Part shown: positions 1 through 64,000 of the stretch, piece by piece
Position numbering within the stretch: the stretch's first letter is position 1
Layout of the letters: each line of letters starts with the position of its first letter
Assembly (NCBI GenBank): GCA_007753915.1
Contig: CP036352.1
Location: forward strand, 3,969,306 to 4,033,305
Reading direction: 5' to 3'
Origin: Phycisphaerae bacterium RAS2
GTDB taxonomy: Bacteria; Planctomycetota; Phycisphaerae; UBA1845; UTPLA1
DNA length: 64,000 nt
Translations under genes and position numbers: made by a program
Notes under the pieces: model-generated
The model's input: only the letters and a program-made list of their open reading frames with translations
What the model was told of the DNA's origin: nothing
Databases searched by the model: none

Positions 1-2
1 GA

Positions 3-1076
3 CGCCTGCACACGCCGCACGGCATAATTGATACACCTGTATTCATGCCGGTCGGCACCCGCGGCTCGGTCAAGGGCATCACACCGGACATGCTCCGTGC
101 CGCCGGCGCGGGCATTCTCCTCGCCAACACCTACCACCTGACCCTGCGGCCCGGCGAGGAAACCGTCGCCGCTCTGGGCGGCCTGCACCGCTTCATGGGA
201 TGGGACGGCCCCATCCTGACCGACTCCGGCGGCTTTCAGGTGTTTTCGCTCGCCGTGCTCACGCGCGCCGACGACGAGGGCGTCACGTTCAAGTCTCACA
301 TCGACGGTGCGGCGATGCGACTCGACCCGGCCCGGGCCGTCGCCATCCAGGAACAGCTCGGCGCCGACATCATCATGGCGTTCGACCAGTGCCCCGCCCT
401 GCCCGCGACAGCCGAATCGCTCGAAACAGCCGTGCGCCGCTCCATCGCCTGGGCCGGCGCCTGCAAACAGGCCCAGCAGCGCAGCGACCAGGCGCTTTTT
501 GCCATCGTGCAGGGCGGCCTTGATCTCGACCTGCGTCTCCATTGCCTTGACGCACTGGTGAACATCGGCTTCCCCGGCTACGCCGTCGGCGGCCTTTCGG
601 TCGGCGAACATCCCGACGACATGGCGGCGCTCCTGCGGCCGTTCGCGCACCGCATGCCGGCCGATCGGCCGCGCTACCTGATGGGCGTTGGTCGCCCGCT
701 GGACATCGTCCGCGCCGTCGCCGCCGGCATCGACATGTTTGATTGTGTGATGCCGACGCGGAACGGGCGAAACTCGTTTGCGTTTGTTGACGGCGGGGTG
801 CTGCGCCTGCGCAATGCGAAGTACCGGCTCGACACGCGACCGCTCGACGAATCCTGCGATTGCTATGCGTGCCGCCATTTCTCTCGCGGCTACCTGCGGC
901 ACCTGTTCCTCGCGGATGAGATGCTCGGGCCGATTCTGGTGTCGCTGCACAACATCGCGTATTATCTGCGATTCATGGCGCGGATCCGCTCGGCCATCGC
1001 CGACGGTTCGTTTCCGCGCCTGCTCGAAGCCTGTGAAGCGGCCGCCGCATCGCCGCCGACCGAGGAACCGGAATGA
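3..1076 (+). CDS. tgt: queuine/7-deazaguanine tRNA-guanine transglycosylase, 5' end outside window
   Basis: Exchanges guanine 34 of GUN-anticodon tRNAs for preQ1 in queuosine synthesis, in the cytoplasm. The frame is already open at the first base; the 14 codons before the ATG at 45 (RLHTPHG then IDTPVF) match the usual TGT N-terminus, so the true start lies upstream of the window. Counting from the ATG at 45, the substrate Asp lies in DSGGFQ (D60), the nucleophile Asp in [12 protein letters not shown] (D233), and a zinc site CxCxxC plus a later His sits near residues 270-300. The stop overlaps yajC by 4 bp (ATGA), the classic tgt-yajC arrangement. Visible length, about 357 residues, is nearly complete for the family. 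Confidence 0.97.
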
Positions 1077-1444
1077 TTGAATTGATGTCGCTGCTCGCCC
1101 AGGGAACGCCTGCAACCGGTTCGCCCGCGCCGGCGCCGGGCCTGTCGCAGATGCTCTTTCCGCTGCTGCTCATGGGCGCGGTGTTTTACTTTCTCCTGAT
1201 TCGCCCGCAGAGCGCGGAAAAGAAGCGCCGCGAGTCCATGCTCTCGGCCTTGAAAAAGAACGACCGCGTCGTCACCGCCGGCGGCATCCTCGGTACGGTG
1301 CTCAACGTCAAGGACGACGAAGTCACCCTCAAGGTCGATGAGTCCAGCAACACGAAAATCACTTTCACGCGATCAGCCATCCAGCGCGTGCTCGGCACCG
1401 AGGCCGCGCCAGCCGGCGCGACGGTCGAGCCGGCGAAGAAGTAG
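1073..1444 (+). CDS. yajC: Sec translocase accessory subunit YajC
   Basis: A 123-residue single-pass inner membrane protein of the SecDF-YajC accessory complex. A hydrophobic segment near residues 24-42 is followed by the family hallmark IRPQ and a basic stretch (KKRR), then a small cytoplasmic domain containing [11 protein letters not shown], which is typical of YajC. The C-terminus is Ala/Pro/Lys-rich. It starts inside the tgt stop (ATGA overlap), so it is probably translationally coupled. secD/secF do not follow; the next gene is a peptidase. Confidence 0.95.
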
Positions 1445-1464
1445 CCCGCCGCTCAATCAACGCG

Positions 1465-3348
1465 ATGCACTTGTCAGGGATGACTTCCATGCTCCATGAG
1501 CTTTCGAATCCTCGCGCGACGGATAGCGCATCCGCGACGGCGGCCGGCACCCCCAGGGCCGCATTGACGCGCGAACAGATCGACACTCGGCACAAATGGA
1601 ATCTCGCGGACATCTTCGCGGACGACGCCGCGTTCGAGGGCGCGTTCAAGGCGGTGGAGTCCGAGCTGGCGTCCTTCGCCGCGCGGCGCGGCACGCTGGC
1701 GCGCAGCGCGAACGACCTGCGCGACGCACTCGCCGTTCACGACGAACTCGGCACGCGGCTTGAACGCGTCGTTCTCTATGCGGGCCTGTCGTATCACCTC
1801 GACATGTCGGTCAGCGCGGCCCAGGGCCGATGGGATCGCGCCCACTCGCTCTCCACGCGCGCCGCTGAAGCCACGAGCTGGATGACGCCGGAATTGATCG
1901 CCGCCGGCCGAGAGAAAATCAACGGCTGGATGGCATCCGATCCAAAGCTGGCCGTGTATCGTCACATGTTCGACGATCTGTTCCGCCAACAGGCGCATGT
2001 GCTTTCAGAGCGCGAGGAGGAATTGCTCGCGATGGCCGGCGAGATCGCCTCGGCCCCCGAGTCCATCTTCAGCCGCTTCACGAACACGAATCTCGACTTT
2101 CCGGTTATCCGCGACGAGCAGGACGCGGACGTGCGCCTGACCCCTGCGCGATACGGCTCGATGTTGTACTCACCGTATCGGCGAGTTCGGCGCGACGCCT
2201 TCATCGGCCTGCACGAAACCTATCGCGCCAAGATCAACACGCTTAGCGCGACGCTTTCGGCGCAGGTCAAGCAACACATTTTCTATGCTCGCGCAAGGCG
2301 GTTCGGCTCCTGCATCGAAGCCGCCTTGCATCGGCCGAACATTCCTGTCGCGGTGTATGACAATCTCATCGCCACAATCGGCCGACACCTCGACAAGTTG
2401 CACCATTACGTCGCCCTGCGGAAGAAACTGCTCAAACTTGACGCCGTGCATGGGTACGACCTGTACGTTCCCATGATCGACGCACCGCGCGAGGAGATTC
2501 CTTACGACGATGCGATGGAGACGGTCACGCAATCGCTCGCCGTGCTGGGCGAGGACTACACCACCGTGCTCCGCGAAGCGGCGGCGAATCGCTGGATTGA
2601 TGTCTATGAGACGAAAGACAAGCGCAGCGGCGCGTACTCGTGGGGCAGTTATCGCACGCATCCGTACCTGCTGCTGAACTACCAGGGCACGCGCAACGAC
2701 CGCTCGACGCTGGCTCACGAACTGGGCCACGCCATGCACTCGTGGTATACGGTGAAGTCGCAGCCGATCGTGTACGGCGATTACGCGACGTTTTGCGCCG
2801 AGGTGGCGTCCACCGTCAACGAAGTGATTCTGGACGAATACCTGTTCGAGCACGCACGGACCGACGCCGAGCGGTTGGCCGTGGTGCAGGATCAGATCGA
2901 AAGCATCCGCACGACGGTGCTGCGGCAGACGATGTTCGCCGAGTACGAGCGAATGATTCACGCCCGTGCCGAGGGCGGCGAACCGCTGACGGGCGAATGG
3001 CTGTGCAGCGCGTACCGCGACCTCGTGGCGAAGTACTACGGCCCCGCGCTGGTGATCGACGATTGCCTGGAAGTCGAAGGCCTGCGCATTCCCCATTTCT
3101 ATCGCAACTTCTACGTCTATACCTACGCCACCAGCCACTGCGCGGCGGTCGATATCGGCCGCCGGATCGTCGCGGGTGACGCCGCAGCCGTGCGGGGCCA
3201 CAAGGCGTTCCTCTCGGCCGGCAGCAGCAAGTACCCGCTGGACGTGCTGGCATTGGCCGGTGTGGACATGACGACCCCCGAGCCGATCGAGCGGACGATG
3301 CAGTGGTTTGGGGAGTTGCTCGGTAAGTTTGAATCGCTTGCGAGATGA
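1465..3348 (+). CDS. pepF: oligoendopeptidase F (peptidase family M3B)
   Basis: A 627-residue cytoplasmic zinc peptidase that would cleave short peptides. The zinc-binding HExxH motif is HELGH at residues 418-422, and the third ligand Glu is in CAEVASTVNE (E446); both are intact. The C-terminal part (LEVEGLRIPHFYRNFYVYTYATS) matches the PepF/M3B architecture. Other possible starts are ATG 1480 and ATG 1489; the short leader before residue 30 is not conserved-looking, so a later start is possible. It lies 20 bp after yajC and may be co-transcribed, with the convergent pilB-type gene 24 bp beyond its stop. Confidence 0.94.
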   Translation: MHLSGMTSMLHELSNPRATDSASATAAGTPRAALTREQIDTRHKWNLADIFADDAAFEGAFKAVESELASFAARRGTLARSANDLRDALAVHDELGTRLERVVLYAGLSYHLDMSVSAAQGRWDRAHSLSTRAAEATSWMTPELIAAGREKINGWMASDPKLAVYRHMFDDLFRQQAHVLSEREEELLAMAGEIASAPESIFSRFTNTNLDFPVIRDEQDADVRLTPARYGSMLYSPYRRVRRDAFIGLHETYRAKINTLSATLSAQVKQHIFYARARRFGSCIEAALHRPNIPVAVYDNLIATIGRHLDKLHHYVALRKKLLKLDAVHGYDLYVPMIDAPREEIPYDDAMETVTQSLAVLGEDYTTVLREAAANRWIDVYETKDKRSGAYSWGSYRTHPYLLLNYQGTRNDRSTLAHELGHAMHSWYTVKSQPIVYGDYATFCAEVASTVNEVILDEYLFEHARTDAERLAVVQDQIESIRTTVLRQTMFAEYERMIHARAEGGEPLTGEWLCSAYRDLVAKYYGPALVIDDCLEVEGLRIPHFYRNFYVYTYATSHCAAVDIGRRIVAGDAAAVRGHKAFLSAGSSKYPLDVLALAGVDMTTPEPIERTMQWFGELLGKFESLAR

Positions 3349-3372
3349 CGAGGCGAAATCAAGTCTCGCGCC

Positions 3373-5082
3373 TCATCCCTGGCTCGCCACGCGATCGACT
3401 TCTTCCACCGTGGTGACGCCTTCGATCACCTTGCGATAGCCGCTGCCCGCGAGCGTGTGGAACATCCATTCGCCGGCGGCTTTGCGCAGCTCGCCGATCG
3501 TCGGATTGGTCAGGATCACGTCGCGCACCTGCGGGCTGAACAGCAACGTCTCAAAAAGCGCCATGCGCCCGCGGTAGCCGACGTTCATGCACTTCTTGCA
3601 GCCGACCGCCTCATAGAAATCACCAAATTGGCGGCTTTCGAGATTCAGCCGGCGAATCGTTTTCGTATCCGGCTTGAACGGCCGCTTGCACGACGGGCAG
3701 AGCACGCGCACCAGGCGCTGGCTGATGCACATCGTGACCGAGTTGGCGACAAGAAACGGCTCGACGCCCAGATCGAGCAGGCGGAAGATGGTGCCGATCG
3801 TGTCGCGCGCGTGGATGGTGGTGAGGACGAGGTGGCCGGTGGTGGCGGCCTGCATGGCCATTTTGGCGGTTTCCTGATCGCGGATTTCGCCGACCAGGAT
3901 GACGTCGGGGTCCTGCCGCAGGACGCTGGAGAGGACCGAAGCAAACGTCAGGTTGTGAACCGGGTCGATGGAAATCTGCGTGGTGTTCGAAAGTTCGTAT
4001 TCGACCGGGTCTTCAATCGTCACGATGTTGCGCGTGTAGGCGTCGATGGTCTGAAGGGCGGTGTAGAGCGTGGTTGTCTTTCCGCTGCCGGTCGGGCCGG
4101 CGATGATGATCAACCCCGCGTCCTGCGAACAGATGCGCGACAACTCGGCGACGACATCCAGCTCCATGCCGAGGTTCTCAAACTGGCCCGGCACGGTTCC
4201 CTTGTCAAGAAACCGCAAGGCCAGCTTCTGCCCGTGCAGCGTCGGCGTCAGGTTCACGCGAAAGTCGACGCGCCGCGTCGGCAGCTCGGCGGCGAAGCTC
4301 CCCTCCTGCACAACGCTGCGCTTGGAGATGTCGGCCTCGCACAGAATCTTAATAACGTTCAAAACGGCGACGCCCATCTTGGCGGTGATATCGCCGACCG
4401 AATGCAGCAGGCCGTCGATGCGAAAGCGAATCGAGTACACCTCGGGCTTCGGCTCGATGTGAATGTCCGTTGCGCGCACGCGAAACGCGGCGAAGAGCAA
4501 CTGCCGTAGCGCCTCCAGGGCCTCGCCCGCCTTGTCCGACGGCGCGACCGTTTCGCTCTTGCGATTCAGCAGACGGATGTCCCGCGCGACCTGCGGCGCG
4601 CCCTCGGGCGGCGGCACGTTCACGCACGATTGCATCAGCGTCGCCAGTTGCTTCGCCAGCGGCCCGCTGACCATCGAGCGCACTGCCAGCGTCGTCGCCA
4701 CGACGTCCCGATCGACCGATGTCTGCGGCAGATCCTCCGGCACTTCCTCAACGAGTTGCGCCCTCGGGAGCACCTTCTTGGTCGCCGCTCCGGCGATCTC
4801 ATCGGGCAGGATGCGCAGAAACGTCGCGCCGATGCGCAACGAATCACCCAGCGCGATGTTGGCCTCCAGCACGCGATTCTCGCCGATCCACGTGCCGTTG
4901 TGGCTCTTGAGGTCAACCAGCTTGAACGCGCCCCCGGCCGACTCGATGACACAATGCTTGCGCGATGCGGCCGGGTCCTCCAGCACGACATCGTTGCCCG
5001 GTTGGCGGCCGATGCTCAACCGGGCCCCGGTGAACGGGACAATCCGGGTCTTGCCCTGCGTTGTGATTTCAAGCCGCGGCAT
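3373..5082 (-). CDS. pilB: FHA domain fused to a PilB/GspE-family secretion ATPase
   Basis: A 569-residue protein. Residues 1-95 form an FHA domain (SIGRQPGNDV, SRKHC, SHNGTWIGENRV), the fold that reads phosphothreonine. A linker is followed by a type II/IV secretion ATPase: ATDIHIEP, Walker [11 protein letters not shown] (K335), Walker B/Asp box with VGEIRDQETA, the His-box region TTIHARD, and a zinc element with CPSC (near 462-465) and CKKC (near 494). It would power pilus or pseudopilus assembly at the inner membrane. The usual N-terminal MshE/GspE domain is replaced by FHA, suggesting control by Ser/Thr kinases. It lies downstream of pilT on the same strand. The role is inferred from the family; GspE of a type II system is the alternative. 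Confidence 0.9.
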   Translation of the reverse strand: MPRLEITTQGKTRIVPFTGARLSIGRQPGNDVVLEDPAASRKHCVIESAGGAFKLVDLKSHNGTWIGENRVLEANIALGDSLRIGATFLRILPDEIAGAATKKVLPRAQLVEEVPEDLPQTSVDRDVVATTLAVRSMVSGPLAKQLATLMQSCVNVPPPEGAPQVARDIRLLNRKSETVAPSDKAGEALEALRQLLFAAFRVRATDIHIEPKPEVYSIRFRIDGLLHSVGDITAKMGVAVLNVIKILCEADISKRSVVQEGSFAAELPTRRVDFRVNLTPTLHGQKLALRFLDKGTVPGQFENLGMELDVVAELSRICSQDAGLIIIAGPTGSGKTTTLYTALQTIDAYTRNIVTIEDPVEYELSNTTQISIDPVHNLTFASVLSSVLRQDPDVILVGEIRDQETAKMAMQAATTGHLVLTTIHARDTIGTIFRLLDLGVEPFLVANSVTMCISQRLVRVLCPSCKRPFKPDTKTIRRLNLESRQFGDFYEAVGCKKCMNVGYRGRMALFETLLFSPQVRDVILTNPTIGELRKAAGEWMFHTLAGSGYRKVIEGVTTVEEVDRVASQG

Positions 5083-5122
5083 GGGAAGTAGCCCTGAAAT
5101 CCGACGAATCGCGCCGGCCGTC

Positions 5123-5128
5123 TATTGT
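5123..5128 (-). promoter_or_regulatory. candidate -10 hexamer TACAAT upstream of the pilB-type gene
   Basis: On the minus strand TACAAT stands about 40 nt before the start at 5082. No convincing -35 hexamer is seen at 16-18 nt spacing, so this is only a candidate. The same hexamer recurs at 6673 and 44018. Confidence 0.3.
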
Positions 5129-5223
5129 AACCGGGCGCGACAGCGATTGGATAGTCCGCGACTCGCATCCCGCCAAACGGCAGGCCGCTTTGACGCGCAT
5201 CGACCATTTGGGGGGGGTGGCAA

Positions 5224-5258
5224 TTCGACTTCTTGGCTTCTTGACTCTTCGACGTTTC
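5224..5258 (+). repeat. degenerate iterated TTCGACTTC/TTGACTC words after pilT
   Basis: A pyrimidine-rich run of 7-9 nt words (TTCGACTTC, TTGGCTTC, TTGACTC, TTCGACG, TTTC) directly abutting the pilT stop codon. It resembles the cleaner TTTTGACG octamer runs at 20068 and 46369. Function unknown. Confidence 0.5.
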
Positions 5259-6452
5259 TTACAGGATCGCCGCCGCCTTGGAGCGAATCCCCTTCAGTCG
5301 CATCTTCAACTCTTCGGGGTTCGGGGCGACTTCCAGTGCCAGCTTCATGTCCAGGTACTCTTCCTGAATGAGCTGGTAAATCGCCTCGGTGAAGTCCTGC
5401 ATGCCTTCGTGGATGCTGTTCTTGAGCACCGTGGTGATTTCAAAATCCCGGCTCTCGGCGATCAGCTTCCGCACCGACGGGTTGTTGATCATGATCTCGC
5501 AACACGGCACGCGCGATCGCTCCGGGTGAATGCTGGGCAACAGCTTCTGACAGACAATCGCCTTCAGATTGAACACCAGCGCCTGGCGGACCTGCGCCCG
5601 GCCGTCCTCGGGGAACAAGTCAAGAATGCGCGAGATGGTCTGCGCGGCGGTCGATGCGTGAATCGTGCCGAAGCACAGGTGGCCCGTTTCGGCGGCGTGA
5701 ATGGCGGCCTCAAACGTGTCCCGATCGCGCATTTCGCCGACGAGCACCACGTCGGGGTCTTCGCGCATGAGGTACTTGAGCGCGTCGTGAAAGTTCTTCA
5801 CGTCGATGCCGATCTCGCGCTGGTTAATGAACGCCTTGTCGTCCTCGAAAATGTACTCGATCGGGTCTTCCACCGTCACGATGTGGCAGGCGCGCGTGCG
5901 ATTGATGTAGTTGATCATCGAGGCAATCGTTGTGCTCTTGCCCGAGCCGGTGATGCCGGCCAGCAGAATCAGCCCCTGATGATGCTTGGAGATTTCCTTC
6001 AGCACCGGCGGCAGGTGCAACTGCTCGAAGTCCTGAATGTCTTTCACGACGCGCCGCGCCGCCATGGACGTCATGCCGCGCTGGCGGAAGACGTTCACGC
6101 GAAACCGATCCTGCCCCGGAACCTGGTGCGCAAAGTCCAGCGCACCATTCTCAATGAAGAATTGCTTCTGCCGGTCGGTGATCACCTCGAAGACCATCGA
6201 CTCGATCTCCTCGGTCGAGAGCGGCGGCTCCTGGCTCTTGCGGATTTCGCCCTTGAGCCGAAAACGCGGCGGCTGATTCGCCTTCAGGTGGACGTCGCTC
6301 GCGCCCATCTTCGTGCAGGCGCGGAACAATCGGTTGATCGTCGGATTCGGATTGCGGTGATGTTCCTTCGAACCCGTGCTGACCTCCACGTCGTGAACGT
6401 CGATCGGGTTTGAGCCGCCTTCCTGCTCTTCCGGACTGGAATGCGCTTCCAT
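5259..6452 (-). CDS. pilT: type IV pilus retraction ATPase PilT
   Basis: A 397-residue cytoplasmic hexameric ATPase for pilus disassembly and twitching. Seen: ASDVHLKANQPPRFR at the start of the N-terminal domain, Walker A GITGSGKSTT (K172), Asp box VEDPIEY, Walker B VLVGEMRDRDT, and the His-box GTIHAST. The zinc cysteines of PilB-type ATPases are absent, as expected for PilT. A GGAG-type ribosome site precedes the start. The FHA-PilB ATPase follows 176 bp downstream on the same strand, so antagonistic pilus motors are neighbours. A rather polar 45-residue N-terminal tail (SSPEEQEGG) precedes the family domain. Confidence 0.95.
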   Translation of the reverse strand: MEAHSSPEEQEGGSNPIDVHDVEVSTGSKEHHRNPNPTINRLFRACTKMGASDVHLKANQPPRFRLKGEIRKSQEPPLSTEEIESMVFEVITDRQKQFFIENGALDFAHQVPGQDRFRVNVFRQRGMTSMAARRVVKDIQDFEQLHLPPVLKEISKHHQGLILLAGITGSGKSTTIASMINYINRTRACHIVTVEDPIEYIFEDDKAFINQREIGIDVKNFHDALKYLMREDPDVVLVGEMRDRDTFEAAIHAAETGHLCFGTIHASTAAQTISRILDLFPEDGRAQVRQALVFNLKAIVCQKLLPSIHPERSRVPCCEIMINNPSVRKLIAESRDFEITTVLKNSIHEGMQDFTEAIYQLIQEEYLDMKLALEVAPNPEELKMRLKGIRSKAAAIL

Positions 6453-6672
6453 TGAAACCGCTCCTGTCGATTGTCGAGTCAGACCGCCGCGGGCAAGGCC
6501 CCTGGCGGTCGTTCAGGCATGGTGATGCGGTCACCCTTCGGCCCCCTCGCCTGGCGCGTGCGCGCCGCCGGGAATGACTCCGGATGATTCTAAACCCGAG
6601 TTGGCTTGAATCAAGGGGGACTCCCGCCGGATGCCCGAATTCAGCGTCCGCATTCGCCTCCGCCGTCCGGGC

Positions 6673-6678
6673 TACAAT
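6673..6678 (+). promoter_or_regulatory. -10-like TACAAT 6 nt before the PQQ-protein ATG
   Basis: TACAAT ends 6 nt before the ATG at 6685, so a transcript started from it would begin at or next to the start codon (leaderless). No good -35 hexamer is seen at 16-18 nt. Confidence 0.4.
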
Positions 6679-6684
6679 CCCGCC

Positions 6685-8220
6685 ATGACCACCACCCCGA
6701 CTCTCAATGCGGGCCTGCCGCTCGATCAGCGACCGGTGCCGCGCAAGCGCGTCGTCCTCCCGTTGCTGCTTCTGCTTTATCCGGTGGGCATGGCCCTGAT
6801 GTGGCGCAGGACCGCCTGGCGCGCCGGCACGAAGTCCGCATTGAGCGTTCTGTTCGCCCCGGTGTTCGTGCTGCTTGTGCTGCTTTGCCTCATGCCGTGG
6901 TGGGATTTCACCGGCGATCTGGGCTGGACCAGCTTCTCGCTCGACTTCACGAAAGGCCCGGGGCAATACAACCAGCTCGAAGCGCATCGCGCGCAGCAGA
7001 AGGACACCATCAAGCCCGGCGCGGCATCCGTCGCACGGAACGTCCCGGACTGGACCGACTTTCGCGGGCCGAAGCGTGACGGAATCGTGGCATCAACGAT
7101 CTCGCTTGACTGGGGCACAAAGCCGCCGCGCCAGGTGTATCGCCAGCCCGTCGGCGAAGGCTACTCGAGCTTTGTTCTCGGCGGCGGCCGTGCCTACACC
7201 ATGGAGCAGCGCCGCGGCGATGAAGCCCTCGTCTGCTACGACGCCGCGACCGGACGCGAACACTGGACCATGCAGTACCCGGCCTATTTCCGCGAGACGC
7301 TCGGCGGCGACGGACCTCGCGCCACGCCGACGCTCGACCGCGATCGCGTCTATTCGCTCGGCGCCGAGGGCCATCTCTTTTGTGTGAAAGCAACCAGCGG
7401 CGAAGTCATCTGGAATCGGCACGTCCTGAAGGATTTCGGCGGCGAGAACCTCACCTGGGCCATGAGCGGATCGCCGCTCATTGTCGGCGACACCGTGCTC
7501 GTCACCAGTTCCGGCGTCGGCGCGCCGGCCCTTCAGGCGTATGACAAGCTGACCGGCAAGCCGCGATGGAACGCAGATGTCGGGCGACAGGGATATACGT
7601 CGCTCGTGACGGCCACGCTGCTGGGCACGCGCCAGGTGCTAAACCTCGCGGCCAGCTCGCTCGTCGCCATCGATCCGGCGAACGGGAAGACCCTTTGGAC
7701 ATTCCCTTGGCCGACGAGCATGGGCATCAACTGCTCGCAGCCAATCCCGGTCGGCGAAGACCACGTCTTTGTTTCGGCGGGTTACGGCCACGGCTGCGCG
7801 CTGGTGAAATTGGCGCGCGACGGCGAGAAATTCACCGCCAAAGAGGTCTGGTCCAGCATCAAGATGAAAAACAAGTTCAGCGCGTCGGTCATTTACGGCG
7901 GGCACATCTACGGCCTGGACGAAGGCTCGCTCGCGTGCCTGAACCTTGACACCGGCGAGCGCAAGTGGAAGGGCAAATCGTACGGCCACGGAAATCTGTT
8001 GCTGGTCGCGGGCAGCCCGGCAGACGCCTCGCCCGCGCATCTGATCGTGCTCTCGGAGGAGGGTGAACTGGCACTGGTCCGCGCGATGCCGGAGAAATTC
8101 GAAGAACTCGGAACCGTCCAAGCGCTCAAGGGCCGCACGTGGAACAATTTCACGCTCGCCGGCACGCTGCTTCTGGCCCGCAATCACAAAGAAATGGTGG
8201 CGTACGACCTCGCGCCGTAG
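6685..8220 (+). CDS. membrane-anchored PQQ-like beta-propeller protein
   Basis: A 511-residue protein from the ATG at 6685; an in-frame ATG at 6631 would add 18 unconvincing residues. Two hydrophobic segments near residues 20-40 and 48-70 anchor the protein. The rest is a quinoprotein-type propeller: WTDFRGPKRDG, then repeated blades such as VCYDAATGREHW, YDKLTGKPRWN, VAIDPANGKTLW and LNLDTGERKWKG. Proteins of this kind are common in planctomycetes and resemble BamB and PQQ dehydrogenases, but no enzyme residues can be assigned from sequence alone. It is divergent from pilT and convergent with the epimerase gene, separated from the latter by tandem hairpins. Confidence 0.85.
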   Translation: MTTTPTLNAGLPLDQRPVPRKRVVLPLLLLLYPVGMALMWRRTAWRAGTKSALSVLFAPVFVLLVLLCLMPWWDFTGDLGWTSFSLDFTKGPGQYNQLEAHRAQQKDTIKPGAASVARNVPDWTDFRGPKRDGIVASTISLDWGTKPPRQVYRQPVGEGYSSFVLGGGRAYTMEQRRGDEALVCYDAATGREHWTMQYPAYFRETLGGDGPRATPTLDRDRVYSLGAEGHLFCVKATSGEVIWNRHVLKDFGGENLTWAMSGSPLIVGDTVLVTSSGVGAPALQAYDKLTGKPRWNADVGRQGYTSLVTATLLGTRQVLNLAASSLVAIDPANGKTLWTFPWPTSMGINCSQPIPVGEDHVFVSAGYGHGCALVKLARDGEKFTAKEVWSSIKMKNKFSASVIYGGHIYGLDEGSLACLNLDTGERKWKGKSYGHGNLLLVAGSPADASPAHLIVLSEEGELALVRAMPEKFEELGTVQALKGRTWNNFTLAGTLLLARNHKEMVAYDLAP

Positions 8221-8272
8221 GGTGCGCCCTCATCGCACCAAGTTCGCCGTAGGGTGCGTCCTCGACGCACCA
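8217..8272. repeat. two tandem GTAGGGTGCG...CGCACCA hairpins
   Basis: Two copies at 8217-8240 and 8249-8272, each with 6-bp arms GGTGCG/CGCACC and a 7-nt loop. The first begins inside the PQQ-gene stop codon. They lie between two convergent genes and may end or protect transcripts. A relative is at 24195-24218. Confidence 0.65.
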
Positions 8273-8277
8273 ATGAA

Positions 8278-9501
8278 TCACTTCACCAGCAACTGCTCGC
8301 GCGGCGGCAAGCGGTCCAGCACGGCGAGAATGCGCTCGGCCGCGTGCCCGTCGCCGTACGGATTGACGACCTGCCGCGTCTGCGCGCGGAACGCATCGGT
8401 CGACGCATACTGCACAGCCGCCGCAACGGCCGCGCGATCGCTCGGTACATCAATCACGTTCGCGGCGCGGTGACGGCCCGCCTGTCGGTCGCCGATGTTC
8501 ACCGCCGGCAGATGCAGGCTCGGCGCTTCCAGCAGCGCGGCGCTGCTGTTGCCGACCAGCACGGCCGCATGGGCCAGCGCGCTCCAGAAGACCGCCTGCG
8601 GCAGCGACGCCACGAGCCGGGCGGCCGGCCGATTCGCGACAAACGCCTCCATCGCGCCGCGCACCGCGCCATGGCCAACGTCGGCATTGGGGCCGATCAG
8701 CAGCATCGGGCCGTCCCACGATGCGATGCCCGCCAGCGCCTCGGCGATCTGCTGCGCGGCGGGCGGCGCGTTCACCGTCTGCGGATGAAACACGAACACA
8801 AGCAACGGCCGATGATCGCGCGGCGACAGAATCCCATCGAGCCGGTCGCGGTCCAAGGGTTCAAACTTCGCCAGCGCATCAACGGCCAGCGCTCCGGTCG
8901 GCAGGATGCGCCATGGCGCCTCGCCCATGGACGCGATCCGCGCAGCATGGTCGGGCAAGGCCGGAAAATGCAGATGCGCCAGCTTGGTGATCGCATGGCG
9001 ACAGGCGTCGTCATACGCCCCGCGCGTCACGTCGCCCCCGTGCAGGTGCGCGATCGCCGTGCCGCACAACGTCGCCGCCAGCGCCGCCGCCAGCATCTCC
9101 GCGCGATCGCCCAACACGAACACGAGGTCGGGCCGCAACCGATCGACCGCTTCGGCAAACGCGCCGATCGCCGCGCCCGTGTTGCAGGCCACCGCGACCG
9201 GATCGTCACCGGGAATGAAGTGGTCGACGGGGACCAGCCGCGCCCGCTTCGGAACGCGAATTTCGTTCTGCGTCTGCCCGTGTTCCGGAGACTGGTGCGT
9301 GCCGCCTGCGAGCAACACCGGCTCCCACGCCTCCCGCGCGGCCACCGCTTCGATCAAGGGCGTGTAGATGCCTGCGTCGGCGCGCGTCGTGGAAATGAAC
9401 GCAATCCGCTTGAGCCAGACCGGGCTGGATTCAGCCTCGCGTGCGCGTTCCGCGCTGCCCTGCCGGGTTGATTCATGACTCGCCGGAGACTCGCTCAACA
9501 T
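8278..9501 (-). CDS. UDP-N-acetylglucosamine 2-epimerase, NeuC/WecB-like hydrolysing type
   Basis: A 407-residue protein from the ATG at 9501; the frame stays open upstream to 9681 but that part looks non-coding. Family signatures are clear: FISTTRADAGIYTPL near the start, VFVLGDRAEML, then IAHLHGGDVTRGAYDD with RHAITKLAHLHF, and late SSAALLEAPSLHLPAVNIGDRQAGR. The NeuC/LegG branch converts UDP-GlcNAc to ManNAc plus UDP, feeding sialic or related nonulosonic acids; WecB-type enzymes give UDP-ManNAc. The start overlaps the acr3 3' end by 7 bp, so it is coupled to the arsenic operon. No NeuB-like synthase is present in the window, so the end product cannot be stated. Confidence 0.88.
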   Translation of the reverse strand: MLSESPASHESTRQGSAERAREAESSPVWLKRIAFISTTRADAGIYTPLIEAVAAREAWEPVLLAGGTHQSPEHGQTQNEIRVPKRARLVPVDHFIPGDDPVAVACNTGAAIGAFAEAVDRLRPDLVFVLGDRAEMLAAALAATLCGTAIAHLHGGDVTRGAYDDACRHAITKLAHLHFPALPDHAARIASMGEAPWRILPTGALAVDALAKFEPLDRDRLDGILSPRDHRPLLVFVFHPQTVNAPPAAQQIAEALAGIASWDGPMLLIGPNADVGHGAVRGAMEAFVANRPAARLVASLPQAVFWSALAHAAVLVGNSSAALLEAPSLHLPAVNIGDRQAGRHRAANVIDVPSDRAAVAAAVQYASTDAFRAQTRQVVNPYGDGHAAERILAVLDRLPPREQLLVK

Positions 9502-10703
9502 GCCGCGCCCTTTCTGAAAGCGGATGATACGGGCGGAGCTTGTCCGCAACCAACCGCGTCCTGACCTGCTCGGGCATGGGCAAACGCTTTCCAGTTCGCA
9601 CAGCAACCCGGCGCGGGGACGGGGCAGTCTTCCGGCGCGATCGCCTCGAACCAATGGCGCGTGCGATTGCAGATCGCGCAAACGCTTAACATCACCGGCA
9701 CCTCGACCAGCACGCCGACCACCGTCGCCAATGCCGCGCCCGACTCGGGGCCGTACAGCGCGATGGCGGTTGCAACGGCCAGCTCAAAGAAATTGCTCGC
9801 CCCGATCAGCGCGCCCGGGGCAGCCACGCGATGCGGAACGCGGAAGAGCTTCATCAACCCGTAAACCAGCGAGGAATTGAAATAGACCTGAATCAAAATC
9901 GGCACGGCGATCAGCGCGACGTGCAGCGAGCGATTTGTGATGTTGTCGGCCTGAAACGCGAAAATGAGAACCAACGTCGCCAACAGCGCCAGCACAGCCA
10001 CCGGGTGAAACCGCGGCAGAAACGCCCGCTCAAACCAGTCGGCCCCGCGCGAACGAATCAGCGCCGTCCGCGTAATCGCCCCGGCCGCCAGTGGGACCAC
10101 GATGAAACAAACGACCGCGTACAGCAGAACTGTGAACGGTACGGTCAATGACGAGGCCCCGCTGACCAGCAGCGTCACGATCGGCGCGAACAGCACCAGC
10201 ATCAGCAGGTCGTTCACCGAGACCTGCACCAGCGTGTACGCCGCGTCGCCGCGCGTCAGGTAACTCCATACGAAGACCATTGCCGTGCACGGCGCGGCCG
10301 CAAGGATGATGACCCCCGCGATGTACTGGTCTGCCAGCTCCGCGCCGATCCATGGAGAAAACAGGTGCTTGAAGAACACATACCCGACCAGCGCCATGCT
10401 GAACGGCTTGACCAGCCAGTTGACGAAGCAGGTGATGAGCAGGCCGCGCGGACGCTTTCCGACGTTGACGATCGACGCGAAGTCGACCTTCAACATCATC
10501 GGATAAATCATCAGCCAGATCAGCACGGCGATCGGGACGTTGATCTGACTCCCGGCGCCAAACTCCAGCCGCCGCAGCGCGTCGATCGCGCCGGGCATCC
10601 ATTTCCCGATCGCGACACCGACAACCATGCACAGACCGACCCAAAGCGTGAGATAGCGCTCGAAGACATTCAGCCGCCGTGGCGAGGCATCCGATTCCGT
10701 CAT
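9495..10703 (-). CDS. acr3: ACR3-family arsenite efflux permease with Cys-rich tail
   Basis: A 402-residue polytopic inner membrane carrier exporting As(III). About ten hydrophobic segments are visible. Family motifs include AAPCTAMVFVWSYL with the conserved essential Cys, and SNFFELAVATAIALYG. After the usual family end (CNRTRHWFEA) there is an extra tail of about 45 residues with several cysteines (EDC, GCC, VGCG, AAC), which is unusual and might bind arsenite. Start is 4 nt after the arsM stop; the NeuC-like gene overlaps its end. Regulation is most likely by arsR at the head of the operon. Confidence 0.95.
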   Translation of the reverse strand: MTESDASPRRLNVFERYLTLWVGLCMVVGVAIGKWMPGAIDALRRLEFGAGSQINVPIAVLIWLMIYPMMLKVDFASIVNVGKRPRGLLITCFVNWLVKPFSMALVGYVFFKHLFSPWIGAELADQYIAGVIILAAAPCTAMVFVWSYLTRGDAAYTLVQVSVNDLLMLVLFAPIVTLLVSGASSLTVPFTVLLYAVVCFIVVPLAAGAITRTALIRSRGADWFERAFLPRFHPVAVLALLATLVLIFAFQADNITNRSLHVALIAVPILIQVYFNSSLVYGLMKLFRVPHRVAAPGALIGASNFFELAVATAIALYGPESGAALATVVGVLVEVPVMLSVCAICNRTRHWFEAIAPEDCPVPAPGCCANWKAFAHARAGQDAVGCGQAPPVSSAFRKGAAC

Positions 10704-10707
10704 GGCG

Positions 10708-11538
10708 TCACTCCTGCATGGGCATTCGCGCGAAGAACACCGCGCTCCACACGTTCCCGGCGGCTGCCGCAGCCAGTTTCGCGGTCTCGGCGGCGGCTAC
10801 GCCATCGGTCATCGCCAGCGCCGCAAGTTGCGAGGGTTCGTAGAACACACGCTGCCGGACTTCCACGTCGACCAGCCCGGCGGCACGCAGGCCGGCAACG
10901 TATGAGGCCTCGCTGATGGCTCCGGCAATACAACTCGCGTGAAGATCCGCGTTATGGCGAACTTCGTCCGGCAGGTCGGACGCCACGACATCCGACACGC
11001 GCAGACGCCCGCCGGGCCGCAGGACGCGGGCGATCTCGGCGAAGACCCGCTCCTTTTCAGGTGACAGATTAATGACGCAATTGGAGATCACCCAGTCGAC
11101 CGAGCCATCCGCCACCGGCATCTGCTCGATGATGCCCTTGCGGACTTCGATGTTCGTCAGGCCCGCCGCAGCGATGTTGGCCCGTGCCCGCTCGATCATC
11201 GCGTCGGTCATGTCCACGCCGATGACGCGCCCACTCGGCCCCACCTTCTGCGCTGCGATCAGCAGGTCGATGCCCGCGCCGCTGCCCAGATCGAGCACAA
11301 CCTCGCCCGGTCTCACTTCGGCAAACGCAAGCGGATTGCCGCAGCCGAAGGAATTGGCCACCGCATCGGCCGGCAGCCCCGCAAGGATTTCGTCCTGGTA
11401 GCCGGCGCTCTTTGCGAGCACACCCTTCGACGAGCCGCCGCAACAGGTCGACGTCCCGCAACACCCGCCGCCGGGCTGGGTGACGGCCTTCTCATACTGT
11501 CGCGACACCATTTCACGGACTGCCTGGTTGCTGCTCAT
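10708..11538 (-). CDS. arsM: arsenite S-adenosylmethionine methyltransferase
   Basis: A 276-residue class I SAM methyltransferase that methylates As(III) in the cytoplasm. The start is the ATG at 11538, which overlaps the arsR stop (ATGA) and has GGGAGA upstream; the frame extends to 11580 only within arsR. A Cys-rich N-terminal element (GGGCCGTSTCCGG) precedes the SAM-binding LDLGSGAGIDLLIAA. The catalytic cysteines expected for ArsM are seen in ISNCVINL and HASCIAGA, with the intervening RVSDVVASDLP typical of the family. It is the second gene of arsR-arsM-acr3. Confidence 0.94.
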   Translation of the reverse strand: MSSNQAVREMVSRQYEKAVTQPGGGCCGTSTCCGGSSKGVLAKSAGYQDEILAGLPADAVANSFGCGNPLAFAEVRPGEVVLDLGSGAGIDLLIAAQKVGPSGRVIGVDMTDAMIERARANIAAAGLTNIEVRKGIIEQMPVADGSVDWVISNCVINLSPEKERVFAEIARVLRPGGRLRVSDVVASDLPDEVRHNADLHASCIAGAISEASYVAGLRAAGLVDVEVRQRVFYEPSQLAALAMTDGVAAAETAKLAAAAAGNVWSAVFFARMPMQE

Positions 11539-11918
11539 GGAAGGTTCTCCCTGGGTTGGCACGTCGCGGGCGGGCAGCACTGTTCAATGGCTGCCGCCAG
11601 CCCGCGCAACGTGTTCACCACGATTTCGCAGTTCACCGAGTAATAGACCTGCTTCCCCCGACGCTGCGCGACCAATACGCCCGCTTCGCGCAACAACGCC
11701 AGATGACGCGACACGACCGATACGTCGACCGGGCAGCAGGCGGCCAGCTCGCCGACCGTGCAGGGCCGGCGACATTGCGCCAGGCGACAGAGGATGGCCA
11801 CGCGGTTGGCGTCGCCAAAGGCCTTGAAGAACCGCGGCTCGATCAGCGTATCAATCGTCGGGCAGCAGGCTCGGCGGCGGGCGGCGGGTTTGCGCTTTCT
11901 TTTGCTCATTTGCGTCAT
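11535..11918 (-). CDS. arsR: ArsR/SmtB-family arsenic-responsive repressor
   Basis: A 127-residue winged-helix repressor from the ATG at 11918; ATG 11921 is adjacent and ATG 11909 is also possible. The frame runs on to 12026 but crosses a near-consensus promoter, so the longer form is unlikely. The DNA-binding part is CTVGELAACCPVDVSVVSRHLALLREAG, in two adjacent pieces around residues 60-90. Cysteine pairs occur at RRACCP near the N-terminus, in ELAACCP in the recognition region, and in QCCPPATC at the C-terminus, any of which could bind As(III). It heads the operon and overlaps arsM by 4 bp. Confidence 0.92.
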   Translation of the reverse strand: MTQMSKRKRKPAARRRACCPTIDTLIEPRFFKAFGDANRVAILCRLAQCRRPCTVGELAACCPVDVSVVSRHLALLREAGVLVAQRRGKQVYYSVNCEIVVNTLRGLAAAIEQCCPPATCQPRENLP

Positions 11919-11927
11919 CATGCAAAT
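11908..11927. promoter_or_regulatory. candidate ArsR operator, inverted repeat ATTTGC-N8-GCAAAT
   Basis: Perfect 6-bp arms at 11908-11913 and 11922-11927 with an 8-nt spacer. The repeat covers the arsR start codons and part of the -10 hexamer, a position suited to autorepression. Assignment to ArsR is inference. Confidence 0.5.
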
Positions 11928-11953
11928 ATAGAGCGCACCCACGGCCCGGTCAA
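11925..11953 (-). promoter_or_regulatory. ars operon promoter TTGACC-N17-TATATT
   Basis: On the minus strand the -35 TTGACC is 11953-11948 and the -10 TATATT is 11930-11925, with exactly 17 nt between. The predicted transcription start falls at or beside the ATG at 11918, implying a leaderless or nearly leaderless arsR message. Confidence 0.75.
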
Positions 11954-12090
11954 GTGAGTTTTCTCCAGGATCGATCCAACCGGGGTCCTCTCTGGTTGAA
12001 CCGTTGCCTTGCCTCTTATCTGCCAACGGGTTACAACTACCCGCCCGCGCTCACGGATCGTCCGCGACGCGATGTGAACGGTCGAGCACC

Positions 12091-13173
12091 ATGGACATGA
12101 ATGACCTCATAACACGGCTCGCGGCGATTGAATCCGACGCCCGGGCCGCCATCGCCGCCAGCGCAACCATCGACGCTTTGCGCGCCGCGGAATCAAAGAT
12201 CAGCAAAGGCCCGCTCGCCGACGCGCTCAAGTCCATCAAGCAGGTCGCGCCCGATCAGCGCGGCCCGGCCGGCCAGGCGATCAACACCACCAAGAACGCT
12301 GTCGCCGAACTGTTCGCGGCCGCGATGGCCCGGCTGCGCGAAGCAGACGTGGCCGGCGAGCGCAAGACTGCCGCCGACTTCGACCCCACGCTGCCGCCGC
12401 CGCTCACCCCGCGCGGCAGCCTGCACCCCGTCACGGCCGTGCAGCGCGAGGTCGAGCGCATCTTCACCGGCCTGGGCTTCGCCGTCGTCGGCGGGCCGGA
12501 GATGGAGACGGATTTCTACAACTTCGAAGCGCTGAACATCCCCGCCATGCACCCGGCGCGCGATGCACAGGACACCTTCTGGCTCACCAACGGCTGGCTC
12601 CTGCGAACGCACACCAGCCCCTGCCAGGTCCGCGCCATGAAACGCTTCGGCCCGCCGATCCGCGTCATCGCGCCCGGCCGCTGCTTTCGCTATGAGGCCA
12701 TCGACGCCTCGCACGAGAACACGTTTCACCAGCTCGAAGGCCTGCTGATCGACAAGGACATCTCCGTCGCGCACCTCATCGCCTTCATGAAGCTGTTGCT
12801 GCGAGAAGTCTTTCAACGTGATGTGAAAGTCCGCCTGCGACCCGGCTTCTTCCCCTTCGTCGAACCGGGCTTCGAACTCGACATGTCCTGCGCCATCTGC
12901 AACGGCTCGGCCGTGCGGCCCGACGGCGAACCCTGCGCGACGTGCAAGCGCAGCGGCTGGGTCGAGATTCTCCCCTGCGGCATGGTGCATCCCAACGTGC
13001 TGCGTCACGGCGGCATCGACCCGCACGAATACACCGGCTTCGCCTTCGGCCTGGGCCTGACGCGGCTGGCGATGATGAAGTACGGCATTGCAGACATTCG
13101 TATTCTCAACAGCGGCGACCTGCGGGGAATCGTCCACGCCGAACGGCTCAAGGGGCCGTCGCTGGTAGGGTAG
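12091..13173 (+). CDS. pheS: phenylalanyl-tRNA synthetase alpha subunit
   Basis: A 360-residue cytoplasmic aminoacyl-tRNA synthetase subunit. The start is the ATG at 12091 (MDMND); the longer open frame from 12004 is not conserved-looking. A coiled N-terminal domain with ISKGPL is followed by the class II core: LHPVTAVQREVERIF, GPEMETDFYNFEALNIP, AMHPARDAQDTFWL, LLRTHTSPCQVR and the C-terminal FGLGLTRLAMMKYGI. A CxxC...CxxC element (CAICNGS, CATCKRSGW) before EILPCGMVHPNVL may bind zinc; it is known in a subset of PheS. pheT is not adjacent, so the beta subunit must be encoded elsewhere. Confidence 0.96.
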   Translation: MDMNDLITRLAAIESDARAAIAASATIDALRAAESKISKGPLADALKSIKQVAPDQRGPAGQAINTTKNAVAELFAAAMARLREADVAGERKTAADFDPTLPPPLTPRGSLHPVTAVQREVERIFTGLGFAVVGGPEMETDFYNFEALNIPAMHPARDAQDTFWLTNGWLLRTHTSPCQVRAMKRFGPPIRVIAPGRCFRYEAIDASHENTFHQLEGLLIDKDISVAHLIAFMKLLLREVFQRDVKVRLRPGFFPFVEPGFELDMSCAICNGSAVRPDGEPCATCKRSGWVEILPCGMVHPNVLRHGGIDPHEYTGFAFGLGLTRLAMMKYGIADIRILNSGDLRGIVHAERLKGPSLVG

Positions 13174-13222
13174 GCTTGAGGCGTGAGACCTGGGGCTTGA
13201 GACTTGGAGCTTTAGGTTTGAG
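13174..13222 (+). repeat. iterated CTTGAGACYTGGRG-like words after pheS
   Basis: Three imperfect copies of a 14-20 nt word built from CTTGAG, GAGACCTGGGG and GAGACTTGGAG start at the pheS stop codon. The rest of the spacer to 13468 shows nothing I can name. Confidence 0.4.
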
Positions 13223-13468
13223 CAACGCTGCGGCCATGCTTTGTCCGAGCCGCGCCCGTAAGGAAGCGGGTTCTTGGCAGTTCGATAAGGCAGGTCGGCC
13301 GTACCGACCCACCGTTGATTGAACAAAGAATCCTTCTCGAATTGATTGAACCGATGTCGCAGGACGCGATTGCGTCGCCACGGCCACTTTGATTTTCCTT
13401 CCCTTGCCATGGCAGAGCTACGGACGGTTAAGCCGCCCGGACTGATCCACTTAAACTCGCGGATTGGA

Positions 13469-14686
13469 TCAGACCGGCGAACGCTTCAGGTTCGGTTTGC
13501 GGCAGCTTCGGCGCATGGCGAGGATGCCCACGGGGATCGCCAGCAACGGCATCAAACCGCCGAATCCGCAGAAGGGAAACAAAGTGGCAAGTAGCGAGGG
13601 CGGCCGGACCTTTTCCGCGATAGTCAGGTCGACCGTATTGCCGCCGCCATAACCGCGAAGCGACATCTTTCCGTCCGATCGCGTATCCAGAAAATGAAAC
13701 TGCGCCTGCTCCACGCCGTCGTCCGGGTCATTAATCCAAACGCCGCACTGCGATCCAAAATTGATCGCACCGACGACCGTCACCCAATGGCCGCCGCCGC
13801 CGGTCCATAGAACCGACAATTCCACGTCTGCGCCTTCGGCAAGCGCCTTCTTGATGTTGTCGCCGCTGGGAAGGGAACCCGGCCCACCGCCGATCGTCGT
13901 CGTATCGATGGGCAGCCCGAGTTCATTGACGAGCGCTTGCTTGCCTGCAAGGAAATTCTCATCGCTCGTGCCCGAATTCGGATCCGTCATCATGTGACCG
14001 GCGTCTTTCAACGTGTCGCGTAAGCCCGCCGTGGTCATGTTGGTCGTCACGGAGTCGTGCTCGTTGTCGAGCCAAGTCAGGCTGTTGGCCACCGACGTCG
14101 GGCCGCACTCGTTGGGGCCTTGCGCGAGATCGGGGACGCCCTTGTGATACGTCACATCAATCGGCGGAAGCGGAGGAGGAGGAGGCGCCGTGAACTGCAG
14201 CGGAAAAGACGGTGCTGCACCCGGGTCCGCAAAGCTGCCATACCCGTCGCGGCATGATCCGCCGTTGGTCAGGTAGTTGACGGGTTGTCCGATGAGGTGA
14301 ATCACGGCCTGATCTGCGACAAAAGGCGGCGCTTCGATGGCATAATCTTTAAGAAACGTCGTGTGATAGGTCTCCCCGGTCAAAAAGACCGACGCAGGAA
14401 TCACGGTGGCGATCCTGGAGAGTCCGGGCTCGTAGCCGACCGGCAGATTCTGAACGACCCATGTGCCGTCGTTGCGAACGACATTCAGGAAGAAATGACT
14501 CTGCGACTCGCCGGAACTCTGAAACTCGGCTGAGTACTCAACGAGATCGGACGGAATCAACGCCGAAGTCCAAACCACCGGCCGAAAGCTTTCATTCGAT
14601 TGGGCCGCCGCCGTCGCCGGCAAGGACATAACGATGGCAACGAGCGCCATGCAGATCGTGCCAATTCGAGTTTTGTCATTGGTCAT
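13469..14686 (-). CDS. secreted C39-like cysteine peptidase-fold protein with C-terminal PFCG/TM tail
   Basis: A 405-residue exported protein from the ATG at 14686, which has GGGAG upstream; the frame to 14776 is spurious. A signal peptide covers about residues 1-29 and ends near TAAAQS. A Pro-rich linker (PPPPPLPP) precedes a papain-like C39 domain: QGPNECGPTS carries the candidate catalytic Cys, GGHWVTVVGA the His, and WINDPDDG the Asp. Substrate unknown. The C-terminus is LFPFCGFGG, then a hydrophobic stretch and a basic end (MRRSCRK), the layout of a cell-surface sorting tail. A very similar tail ends the protein at 48185-49285. Confidence 0.8.
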   Translation of the reverse strand: MTNDKTRIGTICMALVAIVMSLPATAAAQSNESFRPVVWTSALIPSDLVEYSAEFQSSGESQSHFFLNVVRNDGTWVVQNLPVGYEPGLSRIATVIPASVFLTGETYHTTFLKDYAIEAPPFVADQAVIHLIGQPVNYLTNGGSCRDGYGSFADPGAAPSFPLQFTAPPPPPLPPIDVTYHKGVPDLAQGPNECGPTSVANSLTWLDNEHDSVTTNMTTAGLRDTLKDAGHMMTDPNSGTSDENFLAGKQALVNELGLPIDTTTIGGGPGSLPSGDNIKKALAEGADVELSVLWTGGGGHWVTVVGAINFGSQCGVWINDPDDGVEQAQFHFLDTRSDGKMSLRGYGGGNTVDLTIAEKVRPPSLLATLFPFCGFGGLMPLLAIPVGILAMRRSCRKPNLKRSPV

Positions 14687-14966
14687 TATGATTCTCCCGA
14701 GTTGTAATTGGAGCATCTCCTGTTGTACTTCGACCCCAGCGCAGGTGCAAGAGCGTGGCCCATGCGGCCGACGCACGGCACAGGTGAGAGCTCGGCAACG
14801 TGGGAAGGCCGAAACGACGCACCATGTCTGTCGTTTGACGCACCGTTCATTCTACAACGCGACGTTCTGCCATGCCCCGGCGAGGCAAGGGGCTGTAGCC
14901 ACGGGTGAAGCGATGTGATACTCGCGGATTCGTCGATCTTCCCAATCCACTCCCCGCCCCTCACGT

Positions 14967-15935
14967 TCACGGAGCAAGGAGCTTCTGAACAAATCCTGGG
15001 ACATCACCAAGGTCGATCATGCCGTTGAGATTGAAATCCGACGGGCAGACGTCGGCCACGGCGACGGACGACCCTTGTAGCGCCGCGATGAACGGAGCAA
15101 TGTCCCTGCCGTTCACAAGGCAATCGTGATTGCTGTCGCCCGTCTTGATGGGAACATCGGTCGGCGTGAACAGCAGGAACGACTGGCCCATGTTCTCAAT
15201 CGCGTTGTCCTCCGCCGTATCCAGATCGATGCTTTGTGCCCGAAAGTAATACGGCACGCACGGACAAAGCGTGCCGGGTGAAACGGCCATGCTTGGAATG
15301 GTGGACGATGTCGTGGGCGTGGGCAGAATGGTTACGAAGTTCAGTGCCGTGTCATAGATCACGACCTGGTAGCGGCGGATCAAACCGGGTTCATTGGGCG
15401 ACGGGTCGGGATCGGTGAACGTGATCGTCGGCGCCGTGGTCTGATTGCTGACAGCCACGTTGGTCGGCAGCGGCACGACTTCCATCCGATTCAGCCGATG
15501 GCCGAGGAGCGAATCGGTCTGGTTGTTGTTGTTCGTGACGACATACGTGTATCGCCCCGAGACGTTTGGAAAATCCGCCTCGCCGATCGGAAAGAGATGG
15601 ATGAAGGCCGCGGAATTGCCCAAGACCGTCAGCCCCAGCGCGGTCGGCTGGACGAACGGGAAATCATTGTTGTTGCACGACACGGTCGCGCCGGCCGGCG
15701 GGCCGATGAGCGCCGCGACGCCGATCGGGTCGGTCGCATCGCACCGCGTCAAGACATAAAGACCGGGAAAGCCGAAGATGTCATCCGGCGGGCGGTGTTC
15801 GACGTACGTCAATTCGAACTGAATCTGGGGCGCGGCGAGAATCGACGCGCCGGCAAAGAGGCTCATGGCAGCGGCGATGCACAGAACCGCGGCGCGCATC
15901 GCGCGCCGCATCATATGCTGACGATGGAACGTCAT
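14967..15935 (-). CDS. secreted protein with C-terminal dockerin-like repeats
   Basis: A 322-residue protein with a signal peptide of about 34 residues (MRRAMRAAVLC then a hydrophobic run to ILAA). The central part is beta-rich, resembles a fibronectin-like module and has no recognised enzyme motif. The C-terminus holds two calcium-loop segments of dockerin type, GDSNHDCLVNGRDI and SDFNLNGMIDLGDV, separated by about 20 residues. Dockerin-like endings are common in planctomycete secreted proteins and need not imply a cellulosome. Partners are not known. Confidence 0.75.
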   Translation of the reverse strand: MTFHRQHMMRRAMRAAVLCIAAAMSLFAGASILAAPQIQFELTYVEHRPPDDIFGFPGLYVLTRCDATDPIGVAALIGPPAGATVSCNNNDFPFVQPTALGLTVLGNSAAFIHLFPIGEADFPNVSGRYTYVVTNNNNQTDSLLGHRLNRMEVVPLPTNVAVSNQTTAPTITFTDPDPSPNEPGLIRRYQVVIYDTALNFVTILPTPTTSSTIPSMAVSPGTLCPCVPYYFRAQSIDLDTAEDNAIENMGQSFLLFTPTDVPIKTGDSNHDCLVNGRDIAPFIAALQGSSVAVADVCPSDFNLNGMIDLGDVPGFVQKLLAP

Positions 15936-16068
15936 ATGCCTCTCCCCTCGTGCCCATTCCTTTGCGCTTTTGCTATTCTAACTTGGCACGGTGCTTGAGA
16001 ACAAGCTCCCGCGGGTTCCGTTCCGGCGAGCCGGAGCTCCACTCGTTGCTACACTATCCAGATGTAAA

Positions 16069-16530
16069 TCAGCGAAGCGTATCTTTCAGATAGGAGAAAA
16101 CGGCAAGAATTAAGGCCAAGATGGCTATGAAGCTTGCGATGCGCGACTCTCGTATCGCCTTTCGTGCGAGACTATTAGCATGGGCGGCAGACTCTGCCTG
16201 CATCTGTTGGAGCTGTAATGCTCGTTGTCCGTCATCACGGATTCCCGCCACTCGTAGCGTCATTGAAAAAAATGCTGCATCTGTTTGTTCTGTTTGAAGT
16301 ATCAATTCAATAAAATAAGCACGAGAATCAGAAAAGGTCTTCTTGAAATAGCTCAAATAGTTCTCGATCGAATATCGTTCAATGTGTATCTTTGTCGTGA
16401 AAGGATCACCCCCTGAAGATCGAGTCATTTCATAGGGAATTCGAAACGCAATCTTCTTGCAAAACTCCAAGAGTCCCGCGTCGTCCAATTGTTCGAAATG
16501 ATCGCGTAAGTCTTTGCTGGCTGTATTCAT
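16069..16530 (-). CDS. hypothetical tail-anchored protein, low-GC gene
   Basis: A 153-residue protein that I do not recognise. Its base composition and codon use are clearly more AT-rich than the neighbours, suggesting recent transfer. The N-terminal part is soluble and helical (FEQLDDAGLLEFCKKIAF), the middle has an alpha/beta look, and residues 95-125 are Gln/Ala-rich, possibly coiled coil. A single hydrophobic segment near residues 132-148 followed by LKDTLR would anchor it by its tail with the bulk in the cytoplasm. It lies 133 bp downstream of hepT on the same strand and could belong to the same island. Confidence 0.75.
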   Translation of the reverse strand: MNTASKDLRDHFEQLDDAGLLEFCKKIAFRIPYEMTRSSGGDPFTTKIHIERYSIENYLSYFKKTFSDSRAYFIELILQTEQTDAAFFSMTLRVAGIRDDGQRALQLQQMQAESAAHANSLARKAIRESRIASFIAILALILAVFSYLKDTLR

Positions 16531-16663
16531 TGCGATTGCTTTGAAATTAATTCACTTGCGCAACGCTCCACTTGTGGACTCCGAATGACGTCCGTGCGTC
16601 CGTGAGACTGACCCACCCTTCGAGGCTCGCAAGTGACTCGCCCGCAGGCGGCCTCGCAACAGA

Positions 16664-17005
16664 TCAACTCGATTGCGCCAACTCCTCAACTTGTCGTTTC
16701 AAAACAGAAAGCTTGATCGAAGCAGCGTCCCAGACGACTTCCACATCGATGATATCGTAGCCGTGAATCAGAATATTGCGAAATGCAATGATGCGTCGGT
16801 AGTCGCTGATCCGTGCGGCAATTGCCGGACTAAACCGCTCCAGCCTGTGCAATGCTTCCCCAATGATCTCAAACTGACGCTCGACCGCGGAACGCAGCAA
16901 CTCATTCGCTCGAAATGTGTCAAGCGATTCGCCTGCAATAAACGATGTGATTCGATCCGCGGCGAGGCGAATGTCCTCCAGCAGCTTGCGAGCTTCAAGC
17001 TCCAT
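16664..17005 (-). CDS. hepT: HepT-like HEPN-domain toxin (RNase)
   Basis: A 113-residue all-helical HEPN protein of the DUF86/HepT family. The catalytic Rx4-6HxY motif is intact as RNILIHGY near residues 76-83. Family members cleave RNA and are silenced by the MntA partner, which can AMPylate a Tyr of the toxin. The start overlaps the end of mntA by 11 bp, the usual coupled layout. Acts in the cytoplasm in toxin-antitoxin or defence roles. Confidence 0.9.
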   Translation of the reverse strand: MELEARKLLEDIRLAADRITSFIAGESLDTFRANELLRSAVERQFEIIGEALHRLERFSPAIAARISDYRRIIAFRNILIHGYDIIDVEVVWDAASIKLSVLKRQVEELAQSS

Positions 17006-17306
17006 AGAGCGTGACCCGGTTTCGATTGATGCTTTCCAGCAGATAAGGATTCTGTAGCGAACGCGCTAGAAGCAGATCGATCTTGCGGCCAAACTCCCGC
17101 TCGAGCGCCTCACGCAGGTCAAAGAATGCATCAAACATTTCGCCCGGCGCGAGGGGCTCAAATTCGACCAGGAAATCCAGATCGCTTCGGCCGGCTTCGA
17201 ACGATTCGCCTCGCGCCGCGGAGCCAAACAGCTCCAGCCGCGCAACGCGACAGCGTCTGCAAATCCTCGCCAGGGAATCATGGTGCTCGCGTAAGAAGGC
17301 GACCAC
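16995..17306 (-). CDS. mntA: MntA-like minimal nucleotidyltransferase antitoxin
   Basis: A 103-residue protein starting with GTG at 17306. The polymerase-beta-fold motif GSx10DxD is intact as LFGSAARG followed by RSDLDFLVEF. A third acidic residue is likely in RKIDLLLA. Family members neutralise HepT by AMP transfer. It is upstream of and overlaps hepT. A frame extension of 18 codons before the GTG lacks another ATG. Confidence 0.9.
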   Translation of the reverse strand: MVAFLREHHDSLARICRRCRVARLELFGSAARGESFEAGRSDLDFLVEFEPLAPGEMFDAFFDLREALEREFGRKIDLLLARSLQNPYLLESINRNRVTLYGA

Positions 17307-17499
17307 GGTTGTCTCGCTTTCCGCCCACGCCGGCCATTTCGCGGTCGAATCTTAAACTCACTTAGCTCATACGAATCGGCCGCGACACGCACATTCTATG
17401 TCGACTCGGCAATGAATGTCACTTCTGTAGTTTGTTCTCGGATTTGCTTCCGTAGGCAACAAAGCGTCCAGATAGATTTCCGGCCCGCCCTTCAATCCC

Positions 17500-19467
17500 T
17501 CATTCCTCCTCGCGCAGCTTCGCGATCACGTTGAAATCCTCCAGCGTTGTCGTGTCGCCCTCGACGCGGCCCTTGGTCGCCAGCTCGCGGAGCAGCCGCC
17601 GCATGATCTTGCCGCTGCGTGTCTTGGGCAGGGCATCGGTAAAGCGAATGTCCTTCGGCCGCGCGATCGCCCCGACCTGGGCCGTGACGTGCTTCTTCAA
17701 TTCATCTTTCATCGCGTCGCTTGGCGCGTTGCCGCCCTTGAGCGTCACAAACGCCGCGATGGCCTCGCCCGTCAGATCGTCGGGGAACCCTACCACCGCC
17801 GCCTCGGCCACCTTCGGATGGCTCACCAGCGCCGATTCAATCTCGGCCGTGCCAAGGCGATGGCCCGACACCTTGATTACGTCATCGACGCGGCCCATGA
17901 TCCAGAAGTAGCCATCGGCGTCGCAGCGGGCGCCGTCGCCCGTGAAATACATGCCGGGAATTTCCGACCAGTACTGCTTGCGAAAGCGATCTTCGTCGCC
18001 GTACACGCCGCGCAGCATCCCCGGCCACGGCTTGCGAATCACGAGAAGCCCGCCTGCGTTGGGCCCCTGCACGGTGCCGTCCTTGTCCATGATCGCCGGA
18101 TCGATTCCCGGGAGCGGGCGCGTGGCCGAGCCGGGCTTGGTCGGCGTCGCCCCGGGAACCGGCGCGATCAGAATGCCGCCCGTCTCGGTCTGCCACCAGG
18201 TATCAACAATCGGGCACTTTTCGCGGCCGATGTTCTCGTGATACCAGGTCCACGCGGCCGGGTTGATTGGCTCGCCGACCGTGCCCAGCAGTTTCACGCT
18301 CGACAAGTCGTGCTTCGCCGGGTGCTGCGTGCCCTGCCGCATGAAGGCGCGGATGGCCGTCGGCGCGGTGTAGAATTTTGTCACCTTGTGCCGGGCGATC
18401 ACGGCCCAGAAGCGATCCCAGTCGGGGAAGTTCGGCGCGCCTTCGTACATGACGCACGTCACGCCGTTTTGCAGCGGGCCGTAGATGATGTAGCTGTGCC
18501 CCGTGATCCAGCCGACGTCGGCCGTGCACCAGTAGATGTCGTCGGGCTTGAGATCGAAGACGAGCCGCGCCGTGTAGGCCGTGTACACCATGTAGCCCGC
18601 GGTCGTGTGCAGGATGCCCTTGGGCTTGCCGGTGCTACCGCTGGTGTAGAGCAGAAACAGCATGTGCTCGCTGTCGAGCGGCTCGGCCGGGCAGTCGTCG
18701 GGCACGCCGGCAATCACGTCGTGCCACCAGGCATCACGCCCGGTCTGCATGGCGACGCCCTCGCTGCAGTGATTGAGTACGACGACTTTGCGAATCAACG
18801 GCGTCAGCTTGCACGCCTCGTCAACGGCGCTCTTGAGCGGCACGACTGCGCCGCGCCGCCAGCCGCCGCCCGCCGTGATGACCACGTGCGACTGCGCATC
18901 TTCAACGCGATCGACAATCGCCTGCGCCGAGAACCCGCCGAAAATGACCGAATGCGGCGCGCCGATCCGCGCGCAGGCCAGCACAGCCACGACCAGCTCC
19001 GGCACCATCGGCATGTAGATCGTGACGCGGTCGCCTTTTTTGACACCCAGTTTCTTCAGGCCGTTGGCGAATCGACAGACGTCGCGCAGCAACTGGGCGT
19101 ACGTGATCCGCCGCACGTCGCGCGGCGCGCCCGCCTCGTCGCACGGTTCGCCCTCCCACAGCAGGGCAACGTGCTCGCCGCGCCCGCGGGCCACCTGCAA
19201 ATCAAGGCAATTGTAAGAAACATTCGTCGTGCCCCCGACGAACCACTTCGCGAAGGGCGGCTCCCACTCCAGCACGCGATCCCACTTCCTGAAGAAGTGC
19301 GAGTTTGAAGCCACCTCGGCCCAGAACGACTCGGGGTCCTCGATCGACCGGCGATACAGCGCCTCGTACTCGGCCGGCGACTTGACGTGGGCCGCGCTCG
19401 CGAACGCCGGCGGCGGCGGATAGACCTGCGAATCGGCCTGGATTGATTCAATCGTCGGGTCGGACAT
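17500..19467 (-). CDS. acs: acetyl-CoA synthetase (AMP-forming)
   Basis: A 655-residue cytoplasmic enzyme making acetyl-CoA from acetate, ATP and CoA via acetyl-AMP. The acyl-adenylate P-loop is [11 protein letters not shown], the A5-like motif is [10 protein letters not shown], and the C-terminal hinge and lysine motif [11 protein letters not shown] contains the Lys that Pat-type acetylases modify. Length is typical of Acs. The start has GAGGTGG a few nt upstream. A CATAAT -10 candidate lies about 38 nt before the start. Confidence 0.97.
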
Positions 19468-19505
19468 GATCCACCTCGTTATGGGCTGCCCCGCTCGAAA
19501 CCGCC

Positions 19506-19511
19506 ATTATG
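19506..19511 (-). promoter_or_regulatory. candidate acs -10 hexamer CATAAT
   Basis: The minus-strand CATAAT is 38 nt before the acs ATG; the -35 position shows only a weak match (TTCAAC at 17 nt). Confidence 0.35.
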
Positions 19512-19564
19512 CACAATTTCTTCGTTGCGTTGAACTGTTACCGGATCACAAATCGGGGCCGCGT

Positions 19565-19593
19565 TTGCCCGCGTCCTCCGCCACGGCTAGACT
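19565..19593 (+). promoter_or_regulatory. promoter TTGCCC-N17-TAGACT
   Basis: The -35 is 19565-19570 and the -10 is 19588-19593, spaced by 17 nt. The -10 ends 7 nt before the ATG at 19601, so transcription would start at the start codon. Confidence 0.5.
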
Positions 19594-19600
19594 AGACCAC

Positions 19601-19981
19601 ATGAACGCACCAGAAGCCGCCGCAGAATCTCGATTTGCCCGACGGGCCGCGCTGCCCGCGCTGGTCGTCGGCGTTGCGGCACTGGTCGGAATTCAGGCGG
19701 CCGTCAGCATGGCCGAGCCGACGGTGAAACGCACCGCGCGAATCTGCGACGCCGCAGCCTCCATCACCGCGGCAACGTCCGTCTCGGGCTTCGATGCGTC
19801 GCCGCTGATGCTCTGCTCCGCCGTCGTGCTGGCGGCGTGCCTTCTTGCATCGGCCCGAACACCCAGCGCGGTCTTCGCACCGACGCAACTCACCGCACGA
19901 CTCATTGCTTCGCCGACGCATTCGTCGCGCAGTCGCAAAATCCAAATCGCCTATCACCTCGGCGGCCTCTACGGCCCTTAG
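19601..19981 (+). CDS. small putative membrane protein, unknown function
   Basis: A 126-residue frame from the ATG at 19601; the open frame continues upstream to 19466 across the promoter and is probably not translated there. Two hydrophobic segments are visible near residues 17-40 and 68-85, with a polar C-terminus. No family recognised. Support for it being real is the GC-rich third codon position and the promoter placed exactly before the ATG. It ends 33 bp before a palindromic element and precedes secA on the same strand. Confidence 0.5.
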   Translation: MNAPEAAAESRFARRAALPALVVGVAALVGIQAAVSMAEPTVKRTARICDAAASITAATSVSGFDASPLMLCSAVVLAACLLASARTPSAVFAPTQLTARLIASPTHSSRSRKIQIAYHLGGLYGP

Positions 19982-20013
19982 TGCTCGCTCCGGTCGCACC
20001 CTGCGCCCGGGGT

Positions 20014-20034
20014 GGTGGGCAGTGCCCACCCTAC
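20014..20034. repeat. palindrome GGTGGGCA-G-TGCCCACC plus CTAC
   Basis: Perfect 8-bp arms around a single central base, followed by CTAC. One of a dispersed family (49449, 49533, 63274). Confidence 0.7.
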
Positions 20035-20067
20035 AGATCTCCGCGGCCTGTCCCCCTTGTGCCTTTG

Positions 20068-20103
20068 TTTTGACGTTTCGACTTTCTGACGTTTTGACGT
20101 TTC
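20068..20103 (+). repeat. TTTTGACG-type octamer run before secA
   Basis: Four consecutive 8-nt units: TTTTGACG, TTTCGACT, TTCTGACG, TTTTGACG, then TTTC. It ends about 20 nt before the secA start and could sit in its leader. Confidence 0.6.
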
Positions 20104-20122
20104 ATTTGAAGCGAGAATCTCC

Positions 20123-23100
20123 ATGCCCGTCACTGCTGTCGTCGGCAACCTGTTCAAAAAGGTCTTCGGCTCGCGCAACGAGCGCCTGCTCAAGGCCTAT
20201 CACAAGAACGTCGTGCTCATCAACGCGCTCGAGCCGGACATGCGCGGCGACTACGACGCCCGCTTCGCCGCCGCGAAGGCCGGTCTCCCCGCCGATCTGC
20301 CGGCGGACCAGGTTCCCGCGGAATTGCAGAAGATTCGCGTCGCGTTGAGCGCCGACCTGCGCGACCGCACGGCCGCTTTAAAGCAGAAGCTCGCCGACGG
20401 GATGGACTCGACCCAGGCGCTGCCCGAAGCCTTCGCCCTCATCCGCGAGGCCTCGCGCCGCGCGCAGAACCACCGGCACTTCGACTGCCAGTTGGTCGGC
20501 GGCATGGTTCTGTACGAGGGCAAGATCTCCGAGATGAAAACCGGCGAAGGCAAGACCATCGTCTGCCACCTCGCCGCCTTCATGCGCTGCCTTGAAGGCA
20601 AGAAGGTCCACATCATCACCGTGAACGATTACCTCGTGCAGCGCGACGCCGAATTCGCCAAGCCCGTTTTCGAGCTCGTCGGGTTCACCGTCGGATACAT
20701 CCAGTCACAGGTCGATCCCGGCGGGCGCGAGGGAATCCGCGCCGCCGCCTACGCCTGCAACGTGACCTACGGCACCAACAACGAGTTCGGATTCGACTAC
20801 CTGCGCGACAACATGAAGATCACCGTCGAGGAGCAGGTCCAGGGCCGGCTCGATTTCGCCATCATCGACGAAGTCGACTCGATTCTCATCGACGAAGCGC
20901 GCACCCCGCTCATCATCAGCGGCCCCGCCTCCGACGACGTCTCGCGCTACCGCACCGCCGACGGCGTCGCCCGCGTGCTCATCCAGCGCCAGTCGCAGGC
21001 CAATACCGAAACGCTCGCCCGGCTCAAGCAATGGGGCGACGATCCGCCCAAGGGCTACGCCGAACACCCGAAATACGCCGACGCCAATCGCAAGTTCAAG
21101 GCCGATCCCAACTGGATCAGCGAGGACGAGGCGGAAGCCATCGCCCACAAGCAGTTCTATGTCGTCCGCCGCGAGGGAAAGCAGGTGTCCGTCACGCACG
21201 ACGGCATCACCGTCGCGCAGGAGCACCTCGGCGTCGGCTCGCTCTATGCCGGGGCCAACATGGAGTGGCCGCACCTGATTGAGAACTCCGTGAAGGCCCA
21301 CGTCACCTACGAGAAAGACGTTGACTACGTCGTGAAAGACGGCGAGGTCATCATCGTCGATTCGTTTACCGGCCGTCTCATGCACGGGCGGCAATGGTCG
21401 GACGGCCTCCATCAGGCGGTCGAAGCAAAAGAGTCCGTGCGCGTGAAGGAGGAGACGCAGACGCTCGCCACGATCACCCTGCAGAACTTCTTCAAGCTCT
21501 ACAAGCGCATCGCCGGCATGACCGGCACGGCCATGACCGAGGCCGACGAGTTCATGAAGATTTACAAGCTGGAAGTCGTCGCGATTCCGACGAACCGCCC
21601 CGTCAACCGGCAGGACTTCCACGATCGCATCTACAAGACCGTCGACGACAAGTACGATGCCATCGTCGAAGAGATTCACGACATCCACACGCGCGGCCGA
21701 CCGCGCGACCCGTTCGTCCTCAACGAAGTGCTCAAGAACGCGCTGCCGATTGTTCAAAAGCAGGGCGGTCCGGTGGACGTGGTTCAATCGGCCCTCGCGG
21801 CCTTCAACGCGGCCACCGCGCCCAGTGCCGAACTGGCGCAGCAGATGGCCGAAGCGTACGACGCGGCGATGGGTGACCTCGCGCGCGGACGGCCGGTGCT
21901 GGTCGGCACGATCTCGATTGAGAATTCCGAGAAACTGTCCAACGCTTTGACGCGCAAATACGGGATCGAGCACGAAGTGCTCAACGCCAAACAGCACGCG
22001 CGCGAAGCCGACATCGTCAAGATGGCCGGCGAGCGCCACCCGCCCACGCGCGGCAAAGAGAAAACCCTTCAGGGCAACGTGACCATCGCGACGAACATGG
22101 CCGGCCGCGGCACCGACATCAAACTGCAACAAGGCGTCGTCTACGAAAAATGCGTTGGCGATCTCGGCCCGCCGCAGGGCGCGAACGGACACGGCAAGCG
22201 CATGGGCTGGAACGAACCCGGCGTCATCGGCACCAAGTGCTGCATCAGTTGCCCGGACTACGACCCGAAAACGAACTGCGCACACTGCTGGAAGCCCAAG
22301 GTTGATCCGCGCTTTCCCGAGCTGGGCCGCAAGGTTTGCCCGATCAATGTGCCGTGCGGATTGCACATCATCGGCACCGAGCGCCACGAATCGCGCCGCA
22401 TCGACAATCAGCTGCGCGGGCGGTCCGGCCGACAGGGCGATCCCGGATCGAGCCGATTCTTTCTTTCACTCGGCGATGACCTGCTCAAGATGTTCATGGG
22501 CGAGTGGACGCTGAAGATGCTTGAGCGCATGGGCTTCGAAGACGGCATGGCCATCGAAGCCAAGAGCATCAACAAGGGCATCGAGCGGGCGCAGAAGAAG
22601 GTGGAGGAGAAGAACTTCTCCGCGCGCAAGCACCTGCTGGAATACGACGAAGTTATGGATCACCAGCGGCAGGTGTTTTACACCCAGCGGCAGGAGATCC
22701 TCGAATCCAGTCGCGTCGGCAAGTCCGCCAGCCTCCAATCGCTGATCTCCCGCATGATCGACAAGACAATCGAGACCGCGGCAACGACGTACCTCGCGAA
22801 GGACTACGGTGCGAAGTGCATCGTCGAGTGGGTGCGCGGGGAGCTGGAGGTTTCGCTCGATCCGAAGCACGTCGATCTGCACGACCGCGACCGCACCGAA
22901 CGGATCATCCGCGAAGAGGCAAAGGGCGAAGCACGGAGCCAGATTCAGATTTCCGTCGGCGAATACATGGACCCCGACCTCGACCGCAAGGAATGGGACA
23001 TCCGCGGTCTGCACCAATGGGCCACCACGCGCTTCGACTGCAAGATTTCGCAGAATCACATGCGCGACATGTCGCCCGAGGACGTCGTGGAGAAACTCAT

Positions 23101-24139
23101 CGAGGCGGCGGAGGCGAAAATCGAAGCCGCCGACTTGAGCGCGCTTGAGCGGTTTTTCGATCCCGAGCTGGCCGTGCAGACGCTCATGCAATGGGCGCGC
23201 ATGAAATTCGGCGTGGAACTGGACCCGGCTTCGATGGGAAGCGCCGGCGAGGCCGACGCGCTGAAGCGTGTGCGCGAACAGGTCCGTGCGGCCTACAGCG
23301 AGCGCGAGGTGCGCTACCCCGTCGAGTGGGTGCTTGAGCGAACCATCCTCCGCGATGACGGCAACACCGCTTACGCGGTCGACCATCTTGTCAAATGGGT
23401 CAATCTCAAGTTCGGTCAGAACTGGACGCTCGAAAGCGTATCCGGCCGCAGTGTGCAGGAGCTTGCCGAGCAGTTGTTCCAGTTGAATCGTGAGAGTCTC
23501 GCCGGCCCGCGCCTCGAACAGGAGATCGACGCAGCGATCGCGGCGCATCGCGGCAATGGTCAGCTCGAACAATGGGCAACCCAGCGATTCGGCCAGGCCT
23601 TTGATGAGACGGTGCTGCGTGATGCGGCGGACCCGCGCGCGGCCCTGCTGACGATCGGGCGCGACCTGCTTCGCCGCGAGCTGACGATGCTCGAGCGATA
23701 CGTGCTGCTGCAGATATACGATCAGGCCTGGAAGGAGCACATGCACGCGATGGACCTTCTCAAGGAAGCCATCGGCCTGCGCGGGTTCGCCGAGCAGGAC
23801 CCCAAGATCGCCTACAAGCGCGAGGGGTTCCAGATGTTTCAGGAAATGCTCCGCGGCATCGAGGACAAGGTCACGAACATCATCTTCAAGGTGCGCCTGA
23901 CCGAGGAGACCTCCGCACGCGACCACTCCCGCAACGCCACCACGCGCCACGCCGAGGCCACCAATCTCGGCTTCGCGGGCCAGGCCGACGCCGACCGAGA
24001 TGCCGCGATGAAGGCACAGGGCCAGGAACAGAAGATCGAACAGATTCGCCGCGACCAGCCCAAGGTCGGGCGCAACGACCCCTGCCCCTGCGGCAGCGGG
24101 AAGAAATACAAGGCCTGTCACGGAAAGGGAGCGAAATAA
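20123..24139 (+). CDS. secA: preprotein translocase ATPase SecA, enlarged form
   Basis: A 1338-residue motor driving proteins through SecYEG, against about 830-900 in most bacteria. Seen: Walker [29 protein letters not shown] (DEAD box), [12 protein letters not shown], the motif VI region [21 protein letters not shown], and the C-terminal zinc tail [15 protein letters not shown]. Extra parts explain the size: an insert around residues 290-340, a second around 515-595, a four-Cys insert (C707/C710 and C719/C722, CxxC-x8-CxxC) just before [12 protein letters not shown], and a helical-wing region where an LxxWaxxxF unit recurs with Trp at 903, 966, 1024, 1092 and 1151. Core motifs are intact, so the protein should be active. 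Confidence 0.97.
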
Positions 24140-24150
24140 AGGGGAATTGT

Positions 24151-24330
24151 GAATAGCGAATAGCGAAAAGCATCGATTGCCGAACGAGTGAGCCGTAGGG
24201 TTCGTCCTCGACGTACCAGCAGGTGATACACGATTGCAATGCAGAATGTCGAATTAAGAATGTAGAAAGGAGCGTCGCTTCCACTCGCACCGCGCACGAT
24301 GAAGCCCTGGCAATTCACCATTCGCTATTC
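24151..24330. repeat. inverted pair of GAATAGCGAAT words flanking the spacer after secA
   Basis: 24151-24170 and 24311-24330 are inverted copies matching at 16 of 20 positions, including GAATAGCGAAT/ATTCGCTATTC without mismatch. The right arm reaches the stop of the small minus-strand gene. Function unknown. Confidence 0.45.
24195..24218. repeat. GTAGGGTTCG...CGTACCA element
   Basis: A degenerate relative of the two hairpin copies at 8217-8272; it shares GTAGGGT, the loop TCCTCGA and ACCA, but arm pairing is weakened by two changes. Confidence 0.5.
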
Positions 24331-24508
24331 AAATACTCTCCCCACATGCCGGGCAGCGCGGTGAGGATCGATTCGGAAGTTCGTGGCCGCAGGAGGGGCA
24401 AGTCGCTCGCGACGCGCCGGATCGACCACGCGACACCCGCCGAATGGCCCACCAGGCCGTGCCCATTGCTACGACGATCGCCAGGATCAGCAGCCAGAAA
24501 ATGCGCAT
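24329..24508 (-). CDS. 59-residue membrane-anchored zinc-ribbon protein
   Basis: A short frame from the ATG at 24508 to TGA at 24331-24329. The N-terminus MRIFWLLILAIVVAMGTAWW is one transmembrane segment. A basic stretch (RRVSRGRSG) follows, then a double zinc knuckle: CPSCGHELP and CPACGESI, with 9 residues between the CxxC pairs. The pattern of a TM helix, positive inside, and a compact ribbon is too specific to be a chance frame. It is on the strand of ybbR and cdaA, 240 bp downstream of ybbR. No clear ribosome site. Function unknown. Confidence 0.75.
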   Translation of the reverse strand: MRIFWLLILAIVVAMGTAWWAIRRVSRGRSGASRATCPSCGHELPNRSSPRCPACGESI

Positions 24509-24748
24509 AAAAAAGGCGCTGGGCGGCGCTCAAGAATACAACCGTATAACGATTCCCCTCTCCGGAAAGCGCCGTTGCGCCGCCAGCGCCGTGAACCCCC
24601 GATGATACCATCAATCGGCCCGACGCAACCCCCGTCGGCAAGCGTGAATTCCTGATCCATACCGCGCCTGACCGCGACTGTGCAGCCGTACACAATCGCA
24701 AACGCAAAAAACGGACCGCTGCAAAGAACGGTTTACCCGATGCAGATC

Positions 24749-25798
24749 CTAGGGTTCCGAAAGCGTGGAAGCCGCACGAGGCTCCAGTTCGAAGGTTACT
24801 TCGTAGGGCGGCGTGGACTCCGGAATGGAGAAGCCTGGCGGAAGCACGAATTGAACGCGGCGCTGAATCTTCGTGCCGACCTTCTCGATGTCCGCCGCGA
24901 ACACATCCGCGAATGCACGAATTTCCCGCGGGTCCAACTGCTCCACCAGATCCTTTGGGCCGGTCACATCGATGTCCGGCCGAAGATTGAGATTGGGATC
25001 GGGCACGATCCGATACTCATCCTGAACTTTCTGCGGGACTGACCACGTAATCTGAATTGGCCCTTTGCGAACCGTTTGCGTCAGGCTCTGAATCTGCCCC
25101 GAGATGGTCACCTCTTCCGCAGGCCGAATCTCCACGCGCAATGCGGGGTCCAGGTCGCGCAGCGCCTCGATCACCAGCGGCACGCGCACGCGAAACGTCC
25201 CATCGGCCTGCTTCGCTGCGAGGATGCGCTGCTGGGCATCGGCCCGCGCCACCGGATCGCGTCGCAGCTTCTCCGCAGCGAATCGCGGCAGCTTCACGGC
25301 CACCTTGTCGGGCGACGGTTCCGCGCTGACCTTCAATTCGCCGTAACTCGGTGTCACCCGCACATCTGGGACCGTCTCGTACTCATCGATGAACACCGCG
25401 GCGTTGATCGGCTCGATGTTGCTGACCTTCAGCCCCGATTCCGCCACCGCCTTGATGCGATTCAGGATTTCCCGCGAGCCCAGCGTCTGCTTCTGCATGG
25501 ATGATTCCATCGAGCCATCCATTACGGCCTCGAAGTACTGGCGCGATTCCACGATCTCCACCATTTCTTTCAGATGCCGCCGCCGGCCTCGAAACGTCAC
25601 GTGCATCGTCAACTCAAAGGGCGGCTCGGCGAACGCCGCATACCGGTCCGGCGAATCGCTCGTCACGCGCACCGGCAGCGACACGACCTGCTCGTCCATC
25701 ACGTTTTGATCCGCCACCAGCCAGATCAAAATCGTAATGCCTGTCACGGCGAGGCCTGACCGGATGCGCTCGTATGTCGCGGGGCTAATCATCGGCAC
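24749..25798 (-). CDS. YbbR-domain membrane protein, CdaA partner
   Basis: A 349-residue protein starting with GTG at 25798 (ATG at 25792 is an alternative). A single N-terminal transmembrane helix around residues 13-30 (GLAVTGITILIWLVADQ) is followed by an extracytoplasmic part with repeated beta-rich YbbR-like modules (for example VVSLPVRVTSDSPDRYA and VRVPLVIEALRDLDP). In Firmicutes the homologous CdaR/YbbR binds and tunes the diadenylate cyclase CdaA. It lies 6 bp after the cdaA stop, matching the cdaA-cdaR order. glmM, usually third, is absent here. Confidence 0.85.
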   Translation of the reverse strand: MPMISPATYERIRSGLAVTGITILIWLVADQNVMDEQVVSLPVRVTSDSPDRYAAFAEPPFELTMHVTFRGRRRHLKEMVEIVESRQYFEAVMDGSMESSMQKQTLGSREILNRIKAVAESGLKVSNIEPINAAVFIDEYETVPDVRVTPSYGELKVSAEPSPDKVAVKLPRFAAEKLRRDPVARADAQQRILAAKQADGTFRVRVPLVIEALRDLDPALRVEIRPAEEVTISGQIQSLTQTVRKGPIQITWSVPQKVQDEYRIVPDPNLNLRPDIDVTGPKDLVEQLDPREIRAFADVFAADIEKVGTKIQRRVQFVLPPGFSIPESTPPYEVTFELEPRAASTLSEP

Positions 25799-25804
25799 GT
25801 TCCA

Positions 25805-26623
25805 TCACTTCTCGGCCTCTTCCTCACGCGGCGGTTCCGGCGGTCGGCCCAGTCGTTCACGCAGTTGCGCTCGCAACTGGTCGGGGGTCAACGGGCGGAC
25901 CATCTCGCCGCGCTCCACAAGACTGATCGTTTTCGTCTCCTCGCTGACGACGATCACGATCGCGTCCGTCTCATTCGTCAAACCAATCGCCGCCCGGTGG
26001 CGCGAGCCGAGCGACGGCGCCACGTCGTCCGAGTCGGTCAACGGGAACTGAACGGCCGCCGCGAGGATACGCCCCTGCCCGATGACGATGCCCATGTCGT
26101 GCAACGGCGAGCCGGGCCAGAAGATCGTCACCAGCAATTCGCGCGTCAACTCCGAATCCAGCTTGCAGCCCGCGTCGATCATCGCGCCGAGCTCGTTGGA
26201 TCGCTGAAACGCGATGATCGCTCCGATCCCGCGCTTGGCCAGCGTCTCCACCGCTTCGGTCACCTCATCAATCGTTCGATCCAGACTCCCGGACGCCTCC
26301 GCGAAAAAACTCGCCGCGCCCAGTCGAATCAACGCCCGTCGCAGCTCCGGCTGAAACGCCACCAGCGCGCTGGCGAACAGGCCTCCCACGAAGAACGGAT
26401 AGATCGTCTTGATGCGCTCGAGGTCAAAGATGTTCGCCACGAGATTCAACACGAGCGTGCCGCCCACGAGCAGCAGCAGGAACCCGCGCAGCAGGCGCGC
26501 CCCGCGCGTCCCCTTCAGGAACCGCGCGATCCAAAACACCACCAGCCCGATGACGAAAAGTTCAACCAAGTCCGTCCAGACCAGGCGCGGCAGGCGATCC
26601 GAGATGAACCGAAAAAACTCCAA
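25805..26623 (-). CDS. cdaA: membrane diadenylate cyclase (c-di-AMP synthase), DMG variant
   Basis: A 272-residue protein if it starts at TTG 26623, which has AGGAGG exactly 6 nt upstream and gives the usual CdaA length. The longer frame to 26707 crosses a TATAAT hexamer and is unlikely. Transmembrane helices occupy about residues 16-100, followed by the DisA_N cyclase domain that joins two ATP into c-di-AMP. The RHR motif is intact (LGSRHRAAIG), but the DGA motif reads SPLHDMGIVI (D176-M177-G178): the Asp stays, Gly-Ala becomes Met-Gly. GIGAIIAFQR matches the family. The YbbR gene follows. Confidence 0.9.
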   Translation of the reverse strand: MEFFRFISDRLPRLVWTDLVELFVIGLVVFWIARFLKGTRGARLLRGFLLLLVGGTLVLNLVANIFDLERIKTIYPFFVGGLFASALVAFQPELRRALIRLGAASFFAEASGSLDRTIDEVTEAVETLAKRGIGAIIAFQRSNELGAMIDAGCKLDSELTRELLVTIFWPGSPLHDMGIVIGQGRILAAAVQFPLTDSDDVAPSLGSRHRAAIGLTNETDAIVIVVSEETKTISLVERGEMVRPLTPDQLRAQLRERLGRPPEPPREEEAEK

Positions 26624-26696
26624 CTGACGCCTCCTCGGCGATGCTCCAGCGACCCCGGCCCGTTGCCGCACTGGACGCCAACGCGACGGCGGCCGC

Positions 26697-26702
26697 ATTA
26701 TA
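26697..26702 (-). promoter_or_regulatory. consensus -10 TATAAT for cdaA
   Basis: A perfect TATAAT on the minus strand, 73 nt before the TTG start at 26623. It lies inside the open extension of the reading frame, which argues for the downstream start. No clear -35 at 17 nt. Confidence 0.45.
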
Positions 26703-26762
26703 CCCATCGACGCTTTTGCGGCGCTGCTGCGGCCTGATCAAACCGCCGGAGGTTTTCGCCTC

Positions 26763-27719
26763 GTGTCGAACCCGCGTGTTCTCGTGACTCGACCGATCCC
26801 CGACGCCGGGCTCGCGCTGCTCCGCCCCGCGAAACTCGACTACTTCCTCCCCGAATCGCCGCCCGATCACGAACAACTCATCGAGCACGTCGCCCACCAC
26901 GACGCCGTCATCGGACAACTGGCAGATCGGTTTGATGCCGCGACGATCACCGCCGCATCCTCACGCTGCCGCATCATCGCCACCTGCTCGGTCGGAACCG
27001 ACCACATCGACCTCGTCGCTGCTCGGGCCGCTGGTATCCGCGTCACCAATACGCCCGGCGTCCTGACCGAGGCCACCGCCGATCTAACATGGGCCCTTCT
27101 CCTCGCCACCGCGCGGCGCATTCCCGAAGCCGAGCAACTCGCACGATCCGGCGGCTGGCAAGGCTGGGAGATGATGCAGATGCTCGGCGCAGACGTTCAC
27201 GGCCGAACGCTCGGAATCGTCGGCGCGGGGCGGATCGGGACAGCCGTCGCGCGGCGTGCAACCGGATTTTCCATGAACGTGCTCTACACCGCCCGCGAAG
27301 ACAAACCCGCGATGGCGGCGCTGGGCGCGCGGCGCATGCCGCTGGAGACGTTGCTGGCCGAAAGCGATTTCGTATCGCTCCATTGCCCGTTGACGGATGA
27401 GACGCGCCACCTGCTGGACCGATCCGCGCTGGAGCGCATGCGCCCCGGGAGCATGCTCATCAACACAGCGCGCGGACCGATTGTCGATGAAGCGGCGCTG
27501 ATTGACATGCTGCGCCACCGCCGAATCGCCGCGGCCGGTTTTGACGTGTACGAACATGAGCCGCGCATCCCGGCGGAGCTGACGGCGCTGGACAACGTCG
27601 TGCTGCTGCCGCATATCGGCTCGGCCACAGTGACGACGCGCAACCGCATGGCGCAGATGGCGGCGGAAGATGTGATCGCGGTCCTAAGCGGCAATCCGCC
27701 ACTGCGTCCTGTTTGTTGA
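26763..27719 (+). CDS. D-2-hydroxyacid dehydrogenase (glyoxylate/hydroxypyruvate reductase type)
   Basis: A 318-residue NAD(P)-dependent enzyme with a GTG start and GGAGG about 9 nt upstream. Residues 1-100 form the catalytic domain start (SVGTDHIDLVAARAAGI), then the Rossmann domain with GIVGAGRIGTAVA. The active-site Arg lies in NTARGPIVDE, the Glu in DVYEHEPRIP and the His in LLPHIGSAT. The overall pattern is nearest to glyoxylate/hydroxypyruvate (D-glycerate) reductases, but related dehydrogenases have other substrates. Neighbours do not settle the pathway. Confidence 0.9.
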   Translation: MSNPRVLVTRPIPDAGLALLRPAKLDYFLPESPPDHEQLIEHVAHHDAVIGQLADRFDAATITAASSRCRIIATCSVGTDHIDLVAARAAGIRVTNTPGVLTEATADLTWALLLATARRIPEAEQLARSGGWQGWEMMQMLGADVHGRTLGIVGAGRIGTAVARRATGFSMNVLYTAREDKPAMAALGARRMPLETLLAESDFVSLHCPLTDETRHLLDRSALERMRPGSMLINTARGPIVDEAALIDMLRHRRIAAAGFDVYEHEPRIPAELTALDNVVLLPHIGSATVTTRNRMAQMAAEDVIAVLSGNPPLRPVC

Positions 27720-27858
27720 TACGAAATCGCGCCGGCCGGAGCAATCGCTCCGCTTGTGTCGCGCGGCGACTCGCCCGTATCATGGCAGGTGATTCGACCA
27801 TCCGGCCCACCCTCCGGGGGCACGTGGGCGCCCCACACGGCGGCCTATCGGCGAGACC

Positions 27859-29331
27859 ATGTTGCGGTTCTGTGTTTATCAAGACGGCACGCCGGCCAAG
27901 TCGCTCGACCTGACCGGGGCACACCTGCTCGGCAACGAACGCGTTCCGCTGCGCGGCGAGATTCGATTCGAAAACGGCGAAGTCGTCTGCGAAACGCGGG
28001 CGCGCGGCGCGGCGGCGCTCGCGATGCTGTGGCCCGTGCGCGGTGCGGGAGCCGGCGGCACGCTCATGCTCGAAACGACGCGACTGGTCGAACGCAGCGA
28101 GCCATACAACCTGCACATCGAGCTGGCCCGCGGCCAACTCATGCGCATCATTCAAAAGCGCGAGGACTGGGGCCTGTTCGACTATCCCGAAGGCGCCGCG
28201 GTGTACAAGCAGATCGACCTCGCGCGCGACCATCTTGTCGCCGCGATGACCGCCGATGATGCCCTCGCCGCCACGAAGCACGCCGACGCCTCCATCGCCG
28301 CCGGGCTGAAAGCCGCCGAAGCAACCGCCGCCCTGCATGCCGACGTGTTCATCAAGCGGCGCGAGCCGACCGGACCGTTCGCGAAGCGGCCTTTCGGATG
28401 CCGCATTCTTCCCGCCCATTGCACCGAGGCGGCGCTGACTCGCGCGGCCGACGCCTTTGATTTCGTCACGCTGCCGTGCGACTGGGCCGTCACCCAGCCG
28501 CAGTCGGGCAAGTTCGACCTGGCGGACCTGGAACGCTGCGCCGCCCTGGTCAAGGCGAAGAAGCTCCCGGTGATGGCCGGCCCGCTCCTGTCGTTTGACG
28601 ACCCCGCGCTGCCGGATTACGTCCGCCGCAAGAATACTACATTTGACTCATTTCGAGACGCCGCCGCCAAGCACCTCAAGCACGTCATCACCTCGCTCGC
28701 CTCGCACGTGACCGCGTGGGAGGTCGTTCGCGGCCTGCACGCACACAACGCAATGCGTTTCAACTTCGAGCAACTGGTGGATCTCTCACGACTCGCCGCC
28801 ACCGTCGCCCGGCAGTGCGCGCCGCGATCCGCCGTCATCCTCGGCGTCGCCATGCCCTGGGGCGAGTATTACGCCGCCGATCCGCAGACCATTCCGCCCG
28901 TCCTTTATGCCGAGATGGCCGTGCAGAGCGGCATCTCCTTCGACGCTTTCGGGCTGGAAATCTGGTTCGGAGCCGGCGCGGACCCGGGCAGCGGCCGCCG
29001 CTTCGTGCGCGACATGATGCAGGTCTCATCCATGCTCGACCGGTTTGGCGCGATGGGCAAACCGGTGCACATCACTGCGGCCGGTGTGCCGTCGGGCGGC
29101 GAGGTCGGCGCCGGCTGCTGGCGCGGAAGCTGGTCTGCCATCAGCCAGGCTGCGTGGGCCAAGGAGTTCTATCGCATCGCCCTTAGCAAGCCGTTTGTTG
29201 AGACAATTTGCTGGCGGCATCTGATCGACCGGCCGGATTCGTCGAGCGGGGTCGTGTGCGCGGACCTCTCCCCCAAGCCGGCGTTCGATGCGATCCAGAC
29301 GCTTCGTGGGGAAATCTCGGCGGGTGCGTAG
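27859..29331 (+). CDS. GH10-like (xylanase-fold) protein lacking catalytic glutamates
   Basis: A 490-residue protein. An N-terminal beta-rich region of about 150 residues is followed by a TIM-barrel part resembling glycoside hydrolase family 10: FDFVTLPCDWAVTQPQSGKF recalls the GH10 start, AWEVVRGLHAHN sits where WDVVNE carries the acid/base Glu, and PVHITAAGVPSG sits where ITELD carries the nucleophile. Both glutamates are missing, so xylanase activity is unlikely. No signal peptide is seen. It could be a carbohydrate-binding or scaffold descendant. It stands alone between a dehydrogenase and a convergent lipoprotein gene. Confidence 0.75.
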   Translation: MLRFCVYQDGTPAKSLDLTGAHLLGNERVPLRGEIRFENGEVVCETRARGAAALAMLWPVRGAGAGGTLMLETTRLVERSEPYNLHIELARGQLMRIIQKREDWGLFDYPEGAAVYKQIDLARDHLVAAMTADDALAATKHADASIAAGLKAAEATAALHADVFIKRREPTGPFAKRPFGCRILPAHCTEAALTRAADAFDFVTLPCDWAVTQPQSGKFDLADLERCAALVKAKKLPVMAGPLLSFDDPALPDYVRRKNTTFDSFRDAAAKHLKHVITSLASHVTAWEVVRGLHAHNAMRFNFEQLVDLSRLAATVARQCAPRSAVILGVAMPWGEYYAADPQTIPPVLYAEMAVQSGISFDAFGLEIWFGAGADPGSGRRFVRDMMQVSSMLDRFGAMGKPVHITAAGVPSGGEVGAGCWRGSWSAISQAAWAKEFYRIALSKPFVETICWRHLIDRPDSSSGVVCADLSPKPAFDAIQTLRGEISAGA

Positions 29332-29360
29332 CCGTTTCCGGGCGCTCCGGATAATTCACG

Positions 29361-29987
29361 CTAGCTTTTGGTGACCGGGGGCGTCCCTTCGGTCGCCTTG
29401 CTTCGCACAACTTCGAGAATATCGCGCTCAAGCTGCACATCGCGCGGCAGATCGGTCCAGACCTGGTCCTGTGCCGCGGTCACGCCGGCCTCGCGGTCGA
29501 TCGGCGTATCGGTGGGATAATCGTCAAACCGCTCCATGTCGCGGAAGACGCGGTGATCGGCCGTGTCGAGCCGCTGCACATCGACGACGCAATGCACGAC
29601 GCTGCCCTCGCCCCACGGCTGAACGTACAACGTGGCCGTGCGGCGCAGGCGATTGGGGAACTTCAGCGCCGTGTCGCGGATGCGGCCGGTGCCGCCACGC
29701 TGCTCGTATTCCGTCGTCACGCTGCGAACCTGACCGTCGACCGGGGACGCCTCGGCCACGCGAAACCATTGCTTCATGGAATGCAGACAAGCGTCATATG
29801 CCGCAGCCGGAGCGATGTGCGGCAGTCGTATGGCCGTGCCCTCTCCGCGCGATCGCCGCGACGACAAACCGCTCGATGAATCGCCCGGGCAGCCGGCGCC
29901 CAGCAGCACGGGCGGCATCGTCGCCAGAACGCACCATCGCACAAGGGTCGCCGCCGAAAATTTTCGAGTGGATGACACGATGACCAC
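29361..29987 (-). CDS. putative lipoprotein, unknown function
   Basis: A 208-residue frame; both GTG 29987 and GTG 29978 are possible starts, and the second has GGGAG at better distance. A hydrophobic leader ends in VLLGAGC, an atypical lipobox. The mature part begins with a Ser-rich linker and has a conserved-looking domain (YDACLHSMKQWF, TATLYVQPWGEGSVVHCVVD) and a charged C-terminus. I do not recognise the family. It is divergent from lpxK with 115 bp between. Confidence 0.7.
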   Translation of the reverse strand: MVIVSSTRKFSAATLVRWCVLATMPPVLLGAGCPGDSSSGLSSRRSRGEGTAIRLPHIAPAAAYDACLHSMKQWFRVAEASPVDGQVRSVTTEYEQRGGTGRIRDTALKFPNRLRRTATLYVQPWGEGSVVHCVVDVQRLDTADHRVFRDMERFDDYPTDTPIDREAGVTAAQDQVWTDLPRDVQLERDILEVVRSKATEGTPPVTKS

Positions 29988-30081
29988 GCTCCCGAGGACC
30001 GGCGCGCCGAGCTTCGCCCCTCCGCCCGGCCAACCGTCGCAGAATAGCCGCCGCGCACGGCGCGGTCAATCCGCCGCCGTT

Positions 30082-30092
30082 TATGCTACACT
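30082..30092 (+). promoter_or_regulatory. -10-like TATGCT/TACACT before lpxK
   Basis: Two overlapping -10-like hexamers, 30082-30087 and 30087-30092, the latter ending 10 nt before the lpxK ATG. The -35 is weak (GTCAAT at 16 nt). Confidence 0.35.
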
Positions 30093-30102
30093 TCGTCGCC
30101 GC

Positions 30103-31215
30103 ATGGCGAAGGCCTTACCGCGATACTCCGACATCATCTCCGGCCGCGCGCAGGGCGCGCTCGCCGAGTTCGCCCGCGCCGCGCTCGCCGGGCTGTCGGT
30201 CCCCTACCGGCTTGCAATCAAGCTGCGAAATCTTTGGTATTCCTGCGTCCCCGGCGCGCGACGCCGCGCCGCCCTGCCGGTCATCTCGATCGGAAACCTC
30301 ACGGCCGGCGGCACCGGCAAGACGCCTGTCTCGGCGATGATCACGAACGCGCTCCTTCAGCGCGGGCGCCGCGTCGCCGTGATCCTGCGCGGTTACAAGG
30401 GGCGACCGATCCAGTTCGACAACGACCAGCGCGGCCGCGCCGCCGACCAGTGGCGCATGGAAAGCGACGAGGCTGAAGTGCTTCGACGCCGCTGCCCCAC
30501 AGCGCGCGTGATCATCAATCCCGACCGCGTCGCCGCCGCGCGCCAGGCCGTCGCGGAGCGTTGCGACGTCACCGTGCTCGACGACGGCTTTCAGCATCGC
30601 CGCATCCGGCGTGATTTAGACATCGTACTCATTGATGCCACCAACCCATTCGGTCACGAGCGCCTTCTGCCTCGCGGGCTGCTTCGCGAACCAGTCCGCG
30701 CCCTGCGCCGCGCCGACCTCATCCTCCTCACGCGAAGTGACCAGGCCGACGAAACCAGCAAGGCCCTGCTCCAACGAAAACTGCGCAAGGCATCCGGCGG
30801 CAAGCCCGTCGTGCAGGCCGTGCACCGCATCGCCGGCTTCCTCGACATCAAGAGCCGGCCGGTCACCGTCGAGGACGCTCGCGCCATGCAGGCCGTCCTC
30901 TTTGCTGGAATTGCCAACTTTCAGAGCTTTCGCCAATCCGTCGAGCAGCTGGGCGTGCATGTCCTCGCGGCCTACGAGTATCCCGATCACCATCCCTACA
31001 CAGCCGAGGAAATGAGCGGGCTGGTCGAAACGGCAACCAACCTCGAAGCCAACGCCCTGATCACCACCGAGAAAGACGCGGTCAAACTCGTCGGCCGATG
31101 GCCCGACGGCGGCTGCCCTGTTCTAGTGGTCGACCTCTCGATTGAGCTGCTCGACGACGGGCAGGCGGTGCTGGCAGCGGCACTGGATCGCGCGCTTGCG
31201 GCGCGAGCGGATTGA
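30103..31215 (+). CDS. lpxK: tetraacyldisaccharide 4'-kinase LpxK
   Basis: A 370-residue inner membrane kinase phosphorylating the lipid A precursor DS-1-P at the 4' position. The start is the ATG at 30103; the open frame back to 29776 lies antisense to the lipoprotein gene. An N-terminal amphipathic/hydrophobic region is followed by the P-loop in ISIGNLTAGGTGKTP, then VILRGYKGR, SDEAEVLRRRCP, VLDDGFQHRRIRRDLDIVLID and the C-terminal ALITTEKDAVKL, all typical of LpxK. Its presence implies lipid A synthesis. A bidirectional terminator follows the gene. Confidence 0.96.
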   Translation: MAKALPRYSDIISGRAQGALAEFARAALAGLSVPYRLAIKLRNLWYSCVPGARRRAALPVISIGNLTAGGTGKTPVSAMITNALLQRGRRVAVILRGYKGRPIQFDNDQRGRAADQWRMESDEAEVLRRRCPTARVIINPDRVAAARQAVAERCDVTVLDDGFQHRRIRRDLDIVLIDATNPFGHERLLPRGLLREPVRALRRADLILLTRSDQADETSKALLQRKLRKASGGKPVVQAVHRIAGFLDIKSRPVTVEDARAMQAVLFAGIANFQSFRQSVEQLGVHVLAAYEYPDHHPYTAEEMSGLVETATNLEANALITTEKDAVKLVGRWPDGGCPVLVVDLSIELLDDGQAVLAAALDRALAARAD

Positions 31216-31242
31216 ATGGTGCGGGCTTGATTCGCGTGAAAC

Positions 31243-31273
31243 AAAAAAGCCCCAGGCAAATGCCTGGGGCTTT
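31243..31273. terminator. bidirectional intrinsic terminator
   Basis: A-run 31243-31248, stem GCCCCAGGCA/TGCCTGGGGC (31249-31258 and 31261-31270) with a 2-nt loop, then TTT. It works best on the minus strand, where six T follow, ending the gene at 31317, and also sits after lpxK. The stem is identical to that at 63325. Confidence 0.85.
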
Positions 31274-31316
31274 GGAATGCGCTCATTGCAAGGTCCGCGG
31301 CGTTTAATCCGCAGTG

Positions 31317-31826
31317 TTAGCTTCGCGGGGTGATCGGCGGATCAACTTCTTCCACCATCTCCCCTGCTTCCATGAGCAGCTCACGAGCCTTGAGAATCGA
31401 CCCTTCCAATTGCTGCACGCGCGCGTCGTCGCGCGTCTTGCCTTCGCCCAGCAGCTTCTTGCGCTCGGTGATGAACTCCTCCATCCGCAGACGTATCTGC
31501 GCATAGATCATGTTCGCCGCCTGTTCACGCTTCTCTTCATCCGTCGAAGCCACCACCGGCTCCTGCGTGTTGGACGTCTGGGCCTGCGACGGCGTAATCG
31601 GCTCCAGCCGCGTCGGATGAACCTGCGGCTTCTTTGTTTCCGTCGCTGCCGGCTCCGTGTGCGCCGCCGTGGCGACCTTGGCCGGCTCGGCATTCGCCGG
31701 TGTCGAGGGCGTCGCGGTCTGGCTCTGGGCCGCCGGCTCGCTGGAGGTATTTGAACATCCCCAAACGACCAGCGCAGCAGCCATCAACATCGTGCCGCGC
31801 GAAACGTGCTTCCAGATGCTCGTCAT
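31317..31826 (-). CDS. putative lipoprotein with C-terminal coiled coil
   Basis: A 169-residue exported protein. The leader MTSIWKHV to LVVWGC ends in a lipobox-like site (Cys24). Residues 25-95 are Ala/Thr/Pro-rich, low complexity; residues 96-155 are strongly helical and charged (MIYAQIRLRMEEFITERKKL), probably a coiled coil. AGGAG lies about 9 nt before the ATG. Family not recognised. The next minus-strand gene upstream, also a lipoprotein, is 39 bp away, so they may form an operon. Confidence 0.75.
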   Translation of the reverse strand: MTSIWKHVSRGTMLMAAALVVWGCSNTSSEPAAQSQTATPSTPANAEPAKVATAAHTEPAATETKKPQVHPTRLEPITPSQAQTSNTQEPVVASTDEEKREQAANMIYAQIRLRMEEFITERKKLLGEGKTRDDARVQQLEGSILKARELLMEAGEMVEEVDPPITPRS

Positions 31827-31865
31827 TGAATCAAACTCCTGAATCGGGGGTGGCGAGTTTTGTTA

Positions 31866-32303
31866 TTACGGCTTTCCGGCGGGCTGCGTAGTCGCCGCCG
31901 GCGTTCCCGCGGCTGGCTGGGTCGGCGCTTTCTTCCAGTCCGACTCCTGCGACCGGGTCACTTCGATTTTTGTGGCGACAAGCTGCGCGCTGTCTCCCGA
32001 ACCATCTTTGTAGCCGGTGACAATCAGCCGATCGTTTTCGCGGATGTCTTCCAGCTTCTGGTTCCGACCGTTGATGATGACTTCGGTGCTTTCCCGCACG
32101 GTTCCGCGAAGCTCACGCTCCACGCCGCGGTCATCCTTGAACATCATCGACACGTCGTTGTTTTTCAGGTCAATGTGCTTGGCGATCCCTTCGATCTTTC
32201 GAACCTTCGGGCCTTTCTTGTCCTTGTCTGAACAACCGGCGAATCCCACCATTGTCGCCGCCACAAGGCACACCAAGCTTCGCATTCCAGCCAATCGACT
32301 CAT
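31866..32303 (-). CDS. putative small lipoprotein, unknown function
   Basis: A 145-residue protein from the ATG at 32303 (alternatives ATG 32285 or the longer frame to 32369). The leader ends in VGFAGC. The mature domain reads as a small beta-barrel (KVRKIEGIAKHIDL, VIINGRNQKLEDIREND, RLIVTGYKD), recalling OB-like or DUF5666-type modules, and ends in a Pro/Ala/Thr-rich tail. Function unknown. Probably co-transcribed with the next lipoprotein. Confidence 0.7.
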   Translation of the reverse strand: MSRLAGMRSLVCLVAATMVGFAGCSDKDKKGPKVRKIEGIAKHIDLKNNDVSMMFKDDRGVERELRGTVRESTEVIINGRNQKLEDIRENDRLIVTGYKDGSGDSAQLVATKIEVTRSQESDWKKAPTQPAAGTPAATTQPAGKP

Positions 32304-32491
32304 CACGTCCAAAGCTCCCAACGCTACCGATTTACCAAAGCCTAAGCTCGGGCCGGCTCGCCCGGTCAAAGCCCGCGCACTCTAAGGCACGCCGACCAAC
32401 GGGGAAAGACCGCCCGCCTTGGCTCGTTAGTTGTTACGAATCCGTGATAACGGACAGACTGGAGTGGGCGCGTCCATCCGAAACGACCTGA

Positions 32492-32520
32492 TTGAAACGC
32501 AAAGTTCTGTCTGTTAAGAT
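32492..32520 (+). promoter_or_regulatory. promoter TTGAAA-N17-TAAGAT for the M28 peptidase gene
   Basis: The -35 is 32492-32497 and the -10 is 32515-32520, with 17 nt spacing. The expected start lies about 33 nt before the ATG at 32560, leaving room for the AAGGA ribosome site near 32547. Confidence 0.65.
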
Positions 32521-32559
32521 ATTACAGTCGCTGCTCCCTAATCCGTAAGGAACCATCAC

Positions 32560-35358
32560 ATGCTGAATTCCCGCCGCCTTGCCTGCGTCGCCCTCGGTCT
32601 ATTCCTGGCGATTTCCACCCTGCCGACCCGCGCATCGGACATCGACGCCGACAAGCGCCGATCGGACACTGCGGCCCTCTTCTCCGAAGCCGATTTTCTT
32701 CGCCATGTCGGTACCCTGGCCGACGACTCCTTCGAGGGCCGAGGAACCGGACAGGAGGGCATCGACAAGGCCGCCGAATACATTGCCGCCCGCTTCGAGG
32801 AATGGGGCGTCCAGCCCGGCGGCGACGACCGCACCTACTTCCAGAATTTCACGCTCAAGCTCAAGAGTCAGGTCGCCGAGGGCACGCGCCTGGCGATCGG
32901 CATGAACGATCGGCCGACGCGCCGCGCTGCAGCGCTCAACGAGGACTACATCCCGTTTCCGTTCTCATCCAACGGCAGCTTCAGCGGCGAGGTCGTCTTC
33001 GCCGGGTACGGTGTCGTCAAGGACGACGCGGGCTACAACGACTACGCGGGGATTGATGTCGCCGACAAAGTCGTGCTCGTGCTTCGCCGCGGGCCGAAGT
33101 TTGGCGAGTTCTCCGTGCAGGACTCGGCCTTCCGCGCGAAGGCCTCGCGCGCCGCAGGGCGCGACGCGGCGGCGCTGCTCGTGGTCAACCCCGCCGACGA
33201 CGAAGACGGCGACAAGCTGTTCGACTTCAACGCGCAGGGCATGGCGCGATTCGGCGGCCGCGGTTACGGCATCCCCATGATCCACATCAGCCGCAAACTC
33301 GCTGATCGCATGCTTCGCGCCGGCGGCCTCGGCGGCCTGGAGGCGGCCCAGAAGAAGATCGACGAAAACGAGAAGCCGGCATCGGCCGTGCTCAAGGGCG
33401 TGACGATTCGCGGTCGCGTCGAGATCGAACCGATTGAGTCTCCGGTTCGCAACGTCATCGGCATTGTGCCCGGCACCGGCCCGCAGAAGGACGAGTTCAT
33501 CGTCATGGGGGCGCACTACGATCACCTCGGCATTCGCAACAAGGGCACGCCGGAGTTTGACTCGGAAAAAGACATCAGCAACGGCGCGGACGACAACGCA
33601 TCAGGCACGACGCTTGTCATGATGCTGGCTCGCGCGTTCGCCGAGGGCAAACCGCCGAATCGCACGATGGTCTTCATGCTCTACACCGGCGAGGAGATGG
33701 GCCTGCTCGGCTCGGCCCACTTCGCCAACAACCCGACGCTCGACCTGACCAAGGTCAACGCCATGCTCAACTTCGACATGGTCGGCCGGCTGAAGGACAA
33801 CAAGCTCGAGGTCGGCGGGATGCGCACTGGCGGATTTGAAGACATGGTGCACCGTCTTGCGGAGCCTTACGGCTTCACGATTCGCGACGGCGGCGGCGGA
33901 CGCGGTCCGTCGGACCACACCAGCTTCTACAACAAGGGTATCCCGGTGCTGTTCTTCTTCACCGGGCTGCACAAGCAATATCACCAGCCGGATGACGACA
34001 CGCCGCTCCTGAACATCGACGGCGCGGTGAGGATCGCTCGATTCGGCGCCGACATCGTTGACGAGATCGATTCCCGCTCGCAGCGCGTCGTGTTCACCGA
34101 AGACACAAGCCGCGCCCGGATTTCGCGTCAGGATTCACCCGACGATGAACCACGCGTCGCCGCGGCCGCCCCTACAAGCGAGCCGGATCGCCTGCGACTC
34201 GGCATCGTTCCCGACATGGACAACGATCAGCCCGGCGTCGTCATCGCGCAGGTTGCCGAAGGCTCTCCCGCAGCCGGCGCGGGCCTTAAGGCAGGCGACC
34301 GCCTGATGGCCATCGGCGAGAAGCGCATCGAGGGCGTGATGGACATCGCGGGCGCGCTGGCCGTTTTCAAATGGGGCGATACGGCGCGCGTGCGCATCGT
34401 GCGCGACGGCGAGCGGAAGTCGATCGACGTGAAGTTCCCGGCGCGAACAGCCGTGGCAGCCCGTCCGGCCCCGGACCGCGCTCAACCTGACCGACAGACC
34501 GACGAGCGCGTCGCACAGGATCAGCCGCGTCGCGAGCGCCGCCGGGATGATCGCGGCGAGCGCGGGCCCGGTGACGCCGGAACAACCACGCCCCCTGGCT
34601 CCATTGAACGATCCCTCAACGAACTCGTCGGCCACATGGCGGACTTGAGCGGCGGCGAGTGCACCGTGAGCATCAAAGGCGACAACGTGGACATCTCGCT
34701 TACCGTCGCCGCGGGCCGTGAAAGCGACCGGCGTCTTGTTTCGCAGATCGGCCGCTCGCTGGACGGTGCGGTGCGGGGTGACGTGCGCATCGGCGTGTCG
34801 TTCAATCTGTCGCGCGGGCGCGGCCAGGAGCCTTCCAATCCACTGCGCGGCCCGTTTCGCGATCGACCCGGCGGACGGCGCGGAATGCAGTCCACGGCCG
34901 ACGCCGGCGACGAGGACATGACGACGCGACCACGGCGCGAGAATCGCCCCGAGCGGCCGCAACCGCCGACTCCGCCCGCGCCGCCGCGCGCTGCCGGCGG
35001 CGATCCCACTCAAAAAGCCGCCAAGAAAGATCCGCACGCCCACGCCGACGATGAAGTCGCTGCCGCACCCATGCCAAAGGTGCGACTCGGCATCCTGCCG
35101 ACCTACGGCGAATCCGAAGGCCGGGGCTACGAGATCACCGGCGTGGCCGACGACGGCCCGGCCGCGAAGGCAGGCATGAAAAACGACGACCGCATCCTGA
35201 AGATCGGCGGCAAGAACGTGACAGATGTCTATTCATACATGGAAGCCCTCGCCGGATACAAGCCCGGCGATGAAGTCGCCGTCGTCGTTCTCCGCGGCGA
35301 CAAGGAAATCACCCTGAAGATCAAGAGCGCCCCGCAGAAGACGCTCGACGCCGACTAG
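32560..35358 (+). CDS. exported M28-family zinc aminopeptidase with two PDZ domains
   Basis: A 932-residue protein with a signal peptide of about 25 residues (CVALGLFLAISTLPTRAS). A protease-associated region (residues about 100-280) is followed by an M28 core with metal ligands in GAHYDHLG, NGADDNASGTT, GEEMGLLGS, NFDMVGRL and SDHTSFYNKGIP. Next come a PDZ domain near residues 545-630, an Arg/Pro/Asp-rich disordered region with an inserted small domain, and a second PDZ near residues 835-925. It likely trims peptides in the periplasm or on the surface. A good promoter and ribosome site precede it. Confidence 0.9.
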   Translation: MLNSRRLACVALGLFLAISTLPTRASDIDADKRRSDTAALFSEADFLRHVGTLADDSFEGRGTGQEGIDKAAEYIAARFEEWGVQPGGDDRTYFQNFTLKLKSQVAEGTRLAIGMNDRPTRRAAALNEDYIPFPFSSNGSFSGEVVFAGYGVVKDDAGYNDYAGIDVADKVVLVLRRGPKFGEFSVQDSAFRAKASRAAGRDAAALLVVNPADDEDGDKLFDFNAQGMARFGGRGYGIPMIHISRKLADRMLRAGGLGGLEAAQKKIDENEKPASAVLKGVTIRGRVEIEPIESPVRNVIGIVPGTGPQKDEFIVMGAHYDHLGIRNKGTPEFDSEKDISNGADDNASGTTLVMMLARAFAEGKPPNRTMVFMLYTGEEMGLLGSAHFANNPTLDLTKVNAMLNFDMVGRLKDNKLEVGGMRTGGFEDMVHRLAEPYGFTIRDGGGGRGPSDHTSFYNKGIPVLFFFTGLHKQYHQPDDDTPLLNIDGAVRIARFGADIVDEIDSRSQRVVFTEDTSRARISRQDSPDDEPRVAAAAPTSEPDRLRLGIVPDMDNDQPGVVIAQVAEGSPAAGAGLKAGDRLMAIGEKRIEGVMDIAGALAVFKWGDTARVRIVRDGERKSIDVKFPARTAVAARPAPDRAQPDRQTDERVAQDQPRRERRRDDRGERGPGDAGTTTPPGSIERSLNELVGHMADLSGGECTVSIKGDNVDISLTVAAGRESDRRLVSQIGRSLDGAVRGDVRIGVSFNLSRGRGQEPSNPLRGPFRDRPGGRRGMQSTADAGDEDMTTRPRRENRPERPQPPTPPAPPRAAGGDPTQKAAKKDPHAHADDEVAAAPMPKVRLGILPTYGESEGRGYEITGVADDGPAAKAGMKNDDRILKIGGKNVTDVYSYMEALAGYKPGDEVAVVVLRGDKEITLKIKSAPQKTLDAD

Positions 35359-35435
35359 CCGCACCCAACTCCCGAATCCCGATCGGCCGCGTGCTAACTC
35401 CTTGTCGCCGCACACCTTTTACGGCCCGCCCTGCC

Positions 35436-35464
35436 TTGTGACCCGCGCCGCCGCACCGTAGAAT
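35436..35464 (+). promoter_or_regulatory. promoter TTGTGA-N17-TAGAAT
   Basis: The -35 is 35436-35441 and the -10 is 35459-35464, spaced by 17 nt. It gives a leader of about 95 nt before the GGAGG-preceded ATG at 35566 of the EF-G-like gene. Confidence 0.7.
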
Positions 35465-35565
35465 CGCACGTCTTGTCGACCGGAAAGCCCGGCGCGGATG
35501 GCCAAGCGCCCGCACTCGCCGGTCGGACGCGAATCGGTATCTTCGTTTCACCCTACGGAGGCCGT

Positions 35566-37596
35566 ATGCCCGGTTACACCCACAAGGACATTCGCAACAT
35601 CGCCCTCGTCGGCCACAGCGGCGCAGGGAAGACCTCTCTCGCCGAAGCCATCCTGCACGCCACCGGCGTCACCACACGGCTCGGCAGCACCGCCGACAAA
35701 ACCAGCATTCTCGACATTGACGACGAAGAAAAGGAACGCGGCATTTCCATTGAGTCGCACATCCTCAACGTCAATGTCGACGGGCGAACAATCAATATCA
35801 TCGACACACCCGGCGCACCGGACTTCATCGGCCCCGCCATCGCCGCCCTCGCCGCAGTCGAGACCGCCGTCATCGTCATCCATGCCGGCGCCGGCATCCA
35901 GGTGAACACGCGACGCATGAAGGACCTCGCCGGCGCCAGCGGCCTTGCCCGCGCCGTCGTCATCAACCGCATCGACGCCGAAAACGCGGACCTCGCCGGA
36001 TTGATCAGCGCCCTGAAAGAGACGTTCGGCCCGCAGGTCACACCGGTCAACCTTCCGGTCAACGGCGGCAAGGGCGTCATGGATTGCATCGACCATACCA
36101 CGGGCGATTCCGATGTCGGCGATGTCGCGGAGGCCCACACCAACATCGTTGAGCGCATCGCCGAAGTCGATGACGCCCTGATCGCCAAGTACTTCGACAC
36201 CGGGGCGCTCTCGCACGACGAGATCGAACACAACTTCCCCCGCGCCATCGCCGAAGGCAAGGTCTGCCCCGTGCTCTTCACCAACGCCCGCACCGGCGTC
36301 GGCGTCAAGGAGCTGCTCCAGTTTATCGCCCACGACTGCCCCGCGCCGCTCGAAGGCGCCCAGCGCGCCCTCGTCAACGGCGACGGCGAGAAACCCATCG
36401 ACCCGGCCGGCCCCTTTGTTGGACAGGTCTTCAAGATCGCCGTCGATCCCAAGAGCCACATCAAGTACGCCTTCATTCGCGCCTTCGCGGGCACGCTCAA
36501 GAGCGATGCCAACCTCGTCCTGCCCGGCGAGAAGAAAGGCGTCCGCCCCGGCCACATGTTGAAGTTTCAGGGCGCGACTCCCAAGGAAATCGACGAAGGT
36601 GTCGCCGGCGACATCTTCGCCGTCGGCAAGCTCGACCTGCACATCGGCAACACCGTCTTCGTCGATCACGGTGAAGGCAAGGTCGCGATGCCTCGTACGC
36701 CGACGCCCATGTTCTCCCTCGCCGTCGAGCCGAAAGCCCGCGGAGACGAGGCCAAGATCGGCGAAGCCGTGCGCCGCTTTACCGACACCGACCCGTGCTT
36801 TCGCTCGCATTACGACGCCCAGACACACGAGCTGGTCATCAGCGGCATCGGCGATCTGCATCTGCGGGTCGTTCTTTCGCGCATGCACCGGCTCTATAAG
36901 CTGGACGTGAACACCAAGCCGCCCAAGATCCCCTATCGCGAGACGATCACCGCCCAGGCCGACGGTCACCACCGTCACAAGAAGCAGACCGGCGGCGCGG
37001 GCCAGTTCGGCGAAGTCTTCCTGAAGGTTTATCCCCTCGCGCGCGGCACCGAGCCGCCGATGGAATGGGCCTGGGACATCTTTGGCGGCGCGATCCCCGG
37101 ACAGTTCGAGCCGGCGATCAAGAAAGGCGTTGTTGAATTGATGGGGCAGGGCGCGCTGGCCGGTTTTCCGATTCAGGATGTGAAGGTGAGCATCACCGAC
37201 GGCAAGCACCACCCGGTCGACTCGAAGGAAGTCGCCTTCAAGACCGCCGGCAAACTCGCCTTCAAGGATGCGATTCTCAAGGCCAAGCCCGTCCTGCTGG
37301 AGCCGATCGTCAACATCGAAGTCACCGTCCCGTCCGACAACGTCGGCGACATCACCGGCGATCTCGCGCAGCGGCGCGGCCGGCCGAGCGGCCAGGACAT
37401 GCTCCCCGGCAATTTCGCGGTTATCAAGGCGCAGGTGCCGCTCGCCAAGGTGGCGGATTATCACTCGCGTCTAAGCTCCATCACCGGCGGCAAGGGCAGC
37501 TTCTCGATGGAGCTTTCGCACTACGAGCCTGTGCCAAGCAACGAGGCCCAGGCCATCATTGCCGCGTACAAGCCGCACAAGGAAGAGGACGAGTAG
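35566..37596 (+). CDS. elongation factor G-like GTPase (EF-G-II/FusA-like subfamily)
   Basis: A 676-residue translational-GTPase-fold protein. The start is the ATG at 35566 with GGAGG upstream; TTG 35473 opens the same frame but lies next to the promoter. G1 is GHSGAGKT, as in EF-G-like proteins rather than GHIDAGKT of true EF-G. G2 is ERGISI, G3 reads DTPGAPDF (D80-F87) with Ala in place of the GTPase-activating His, and G4 is NRID instead of NKxD. EF-G domains II-V follow. It probably binds GTP, but hydrolysis and ribosome use may differ from EF-G. No tufA or rps genes are adjacent, so it is not the housekeeping str-operon copy. Confidence 0.9.
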   Translation: MPGYTHKDIRNIALVGHSGAGKTSLAEAILHATGVTTRLGSTADKTSILDIDDEEKERGISIESHILNVNVDGRTINIIDTPGAPDFIGPAIAALAAVETAVIVIHAGAGIQVNTRRMKDLAGASGLARAVVINRIDAENADLAGLISALKETFGPQVTPVNLPVNGGKGVMDCIDHTTGDSDVGDVAEAHTNIVERIAEVDDALIAKYFDTGALSHDEIEHNFPRAIAEGKVCPVLFTNARTGVGVKELLQFIAHDCPAPLEGAQRALVNGDGEKPIDPAGPFVGQVFKIAVDPKSHIKYAFIRAFAGTLKSDANLVLPGEKKGVRPGHMLKFQGATPKEIDEGVAGDIFAVGKLDLHIGNTVFVDHGEGKVAMPRTPTPMFSLAVEPKARGDEAKIGEAVRRFTDTDPCFRSHYDAQTHELVISGIGDLHLRVVLSRMHRLYKLDVNTKPPKIPYRETITAQADGHHRHKKQTGGAGQFGEVFLKVYPLARGTEPPMEWAWDIFGGAIPGQFEPAIKKGVVELMGQGALAGFPIQDVKVSITDGKHHPVDSKEVAFKTAGKLAFKDAILKAKPVLLEPIVNIEVTVPSDNVGDITGDLAQRRGRPSGQDMLPGNFAVIKAQVPLAKVADYHSRLSSITGGKGSFSMELSHYEPVPSNEAQAIIAAYKPHKEEDE

Positions 37597-37637
37597 TCGC
37601 GCCGAACCGTCGCCGCGCATCAGGAGACCGCCGCACC

Positions 37638-38672
37638 ATGAGCGCCCGCGACCCGGTGATGGATCTGCCCGCGGAATCCAACGCGCCAATTGCGCAGGTC
37701 CCCGATTCGCCGCAGCGGGCCATCGAGACGAAGGTGGAACACGCCCGTTCAAGTGCATCCGATGCAACGCCCGCCGAGCGGCCGATCCACGCGTTCACCC
37801 GCGCGCGCATCGCGCTGGTCCGAGCCATCCTCATGGCGTGGGTGCGGGCCTTCTCGCTCAAGGGGCTGTACGCGCTGGGCCGGTTCTTCGGCACGTGCGA
37901 GTACTTCTGTGATTACAACCGCCGGCGGCGTGTGCGACGCAAGCTGTACCAGTTTTTCAAGGACGAGCTGTCTCCCGCCCGGGTGCGCCTGGTCACGTGG
38001 CGCTATTTCATGCGCATCCGTTGCGACAAGATGTTCTACACCATCATGGATCGCATCCCACGGGACAAGCTGCTCAAACGCATCAAGCTCAAGAACATCG
38101 AGGCCATCGATGACGCGCTCAAATCGGGCAAGGGCGTCTATGTCGCGCTTTGCCATTTCGGCTCGCATCACGTCGCCGGTCTCATGATGGCCTTGCTGGG
38201 ATATGACATCGCCGGCGTGCGCGACGACAAGGAGAGCGCGGTCCGGCGGTACATCGCGCAGAAATACCGCGAGACGTTTCCCGAAGTCGCGAGGATGAAG
38301 CTCTTTTATTCGTCAAGCTTCCCACGCCAGATCATGCGGCACATGCAGCAGAACGGCATCGTCGCCAGCCTGCTCGACGTCGACCGCCGGCGCGGCGAAG
38401 CGTCGCGCATGCACCCGGTCAGCATTTTCGGCGAAGAGCGGGACTTTCTCGTCGGCCCCGTGCAGATGGCCATTCGCTGCGGCGCGACGACCTTTCAGGG
38501 ATTTGTCGTCTCACGGCGTAATTTCTATTATCAGCTGATCGTCGGCGAGAAACTGATCGACCCCGACCAACCCGAAGCCGAGGACGTGATCGTCCAGCGC
38601 GTCATGCAGCACTACGCCGACAACGTCGAAGCGTTCGCGCGGCGACACCCCGATCATCTGATGAGAATCTAG
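37638..38672 (+). CDS. LpxL/HtrB-type lysophospholipid or lipid A acyltransferase, divergent
   Basis: A 344-residue protein 41 bp after the EF-G-like gene, with AGGAG upstream. An N-terminal polar stretch of about 60 residues precedes a hydrophobic/basic membrane-associated segment. The acyltransferase motif region ALCHFGSHHVAGLMMALLGY matches LpxL-like proteins (HFGNWE), but the acidic residue of Hx4(D/E) is His here. Later LLDVDRRRGEASR and VGPVQMAIRCGA fit the family's second half. It probably transfers an acyl chain to a lipid A or lipid precursor; the changed catalytic residue lowers certainty. Confidence 0.8.
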   Translation: MSARDPVMDLPAESNAPIAQVPDSPQRAIETKVEHARSSASDATPAERPIHAFTRARIALVRAILMAWVRAFSLKGLYALGRFFGTCEYFCDYNRRRRVRRKLYQFFKDELSPARVRLVTWRYFMRIRCDKMFYTIMDRIPRDKLLKRIKLKNIEAIDDALKSGKGVYVALCHFGSHHVAGLMMALLGYDIAGVRDDKESAVRRYIAQKYRETFPEVARMKLFYSSSFPRQIMRHMQQNGIVASLLDVDRRRGEASRMHPVSIFGEERDFLVGPVQMAIRCGATTFQGFVVSRRNFYYQLIVGEKLIDPDQPEAEDVIVQRVMQHYADNVEAFARRHPDHLMRI

Positions 38673-39064
38673 CCGCGCGGCGGTTTGCGCAGCGGCAGGT
38701 TGCGACCCAGGCGCAGGCGTGCGCTGCGTTCGATCTCGTTGCGCTCGCTCTGTTTAACAGCTCGCAGGAATCCCCCCGCCTGCTTTCGCGCCTGCTCGGC
38801 TGCCAGCAGATCGGCTCGGCTGATCTCGCCCACGACCGCCGAGAAATCGGCATCGAGCAATGCTTCCTGCGCGGCTGCCAGGTTGGCTCGCATGATCGCT
38901 TCCAGCGCGGCATCAACCGGAGGCGGCGCACCGGTTTCATCGGGCGAGGTCTCGACCCGAACCGGCGGTCGATCGACCGGAGGCGTCGACGAACCGGGCG
39001 GCCGGCGAATCGGGCGGATGCGCGCGGACAGGAGCGATTGAATCGGCGGCTTTTCGTGACTCAA
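38669..39064 (-). CDS. small protein after a glycosyltransferase, unknown function
   Basis: A 131-residue frame if it starts at TTG 39064; the open frame runs on to 39253 inside the glycosyltransferase gene. The N-terminal half is Pro/Arg-rich (RPIRRPPGSSTPP), and the C-terminal half is helical and Ala-rich (MRANLAAAQEALLDADFSAV, ERNEIERSARLRLG). No family recognised. It is last in a minus-strand run of four genes and its stop overlaps the convergent acyltransferase stop by 4 bp. Start choice is weak, with no clear ribosome site. Confidence 0.45.
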   Translation of the reverse strand: MSHEKPPIQSLLSARIRPIRRPPGSSTPPVDRPPVRVETSPDETGAPPPVDAALEAIMRANLAAAQEALLDADFSAVVGEISRADLLAAEQARKQAGGFLRAVKQSERNEIERSARLRLGRNLPLRKPPRG

Positions 39065-39095
39065 GGCGACTGCCCGACCCGTGCGAATCGCACGG

Positions 39096-40337
39096 TCACA
39101 CCAACGCGCCCGGCCGCGTGCCAGTTTCCACGGGCAGTCCTGCAATCGACGCATGCCGCGTCGAACTCTTCGCGGGCGACGCCGCGCCCAACCACGGCGC
39201 GGGCGAGACGACCGGCAGACCCGGCCACATCGCCGACAGTCGCTCGGCTTCATCCTCCGCCACCCCGGGCGAAAGCGAACCGATCACGACGCCATCGACC
39301 CCGCTCCCATCGAATGCATCGGTCGAAATGACCTCCACGTTTCGCCAGATGCCGGAATCTCCGTCGCCATCATAGAGGCGCGTAATGCAAAGTCCAGTCT
39401 TGTTTAGCAAATCCATCAATTGCTCGCAGCCTTTGCCGCGGCGCCACACCGCCACGCGGCGCACGGCGCACTTATCGGCCCACGACCGAATCGTCGCGCA
39501 AGCCCGATCCAGGCCCATCAATTGCTCAAATTGCAATTCAGACATCGGTAGCGATTTCACGCCGCGTGACAGAATCGCCCGCGCCTCCTCACAGCCCGCC
39601 TCGTATCCCGCTGTCGCGCCTTCTTTCCGCGCGACGCGCCCGTATCGCTCGAACGTCGAATCAATCAGGTCATGTCGGTGCGCCGCCGGCGCATACCGCG
39701 CCCACATGCGCACGTTGTTCCGCACCAGCAACCGCAGCATCCGATTGTTGTCGCGATTGCGCGTTACGCGCCCGTGCCACACGAGCAAGTCGCCTCGCGG
39801 CTCGACGCGCCAGCCGCTGCGCCACAGCTTGCACGCCAGATCGTATTCCTCTGCGTAGTAGTCATAGTCCGTCGGGTATCCACCGACCGCGAGAAACGCA
39901 TCGCGCCGCACGGCCCCACCACAGTTGAAGAAGATGCCCGGCACGCCGCCCGCGTCGTGGCAATGCGGCGGATTTGTCAGACGCACACGGCACGCGACCC
40001 CCGCCAGCGAGGCATCGCTCGCGAACAAGTCCCCCAGCGCGTCGATCACGCCCGGCTCGGGATAGCTGTCGTCGTCCAGCATCAAGAGCGTGCGCCCCTC
40101 GGCCGCCGCCGCGCCGACGTTTCGCGCGACGCAACCGATGTTGCGCGACAGCTGAATCCAGCGAACTTCGGGATGATCGTTCGCGAGGCCGGCGGTTCCG
40201 TCCGTCGAGCCGTTGTCGATGACAATCACTTCGAACGCGCGATCGGGCAGATCGCGCAGGCGGGCCAGCGTCGCGCGCAGCACCGCCGCGCGATTGTGCG
40301 TCGGAATAATGACACTGCATTCACACGCCGGCCGCAT
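39096..40337 (-). CDS. family 2 glycosyltransferase
   Basis: A 413-residue cytoplasmic or membrane-associated transferase from the ATG at 40337; the open frame to 40445 is overlap with the previous gene. GT2 (GT-A fold) motifs are plain: CSVIIPTHNRAAVL at the N-terminus, VIVIDNGSTDGT, the DxD site LMLDDDSYPEPG, then GGAVRRDAFLAVGGYP and YAEEYDLACKLW. The C-terminal 150 residues form an extra domain of unknown role with a Rossmann-like look (VRRVAVWRRGKGCEQL). It overlaps the HldE-like gene by 17 bp, so the two are coupled and probably build a surface glycan. Confidence 0.9.
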   Translation of the reverse strand: MRPACECSVIIPTHNRAAVLRATLARLRDLPDRAFEVIVIDNGSTDGTAGLANDHPEVRWIQLSRNIGCVARNVGAAAAEGRTLLMLDDDSYPEPGVIDALGDLFASDASLAGVACRVRLTNPPHCHDAGGVPGIFFNCGGAVRRDAFLAVGGYPTDYDYYAEEYDLACKLWRSGWRVEPRGDLLVWHGRVTRNRDNNRMLRLLVRNNVRMWARYAPAAHRHDLIDSTFERYGRVARKEGATAGYEAGCEEARAILSRGVKSLPMSELQFEQLMGLDRACATIRSWADKCAVRRVAVWRRGKGCEQLMDLLNKTGLCITRLYDGDGDSGIWRNVEVISTDAFDGSGVDGVVIGSLSPGVAEDEAERLSAMWPGLPVVSPAPWLGAASPAKSSTRHASIAGLPVETGTRPGALV

Positions 40338-42048
40338 GAGGCGCCTTTCGCAGGGGGGCAGCGCGCACGCTGCGGACGCTCTCCAGCAGGCGCGGCCCGG
40401 CGCGATCTTCCACTTCGCCGCGAGACAGCTCCGCCCGGCCCGCAAGCCAGCGCGCCACTTCGTCCGTCGTCACCGGCACGATCCCCAGTCGCCCGATCTG
40501 CAGCGCCGCCACCGCGCTGTACAGGTACGACGCCTGCATCAGCGTCGCACCCGTCGCCATCGCCAGCGTCGCCGCGGCCGTCGCGCTTTCGCCGCAACCC
40601 AGCCGATCCAGCGGCCACTCCGACAGCGCCGGCAGATACTCGCTCAACAGCCGATCGTTCCAGCTTGGCGACGCCCGGTCGTGTGAGCGGCGGTCAAACG
40701 TCACCACGCCGCGCTTCGCGACGCTCACCAGCATCCTCGCCGCACCCGACGCCTGCATGACTTCATACGCGACCGCCGACAGGCCGCCGATCGAATTCCC
40801 TGTGGCCTCGCGAAGTCGCCGCTCGGAGACGCAGATCAAATCCGGCGATGAAGCGGCATGAATCGAGCCCTGGCCGCCCGCCGACACGGTGCACCAGCGG
40901 CCCGCTTCGCGCAGCGACGTCGCCGCCGCCTCGCGAATGCCCGGCGTGACAAACCCGTAGCCGCAGTCATGCAGGATCGCCGCATCGGCCCGACCGGCCG
41001 ACTCGCGCACCAGCGATGTCACGGCGCGTTCGCTGATCGAATCGAGCGGCCGCGTCCCCGCGCGATCGACGCGAAACAGCTTCTGATCGTCCGCGACAAA
41101 GCGCGTGCGCACGACCGCATCCTCGCGATAGCTGAACGCCTCGACGCGCACGCCGGCCGCCTCCAGCGCCTGTCGCAATCGCCGCGACGGCGTGTCTCGC
41201 CCCAGCGCCGTCACCAGCGTTGTCGTCGCGCCCAGCGCCGCCGCCGCGAGCGCGACCGCGCCGGCCTCGCCGATGTACTCGCGCTCTCCCAGCTCCAGGA
41301 GGGACATCATCGGCGCTTCGCCAGCCGACGCCGACACATCGCACGCAACGTAACGCTCCAGCGTCGTCTCGCCGATCACCAGCAGCGACCGCCCGTGCAG
41401 CCGACCGAGCAGCCCCGCCAGGGCCGGCCGATCGATTTCGTGCCGACGACACACCACACCAAGCCGGTCGGCGGCGAACTCTCCAGCGCGCGCGAGCGAT
41501 TCCGCGAGGCGCGTCGAGCTGAATACGACCTGCCCGCTGGAGAACACAACGCGACCGCCGTGCGATTCGACCGTCTGCCGCTCGGCGAGGAAGCGCGGGT
41601 CCTGGCTGGCGGCGTACTCCTGCCCTTTGACGTAAATGTCGGGCCGTACCTGCTCCAATATCTCTACTGCCGTCTCATTTTGATCGATGGCGACGTAGTC
41701 CACGAACGCCAGCGCCGCGAGGTTCTCCGCGCGCAGCTCTTCGGGGATGTACGGCCGCTGATCGCCCTTGCTGATCTGCGCGTCACCCGTGATCGAAACG
41801 ACCAGCACGTCGCCCAGCGAGCGTGCGTATTGCAGGTACCGAATGTGACCGGGGTGAACGATGTCGAAGCAACCGTGACACTGCACCACGACCGGCGGCC
41901 GCGTCGGTTCGTCGGCAGCCTCCGCGCGTGGGGTTGCGTTGCGCAGGCGCGCCAATTCAGCAGCCAGCGCCGACGGCGAAAGAATCTTTCCCTGATAGGA
42001 GCACGGTGCGCCGGTTTCGCGCGGCATCATTCGATCGCCCCCGATCAC
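40321..42048 (-). CDS. HldE-like protein with swapped domains and altered kinase motif
   Basis: A 575-residue protein with a GTG start at 42048 (ATG 42030 possible). Residues about 50-195 are a nucleotidyltransferase: HGCFDIVHPGH (H65, H68), and YVKGQEYAASQDPRF, as in the HldE/RfaE C-terminal domain. Residues about 215-560 are a PfkB/ribokinase-like domain. The order is the reverse of E. coli HldE. The kinase catalytic loop GAGD reads GCGES with Glu487, so phosphorylation may be impaired. The expected role is ADP- or NDP-heptose precursor synthesis for LPS. It overlaps both neighbours (4 bp GTGA upstream, 17 bp downstream). Confidence 0.8.
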   Translation of the reverse strand: MIGGDRMMPRETGAPCSYQGKILSPSALAAELARLRNATPRAEAADEPTRPPVVVQCHGCFDIVHPGHIRYLQYARSLGDVLVVSITGDAQISKGDQRPYIPEELRAENLAALAFVDYVAIDQNETAVEILEQVRPDIYVKGQEYAASQDPRFLAERQTVESHGGRVVFSSGQVVFSSTRLAESLARAGEFAADRLGVVCRRHEIDRPALAGLLGRLHGRSLLVIGETTLERYVACDVSASAGEAPMMSLLELGEREYIGEAGAVALAAAALGATTTLVTALGRDTPSRRLRQALEAAGVRVEAFSYREDAVVRTRFVADDQKLFRVDRAGTRPLDSISERAVTSLVRESAGRADAAILHDCGYGFVTPGIREAAATSLREAGRWCTVSAGGQGSIHAASSPDLICVSERRLREATGNSIGGLSAVAYEVMQASGAARMLVSVAKRGVVTFDRRSHDRASPSWNDRLLSEYLPALSEWPLDRLGCGESATAAATLAMATGATLMQASYLYSAVAALQIGRLGIVPVTTDEVARWLAGRAELSRGEVEDRAGPRLLESVRSVRAAPLRKAPHAAGV

Positions 42049-42794
42049 TGCGGCTTAAAGATCGCCTTGGCCGAGGCGACCACGCCGCGCGCCACCAGAC
42101 TCGCCAACAGCAGCAGCGTCAGCCAACCCACCGTCAGCGCTAGGATCGGCCACGCTCGCACGATCGATTCCGGCATCGTCGGATAGACCGTCCCCGCGAG
42201 GAACGCAATCACGCCGGCGCTTGCGATCGCACCGAGGTGCCCGCGGATGTTCCCCGGCAGCGGCGCCATCCGCACCGTCAAACAAATGAGCAAATAGGCA
42301 AACAACAGAATCTTCCACGGATCGACCGCCGCCGAGCGCACGGCGTTCAACGTCGCCTCGGAAAGCGTGATCAGGTCGCGGAGCTGCGCCCAGATGGCCG
42401 TCAGCGTCCCCGGGACCTGCTGGGAGATTCGCTCCGCCGGAACGCCCATCAACACCGGCCCCCCCAGACGAACACCCAGCGCATAGATCAAACCGCCGAG
42501 CACCGCCATCGGAAGAAGCGCTACCAACACCGGACCGATAATCGGCAACTTCGGCTTTGGCCCGGGGTCGAAAGACGCTTCGCCTTTGTCGCCGTCCTTC
42601 ACCAGCGCAGCGTCGTTCACCGTCGCGCCGGTGATGAGCAGCGCCACGATTCGCGCCAGCATCGCCATCAGCGTCCCCGGAAGGAGCAGCATGTTCACCG
42701 TCTTGGGCCGAATCATGCCCAGCCAGAGCGTGTTCACGCCCCAGGCCAGCAGCACGGCCACGGCGATCCAGAAACAGGCAGTCGCATAGATCAT
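42045..42794 (-). CDS. polytopic membrane protein, possibly a degenerate M50-like peptidase relative
   Basis: A 249-residue protein with about six hydrophobic segments. The first half (LLLPGTLMAMLARIVALLIT, then PKPKLPIIGPVLVALLPM) resembles M50-type membrane proteases in which LPGTLLHExxH is followed by ALxPL; here HExxH would be AMLAR, so no metal site remains. That comparison is from memory of the family and is weak. The rest has three or four more helices. It is first in the minus-strand run with the HldE-like enzyme and GT2, overlapping the former by 4 bp. Confidence 0.7.
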   Translation of the reverse strand: MIYATACFWIAVAVLLAWGVNTLWLGMIRPKTVNMLLLPGTLMAMLARIVALLITGATVNDAALVKDGDKGEASFDPGPKPKLPIIGPVLVALLPMAVLGGLIYALGVRLGGPVLMGVPAERISQQVPGTLTAIWAQLRDLITLSEATLNAVRSAAVDPWKILLFAYLLICLTVRMAPLPGNIRGHLGAIASAGVIAFLAGTVYPTMPESIVRAWPILALTVGWLTLLLLASLVARGVVASAKAIFKPQ

Positions 42795-42920
42795 GGCTGA
42801 TATCGCGCAAAATCCGCCCGGCGCGGAATCCCCGCCCGAGTCGCTCTAAACATCGGCATTCCCGCGCCGGAGAATTGAAGCGCGCGGCGCGCCCACACAG
42901 AACGTTCGCGCAATTCTCGC

Positions 42921-42949
42921 TTGTCGCCGCCGCCGCAATTTGACATAAT
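42921..42949 (+). promoter_or_regulatory. promoter TTGTCG-N17-CATAAT
   Basis: The -35 is 42921-42926 and the -10 is 42944-42949. The predicted start is about 42 nt before the ATG at 42998. Confidence 0.5.
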
Positions 42950-42997
42950 GCCGAGCCGGGCCGACGGCCTCTCTTGTCGGGCACTTACAGGGCAACC

Positions 42998-43960
42998 ATG
43001 GCGCAAACAATCTGCTGCCCCTGCGGAACCCCCATCGACTGCGATCACGTCGAGCTCGTGATCACCGCGACCTGTCCGCGCTGCGACCGCGAACTGCCCC
43101 TCGAGCTGGCGGACACCTTCGGCGCGCGGCGAGCTATGCTCACCATCATGGAAGGCCCGCACTGGGTCGGCGAACAATTCATCATGCCTGTCGGCGCCAC
43201 CCTCTCCATCGGCCGCGCCTCCGGGAACTGGCTTAGCCTCGATGCCGATGACATCGCCGACGCCCATTGCCGTCTCCATCTCGCCGCCACCGGGGCCGTC
43301 GTCGTGGAAGACCTCAACAGCCCGACCGGCACCTGGATCGGCCCACAGCGCATCGTGCGCGGCCGACTCGCGCAGACCGGCTCCCTGCGCGTCGGACCAT
43401 TTCGATTTCGGTTTGACATTCAGACGCCCGAGGGCCGCCTCGTCGCGCCGGCCGGACGGGATGAGAATGACAGCGAGTTGGCACTTCCGACGATGACCAG
43501 TGTGAAGCGGAAGAACTCGCCGGCGCAATGGGCCGCGCGCAATCGCTTCATTCTCGCACGATGGATCATCCTGACGCTGGCCTCCATCGGCGGTGCCGAC
43601 ATGGCGCTGCACCTCCGCGCGCGACCGCCGCAGCCCTGGAACTGGAACAAGGCCATCATCGCCGGCGCGCTGGTCTGGCTCATTACGAGCTTCGCCGGCC
43701 GGCACGTTACCCTGATCCACAAGTACCTGAAGTACGCGTCGCTTGGCTTGACCGTCGCGCTCGCAATCGCCGGGCTGTCACTCGGCGCGGGTGCCTTCGC
43801 CACTGCGTCGCTTTGCGCGGCGGCGGGCCTCGTGGTGCTCATCATGCGCGAGCCGCAGCCGTGGCTGGCCCTTGTTGCCGCGCTCATCGGTACGTTCGGC
43901 GTCGTCGTCCTGACGCGCGATTTGACGCAGTTGATTCAGATCATTTCAGTCGGCGGCTAG
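42998..43960 (+). CDS. zinc-ribbon, FHA and multi-pass membrane protein
   Basis: A 320-residue protein from the ATG at 42998 (TTG 42974 is in frame). Residues 5-36 carry a CCPCG and CPRCDREL zinc ribbon. Residues 45-140 form an FHA domain (LSIGRASGNWLSL, DAHCRLHL, LNSPTGTWIG). The FHA Ser/His positions are partly conserved (ADAHC in place of SRxHC), so phosphopeptide binding is likely but not certain. After a linker, four hydrophobic helices fill residues 185-315. It is likely a membrane sensor or adaptor for Ser/Thr kinase signalling, like the FHA-PilB fusion in this window. Confidence 0.8.
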   Translation: MAQTICCPCGTPIDCDHVELVITATCPRCDRELPLELADTFGARRAMLTIMEGPHWVGEQFIMPVGATLSIGRASGNWLSLDADDIADAHCRLHLAATGAVVVEDLNSPTGTWIGPQRIVRGRLAQTGSLRVGPFRFRFDIQTPEGRLVAPAGRDENDSELALPTMTSVKRKNSPAQWAARNRFILARWIILTLASIGGADMALHLRARPPQPWNWNKAIIAGALVWLITSFAGRHVTLIHKYLKYASLGLTVALAIAGLSLGAGAFATASLCAAAGLVVLIMREPQPWLALVAALIGTFGVVVLTRDLTQLIQIISVGG

Positions 43961-44083
43961 GGCTGGATCGCGCCAAGTTCGCACGGCTCGAGTCTCCACT
44001 TCGACAGGCATTTCCGGTACAATCGGACTCACGGAACTGCTCCGCACGAGGGCATCGGAACAGGCCGCTGGGGAGTCATTCTC

Positions 44084-44632
44084 GTGACTCAAACCGCATC
44101 GAAATCCTGTGAACTGTGCAAGACGGTCATCACGCCCGAGCAGATCATTCAGCGCCAGGCCGGCCTGGTGAAGGGCATTCTGCTTTGCCCCGCATGCGTT
44201 GAGTTGAAGCGCCGCGAGGCCATCGAGGCGCAAAAGGCCGCCGCCGCCCATCCGGGGCTCGGCGCAGGCCCCGCCCCAGCCGGCGCTGCACCCGCGAAGA
44301 AGCAAGTCCCCGAGGAACCGATCTCGCTCGTCGAGGCCGGTGTCGGCGGCAGCTCCGGACTGATTCGCAGCTTCGCGCAGGGCAGCACGCTCGGCGGCGT
44401 CCACACCGATTCCAACCTCAAGCGGCCCATGTCGACGATGGTCGAGCCGCCGACTCGCTGCCGGACCTTCAACGGAAAGCTGACCCCCGCGGCCCTGGCG
44501 CACATGGATGGACAAATCAACGAGTGGCTCGACGCCCACCCGGACATCTTCATCAAGCACGTCGTGTCAGCCGTCGGCCCGTTCGAGGCCAAGCACGTCG
44601 AGCAGCACCTCATCCTCACGATCTTCTATTGA
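44084..44632 (+). CDS. protein with N-terminal double-CxxC knuckle, unknown function
   Basis: A 182-residue protein with a GTG start and GGGGAG 8 nt upstream. Residues 9-38 hold CELC and CPAC pairs, probably a zinc ribbon. A Pro/Ala linker follows, then a C-terminal domain of about 70 residues (RTFNGKLTPAALAHMDGQIN, FIKHVVSAVGPFEAKHVEQH) that looks compact and alpha/beta; it ends LILTIFY, close to the stop. Family not recognised. It precedes the M42-type peptidase gene by 30 bp. Confidence 0.75.
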   Translation: MTQTASKSCELCKTVITPEQIIQRQAGLVKGILLCPACVELKRREAIEAQKAAAAHPGLGAGPAPAGAAPAKKQVPEEPISLVEAGVGGSSGLIRSFAQGSTLGGVHTDSNLKRPMSTMVEPPTRCRTFNGKLTPAALAHMDGQINEWLDAHPDIFIKHVVSAVGPFEAKHVEQHLILTIFY

Positions 44633-44656
44633 TCGCGCGCCGAACGCCGCCATAAT
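44629..44656 (+). promoter_or_regulatory. promoter TTGATC-N16-CATAAT over the previous stop codon
   Basis: The -35 is 44629-44634, over the stop of the upstream gene, and the -10 is 44651-44656. The -10 ends 6 nt before the ATG at 44663, predicting a leaderless message. Confidence 0.45.
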
Positions 44657-44662
44657 GCCCAC

Positions 44663-45898
44663 ATGGCAAAAGGCAAATCCATAACGTCATCGGTCGCGTC
44701 ACGCCGACAGCTGCGCATCCTCCAGGAAATGGTAAATCTGCCGACCGCGCCATTTGTCGAGCGCCACGTCATCGCCTACATCCGCGCCTTCGTCGCAGCA
44801 CGCCCGGCCCTGCGCATGACCGCCGACCGGTTCGGCAATCTGCTCGTGACCTATTCCCCCATGCGAAAACCCACTGCGGCGCGGCGAGGAAAGGCGAACG
44901 GCCGGCCGATCCTCTTCGCGGCGCACATGGATCACCCCGGCTTCGCCGCCGTGCGCATGATCGACGCGCGGCGTGTTGAGGCTGAGTTTCGCGGGTGGGT
45001 CTCGACGCCCTACTTCGCCGGCGAGAAGATTCAATTCTTCGATACCGGCCGATGGATTCCCGCGACCATCGAGCGCGTGCTGGAAGACAAACCCGCAACG
45101 CCCGGCGCGCGCCGCGCCTCGCGCAGCGCCAACACATTTCGGAACGAACGTCCGCCGCGCGGCGTCATCGCGCGCGTCAGCCGCCCCATTGCACCCGGCA
45201 GTCCCGGCATGTGGGGCCTGCCCGATGCGCGCATCCGCGGCAACGAACTGCACGCCCGCGTCTGCGACGACATCGCCGGGCTTGCCGCCGTGCTCTGCAT
45301 GCTCGATGAAATCTGTCGGCTGCGCATCGCGACGCTCACGTACGCGTTCTTCACGCGAGCGGAAGAAGTCGGCTTCGCCGGCGCGCTCGCCGCCGTTGAG
45401 GCCAGGACCGTTCCCCGAAAGGCGGTCGTCGTCGCCGTCGAGTGCAGCAAGGCCATCGCGGGCGTCCAGTTCGGCGAGGGACCGGTTCTCCGCGTCGGTG
45501 ACAAGGCATCAGTCTTCACGCCGGCCGCAACGGCCTATTGCCAGGTCGTCGCCGAAGCACTCACCCAGCGCGATTCCGGGTTTCGCTTCCAGCGCAAATT
45601 GATGGACGGCGGCACCTGCGAATCCACCGCCTATTGCCATCACGGCTACGACGCAACCGGCATTTGCCTGCCCCTGGGGAATTATCACAACATGGACGCG
45701 GCGCGCGGCCGCATCGCCCCTGAATACGTCGATCTGCGGGACTACCTCAATCTCGTGAAGTGGTTCGTGGCGCTGGCACAAAGCCCGGCGACGCTGCCCT
45801 ACGACGGCCGGCATCCCGGATTGAGTAAACGGCTGGACGATCTGCTGCGAACGAATCGCCCGAAGCTGTTGAAGACGGCGGCGGGCAGTCGTGAATGA
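44663..45898 (+). CDS. M42/M20-type metallo-aminopeptidase
   Basis: A 411-residue cytoplasmic di-metal peptidase. Metal and catalytic positions are visible: AAHMDHPGFAA near the start, DDIAGLAAVL with the bridging Asp, TRAEEVGFAGAL with the general base and ligand Glu, VAVECSKA, and GNYHNMDA with the late His. M42 enzymes form tetrahedral complexes that trim peptides. The frame is clean throughout; RNGKANG-like loops near residues 70-75 are longer than usual. The ribosome site is poor, fitting the leaderless -10 seen upstream. Confidence 0.88.
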   Translation: MAKGKSITSSVASRRQLRILQEMVNLPTAPFVERHVIAYIRAFVAARPALRMTADRFGNLLVTYSPMRKPTAARRGKANGRPILFAAHMDHPGFAAVRMIDARRVEAEFRGWVSTPYFAGEKIQFFDTGRWIPATIERVLEDKPATPGARRASRSANTFRNERPPRGVIARVSRPIAPGSPGMWGLPDARIRGNELHARVCDDIAGLAAVLCMLDEICRLRIATLTYAFFTRAEEVGFAGALAAVEARTVPRKAVVVAVECSKAIAGVQFGEGPVLRVGDKASVFTPAATAYCQVVAEALTQRDSGFRFQRKLMDGGTCESTAYCHHGYDATGICLPLGNYHNMDAARGRIAPEYVDLRDYLNLVKWFVALAQSPATLPYDGRHPGLSKRLDDLLRTNRPKLLKTAAGSRE

Positions 45899-45910
45899 GA
45901 GGAACGAACG

Positions 45911-46099
45911 TTACTTCTTGCCGCCGTTGCCCGACGGGGCGGCATCCTTGCGGGAGAGGGGCACGCGGAAATTAATGCTGCAATAGTGGCACTTGACGAC
46001 CTGGCCCCGGAATTGCGCCGGAACGCGCAAGACCTTCTTGCATTTCAGGTTCGGGCAGATCGTGATGACGGTCGTTTGATGGTCCATCGGGTGACTCAT
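45911..46099 (-). CDS. 62-residue zinc-ribbon protein
   Basis: A small protein from the ATG at 46099, which has GAGGAGGG about 9 nt upstream; the ATG at 46147 would add 16 residues and lacks such a site. A CPNLKC and CHYC knuckle pair with 20 residues between them binds zinc by analogy to rubredoxin-type ribbons (KKVLRVPAQFRGQVVKC). The C-terminus is basic and Gly-rich. Such stand-alone ribbons are frequent in planctomycetes. Function unknown. It is convergent with the M42-type gene, 12 bp apart. Confidence 0.8.
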   Translation of the reverse strand: MSHPMDHQTTVITICPNLKCKKVLRVPAQFRGQVVKCHYCSINFRVPLSRKDAAPSGNGGKK

Positions 46100-46368
46100 C
46101 GTCGCAAACCCTCCTCGGAAGCGGGCTTGTCGCGGCTTATCAGACATCGGTCAAAACGTGTCGCGGATTAAGCGTACAAATTAATTGCGCACCGATTGGA
46201 CCGCACGGCGAAAATTCGCACAGGGATGGGACAATAAAAATGGCCAGCGGATGCTATCCACCGGCCGGGTTGATCGCTTGAACTTATGGGCCGCTACGAT
46301 CCTCTCCGCTGCGCACTCCCATCAACGCCCTCGCCCCAGGACGCATTGGCAACTCGAGTCTGCAGGTG

Positions 46369-46388
46369 TTTTGACGTTTTGACGTTTC
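46369..46388 (+). repeat. TTTTGACG octamer run after clpX
   Basis: Two exact TTTTGACG units followed by TTTC, ending one base before the clpX stop codon. It matches the run before secA. Confidence 0.6.
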
Positions 46389-47741
46389 CTACGCCGACTC
46401 CTTCCGTCGCTCACCCGGAATCGGGGCAGCCTTCGCCTCGCCGCGGACGATCGCGTCGGTGATGACGTAATGCCCCTGCATCGTCGGCTCCGGCAGGTGG
46501 TACATGATGTCCAGCATGACATCCTCCACCACGCCGCGCAAGGCCCGCGCGCCCGTGTCGCGCTTCAACGCCCGTCGTGCAATCTCGTGCAGTGCCTCGT
46601 CGGTGAACTCCAGCGTGCTGCCCGCGATCTCGAACATCTTCGCATACTGCCGGCACAGCGCGTTACGCGGCTGCGTCAACACGTTCACCAGCGCCGATTC
46701 GTCCAGCGGCCCCAGCGTCGCCACGACCGGCAACCGACCCACGAACTCGGGGATCATGCCGAACTCGATCAGATCCTCCGGCGATGCCTGCCGCAGCAAC
46801 TCCGATCGCTCGGCGGCCGACTGCAGCGACCCGGCCTGTTCCGAGGCGAACCCGATGTTCTTGCGGCCGACGCGCCGCTGGATGATCTCTTCCAGATTGC
46901 TGAACGTCCCGGCGCAGATAAACAGAATCTGCGACGTGTCCATTTGGATGTACTGCTGTTCGGGATGCTTGCGCCCGCCCTGCGGCGGAATGTTTGAGAT
47001 CGTGCCCTCCAGCATCTTCAGCAGCGCCTGTTGCACGCCCTCGCCCGAGACATCGCGCGTGATGCTCACGTTGCCGGCCGACCGCGCAATCTTATCGATC
47101 TCATCGATGTAAATGATGCCGCGCTGGGCTGCCTCGAGGTCGTAGTCGGCGCACTGCAACAGCCGCAGGAGAATGTTCTCCACGTCCTCGCCGACGTAAC
47201 CCGCCTCGGTCAGCGTCGTCGCGTCGCCGATCGCCAGCGGCACGTCCAGCAGCTTCGCCAGGCTGCGCGCCAGCAGCGTCTTGCCCGATCCGGTCGGCCC
47301 GATCAGCAGAATGTTGCTCTTGTCGATTTCCACGTCGTCGGCGTCAGACGACTCGGCGTAGCTCAATCGCTTGTAGTGATTGTGCACCGCGACGGACAGC
47401 GCGCGTTTGGCGTGGTCCTGCCCGACGACGTATCGATCGAGGTACTCGTTGATCTCGCGCGGCGCGGGAATCTTGGAGAACATCGGCCGCACACCGCTGG
47501 CCTTGCGCTTTTCCTGCCGGATGATGTTGTGGCAGAGATCGACGCAGTTGGAGCAGATGTAGGCGTCGTTGGGCCCTTCGACCATCGGGCCGACTTCGCG
47601 ATGCGTCTTGCCGCAGAAGCTGCACGTGCTGGTGCGCCGCCGTCGCATGCCGGGGCCGCTGCCGCCGTTACCGCCCATGCCCGAACCGCCGCCACGCGGT
47701 CCTTCGTCGCCGGGTCCGCCGTTCTTGGATCCGTTCTTCAA
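46389..47741 (-). CDS. clpX: ClpX, ATP-dependent unfoldase of the ClpXP protease
   Basis: A 450-residue AAA+ unfoldase with a TTG start at 47741 and GGAAGG upstream. The N-terminal zinc-binding domain is [11 protein letters not shown] and [10 protein letters not shown], preceded by an unusual Gly-rich 35-residue extension. Walker A is [13 protein letters not shown], Walker B is [13 protein letters not shown], sensor/arginine regions and the C-terminal [13 protein letters not shown] fit ClpX. ClpP is not adjacent. Role: unfolding substrates for ClpP in the cytoplasm. Confidence 0.96.
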
Positions 47742-47823
47742 GAATCACGTCCTTCCGATTTGACTGCGCCGCCGGCGAGTTGCGCGACGCGCGAAGGCGG
47801 GCCAGGCCCGATCCGCACGCAAC

Positions 47824-48177
47824 TTATCGTCCGCCCCGCGCGGGCGTCTTGATGTCATTCCCCGCCTGCGGCGAACTCTGCGCCGGGCGGCCCGTCGCCG
47901 CGCCGGTCGCGCCGCCTTTGCGCTCCGCCGCGCTGCCCGTCGATTGCAGCACACCGGCTCGCAGTTTCTCGAACTCTGCGTCGGACAACTGTCCGCTGGA
48001 TCGTAGCTCGCGCAAATTGTGCAGTGACCAAACCGCGCCGGATTCGCCTTCGCCGGAACCGGACCGCGCCCACCGCCGACCCAGCCATAGCGCGACCCCC
48101 AACATCGCCAGCGCCCCCAGCAGGAGCAAGCCCCAGACAAAGACCCCCATCAACTGCGGCGTCGACTGCGACGGCAC
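47824..48177 (-). CDS. small membrane protein with SHOCT-like C-terminal motif
   Basis: A 117-residue protein if it starts at GTG 48177, with GAGG 6 nt upstream overlapping the preceding stop; ATG 48150 and ATG 48231 are alternatives. One transmembrane segment (LMGVFVWGLLLLGALAMLGV) is followed by a short helical motif NLRELRSSGQLSDAEFEKLR, like the SHOCT domain often found at the end of membrane proteins. The tail is Gly/Ala/Lys-rich. It is coupled to the secreted-protein gene upstream (7 bp). Confidence 0.7.
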   Translation of the reverse strand: MPSQSTPQLMGVFVWGLLLLGALAMLGVALWLGRRWARSGSGEGESGAVWSLHNLRELRSSGQLSDAEFEKLRAGVLQSTGSAAERKGGATGAATGRPAQSSPQAGNDIKTPARGGR

Positions 48178-48184
48178 GCGATCC

Positions 48185-49285
48185 TCACACTCTGCCTCGG
48201 CGAACACGCCGCAACCGAACCGTGCGAACAAACGGCGCCATCATGACCAGCGCCGCCAGTCCGGCCGACTCGATTCCCAGCAGCCCGCAGAATGGCAACG
48301 CCGGGAACGGCGACGAACCGTTCATGTAACTCGCGCCGGTCGTATCCACCTGCTGCGACACGGCATTGGCCAGCGCCCGGCCGCGCGAGTCGCTCTTGAC
48401 GCGCTCGAACACGACTCCGATGGCGTCCTGCGGCACGCCGAACGTCGACGACGCGCCGACGCCGCCGGGCTTCGTGATGACCTGCGACTGCACCGCGAGG
48501 TCCAGATCGAACTCCTCGTTCAGCGCGATGTCGTACTCGTACGGAAGACTCAAACCCGTGAACAGAATCGCCTTCGCCAGGCTCACGTTCGTATCGGGGT
48601 TGGTGAAATCAACGATTGGAAAATTCACGTTGGCCAGCGCTCCCGCCTGGCGAACAATCGACACCGTGCCATTTGGCCCGCCAGCCAGTGCGACATCGCC
48701 CGAGATCAGCGTCACGGCGCGCTGATCGGCCCGCCGCTGGCTCACGCTGAACGTCAGGTTCACTTCGACCCCGCTCAAGTCCGTCCCTTGGCGCAGCGAC
48801 GCAATCAACATCACGCCGGTTAGCAGCACGTTGCTGCGCACGCGCGACGGCGGCCCGCCCTCGCCGACGCCGCCGACATCCGCCGCCGTGACGCGCACGC
48901 GGCGCGTTTCATTCACAATGCCTTCGATGCGCCAGCCGGTGACGTCGTCATCGGAGAAGGCGCTCAAATCCAGCCCGGCGTCATTCGGCGTCTGACCGCC
49001 GGAAAAAACCGGCATGTCCAGCAGGCTGATGGCCTGCGCCGCGGCGCTCGTCGTGCCGTCGGAATGAAGGCGGTCGAGACTCGATCGCGCGGCGATCGGT
49101 GGGGCAGACTGCGTCTGCGGAACGGCCTCACGCGCGAAATCCGTCTGAATCGGAAGCGGCCCCATGAACTGCAGGATGGACGATTGCGCGCTGCCGGTCA
49201 CGCCCAAGACTTCCGCGCGAACCGCCGGCGCAACCAGCGCGCACCCCAGCGCAGCCGATAATACTCCCCGAACCATTCGAGACAT
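48185..49285 (-). CDS. secreted protein with C-terminal PFCG/TM/Arg tail
   Basis: A 366-residue exported protein. The signal peptide is residues 1-24 (MSRMVRGVLSAALGCALVAP, then AVRA). The body is beta-rich with no recognised motif; it includes low-complexity Ser/Ala and Thr runs. The C-terminus ends in LPFCGLLG, a hydrophobic segment (AGLAALVMMAPFV) and an Arg-rich end (RTVRLRRVRRGR), which closely parallels the tail of the C39-like protein at 13469-14686. That suggests cleavage or anchoring by a sorting enzyme. Function unknown. Confidence 0.75.
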   Translation of the reverse strand: MSRMVRGVLSAALGCALVAPAVRAEVLGVTGSAQSSILQFMGPLPIQTDFAREAVPQTQSAPPIAARSSLDRLHSDGTTSAAAQAISLLDMPVFSGGQTPNDAGLDLSAFSDDDVTGWRIEGIVNETRRVRVTAADVGGVGEGGPPSRVRSNVLLTGVMLIASLRQGTDLSGVEVNLTFSVSQRRADQRAVTLISGDVALAGGPNGTVSIVRQAGALANVNFPIVDFTNPDTNVSLAKAILFTGLSLPYEYDIALNEEFDLDLAVQSQVITKPGGVGASSTFGVPQDAIGVVFERVKSDSRGRALANAVSQQVDTTGASYMNGSSPFPALPFCGLLGIESAGLAALVMMAPFVRTVRLRRVRRGRV

Positions 49286-49448
49286 GGTCAGCCCTCTGCT
49301 CCGATGCGAGGCGGCGCAAGTGCGGCAATTCCCTCTGGAAACACCTGCACTCCTATTCTACACCGTTCCCGCCCGGCCGCCCAATACGATTTTGAGAAGG
49401 CCCGGAATCGTTATGTTCAATGCGCGCAGCAGGTTAGAGTGAGGACCC

Positions 49449-49469
49449 GTAGGGTGGGCACCGCTCAAC
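49449..49469. repeat. GTAGGGTGGGCACCGCTCAAC element
   Basis: A diverged copy of the GGTGGGCA palindrome family in the spacer 49286-49629. The rest of that 344-bp spacer, apart from the copy at 49533, shows nothing I can name. Confidence 0.5.
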
Positions 49470-49532
49470 AAGAACAACGCATCCGTGCAAGAAACGCATT
49501 GTCCGCTTATGTAAGCGCTGACGACTGGGTTC

Positions 49533-49553
49533 GGTGGGCAATGCCCAGCCTAC
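49533..49553. repeat. GGTGGGCAATGCCCAGCCTAC palindrome
   Basis: A near-palindrome with one arm mismatch, of the same family as 20014 and 63274, 77 bp after the stop of the ResB-CcsA gene. Confidence 0.6.
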
Positions 49554-49629
49554 GCCATGCCTGCCCAATCCGTTGTACGCCAAGAGAATCTGCGAGCGAG
49601 TTCAATCGCCGCAGCGCCGCCGATACCGA

Positions 49630-52600
49630 TCACGCGTAGCTGTGCAGCCCGACGATGTAGAAGTTCACCACCCACCAGTTGAACTGCATCACCGCGAAGC
49701 CCACGACGCTCAATACCGATGTCCACAAGGCACGATGCTTGGTCACAAACCGCGCGTGAATCAAGATTGCATAGACCAGCCACGTGTTCAGCGCGAAGAC
49801 TTCCTTCGGGTCCCACCCCCACGGCCGGCCCCATGAGTAATCAGCCCAGACCGCGCCGAGCACCAGACCGACAAAGAGCGAAATCGTGGACGTATAGAGC
49901 AGTACGCGATGGGAGAGGTCGAACTCATCGAGGACCGTTCGCGTGCGCTGTGAGAGCGTCGCATCGTCAACCGGCTCGTCCATCGCCACGGCTCCGCCGC
50001 CCGCGCCGGCCAACACGACCTGCCTGCGCCTCATCAGCAGCGCCACCGCGCCGACGGCCAGCATCGCCCCGCCTGCGGTCGCCGCGGCGAACGCCGTAAC
50101 GAATCTCGCGCTCGTCGCATGATCGAAGTAACCGACCTTCGCGAGGACGAGGCAGGCAATCGCGCCGAACTGCGCACCAATGGTCCCCTGAGCCAGCGGC
50201 TGACGATGCCGAATCGCGCTGACGAACAGGTAGCAATTGGCGACGCCGTAGGCAAGCGTGATGACCGCGTAACTGGAGATGATGAGCACCGTGTGGATGC
50301 GCAGCATGATGTCGTCGAGGATCGGCATCATGGTCGTCAGGCGATTGTCCACTTTGTCCGGCAGAATCTCGGGCAGCGCCAGGGCAAAGAACCCCAGCAA
50401 CGCCGAACTCAAAAGGAACACGCGCTTGCGCAGAAACAACTCCAGCAACAAGCCCAGCGCCGTGCCCGCCAGCGTGCTCGACACCACTGCCTCATACATG
50501 TTTGCCACGGGGATGCGCCCGATGACGTACCACCGCAGCCCCAGGTCATACGTGTGAATCCCGATCGCCGCCGTGAGCATCACGAGGCCGACGTTGCGCA
50601 CCCAGCGGTAGCGCGTCGCCACGGCGAAGATGGAAACGAAAAACGTGAAGATGTAGACCAGCCACGCCCACCACATCAGATCCATGCGGCGGTATTTCAC
50701 CTCGGCCAGCCGCCGCGCCGAATCGGGATAGATGCCCGCGGCCGCCAGCGTCGGCATGAGTTGCTCCAACCGGCCGATGTGCTCGTTAATCTGCGACGCA
50801 TCGCGCGCAAGCCAGGCCCGCTCCAGCGCCTGCATCACGGCCAACACGTCGTGCGACTGCTTCTCATTCAAGCCGGTGTCCTGCCGGCTGCGCGGATCAG
50901 CCAGCGACGCCGGGGACGACCACGGCGTGTCGTGCGTGCCGTTCGGATGCGGCACGACTGTAAAGGTCCAGCCGAGACTCTCGAAGAGGTTGACCGCCGA
51001 GAGCATGCGATCCATCGCCTTCTTCTTGATCGTCTCGCCGGCCAGCTCGCGCACCCGCGCCGCGACCATCGGCGAGCGCACGAAGTCGAGGCTCACCGTC
51101 CCGCGTCGGAACAGTTCCATCCGCGCGTCGTCGGTGATCGGCACCGGAAACGCCGTCAGGTCGGCCAGCAGCACCTTGTCTTTCACAAACAGGATCGGCG
51201 CAGCGCGATAGGCCGGCGCGTTGAACATCAACTCCATCGCCGCCACAACCGGGTCCAATCCGTAAAGCGGCTTGCTGCCGTGAATCGTCTTCATCGCGTC
51301 GCGCGCCCACGAGTCCACCGTGGCGTAGCGCCAGCTGTGCTGCAAGACAATCGCGCCGAGGCGCTTCACGTCGATCTGCGATTGAATCGCCGCCAGGCTT
51401 TCGGCCGCTCGCTGCGCCGTCGCTTCGTCGGCGGGCGGCTGCGCGTGGCCGTGCGCGTCGAATCCGGCCATGCCCGCATGCGCCTTCATCATGGCGTCGT
51501 TCGCGGCATCCGACCCTGCCGCGGGCTGCGACGCCGCCGATTGGGCCTGCACGGCTGCCGGTCGCGCGATTGCGCCGGCAAACCCCACGAACACAGCGAG
51601 GGTCAAGCCGAGGGCGCTGCCGACCGGCTCGCGTGCGTCCGTGCGAACACCGCGATTCGGCGCGGCATCCGGCGTCGCCGCGTCACCGCCGATCGCCGAC
51701 ATCGCCGCCGCAGCCAATCGCCGCCGACGAACGAGCGCAGGTTTCACCGTCCACGCATAGATCATGCCCAACGTAATCAACAGACAACCCCACGCCATCG
51801 TCATGACACCCTCGCGATTGCCGACGCCCAGCACCGTCCACGACTCGTGATCGCCCGCCGCCTGCGACTGGAACAACGTCCATCCACCGATCCGCGCCGT
51901 GTTGTTCAGCCACGCCTTGGCTGCCACGACGCGACGCTCCGTCGGGTCCTCGTATCGGAAGTAACTCGCCCAGCCGCTGGGCTGCTGCCGCCCTGGATAG
52001 AAATCCGTCTGCAATCGCTCCAGCGTGACCCGGCCCGGCAGTGACCGTTCGTATCGCCCGTAGATCAACTGCACCGGCCGGCCGCCGGGGATCGAATCCA
52101 CCACCGTCGGCTCGTGGCGGTCCATCAGCGTCGTATTGTTATACAAGCTGAACGGCACCCACTGCCGATGGGTCCACGACCCGTCGCGCGCCGCCAGCTT
52201 CACACGAATCAGCGATTCCGTCCGTCGCACGTCGCCCAACGAGCGGCGCTGCCGCACCGGCACGGTCTGCGGAGACTGCACGATCCGCGGCTTCTCGATG
52301 CACTCCAGCATCGTCAGCGCCAGTTCGCCCGCGCGGAACGGTTCCCCGTTCTTGAGTTGCGACACCGTCCGCTTGCCGCCGCGCGCCGTATGCACAACCA
52401 CCGGCGCCAGCGACTCACTCGCCGCGATCATGAAATGATCCACCGAGGCGTCGGTGTAAAACAGCGCGAGGTTGTCATCCACGAGGTTTGCCGTGTCCGA
52501 CATCTTCTTCCCCGCGCGATCGCGATCCTGATTCAACTGCGGGAAGCGATGCAGCACCGATCGTTGAAACTCCTGCTTCGGTGATTTCACCCACACCAGC

Positions 52601-53958
52601 GCAATCGGCGTCCGCGCGTTGTTGAAGCCCGCCGTCATCAAGGGCCAACTCGGCCGAAGCTCTTCCACCGTCAGGCTGTAGTCCGTGCCTTCCACGTCGA
52701 TCTTCATACCCGGCGTGACCGCATAGCTCCGGCGGATGTCGCGATCCTTGACCCACACCTCCAGCACGTGCTCGCCCTGCACCGGCTTGGTGTACATGTC
52801 CGGCAGCGCGGTCTGGCCCGTCAGCCAGGCAAACTCAAACCGCTCGCCGTTGTTCAATTCCACCATCGATCGCGCCGGCACGCTCGCCGCCAGCCAACTG
52901 TCCGCTTTGTCCGGCCCGCGCGTCACCTGAACGTGCGCCAGCGGCATCGTCTGGTCGCCGCCGGGGATTGCGCGATCTTCCAGCCGCGCATACGGCAGAT
53001 ACCCGTCGATCTCCACGGTGAACGGCCAGTCGGCCGATACCGCGCGGTTCGAATCATCCAGCGTCAGCGGCATCCGCCACGATTCGACCAGCGGGATCGG
53101 CGTCATGCGACCGGGGCGAACCACGTTGCCCGCCGTGTCAGTGATGGGCTGCTCATCCGCCGGCTCGACAAACCGCTCGTTGTAATAAGGCAAGCCGTTC
53201 AGCGCGAAGACCTCGGTGTGCCCGTCGCGCGCGATGGACAGCATCGGCGTCGTGTCGTCATAAAACGTTTCCGTCGTGCGGCCCGGCGATAGCAGCAGCA
53301 ACAACCGGTCGCTCAATTTCGCGAAACGCGCGTCCACGTCGCCGCCCTGTCGCAGCTCGATCTCCTGCGGCGGCTGATCGCCGATCTGCGCGACGAGCTT
53401 GACGCGCACCGCGGGCGTCATGCCCGAGTGCTCCACGTCCGTGACTTCCAGCGTGTGCCGCCCGCCGAGCATCGGAATGTTCGTCTCAAACCGCTTGCCC
53501 TTCACCGCCACGAACGAGCCGACCACCGCACCTTGCGGGTCGGTCTTCAGCCGATCGGCCGACACAAGCCGGATGCGCGGGGCATCGAGCCAGACATCGC
53601 CCTCAATCTTTTGACCAAAGTAAATCACGCCGCCGCCGCACAACATGAGCAGGCCGGTGTGGACCGTCAGCACGCCGAGGTTCCGAACGTTGAACGCGAT
53701 CCGCCGGATCGTCGTCACCGTCAAATTGAGACAAAAAAGCACGATCAGAAGCAGGAACACCCAGTGATTGAAAAACGCGAACTCCGTCAACTCAAAAAAC
53801 TGGCGAAACGTCGGCACAGCCGACCCAAGCGCCGAGTAGACAAGGATCAACGCGATCAGCGTGATTCCCAGCTTGATGCTGTCGAACGGGTCGATCAACC
53901 GGGACAGGAGCGGTCGCGTCGGGGCGTTGCTGGGTCGGGCGTTCACGTGCATTTCCAT
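49630..53958 (-). CDS. ccsBA: ResB-CcsA fusion, system II cytochrome c synthase
   Basis: About 1442 residues from the ATG at 53958 (53997, 53952 and the frame to 54264 are alternatives). The N-terminal half is ResB/CcsB-like: transmembrane helices in the first 180 residues, then a long extracytoplasmic domain. Helices near the middle lead to a second extracytoplasmic stretch (residues about 780-1050), followed by the CcsA half with multiple helices, heme-related His in RIHTVLIISSY and HARFVTKHR, and the WWD-type motif WGRPWGWDPKEVF. The fused enzyme exports heme and attaches it to apocytochrome c. Fusions of this kind are known in several phyla. Confidence 0.93.
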   Translation of the reverse strand: MEMHVNARPSNAPTRPLLSRLIDPFDSIKLGITLIALILVYSALGSAVPTFRQFFELTEFAFFNHWVFLLLIVLFCLNLTVTTIRRIAFNVRNLGVLTVHTGLLMLCGGGVIYFGQKIEGDVWLDAPRIRLVSADRLKTDPQGAVVGSFVAVKGKRFETNIPMLGGRHTLEVTDVEHSGMTPAVRVKLVAQIGDQPPQEIELRQGGDVDARFAKLSDRLLLLLSPGRTTETFYDDTTPMLSIARDGHTEVFALNGLPYYNERFVEPADEQPITDTAGNVVRPGRMTPIPLVESWRMPLTLDDSNRAVSADWPFTVEIDGYLPYARLEDRAIPGGDQTMPLAHVQVTRGPDKADSWLAASVPARSMVELNNGERFEFAWLTGQTALPDMYTKPVQGEHVLEVWVKDRDIRRSYAVTPGMKIDVEGTDYSLTVEELRPSWPLMTAGFNNARTPIALVWVKSPKQEFQRSVLHRFPQLNQDRDRAGKKMSDTANLVDDNLALFYTDASVDHFMIAASESLAPVVVHTARGGKRTVSQLKNGEPFRAGELALTMLECIEKPRIVQSPQTVPVRQRRSLGDVRRTESLIRVKLAARDGSWTHRQWVPFSLYNNTTLMDRHEPTVVDSIPGGRPVQLIYGRYERSLPGRVTLERLQTDFYPGRQQPSGWASYFRYEDPTERRVVAAKAWLNNTARIGGWTLFQSQAAGDHESWTVLGVGNREGVMTMAWGCLLITLGMIYAWTVKPALVRRRRLAAAAMSAIGGDAATPDAAPNRGVRTDAREPVGSALGLTLAVFVGFAGAIARPAAVQAQSAASQPAAGSDAANDAMMKAHAGMAGFDAHGHAQPPADEATAQRAAESLAAIQSQIDVKRLGAIVLQHSWRYATVDSWARDAMKTIHGSKPLYGLDPVVAAMELMFNAPAYRAAPILFVKDKVLLADLTAFPVPITDDARMELFRRGTVSLDFVRSPMVAARVRELAGETIKKKAMDRMLSAVNLFESLGWTFTVVPHPNGTHDTPWSSPASLADPRSRQDTGLNEKQSHDVLAVMQALERAWLARDASQINEHIGRLEQLMPTLAAAGIYPDSARRLAEVKYRRMDLMWWAWLVYIFTFFVSIFAVATRYRWVRNVGLVMLTAAIGIHTYDLGLRWYVIGRIPVANMYEAVVSSTLAGTALGLLLELFLRKRVFLLSSALLGFFALALPEILPDKVDNRLTTMMPILDDIMLRIHTVLIISSYAVITLAYGVANCYLFVSAIRHRQPLAQGTIGAQFGAIACLVLAKVGYFDHATSARFVTAFAAATAGGAMLAVGAVALLMRRRQVVLAGAGGGAVAMDEPVDDATLSQRTRTVLDEFDLSHRVLLYTSTISLFVGLVLGAVWADYSWGRPWGWDPKEVFALNTWLVYAILIHARFVTKHRALWTSVLSVVGFAVMQFNWWVVNFYIVGLHSYA

Positions 53959-54541
53959 GACAGATGGGTACTCAATCGTCGGGGTCCGGGTTACCATCGC
54001 GCCGGCTCTGCCTCCGCCGGGCCGATCGCGAGCCGATGAGTCGGAAGCCGCACCCATGCATTGCAAGCAGAGTGCCAGCTTCCAAAGGCGTTTCTCCCGC
54101 GAGCCTTGCCGCATTCTAGCCGGGATCACCGAAGAACGCCCCCAAGGGTTAGGTGCGTCGCACTGCTTCGCATTCAACCGTAACCACTTTTCGAGATGAG
54201 CCTTAGCGTTGTGACCGAGTCTGAAAGCACACCCGAATCCGGTTGCCACCGTCCTGCAACACAAATGAAACCCGCTTGACCAAGTTGAACCGGGCTGGCC
54301 GCAGGGGCAATGTCATACGAGGTTTGATTGCGGGAATCTCCGGATGTTGCGTCAATTTGCGCAAGCGCGGCGTGGCTGAACCGGAGGAATTGGGCCGGCG
54401 GCGATTAGGCGTTAGCCTTGGTTTGAACGGCTCCCAAAGCGGATTATTGGGTTGCACGCAGTAGGGGCATGGGAGACCGGGAAAACCGGGAGTCGATCCG
54501 ATCGCCCTATGCCCGCCCCGTTGACGGCCGGTACACCATTC
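53959..54541. other. 583-bp spacer, no supported gene
   Basis: The frame of the ResB-CcsA gene stays open to 54264 but without a good start signal. A minus-strand frame at 54203-54457 (84 codons) has no family resemblance or ribosome site. The frame of the LPS kinase runs back to 54452, but the ATG at 54542 fits better. No repeats or hairpins of note. Confidence 0.5.
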
Positions 54542-55336
54542 ATGCCTGATTCGCTACTCTTTTTTCAGCCGCAGTATGCCGCATCCCTCTCCGCGCTCGG
54601 CCTGAACAGGCTCGATGATTTTCTCGCCTCGCATGCCGGCCGGCTGGTCAGCGCGCACGGGTTGACGCAAGCGCGGCGCATCGAATTCTCGCACGGCGGG
54701 GACCTGCTTGCGGGCTACCTGAAGACATACGACTACACGCGTCGGCCGCTGCGGCATCGGTTCATTCGCGACAAGGCGCGGCGCGAGGCGGAGAACTTCG
54801 CCGTACTTCGCCATCGCTGCGGCCTTTCCGTCCCGACGGTTGTCTGCATCGGCGCGCGGCGGCGGCTGGGCGCGCTGGTGCAGAGTTTCATTTTGACGCT
54901 GGAGCTTTCGGCATCGCGCCCGCTCGCTGAAGCGTGGGACCAGTCGCCGTCTGATCAGGCCGAATTGCTTGCACGATCACCCTGCTTCGTCGCGCGGATG
55001 CATGCCGCCGGGTTTGTTCACATCGATCTGCGCTGGCGCAACATCCTGGTACGGCGCGAAGCAGATCGTCCGCTCGAATTCGTGCCGATTGACTGCGTGC
55101 GCGGCGGTATGCGACCTTGGCGAACGGCTGCCGAGCAGGGGCGGCTGCGCGACTTGTCGAGCCTGTACAAGGACGCCGCGCGGCGCCTCACGCGCTCACA
55201 ACAGTTGCGATGGTATCGCGCCTACACGGCCGCGCTGGAGGGCGCGGCGGCCATGCCACGCGTCAGCGGCTTGCGTCGGCAAGCAATTCGTGTCATTCTG
55301 CGCGATCGCGATTCCAAGGATGGATCGCCCGCATGA
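54542..55336 (+). CDS. LPS kinase family protein (WaaP/InaA/Kdo-kinase-like)
   Basis: A 264-residue protein-kinase-like fold from the ATG at 54542. The N-lobe has RRIEFSHGGDLLAGYLKTYD, and a basic stretch RRPLRHRFIRDKARREAENF near residues 60-85. The catalytic loop is VHIDLRWRNILV (H160, D162, N167), followed by PIDCVRGG as the metal-binding Asp. Such kinases phosphorylate heptose or Kdo in the LPS core on the cytoplasmic face. It overlaps the next gene by 4 bp (ATGA), a two-domain relative. Confidence 0.85.
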   Translation: MPDSLLFFQPQYAASLSALGLNRLDDFLASHAGRLVSAHGLTQARRIEFSHGGDLLAGYLKTYDYTRRPLRHRFIRDKARREAENFAVLRHRCGLSVPTVVCIGARRRLGALVQSFILTLELSASRPLAEAWDQSPSDQAELLARSPCFVARMHAAGFVHIDLRWRNILVRREADRPLEFVPIDCVRGGMRPWRTAAEQGRLRDLSSLYKDAARRLTRSQQLRWYRAYTAALEGAAAMPRVSGLRRQAIRVILRDRDSKDGSPA

Positions 55337-57174
55337 GCATTCACTTCGAAATTGAGCCTGCCTATGTTGAACCGCTGCGCACCGCGGGGCTTGACTCGTT
55401 CGAGGCCCTGATGGCGGCGCGCGGCGGCGACGCGACCAGCGCCCACGCCGAGCGGGAGACGGTCCCGCTCGACGTTCCGATGGGCGGCGCAACGCAGCGC
55501 TGTTTTCTCAAGCGCGTGTTTCGCGTGCCGTTCAAGCATGTCCTCATGCCCCTGCTGCGCGGACGGCGCGCGCGGTCGCAACCGCTCCACGAATGGAACA
55601 TGCTCAGAGCGCTGCGCGAGGAAGGAATCGGCGCGATGCAGCGCATCGCCGTCGGCGAACAATGCAGCGCCGGGCGCCCGATTGCTGCGCTGCTGCTCGT
55701 CGCGGCGGTGCCGCCGGAAAAGACCTTCGACGAGTGGATGGAACGGGGGGATCCGGACACCGGCTCGCTCTCGGCACGTCACCGCGCTCGCCTGCTCGGC
55801 GCCGTCGGCGCGCTTCTGGGGCGACTGGCGCTGGGCGGATTCACGTGGCCCGATTGCCAGGCGAAGCACGTTTTCGTGTCGCGCGGGCCGAAGGCGCACG
55901 ACTGGCCGATCTGGTTGATCGACGTGGAGCGAATGGAGCGCGATGAGGGCCGCGGGCGATCCGTCGAGCGTCTCATGAAGAATGCGTGGTACCACGTCAC
56001 CCGCCTGCGCCGATCATGCCCGATGGCGAGGTTCACGTGGCGCGAGTACTTGCACGTCGCAGCGGGCTTTCGGCGCGTGCAGCGGGTTCATGGCGGTTGG
56101 CCTCGCGGCTGCGAGCGCGTGATGTTCAAAACCGGCCCGGACCGCTCGAAGTCCGCGCGCCCCCTGACTGATGCATTTGTATCAATGGAATTGCGCCCCG
56201 CCGTGCCGAACGATCAGCGTTCTCCAAACGGCGTTCGAAACGTCGGCGGATACAAGATGCTCGCCGAATACGCGGAGTTGTTCCGTTCGAACCAGCTCGA
56301 TTCGTTCGACCGCCTCTTCAACCTCGCGTCGGACACCGATCTTCACAAACCGGGGCTGGCCGCGCACCGCAGCCGAGGCCGATTCACGCTGATCGACCCC
56401 GACGGCCGGGAGCACACGTTCTACCTGAAGCGCTACCTTCATCCTCCGACAGCCGATCAGCTCCGCCGCATCTTCAGCGGCTCGCCGGTGGAGAGCATGG
56501 CCGCGCGCGAGTACCGCTGCATCAAGCGGTTGAACCAGATCGGCATTTCCACCCTGCAATGCGTCGCCGTCGGGCAACGCATGGTCGGGCTTACCGAACG
56601 ACAGAGTTTCCTGGTGACCGCCGCGTTGAATGACATGTCGCTGGAGCGATTCGCGGCGGACATCGTGCGCGGTCACACGCCGCCGCCGTCGCCCGGCCTG
56701 CGCCGGCAGATCATTCGCCAGCTCGCCCTGGTGGCGCGCACCCTTCACGCCGCGCGGTACTTTCATCGTGACCTGTATCTGTCCCATGTCTTTCTGCATC
56801 GCAATGCCGACGGCTCGGTCGCCCTGCGATTGATCGACCTCGCGCGCATGCTGGTCAAGCCGCGGCAGACGCTTCGCTGGAAGATCAAGGACCTCGCCGC
56901 GCTGGACTACAGCGCGCCTCGCCCGCTGGTCACGCGGTCGGACCGGCTTCGATTTCTTCTTGGCTACTTCAATCCATTGCGCGACCCGTGTTACCTTTCA
57001 GGCGCGGGCATCGACCGCGCAGGTGGGAACCGCGCCGTGCGTCGAGGTCGCACCGCCGGCGACCGCGCGGCCGAGAAACTGGCCCTGCGTTACCATATCC
57101 CCCTTGTCGCTGCGCGCGTCCGGAAGATGGCCGAACACGACGCTCGCCGCCGTGAATCGGGTGCCACGGCTTAA
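55333..57174 (+). CDS. tandem fusion of two LPS kinase-like domains
   Basis: A 613-residue protein from the ATG at 55333; the frame back to 55117 is overlap. Domain one (about 1-265): GATQRCFLKRVFRVPFKH, then WPDCQAKHVFV with D174, and WLIDVERM; the usual His before the loop Asp is Pro. Domain two (about 295-560): FTLIDPDGREHTFYLKRY, FHRDLYLSHVFL (H478, D480) and LIDLARM, complete as in WaaP/RfaP. The tail is basic. Domain two looks active; domain one keeps the Asp but has an altered loop. It is coupled to the single-domain kinase upstream. Confidence 0.85.
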   Translation: MSIHFEIEPAYVEPLRTAGLDSFEALMAARGGDATSAHAERETVPLDVPMGGATQRCFLKRVFRVPFKHVLMPLLRGRRARSQPLHEWNMLRALREEGIGAMQRIAVGEQCSAGRPIAALLLVAAVPPEKTFDEWMERGDPDTGSLSARHRARLLGAVGALLGRLALGGFTWPDCQAKHVFVSRGPKAHDWPIWLIDVERMERDEGRGRSVERLMKNAWYHVTRLRRSCPMARFTWREYLHVAAGFRRVQRVHGGWPRGCERVMFKTGPDRSKSARPLTDAFVSMELRPAVPNDQRSPNGVRNVGGYKMLAEYAELFRSNQLDSFDRLFNLASDTDLHKPGLAAHRSRGRFTLIDPDGREHTFYLKRYLHPPTADQLRRIFSGSPVESMAAREYRCIKRLNQIGISTLQCVAVGQRMVGLTERQSFLVTAALNDMSLERFAADIVRGHTPPPSPGLRRQIIRQLALVARTLHAARYFHRDLYLSHVFLHRNADGSVALRLIDLARMLVKPRQTLRWKIKDLAALDYSAPRPLVTRSDRLRFLLGYFNPLRDPCYLSGAGIDRAGGNRAVRRGRTAGDRAAEKLALRYHIPLVAARVRKMAEHDARRRESGATA

Positions 57175-57242
57175 AGCAGTGCCGCACCCAGGGGTCGTGC
57201 ACAACCGGATCGCACGGCGAGAGGTCGGAGGCAGGGGCACGC

Positions 57243-58427
57243 GTGAAGCTCGGAATCATCATCGAACGGCTTGAAGCCTGGCGCGGCGGGGCGGAAACCT
57301 CCACGCTGGAGCTAGCGCGCCTGTTGCGCGAGAAGGGGCACGAGATCCACGTCGTCACGTCCACGATCAGTCAGTCAACGCCCGGCTTGACGATCCATCA
57401 GGTGCCGGCTCCGACGGTGTTCGGCCCGCTGCGCACCGCGACGTTCGTCCGACATGCAGCACGACAGGCGGAGCAGATCGGGTTCGACGCGGTGCTGGCC
57501 ATGTCGCCCTGTCCCGGCGCAGATGTGTATCAGCCGCGCGGTGGATTGGTGCGGGAGACGCTGGCGCGCAACATCGCCACGCGCAGCTCCGCCCCGCGTC
57601 GATTCGCCAAGCGCGCCATGCTCGCGCTGAACATCAAACAGCGCAGCCTGCTGGACCTCGAACGCAAGACCCTGCGCGAAGGCGGGCCGATCGTTGTCGC
57701 CGTTTCGAAATACGTCGCACGACAATGCGAAGAACTCTACGGCCTCGCGCCGCCGCGCATCCGCGTGGTCTTCAACGGCGTCACCATAGAGCGCCCGCCC
57801 GCGGCGCAATGGGCTGCCGACCGCGCCGCGATTCGTAAGCAGTATCACGTGCCGGACAGCGCGCAGCTGCTGCTCTTCGTCGCGCACAATTTCCGCCTGA
57901 AGGGGCTGGAGCCGTTGATCGAGACCGCCTCGCGCCTCGTCACCGGTGGCTTCACGGACTTTCGCGTGCTCGTCGTCGGGCGCGACAATCCAGTCCGATT
58001 TCAACGTCGAATTCACGCGCAGCACTTGGATCGCTTTGTGACTTTCACCGGGCCGACCCAGCGATCCACCGCGTTCTTCTGTGCGGCTGACGCGCTGGTG
58101 CACCCCACCTATTACGACCCGTGCAGCCGGGTCGTCCTGGAGGCCCTCGCGCTGGGCGTGCCGGTGCTGACGACGCGCTTCAATGGCGCGAGCGAGGTGA
58201 TGACCGACGGCGTGGAAGGGTTTGTCATCGCCACGCCGGATGAGGTCGGCCTGTGGGCGCGGCGGATCACGGAACTGGCCGACCCGGCGCTGCGTGAAAA
58301 GATGTCGGCGGCGGCGCTGCGGTTGCGCGATCACGTCAGCATGAAGCGGCACGTGGAGGAGTTGAACGCGATCCTGCTGGAGGCAGCCGACCGGCGGGGA
58401 TCGATGCGCCGAACCATCGATGCCTGA
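57243..58427 (+). CDS. GT4 glycosyltransferase, WaaG-like
   Basis: A 394-residue GT-B transferase with a GTG start and GGAGG-like upstream sequence. N-terminal domain: LGIIIERLEAWRGGAETSTLELARLL; C-terminal donor-binding domain with LLLFVAHNFRLKGLEPLIE, and the GT4 signature HPTYYDPCSRVVLEALALGVP followed by FNGASEV. These match WaaG, which adds the first glucose to the LPS inner core. It follows the two kinase genes by 68 bp, so the cluster looks like LPS core assembly and modification. Confidence 0.9.
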   Translation: MKLGIIIERLEAWRGGAETSTLELARLLREKGHEIHVVTSTISQSTPGLTIHQVPAPTVFGPLRTATFVRHAARQAEQIGFDAVLAMSPCPGADVYQPRGGLVRETLARNIATRSSAPRRFAKRAMLALNIKQRSLLDLERKTLREGGPIVVAVSKYVARQCEELYGLAPPRIRVVFNGVTIERPPAAQWAADRAAIRKQYHVPDSAQLLLFVAHNFRLKGLEPLIETASRLVTGGFTDFRVLVVGRDNPVRFQRRIHAQHLDRFVTFTGPTQRSTAFFCAADALVHPTYYDPCSRVVLEALALGVPVLTTRFNGASEVMTDGVEGFVIATPDEVGLWARRITELADPALREKMSAAALRLRDHVSMKRHVEELNAILLEAADRRGSMRRTIDA

Positions 58428-58522
58428 TACAAAGGGAACCCGGTGACGCTGGCTGGCGATGCCCACGTTACGGCACCCGACTCACGACTTGCGGATCACC
58501 GAAACGGATCGAGGAACAGGCC

Positions 58523-59335
58523 TTGTTGAAATGGCTCAAGCGATTGACGAGCGGCGGGGGCGATGCTCGCGGCGGCGCGGGCGACGCGCTGCCGGTCACG
58601 CGGACAACGGTCGGCCTGTGTTTCGACTATGCGCCGGGCTTCGGTTTTGAAAGCACGCGCGAGGCGGACATTGGTCTCGATCTCATCCTCGGCAAGTTGC
58701 GCGACATGAATTTGTCGGCCACGTTCTTCTGCCCCGCCAAACTCTGCGAATCCATGCCCGGGCGGCTGGAGCAGATCGCCTCGCGCGGCCACGAGCTGGG
58801 CTGCCTCGGATACGCCGACGAGGAGCCGCGCAAACTCACCGATGACGCCCTGGCGCAGATGATCATTGCTTGCCGCAGCGCGTTTGAGCGACGGGGCTGG
58901 AAGCCCATCGGGTATCGATTTCCACACTCCGATTGGGACGCACGGCTGAACGCCATTCTGCCGAGGCAGCAGTTCATTTACCACGCCCATCACGACCACG
59001 CGAAGCACCCAACTCGCATCTCGCAATCGCCCGACTTCTACCGAGTGCCTGTCTGCACCGACGACCGCGGCCTTCGTCATCGGCAGGAGACGGTGAACCT
59101 CACGCTATCGAAGCACTTGCGCTATCTGCGCAAGGCGATCGCGCGCGGGACTTATGTCGCGATCGCGTTTCATCCGGCGATTCTCGCGGAAGACCCCGAG
59201 CACATGAGCCACTGGGAGGAATGGGTCCGGGCTGCTGTGCGCAGCGGGGCGGCGGTCGGCCCGCTGATGGGCGCCCTGCCGGAGGCCCTTCGCCCGGTAT
59301 CAAGCGAACCCCCGTCCAAGAGGATCAAGACCTGA
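58523..59335 (+). CDS. polysaccharide deacetylase (NodB-like) family protein
   Basis: A 270-residue protein with a TTG start at 58523 (58526 is also TTG). The NodB motifs are recognisable but changed: TVGLCFDYAPGF where TFDDGP usually sits, SATFFCPAKLCE, GHELGCLGYADEE for the HxxxH region, YRFPHSDWD and AFHPAIL. The first Asp pair is reduced to Asp-Tyr. Homologs remove N-acetyl groups or belong to lipid-linked ArnD-like deformylases. It could modify a lipid-linked or core sugar. It overlaps plsY by 1 bp (TGATG). Confidence 0.82.
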   Translation: MLKWLKRLTSGGGDARGGAGDALPVTRTTVGLCFDYAPGFGFESTREADIGLDLILGKLRDMNLSATFFCPAKLCESMPGRLEQIASRGHELGCLGYADEEPRKLTDDALAQMIIACRSAFERRGWKPIGYRFPHSDWDARLNAILPRQQFIYHAHHDHAKHPTRISQSPDFYRVPVCTDDRGLRHRQETVNLTLSKHLRYLRKAIARGTYVAIAFHPAILAEDPEHMSHWEEWVRAAVRSGAAVGPLMGALPEALRPVSSEPPSKRIKT

Positions 59336-60000
59336 TGTCGAACGCCACAATCCTGGCACTACTCTTCTTCGGCGCGCATCTGGCCGGCACGATTCCGTTC
59401 GGGCTTGTCGTCGCGCGGCTCAAGGGGGTGGACATTCGCTCGGTCGGCAGCGGGAACGTCGGCGCGACAAACGTCGGTCGCGTGCTGGGCCGCAAATGGG
59501 GCCTGCTGGTCCTTATGCTCGACGCCGGCAAAGGCGCGGCCGCCACGATCGCGGCGCGCTTCGTGATGGATCGCACGGGAATCGAGGGGACAACGCAACG
59601 CGACCTGGTCTGGCTCGGTGCGGGCTTCGCCTGCGTGCTGGGCAACATCGCTCCGTTTTATCTGGGCTTTCGCGGTGGCAAGGGCGTGGCCGCATCGCTG
59701 GGCGCGATCATGGGAATCTACCCATACATGACCCTGCCCGGCCTCGCCGTGCTGGTGGTGTTTGCGTTGACCGCGCGAATCAGCCGGTATGTTTCGCTCG
59801 CCTCGGTGGCCGCGGCCTGTTCGCTCCCCGTGATATTCGCCGCCGCATGCCTCATGGCGGGATGGCCCCTGGTTGAGCATTGGCCGCTCCTGTCGCTCGG
59901 CGTGTTGCTGGCCGCCTTCATCATCATTCGCCATCGAGGAAATCTCGCACGAATCCGCGCCGGGACCGAGAACCGCATCGGCTCCCGCACGGACCGATAA
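59335..60000 (+). CDS. plsY: glycerol-3-phosphate acyltransferase PlsY
   Basis: A 221-residue inner membrane acyltransferase using acyl-phosphate to make lysophosphatidic acid. The start is the ATG at 59335; the open frame upstream belongs to another gene's antiphase. About five to six helices are seen with the three PlsY motifs: SGNVGATNVGRVLG, LDAGKGA, and FRGGKGVAASLG; FGLVVARLKGVDIRS precedes. plsX is not adjacent. It is the last gene of the plus-strand cluster. Confidence 0.95.
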   Translation: MSNATILALLFFGAHLAGTIPFGLVVARLKGVDIRSVGSGNVGATNVGRVLGRKWGLLVLMLDAGKGAAATIAARFVMDRTGIEGTTQRDLVWLGAGFACVLGNIAPFYLGFRGGKGVAASLGAIMGIYPYMTLPGLAVLVVFALTARISRYVSLASVAAACSLPVIFAAACLMAGWPLVEHWPLLSLGVLLAAFIIIRHRGNLARIRAGTENRIGSRTDR

Positions 60001-60420
60001 GAATCGGACATGCAGCGCCTGTTTGGCCGGCCGGAACCGAACCCCCGAGAAGCGCCCGCTCGGCCGATTCCTTGCAGCACCGCTTGATCGACGCATGGGA
60101 GCTTCGTAGACTCAAATGCCTGCGGTGTTGCATAACCCTCCTCGCCCCGAAGCGGTCCGCGCGGCAATTATTGCCCGCCCAAAAGGCCCGCATCGGCTGG
60201 GTGATTCTCGCCGGCGGGGGGGTCAAGTCCGGATTCTCGCAGTCCGATCAGACCAACCAAACCTGGTAGGTGATGTTTGAACGTTATCAGGCGTTGCCCG
60301 GCAGACTTTTCCTCGGGTCCGGCGCGCTTGTAAATAATCACCCGCGTATCAATCCACGATACGTGAATAGGGGACTCGGCTTCCTCGCCGGCCGCCGACC
60401 CGCCTGACGGAGAGAAGTCC
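60001..60420. other. 420-bp spacer, no supported gene
   Basis: GC-rich spacer between plsY and the Fn3-type lipoprotein gene. Only short frames with no family resemblance are present. The ribosome site GGAGAG lies 8-13 nt before the next ATG at 60421. A TTGTAA at 60329 has no convincing -10 partner. Confidence 0.5.
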
Positions 60421-63252
60421 ATGCTGCGCTCGTCACGATCATTCCGTTTCTGCGTCGCGTTTCTGTTCCTTGCGGCCGCCGGACTGGGCGGCTGCGCGAC
60501 TCTCGGCGGCATCCTGCCGTTCGGAGTCATTACCGCGGTGCAGATCTTCGACGACCCCAACTACACCATGGCATTGAGCGTCGACTCGGCCGTCTCGAAT
60601 CCGGCGGCTGTGTCGAAGGTGAACTGGGTCTTCGGCGATGGTGGAGGGTTTGTGGCCGGCGCGCCGGGCCGTACGACGATTACCTATCGGTATGCCGCGC
60701 CGGGGACGTACAACGTCACGGCATACATCTTCGGCACTGACGGCAACATCGCGACGACGCTCAACAACGACATCACCGTCCTACCGGGCGACGGCGTCAA
60801 TCCGCCGACCGGCGACCTGCCGGGCTTGATCTCGGCGGCCAACCCCGTCGACGGCGCGGAGAATGTCAACGTGCGCGTGATCCTGACGTGGACCGGCGGC
60901 GCGAATGCTGACAGCAACGACATTTATCTTGGTACAGACGAAGACGCGGTCGACGCCGCCAACGACGGCACGGCCGGCATCTTCCAGGACAACCAGGAGA
61001 CAAACTCCTTCGACCCCGAGGGCGAAGACGGCCATCTGCTGCCGGACACGGAGTATTTCTGGCGCATCGACACGGTCAACGCCGTGGGCATCACCAAGGG
61101 CGTCGTACGCAGCTTCCGCACAGCCAAGGCTCCCGAAAAGGCCAAGACCCCGACCCCGGCCAACAGCTCGGTTTCGGCGCGGGCCGACCAGGTGCTCTCG
61201 TGGGTCGCCGGGCTTCGTGCATCCAGCCATGACGTCTATTTTGGAAAGAACCTGATGGACGTCACGGACGCCACCCCCGAGACGGAGGACATCTTCATCG
61301 GGAATCAGGGCAACACGACCTTCGACCCATCCGACGAGGACGCCGACATCGAAGGCGAACTGCTCCCGGCCACAACCTACTTCTGGCGCGTGGACGAAAT
61401 CGGCATCGGCGGCATCACCAAGGGCGACGTCTGGTCGTTCACGACGCGACCGGCCCCGCCTCCAATCACCAGCCCGAATCCAGTTGACATGGCGATCGAT
61501 GTCAGTGTCCAGCACGTTTTGAGCTGGAACGCACCGGGCAGCGTTGAGAACTATGACGTCTACTTCGGGTTCGATGCGGCAGACGTCGCCGACGCGACGC
61601 GCGACAGCCCCGAGTTCATGGGCAATCAGACGAACAAGCTTTTCAGCCCCGGCACGCTGATCTCGAGCTTCACTTACTTCTGGCGTGTCGACACACGCGG
61701 CCCCGGCGGAACGAGTCAGGGGACCGTGCTCACGTTCACAACCGCCGACGCACCGGCCCAGGTCGTCGCGCCGTTCACGCCTGCCAACAACGCGCTGAAC
61801 CAGAGCATCGATCAGATTCTGGCATGGACTGCGGGAGTCGGCGGCGACGTCGATGAGTTCCAAGTTTACTTCAGCGACATCGAGTCGCAGGTCGTCAACG
61901 CCATCACCTCGGCGCGCATCGCCGTGCTCGACGTGGCCCAGACCATGTTCGACCTGCCGACCAACCTGATGCCCGCCAAGACCTATTACTGGCGCGTGGA
62001 CACTGTCGGACCCGGCGGTCGAACCGTCGGACCGCTGCTGCGGTTCACCACGGGCGCGCTGGCCGGCCTGGCCACGAACCCGTCGCCGCTCAATAACGCG
62101 ATTGAAGTGGCGCCCGACGCTGTCCTCACGTGGACAGCCGGCGTGGGGTCCTCATCGAGCGACATCTACTTCGGGACGAGCCAGTCGGCTGTGAACGCCG
62201 CCACGAACTCCGACGCCGAGTTCCGCGGCAACACCGCCGGCACGAACTTCGATCCGTTCGGCGCTTCGCCGATGGCGGCCAACACGACCTACTTCTGGCG
62301 CATCGACTCGCGCAGCACCGGCGGGCCGAACAAGGGCACGATCTGGCAGTTTAAGACCGGGCCGGGTCGCGCCACCAATCCCTCACCGGCCAACCTGGCC
62401 GCCGGCATCAACAACAGCCCGACGTTGTCGTGGACGGCCGGAATCGGAACAGACAGTCACAACGTGTACTTTGGCGACGACCTTACTGCCGTGACGGACG
62501 CCAACACGCTTAGTCCCGAGTTCCGCGGTAACCAGTCGGATACGAACTTCAGCCCCGGTCTGCTCGATGCCGTGACAACGTACTTCTGGCGTATCGATGA
62601 AGTTGCCGCCAATGGCGACACGACGAAGGGCATCGTCTGGCAGTTCACGACTGAACTGCCGAAGGCGATCAACCCTGACCCGTCGAACCTCGCCACCGGC
62701 GTATTACTCGACGCGATCCTGTCGTGGACCGCGGCCGCGGGCGCTACCTCGTACGATGTCTATTTCGGCACGAGCCTGTCGGCCGTGTCGAACGCGACCA
62801 CGGCAGACCCCGAGTTCCAGGGCAATCAGTCAGGCACGCTGTTTGACCCGCCGGGCATGATGACGGCCAACACGCAGTTCTTCTGGCGCGTGGACTCGCT
62901 CGGCGGCATGACGTCGACCAAGGGCGATGTCTGGCGCTTTACGACGTTGGCACCGCCGGCACAGGTCAGCGGCCCCACGCCGTTGAACGGTGCGACAAAC
63001 GTCGCCATAACCGTGACCCTTATGTGGGCTGCGGCCGGCAGTGCGACCAGCTACGACGTGTACTTCGGGACGAGCCAGATGGCCGTGCAGAACGCCACGA
63101 CGGCCGATCCCGAGTTCCAGGGGAACCAGCCCGGCATCAACTTCACGCCGGCGGGCCTCGTGAACAACACGCAGTACTTCTGGCGAATTGATTCGAAGAA
63201 CACGGCCGGAACAACCACCGGCAGCGTCTTCGGTTTCACGACGGTACCGTAG
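60421..63252 (+). CDS. lipoprotein with a PKD-like module and eight Fn3-like repeats
   Basis: A 943-residue surface protein. The leader ends in LGGC, a standard lipobox (AAAGLGGC). A PKD-like module follows (VNWVFGDGGGF, YAAPGTYNVTAYIF), then eight repeats of about 95-100 residues, each containing a version of DVYFGtsxxAV and YFWRVD near its end. The last two repeats share a nearly identical stretch (NATTADPEFQGNQ), pointing to recent duplication. No enzyme domain seen; probably an adhesive or structural surface protein. Repeats in this region could be prone to recombination. Confidence 0.88.
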   Translation: MLRSSRSFRFCVAFLFLAAAGLGGCATLGGILPFGVITAVQIFDDPNYTMALSVDSAVSNPAAVSKVNWVFGDGGGFVAGAPGRTTITYRYAAPGTYNVTAYIFGTDGNIATTLNNDITVLPGDGVNPPTGDLPGLISAANPVDGAENVNVRVILTWTGGANADSNDIYLGTDEDAVDAANDGTAGIFQDNQETNSFDPEGEDGHLLPDTEYFWRIDTVNAVGITKGVVRSFRTAKAPEKAKTPTPANSSVSARADQVLSWVAGLRASSHDVYFGKNLMDVTDATPETEDIFIGNQGNTTFDPSDEDADIEGELLPATTYFWRVDEIGIGGITKGDVWSFTTRPAPPPITSPNPVDMAIDVSVQHVLSWNAPGSVENYDVYFGFDAADVADATRDSPEFMGNQTNKLFSPGTLISSFTYFWRVDTRGPGGTSQGTVLTFTTADAPAQVVAPFTPANNALNQSIDQILAWTAGVGGDVDEFQVYFSDIESQVVNAITSARIAVLDVAQTMFDLPTNLMPAKTYYWRVDTVGPGGRTVGPLLRFTTGALAGLATNPSPLNNAIEVAPDAVLTWTAGVGSSSSDIYFGTSQSAVNAATNSDAEFRGNTAGTNFDPFGASPMAANTTYFWRIDSRSTGGPNKGTIWQFKTGPGRATNPSPANLAAGINNSPTLSWTAGIGTDSHNVYFGDDLTAVTDANTLSPEFRGNQSDTNFSPGLLDAVTTYFWRIDEVAANGDTTKGIVWQFTTELPKAINPDPSNLATGVLLDAILSWTAAAGATSYDVYFGTSLSAVSNATTADPEFQGNQSGTLFDPPGMMTANTQFFWRVDSLGGMTSTKGDVWRFTTLAPPAQVSGPTPLNGATNVAITVTLMWAAAGSATSYDVYFGTSQMAVQNATTADPEFQGNQPGINFTPAGLVNNTQYFWRIDSKNTAGTTTGSVFGFTTVP

Positions 63253-63273
63253 CGGGATGCCGCGACGCAGCTT

Positions 63274-63294
63274 GGTGGGCGGTGCCCACCCTAC
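63274..63294. repeat. palindrome GGTGGGCGGTGCCCACC plus CTAC
   Basis: Arms GGTGGGC and GCCCACC with a short centre, followed by CTAC, 21 bp after the Fn3 gene stop. Same family as 20014. Confidence 0.7.
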
Positions 63295-63318
63295 GCCGGC
63301 AAGCAAGGACGTGTACAC

Positions 63319-63351
63319 AAAAAAGCCCCAGGCATCTTGCCTGGGGCTTTT
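63319..63351. terminator. bidirectional intrinsic terminator
   Basis: A-run 63319-63324, stem GCCCCAGGCA/TGCCTGGGGC (63325-63334 and 63338-63347), loop TCT, then TTTT. It lies between convergent genes. The stem is identical to the one at 31249. Confidence 0.85.
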
Positions 63352-63409
63352 CGCTTTCGTACCACGACAATTTGCACCGCGCTGTCGCGCTGATCGGCTC
63401 GACACAAAC

Positions 63410-64000
63410 CTACGGCTTGCTCGCGGCCTCCGCGCCGACTTGCTTCGCCGCTGTGAAGTACTTCAGGATCTTCTCGCTCTGGGTCTTGGTGTCGCCGCTG
63501 GCCAGTTGAACCGCAGCCTTGGCCGACTCGATGGCCGCATCCAGCAGTCCCATCTCCGCCTCGACGCGTGCCCGGACCAGGTGCGCTTCGGCGGACTTGT
63601 TCAACTCGGCTGATCGCCGTGCCGCGGACAGCAGCCGTCGCGGATCGCCGCGCTCTGCCAGTTCCCGGCTCATTTCAATCTGCACGAACTCCATCAGGCC
63701 GCGCGGCGAATTGGCAATTGCCTTATCCATCTCGGACTCCAACGCGGGAATCTTGTCCGCCATGTTGAATTCCGTCAGAACCTGACGCTTGATGAAATAC
63801 GGCTGCATCTCTCCAGGCTTCAGCGCGATGGCCTCGTCGAGCAGCTTCATCAGCTTCGCCGAGTCCTTCGCCTCGTAGGCGGGCCGCAGCTGCATCATTA
63901 CCTCATTATACTTCTTGTCGGTCTCGACCATCTTCTTCGCCGAAGCAGCATCAAGTTTGCCCGCCAGTGCCTGGTCGAGCGCCGAGTCGAACGCCGGATC
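63410..64000 (-). CDS. TPR-like C-terminal region of a protein cut by the right edge
   Basis: The frame is open from 64000 to the stop at 63410, about 196 residues; the internal ATG at 63931 is not the start, since the preceding 23 codons read on in frame. It is fully helical with repeated Ala/Leu/Glu patterns (AIALKPGEMQPYFIKRQVL, AHLVRARVEAEMGLLDAAIE) that look like tetratricopeptide or solenoid helices, ending in AAKQVGAEAASKP. In planctomycetes such helical tails often follow thioredoxin-like or sensor domains, but the N-terminus is out of view. Convergent with the Fn3 gene. Confidence 0.7.
   Translation of the reverse strand, partial: DPAFDSALDQALAGKLDAASAKKMVETDKKYNEVMMQLRPAYEAKDSAKLMKLLDEAIALKPGEMQPYFIKRQVLTEFNMADKIPALESEMDKAIANSPRGLMEFVQIEMSRELAERGDPRRLLSAARRSAELNKSAEAHLVRARVEAEMGLLDAAIESAKAAVQLASGDTKTQSEKILKYFTAAKQVGAEAASKP

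Follow-up and report, generated by a model that had tools for sequence, protein, structure and literature searches.

Two proteins encoded in the window (the whole 64,000-nucleotide stretch of DNA analysed here) end in a tail that we regard, with a probability of roughly 0.6, as a C-terminal sorting signal of Planctomycetota with an invariant cysteine, at which its carriers would be lipidated and then cleaved within the membrane in the manner of MYXO-CTERM. The signal has three parts: a Cys, nearly always within a Cys-Gly (C-G-x-x-G, after which x-E or Met/Pro-Leu often comes); a transmembrane helix; and an Arg-rich end. We observed this tripartite anatomy, with its conserved Cys-Gly, spread over unrelated exported proteins, and we observed homology between tails of unrelated proteins within one genome. 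The occurrence of the Cys-Gly tail on many unrelated exported proteins of relatives makes it very probable that the tail serves as an address for the cell surface; it resembles the myxobacterial one without being identical to it.

To our knowledge, the placement of proteins on the unusual planctomycete envelope is poorly understood. With a recognisable tail, a set of surface proteins could be picked out in many uncultured genomes; the tail would also add a further phylum to the recently described Cys-type signals and would give a well-defined search for a partner protease and a lipidating enzyme. We found no description of such a tail in planctomycetes in the open-licence literature; PMC12078418 mentions CTERM in its reference list only.

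The two window tails and the PFCG pattern

The features of the two genes are as follows, in window coordinates.

13469..14686, minus strand: gene P0001, exported, C39-peptidase-like (translation; start ATG at 14686 preferred over GTG at 14776, ORF 13469-14776)
14603..14686, minus strand: putative signal peptide of P0001, MTNDKTRIGTICMALVAIVMSLPATAAA (read from the translation, plus hydropathy rule)
13565..13576, minus strand: PFCG of P0001, Cys codon 13568-13570 (sequence read)
13514..13564, minus strand: hydrophobic helix of P0001, FGGLMPLLAIPVGILAM (sequence read)
13472..13513, minus strand: basic end of P0001, RRSCRKPNLKRSPV (sequence read)
48185..49285, minus strand: gene P0002, exported, beta-rich, member of an order-wide family (translation, homologues, AlphaFold)
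49214..49285, minus strand: putative signal peptide of P0002, MSRMVRGVLSAALGCALVAPAVRA (by eye from the translation)
48284..48295, minus strand: PFCG of P0002, Cys codon 48287-48289 (C333) (sequence read; homologue alignment)
48227..48283, minus strand: hydrophobic helix of P0002, LLGIESAGLAALVMMAPFV (sequence read; helix 335-364 in the AlphaFold model)
48188..48226, minus strand: basic end of P0002, RTVRLRRVRRGRV (sequence read)

P0001 ends in LFPFCG, FGGLMPLLAIPVGILAM and RRSCRKPNLKRSPV (whole ending LFPFCGFGGLMPLLAIPVGILAMRRSCRKPNLKRSPV), and P0002 in LPFCG, LLGIESAGLAALVMMAPFV and RTVRLRRVRRGRV (whole ending LPFCGLLGIESAGLAALVMMAPFVRTVRLRRVRRGRV); both tails, read from the minus strand, are a Cys-Gly followed by a hydrophobic helix and an Arg-rich end. 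The sequence-only reading had described a PFCG-helix-basic tail common to two unrelated exported proteins, each with a signal peptide and each with a single Cys in its tail. The bodies are indeed unrelated (best BLAST E 1.6), and a signal-peptide-like start was recognised in P0001 by the hydropathy rule and by eye and in P0002 by eye only. The P0001 tail holds a second Cys, in its basic end, and the "C39-like" label given to that protein rests on a match to Pfam PF13529 of 16.7 bits, under the cut-off of 24.

Both tails are real, and the likeness between them, taken alone, is within chance once composition classes are kept: their Smith-Waterman score of 34 was attained in 74 of 2000 plain shuffles and in 387 of 2000 that preserve composition classes. 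The PFCG DNA pattern occurs at 33 places in the 4.32-Mb genome, all of which we read, and only at P0001 and P0002 is it followed, at the close of a plausible gene, by a hydrophobic helix and a basic end; an 82-codon frame near 4219483 ends in PFCG and a hydrophobic stretch without the basic end. A control pattern (PFCG read backwards) occurs at 54 places, implying that the PFCG pattern itself is not enriched. Because "PF" varies among homologues of P0002 and the match between the two tails falls within shuffles, we rejected PFCG as the core of the signal, and the PFCGxxG core proposed earlier reduces to CGxxG.

Each window tail separately, and the wider class of tails, exceeds chance. For P0001 the evidence comes from the same genome, where its tail resembles that of a beta-propeller protein (L224) at 13 of 33 identical positions, a score that none of 2000 plain shuffles and one of 2000 class-preserving shuffles attained, and the bodies of the two proteins show no similarity (best E 2.8). 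In addition, a model whose training set contained neither P0001 nor any of the P0002 family placed P0001 first of 403 C termini from a genome sample plus the window (9.0 bits, 0 of 1000 shuffles), with a modest E of 0.079. The view that the two window tails resemble each other by coincidence, with no signal behind them, draws on the class-preserving shuffles of the pair; it is contradicted by the family data given below and by the independent links of each tail to other tails, and we consider it highly improbable. A full-length homologue of P0001 was found in none of 100 relatives, four of which gave weak partial matches. Elsewhere in the window (10708-12026), a methyltransferase-like protein whose start is rich in Cys lies beside an ArsR-like regulator and resembles, by eye, an arsenic gene pair.

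Conservation and spread of the tail

Homologues of P0002 occur in 72 of 101 genomes, its own genome counted. Among the 50 family tails that we read of the 72 found (P0002 among them), the Cys is present in all 50, as CG in 47 and as CP in 3, and CGxxGxE was counted by eye in 41. In a full-length alignment of 20 members, picked from 30 loci with the two CP members then known left out, only 10 columns are invariant, C333 and G334 among them, and conservation at G337 is 90% or more; the stretch preceding C333 varies in length and sequence, so that C-G-x-x-G is kept and the "PF" is not. The AlphaFold model of P0002 (mean pLDDT 83.7) predicts a beta-rich body, with strands between residues 25 and 282, and places the Cys within a low-confidence linker before the helix at 335-364. 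Foldseek listed lectins (E down to 1.2e-4), which we took as no real match given TM-scores of at most 0.27 and rmsd values above 10 among the 50 matches listed. The tail model also matched strongly (E 3.1e-7) at G010:C5:227943-228038, where the open frame is just 50 amino acids long; this is perhaps a broken second copy of the family.

The tail is not confined to the two window proteins: many unrelated proteins, mostly with signal peptides, end alike. A model of 27 P0002-family tails, searched in 41 genomes, had many matches beyond the family itself. We fetched 40 of these, picked mostly for cover of the Cys region and an open frame rather than at random: 21 were Cys tails ending an ORF, on nonhomologous proteins, and the remainder were internal, noncoding, PEP-CTERM or fragments; likewise, five of the seven nonfamily loci among 30 returned by the same search were Cys tails. 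A strongly hydrophobic start was found in 27 of 33 tail-bearing proteins by a hydropathy rule that picks whichever start maximises hydrophobicity, and six had no clear signal peptide. The bodies of 20 scanned carriers included thrombospondin type 3 repeats (two, one below cut-off), beta-propellers (three), NHL, IgGFc-binding, caspase, DUF3466, DUF2330 (two), subtilase, fn3, CBM96, GSDH and bacterial Ig-like domains, and four had no Pfam domain. The earlier proposal of a sorting-signal layout is supported, with an invariant Cys and with tails on unrelated proteins, mostly with signal peptides, both in the order and in one family of another class.

DUF2330 proteins in two genomes (L119 in G016 and L122 in G014) bear the Cys-Gly tail, and DUF2330 proteins elsewhere bear other sorting tails. 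All three beta-propeller proteins that we read appear to combine the Cys tail with an N-terminal lipobox, identified by eye as SAGAAC in L224/L372 (this genome, 3303 to 3305 kb), GLGC in L105 (G008:C21) and LAGC in L118 (G012:C69); these proteins possibly have two lipid anchors.

Within this genome, lossy searches found at least five Cys tails: P0001, P0002, L111 (455316), L225 (2785935) and L224 (3305196). Two of the ten possible tail pairs are clearly homologous, namely P0001-L224 and L111-L225. The latter pair joins a thrombospondin type 3 repeat protein to an NHL protein with an unrelated body, and its tails are identical at 21 of 36 positions, a score that none of the 2000 plain and none of the 2000 class-preserving shuffles attained. 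For the other eight pairs, P0001-P0002 included, between 87 and 940 of 2000 class-preserving shuffles scored as high. An evenly spaced 400-kb sample of this genome yielded no accepted Cys tail and three PEP-CTERM tails, and 400 kb of a relative (G014) yielded seven PEP-CTERM tails and two Cys tails, the latter found by the pattern rule alone. With no Cys tail accepted in the 400-kb sample and five found by the lossy searches, the signal is sparse in this genome, and the dozens of carriers per genome that had been anticipated did not materialise.

Could the tail be a plain, uncleaved C-terminal membrane anchor, in which a preference for helix capping or packing accounts for the Cys-Gly? Anchoring needs no more than a helix and a basic end, and the scan of CPBP, rhomboid and exosortase proteins described below identified no processing enzyme in this genome. 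Such an anchor, however, would need neither a Cys that is invariant across the order in every family tail read nor closely similar tails on unrelated proteins such as L111 and L225, and we consider it quite unlikely.

Beyond the class, tails of the CGxx(G)xE type occur in four genomes of a family in another class of the same phylum (f86), where we read 5, 4, 2 and 1 of them; many sit behind Gly/Ser-rich linkers. A different Cys tail, comprising a Cys, a Gly-rich stretch, a helix and RRR, was seen in four genomes of another planctomycete family (f36; L237-L240). The phylum search scored no more than 28 candidates in each genome and did not recover P0002, so we do not take its 45 of 294 as a distribution.

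We also compared how models built from one set of tails recognised the other. A model built without the P0002 family recognised 36 of the 50 family tails at no more than 2 of 200 class-preserving shuffles and 44 at no more than 10 of 200, with 2 of 10 PEP-CTERM controls at either level. A family-only model, applied to 29 other tails, recognised 16 at the stricter level and 17 at the looser one, which 12 missed, with 3 and 4 of the 10 controls, respectively. The window tails were not recognised by the opposite models, P0002 scoring -0.5 bits with the model lacking its family and P0001 -0.4 bits with the family-only model. Because most nonfamily tails had been gathered with P0002-derived models, cross-recognition is partly ascertained, and we take this comparison as supportive rather than independent.

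Comparison with known sorting signals

None of the window proteins and tails reached any NCBIfam or Pfam cut-off, and the Pro-Glu-Pro (PEP-CTERM) and LPXTG motifs are absent from both window tails. We scanned 23 mixed, 27 family and 10 phylum-search tails against the models (P0002 counted twice). One of the 27 family tails (L052, from G010) passed the short MYXO-CTERM model TIGR03382 at 17.7 bits (cut-off 15.85), and the best scores with the other MYXO-CTERM model, TIGR03901, were 18.6 and 19.3, under its cut-off of 20. One f86 tail without an LPXTG motif passed the loose LPXTG model TIGR01167 by 0.2 bits (16.1, cut-off 15.9), and the best f86 score with the Synerg-CTERM model TIGR04564 was 21.9, just under 22.5. 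All other scanned tails were under cut-off where scores were shown, tallied members being judged by E-value. The expectation that the tail would not align fully to an existing model therefore held for nearly all tails, L052 being the borderline exception.

The closest known system is MYXO-CTERM with its myxosortase MrtX, of Myxococcota, in which a C-terminal signal on many unrelated signal-peptide proteins likewise consists of an invariant Cys, a transmembrane helix and an Arg-rich end. By experiment, the CPBP protease MrtX cleaves TraA, and conserved cysteines are needed; lipidation is a prediction there, with the lipidating enzyme still unidentified, and the motif is of the GCGC type (PMC11980579). 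By anatomy the planctomycete tails would belong to this class, having the Cys in the motif, the transmembrane helix, the Arg-rich end and a signal-like start in 27 of 33. It is nevertheless rather unlikely that they are MYXO-CTERM itself, already known and spread to Planctomycetota. The shared anatomy, the near-threshold TIGR03901 scores and the passing score of L052 speak for such a spread; against it, the motif is CGxxG(xE) rather than GCGC (PMC11980579), the host phylum differs, no other tail of the three scanned sets was seen passing a MYXO-CTERM model (tallies judged by E-value), and the six CPBP proteins of this genome miss the myxosortase models.

Other Cys signals besides MYXO-CTERM were reportedly named in a 2024 paper. 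Synerg-CTERM, with its enzyme MrtS (TIGR04564, NF040589), bears a Cys and belongs to another phylum. The f86 tails approach its tail model, and a CPBP of this genome at 4232071 scores 44.7 bits with MrtS; the tail score remains under cut-off, however, and the CPBP score is well short of 130. GlyGly-CTERM, which is linked to rhombosortase, shares a Gly-containing motif, a helix and a basic end with our tails but lacks a Cys in its motif, as described in PMC3237569, which lists one planctomycete among the carriers. PEP-CTERM, linked to exosortase, shares the tripartite layout and coexists in this genome, whereas our tails have Cys-Gly and no PEP motif.

Proposed processing and candidate enzymes

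By analogy to MYXO-CTERM, we infer lipidation, cleavage, a protease class and a final location for the planctomycete carriers. A tail-bearing protein would be exported by Sec, and its C-terminal helix would halt in the inner membrane; with the Arg end on the inner side, the Cys would sit at the outer face. This Cys would be lipidated, and an intramembrane protease, in all likelihood a member of the CPBP (glutamic) family, would cut just after it; the lipid would keep the protein attached while it moved to the outer membrane or surface. More tentatively, at somewhat less than even odds in our judgement, the tails belong to an unnamed Cys-dependent system (CGxxG-CTERM) of at least two Planctomycetota lineages, whose own lipidating and cleaving enzymes would deliver lipid-anchored proteins to the surface alongside PEP-CTERM.

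This genome encodes six CPBP proteins, three rhomboids and one exosortase, none of which scores above the cut-off of a model for enzymes associated with Cys signals. With the myxosortase models (MrtX/MrtC/MrtP), the best CPBP score was 28.7 bits for Mrt_core (cut-off 100); one CPBP (L147) is above the cut-off of TIGR03008 (CAAX protease-related), and one is above that of a transporter-fusion model. The exosortase passes general exosortase models (TIGR02602, 151.7 bits, cut-off 105.55), and together with the three rhomboids it raises the prospect that the tails are a sorting signal processed by one of these enzymes instead of a CPBP protein. The 2 to 4 of 10 PEP-CTERM tails that exceed shuffles with the Cys-tail models speak for this reading, which we nonetheless judge unlikely. 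The Cys tails lack Pro-Glu-Pro, and the exosortase would have its substrates in the PEP-CTERM tails of the same genome; the rhomboids score 25.4 to 36.6 bits with the rhombosortase model (cut-off 84), and the motif of the rhombosortase substrates is without Cys (PMC3237569).

Two CPBP proteins were compared with the tail for co-occurrence. Reciprocal best matches of L147 occur in seven of the eight tail-positive genomes of the order (own included), and not in G010 or in three f86 genomes. L146 (2450587) occurs in a panel in seven of eight tail-positive genomes of the order (own included), in none of three genomes of family f2, and in none of five from other families of the class among the matches fetched. 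These panel counts cover 53 of 58 matches, five weak ones from class-negative genomes being left out, and a second panel search of 39 matches from which two short ones were left out. Across 101 genomes, L146 was found in 34 at E 1e-6, or 33 after dropping G099 (8.1e-7, partial), and 30 of these 33 have P0002 (read by hand). It is missing from 42 of the 72 P0002-positive genomes, and we rejected it as a universal partner; the dedicated, co-occurring intramembrane protease that had been anticipated was not identified among the CPBP, rhomboid and exosortase proteins of this genome. Among the neighbours of L146, one gene is common to three genomes, an uninformative result. The protein itself (L146/L341, 2450425-2451222 in this genome) is present in all 17 genomes sampled of its family and in 16 others of the order, and its aligned members have an unusual LHAGG motif (LHAAG in one) near the end.
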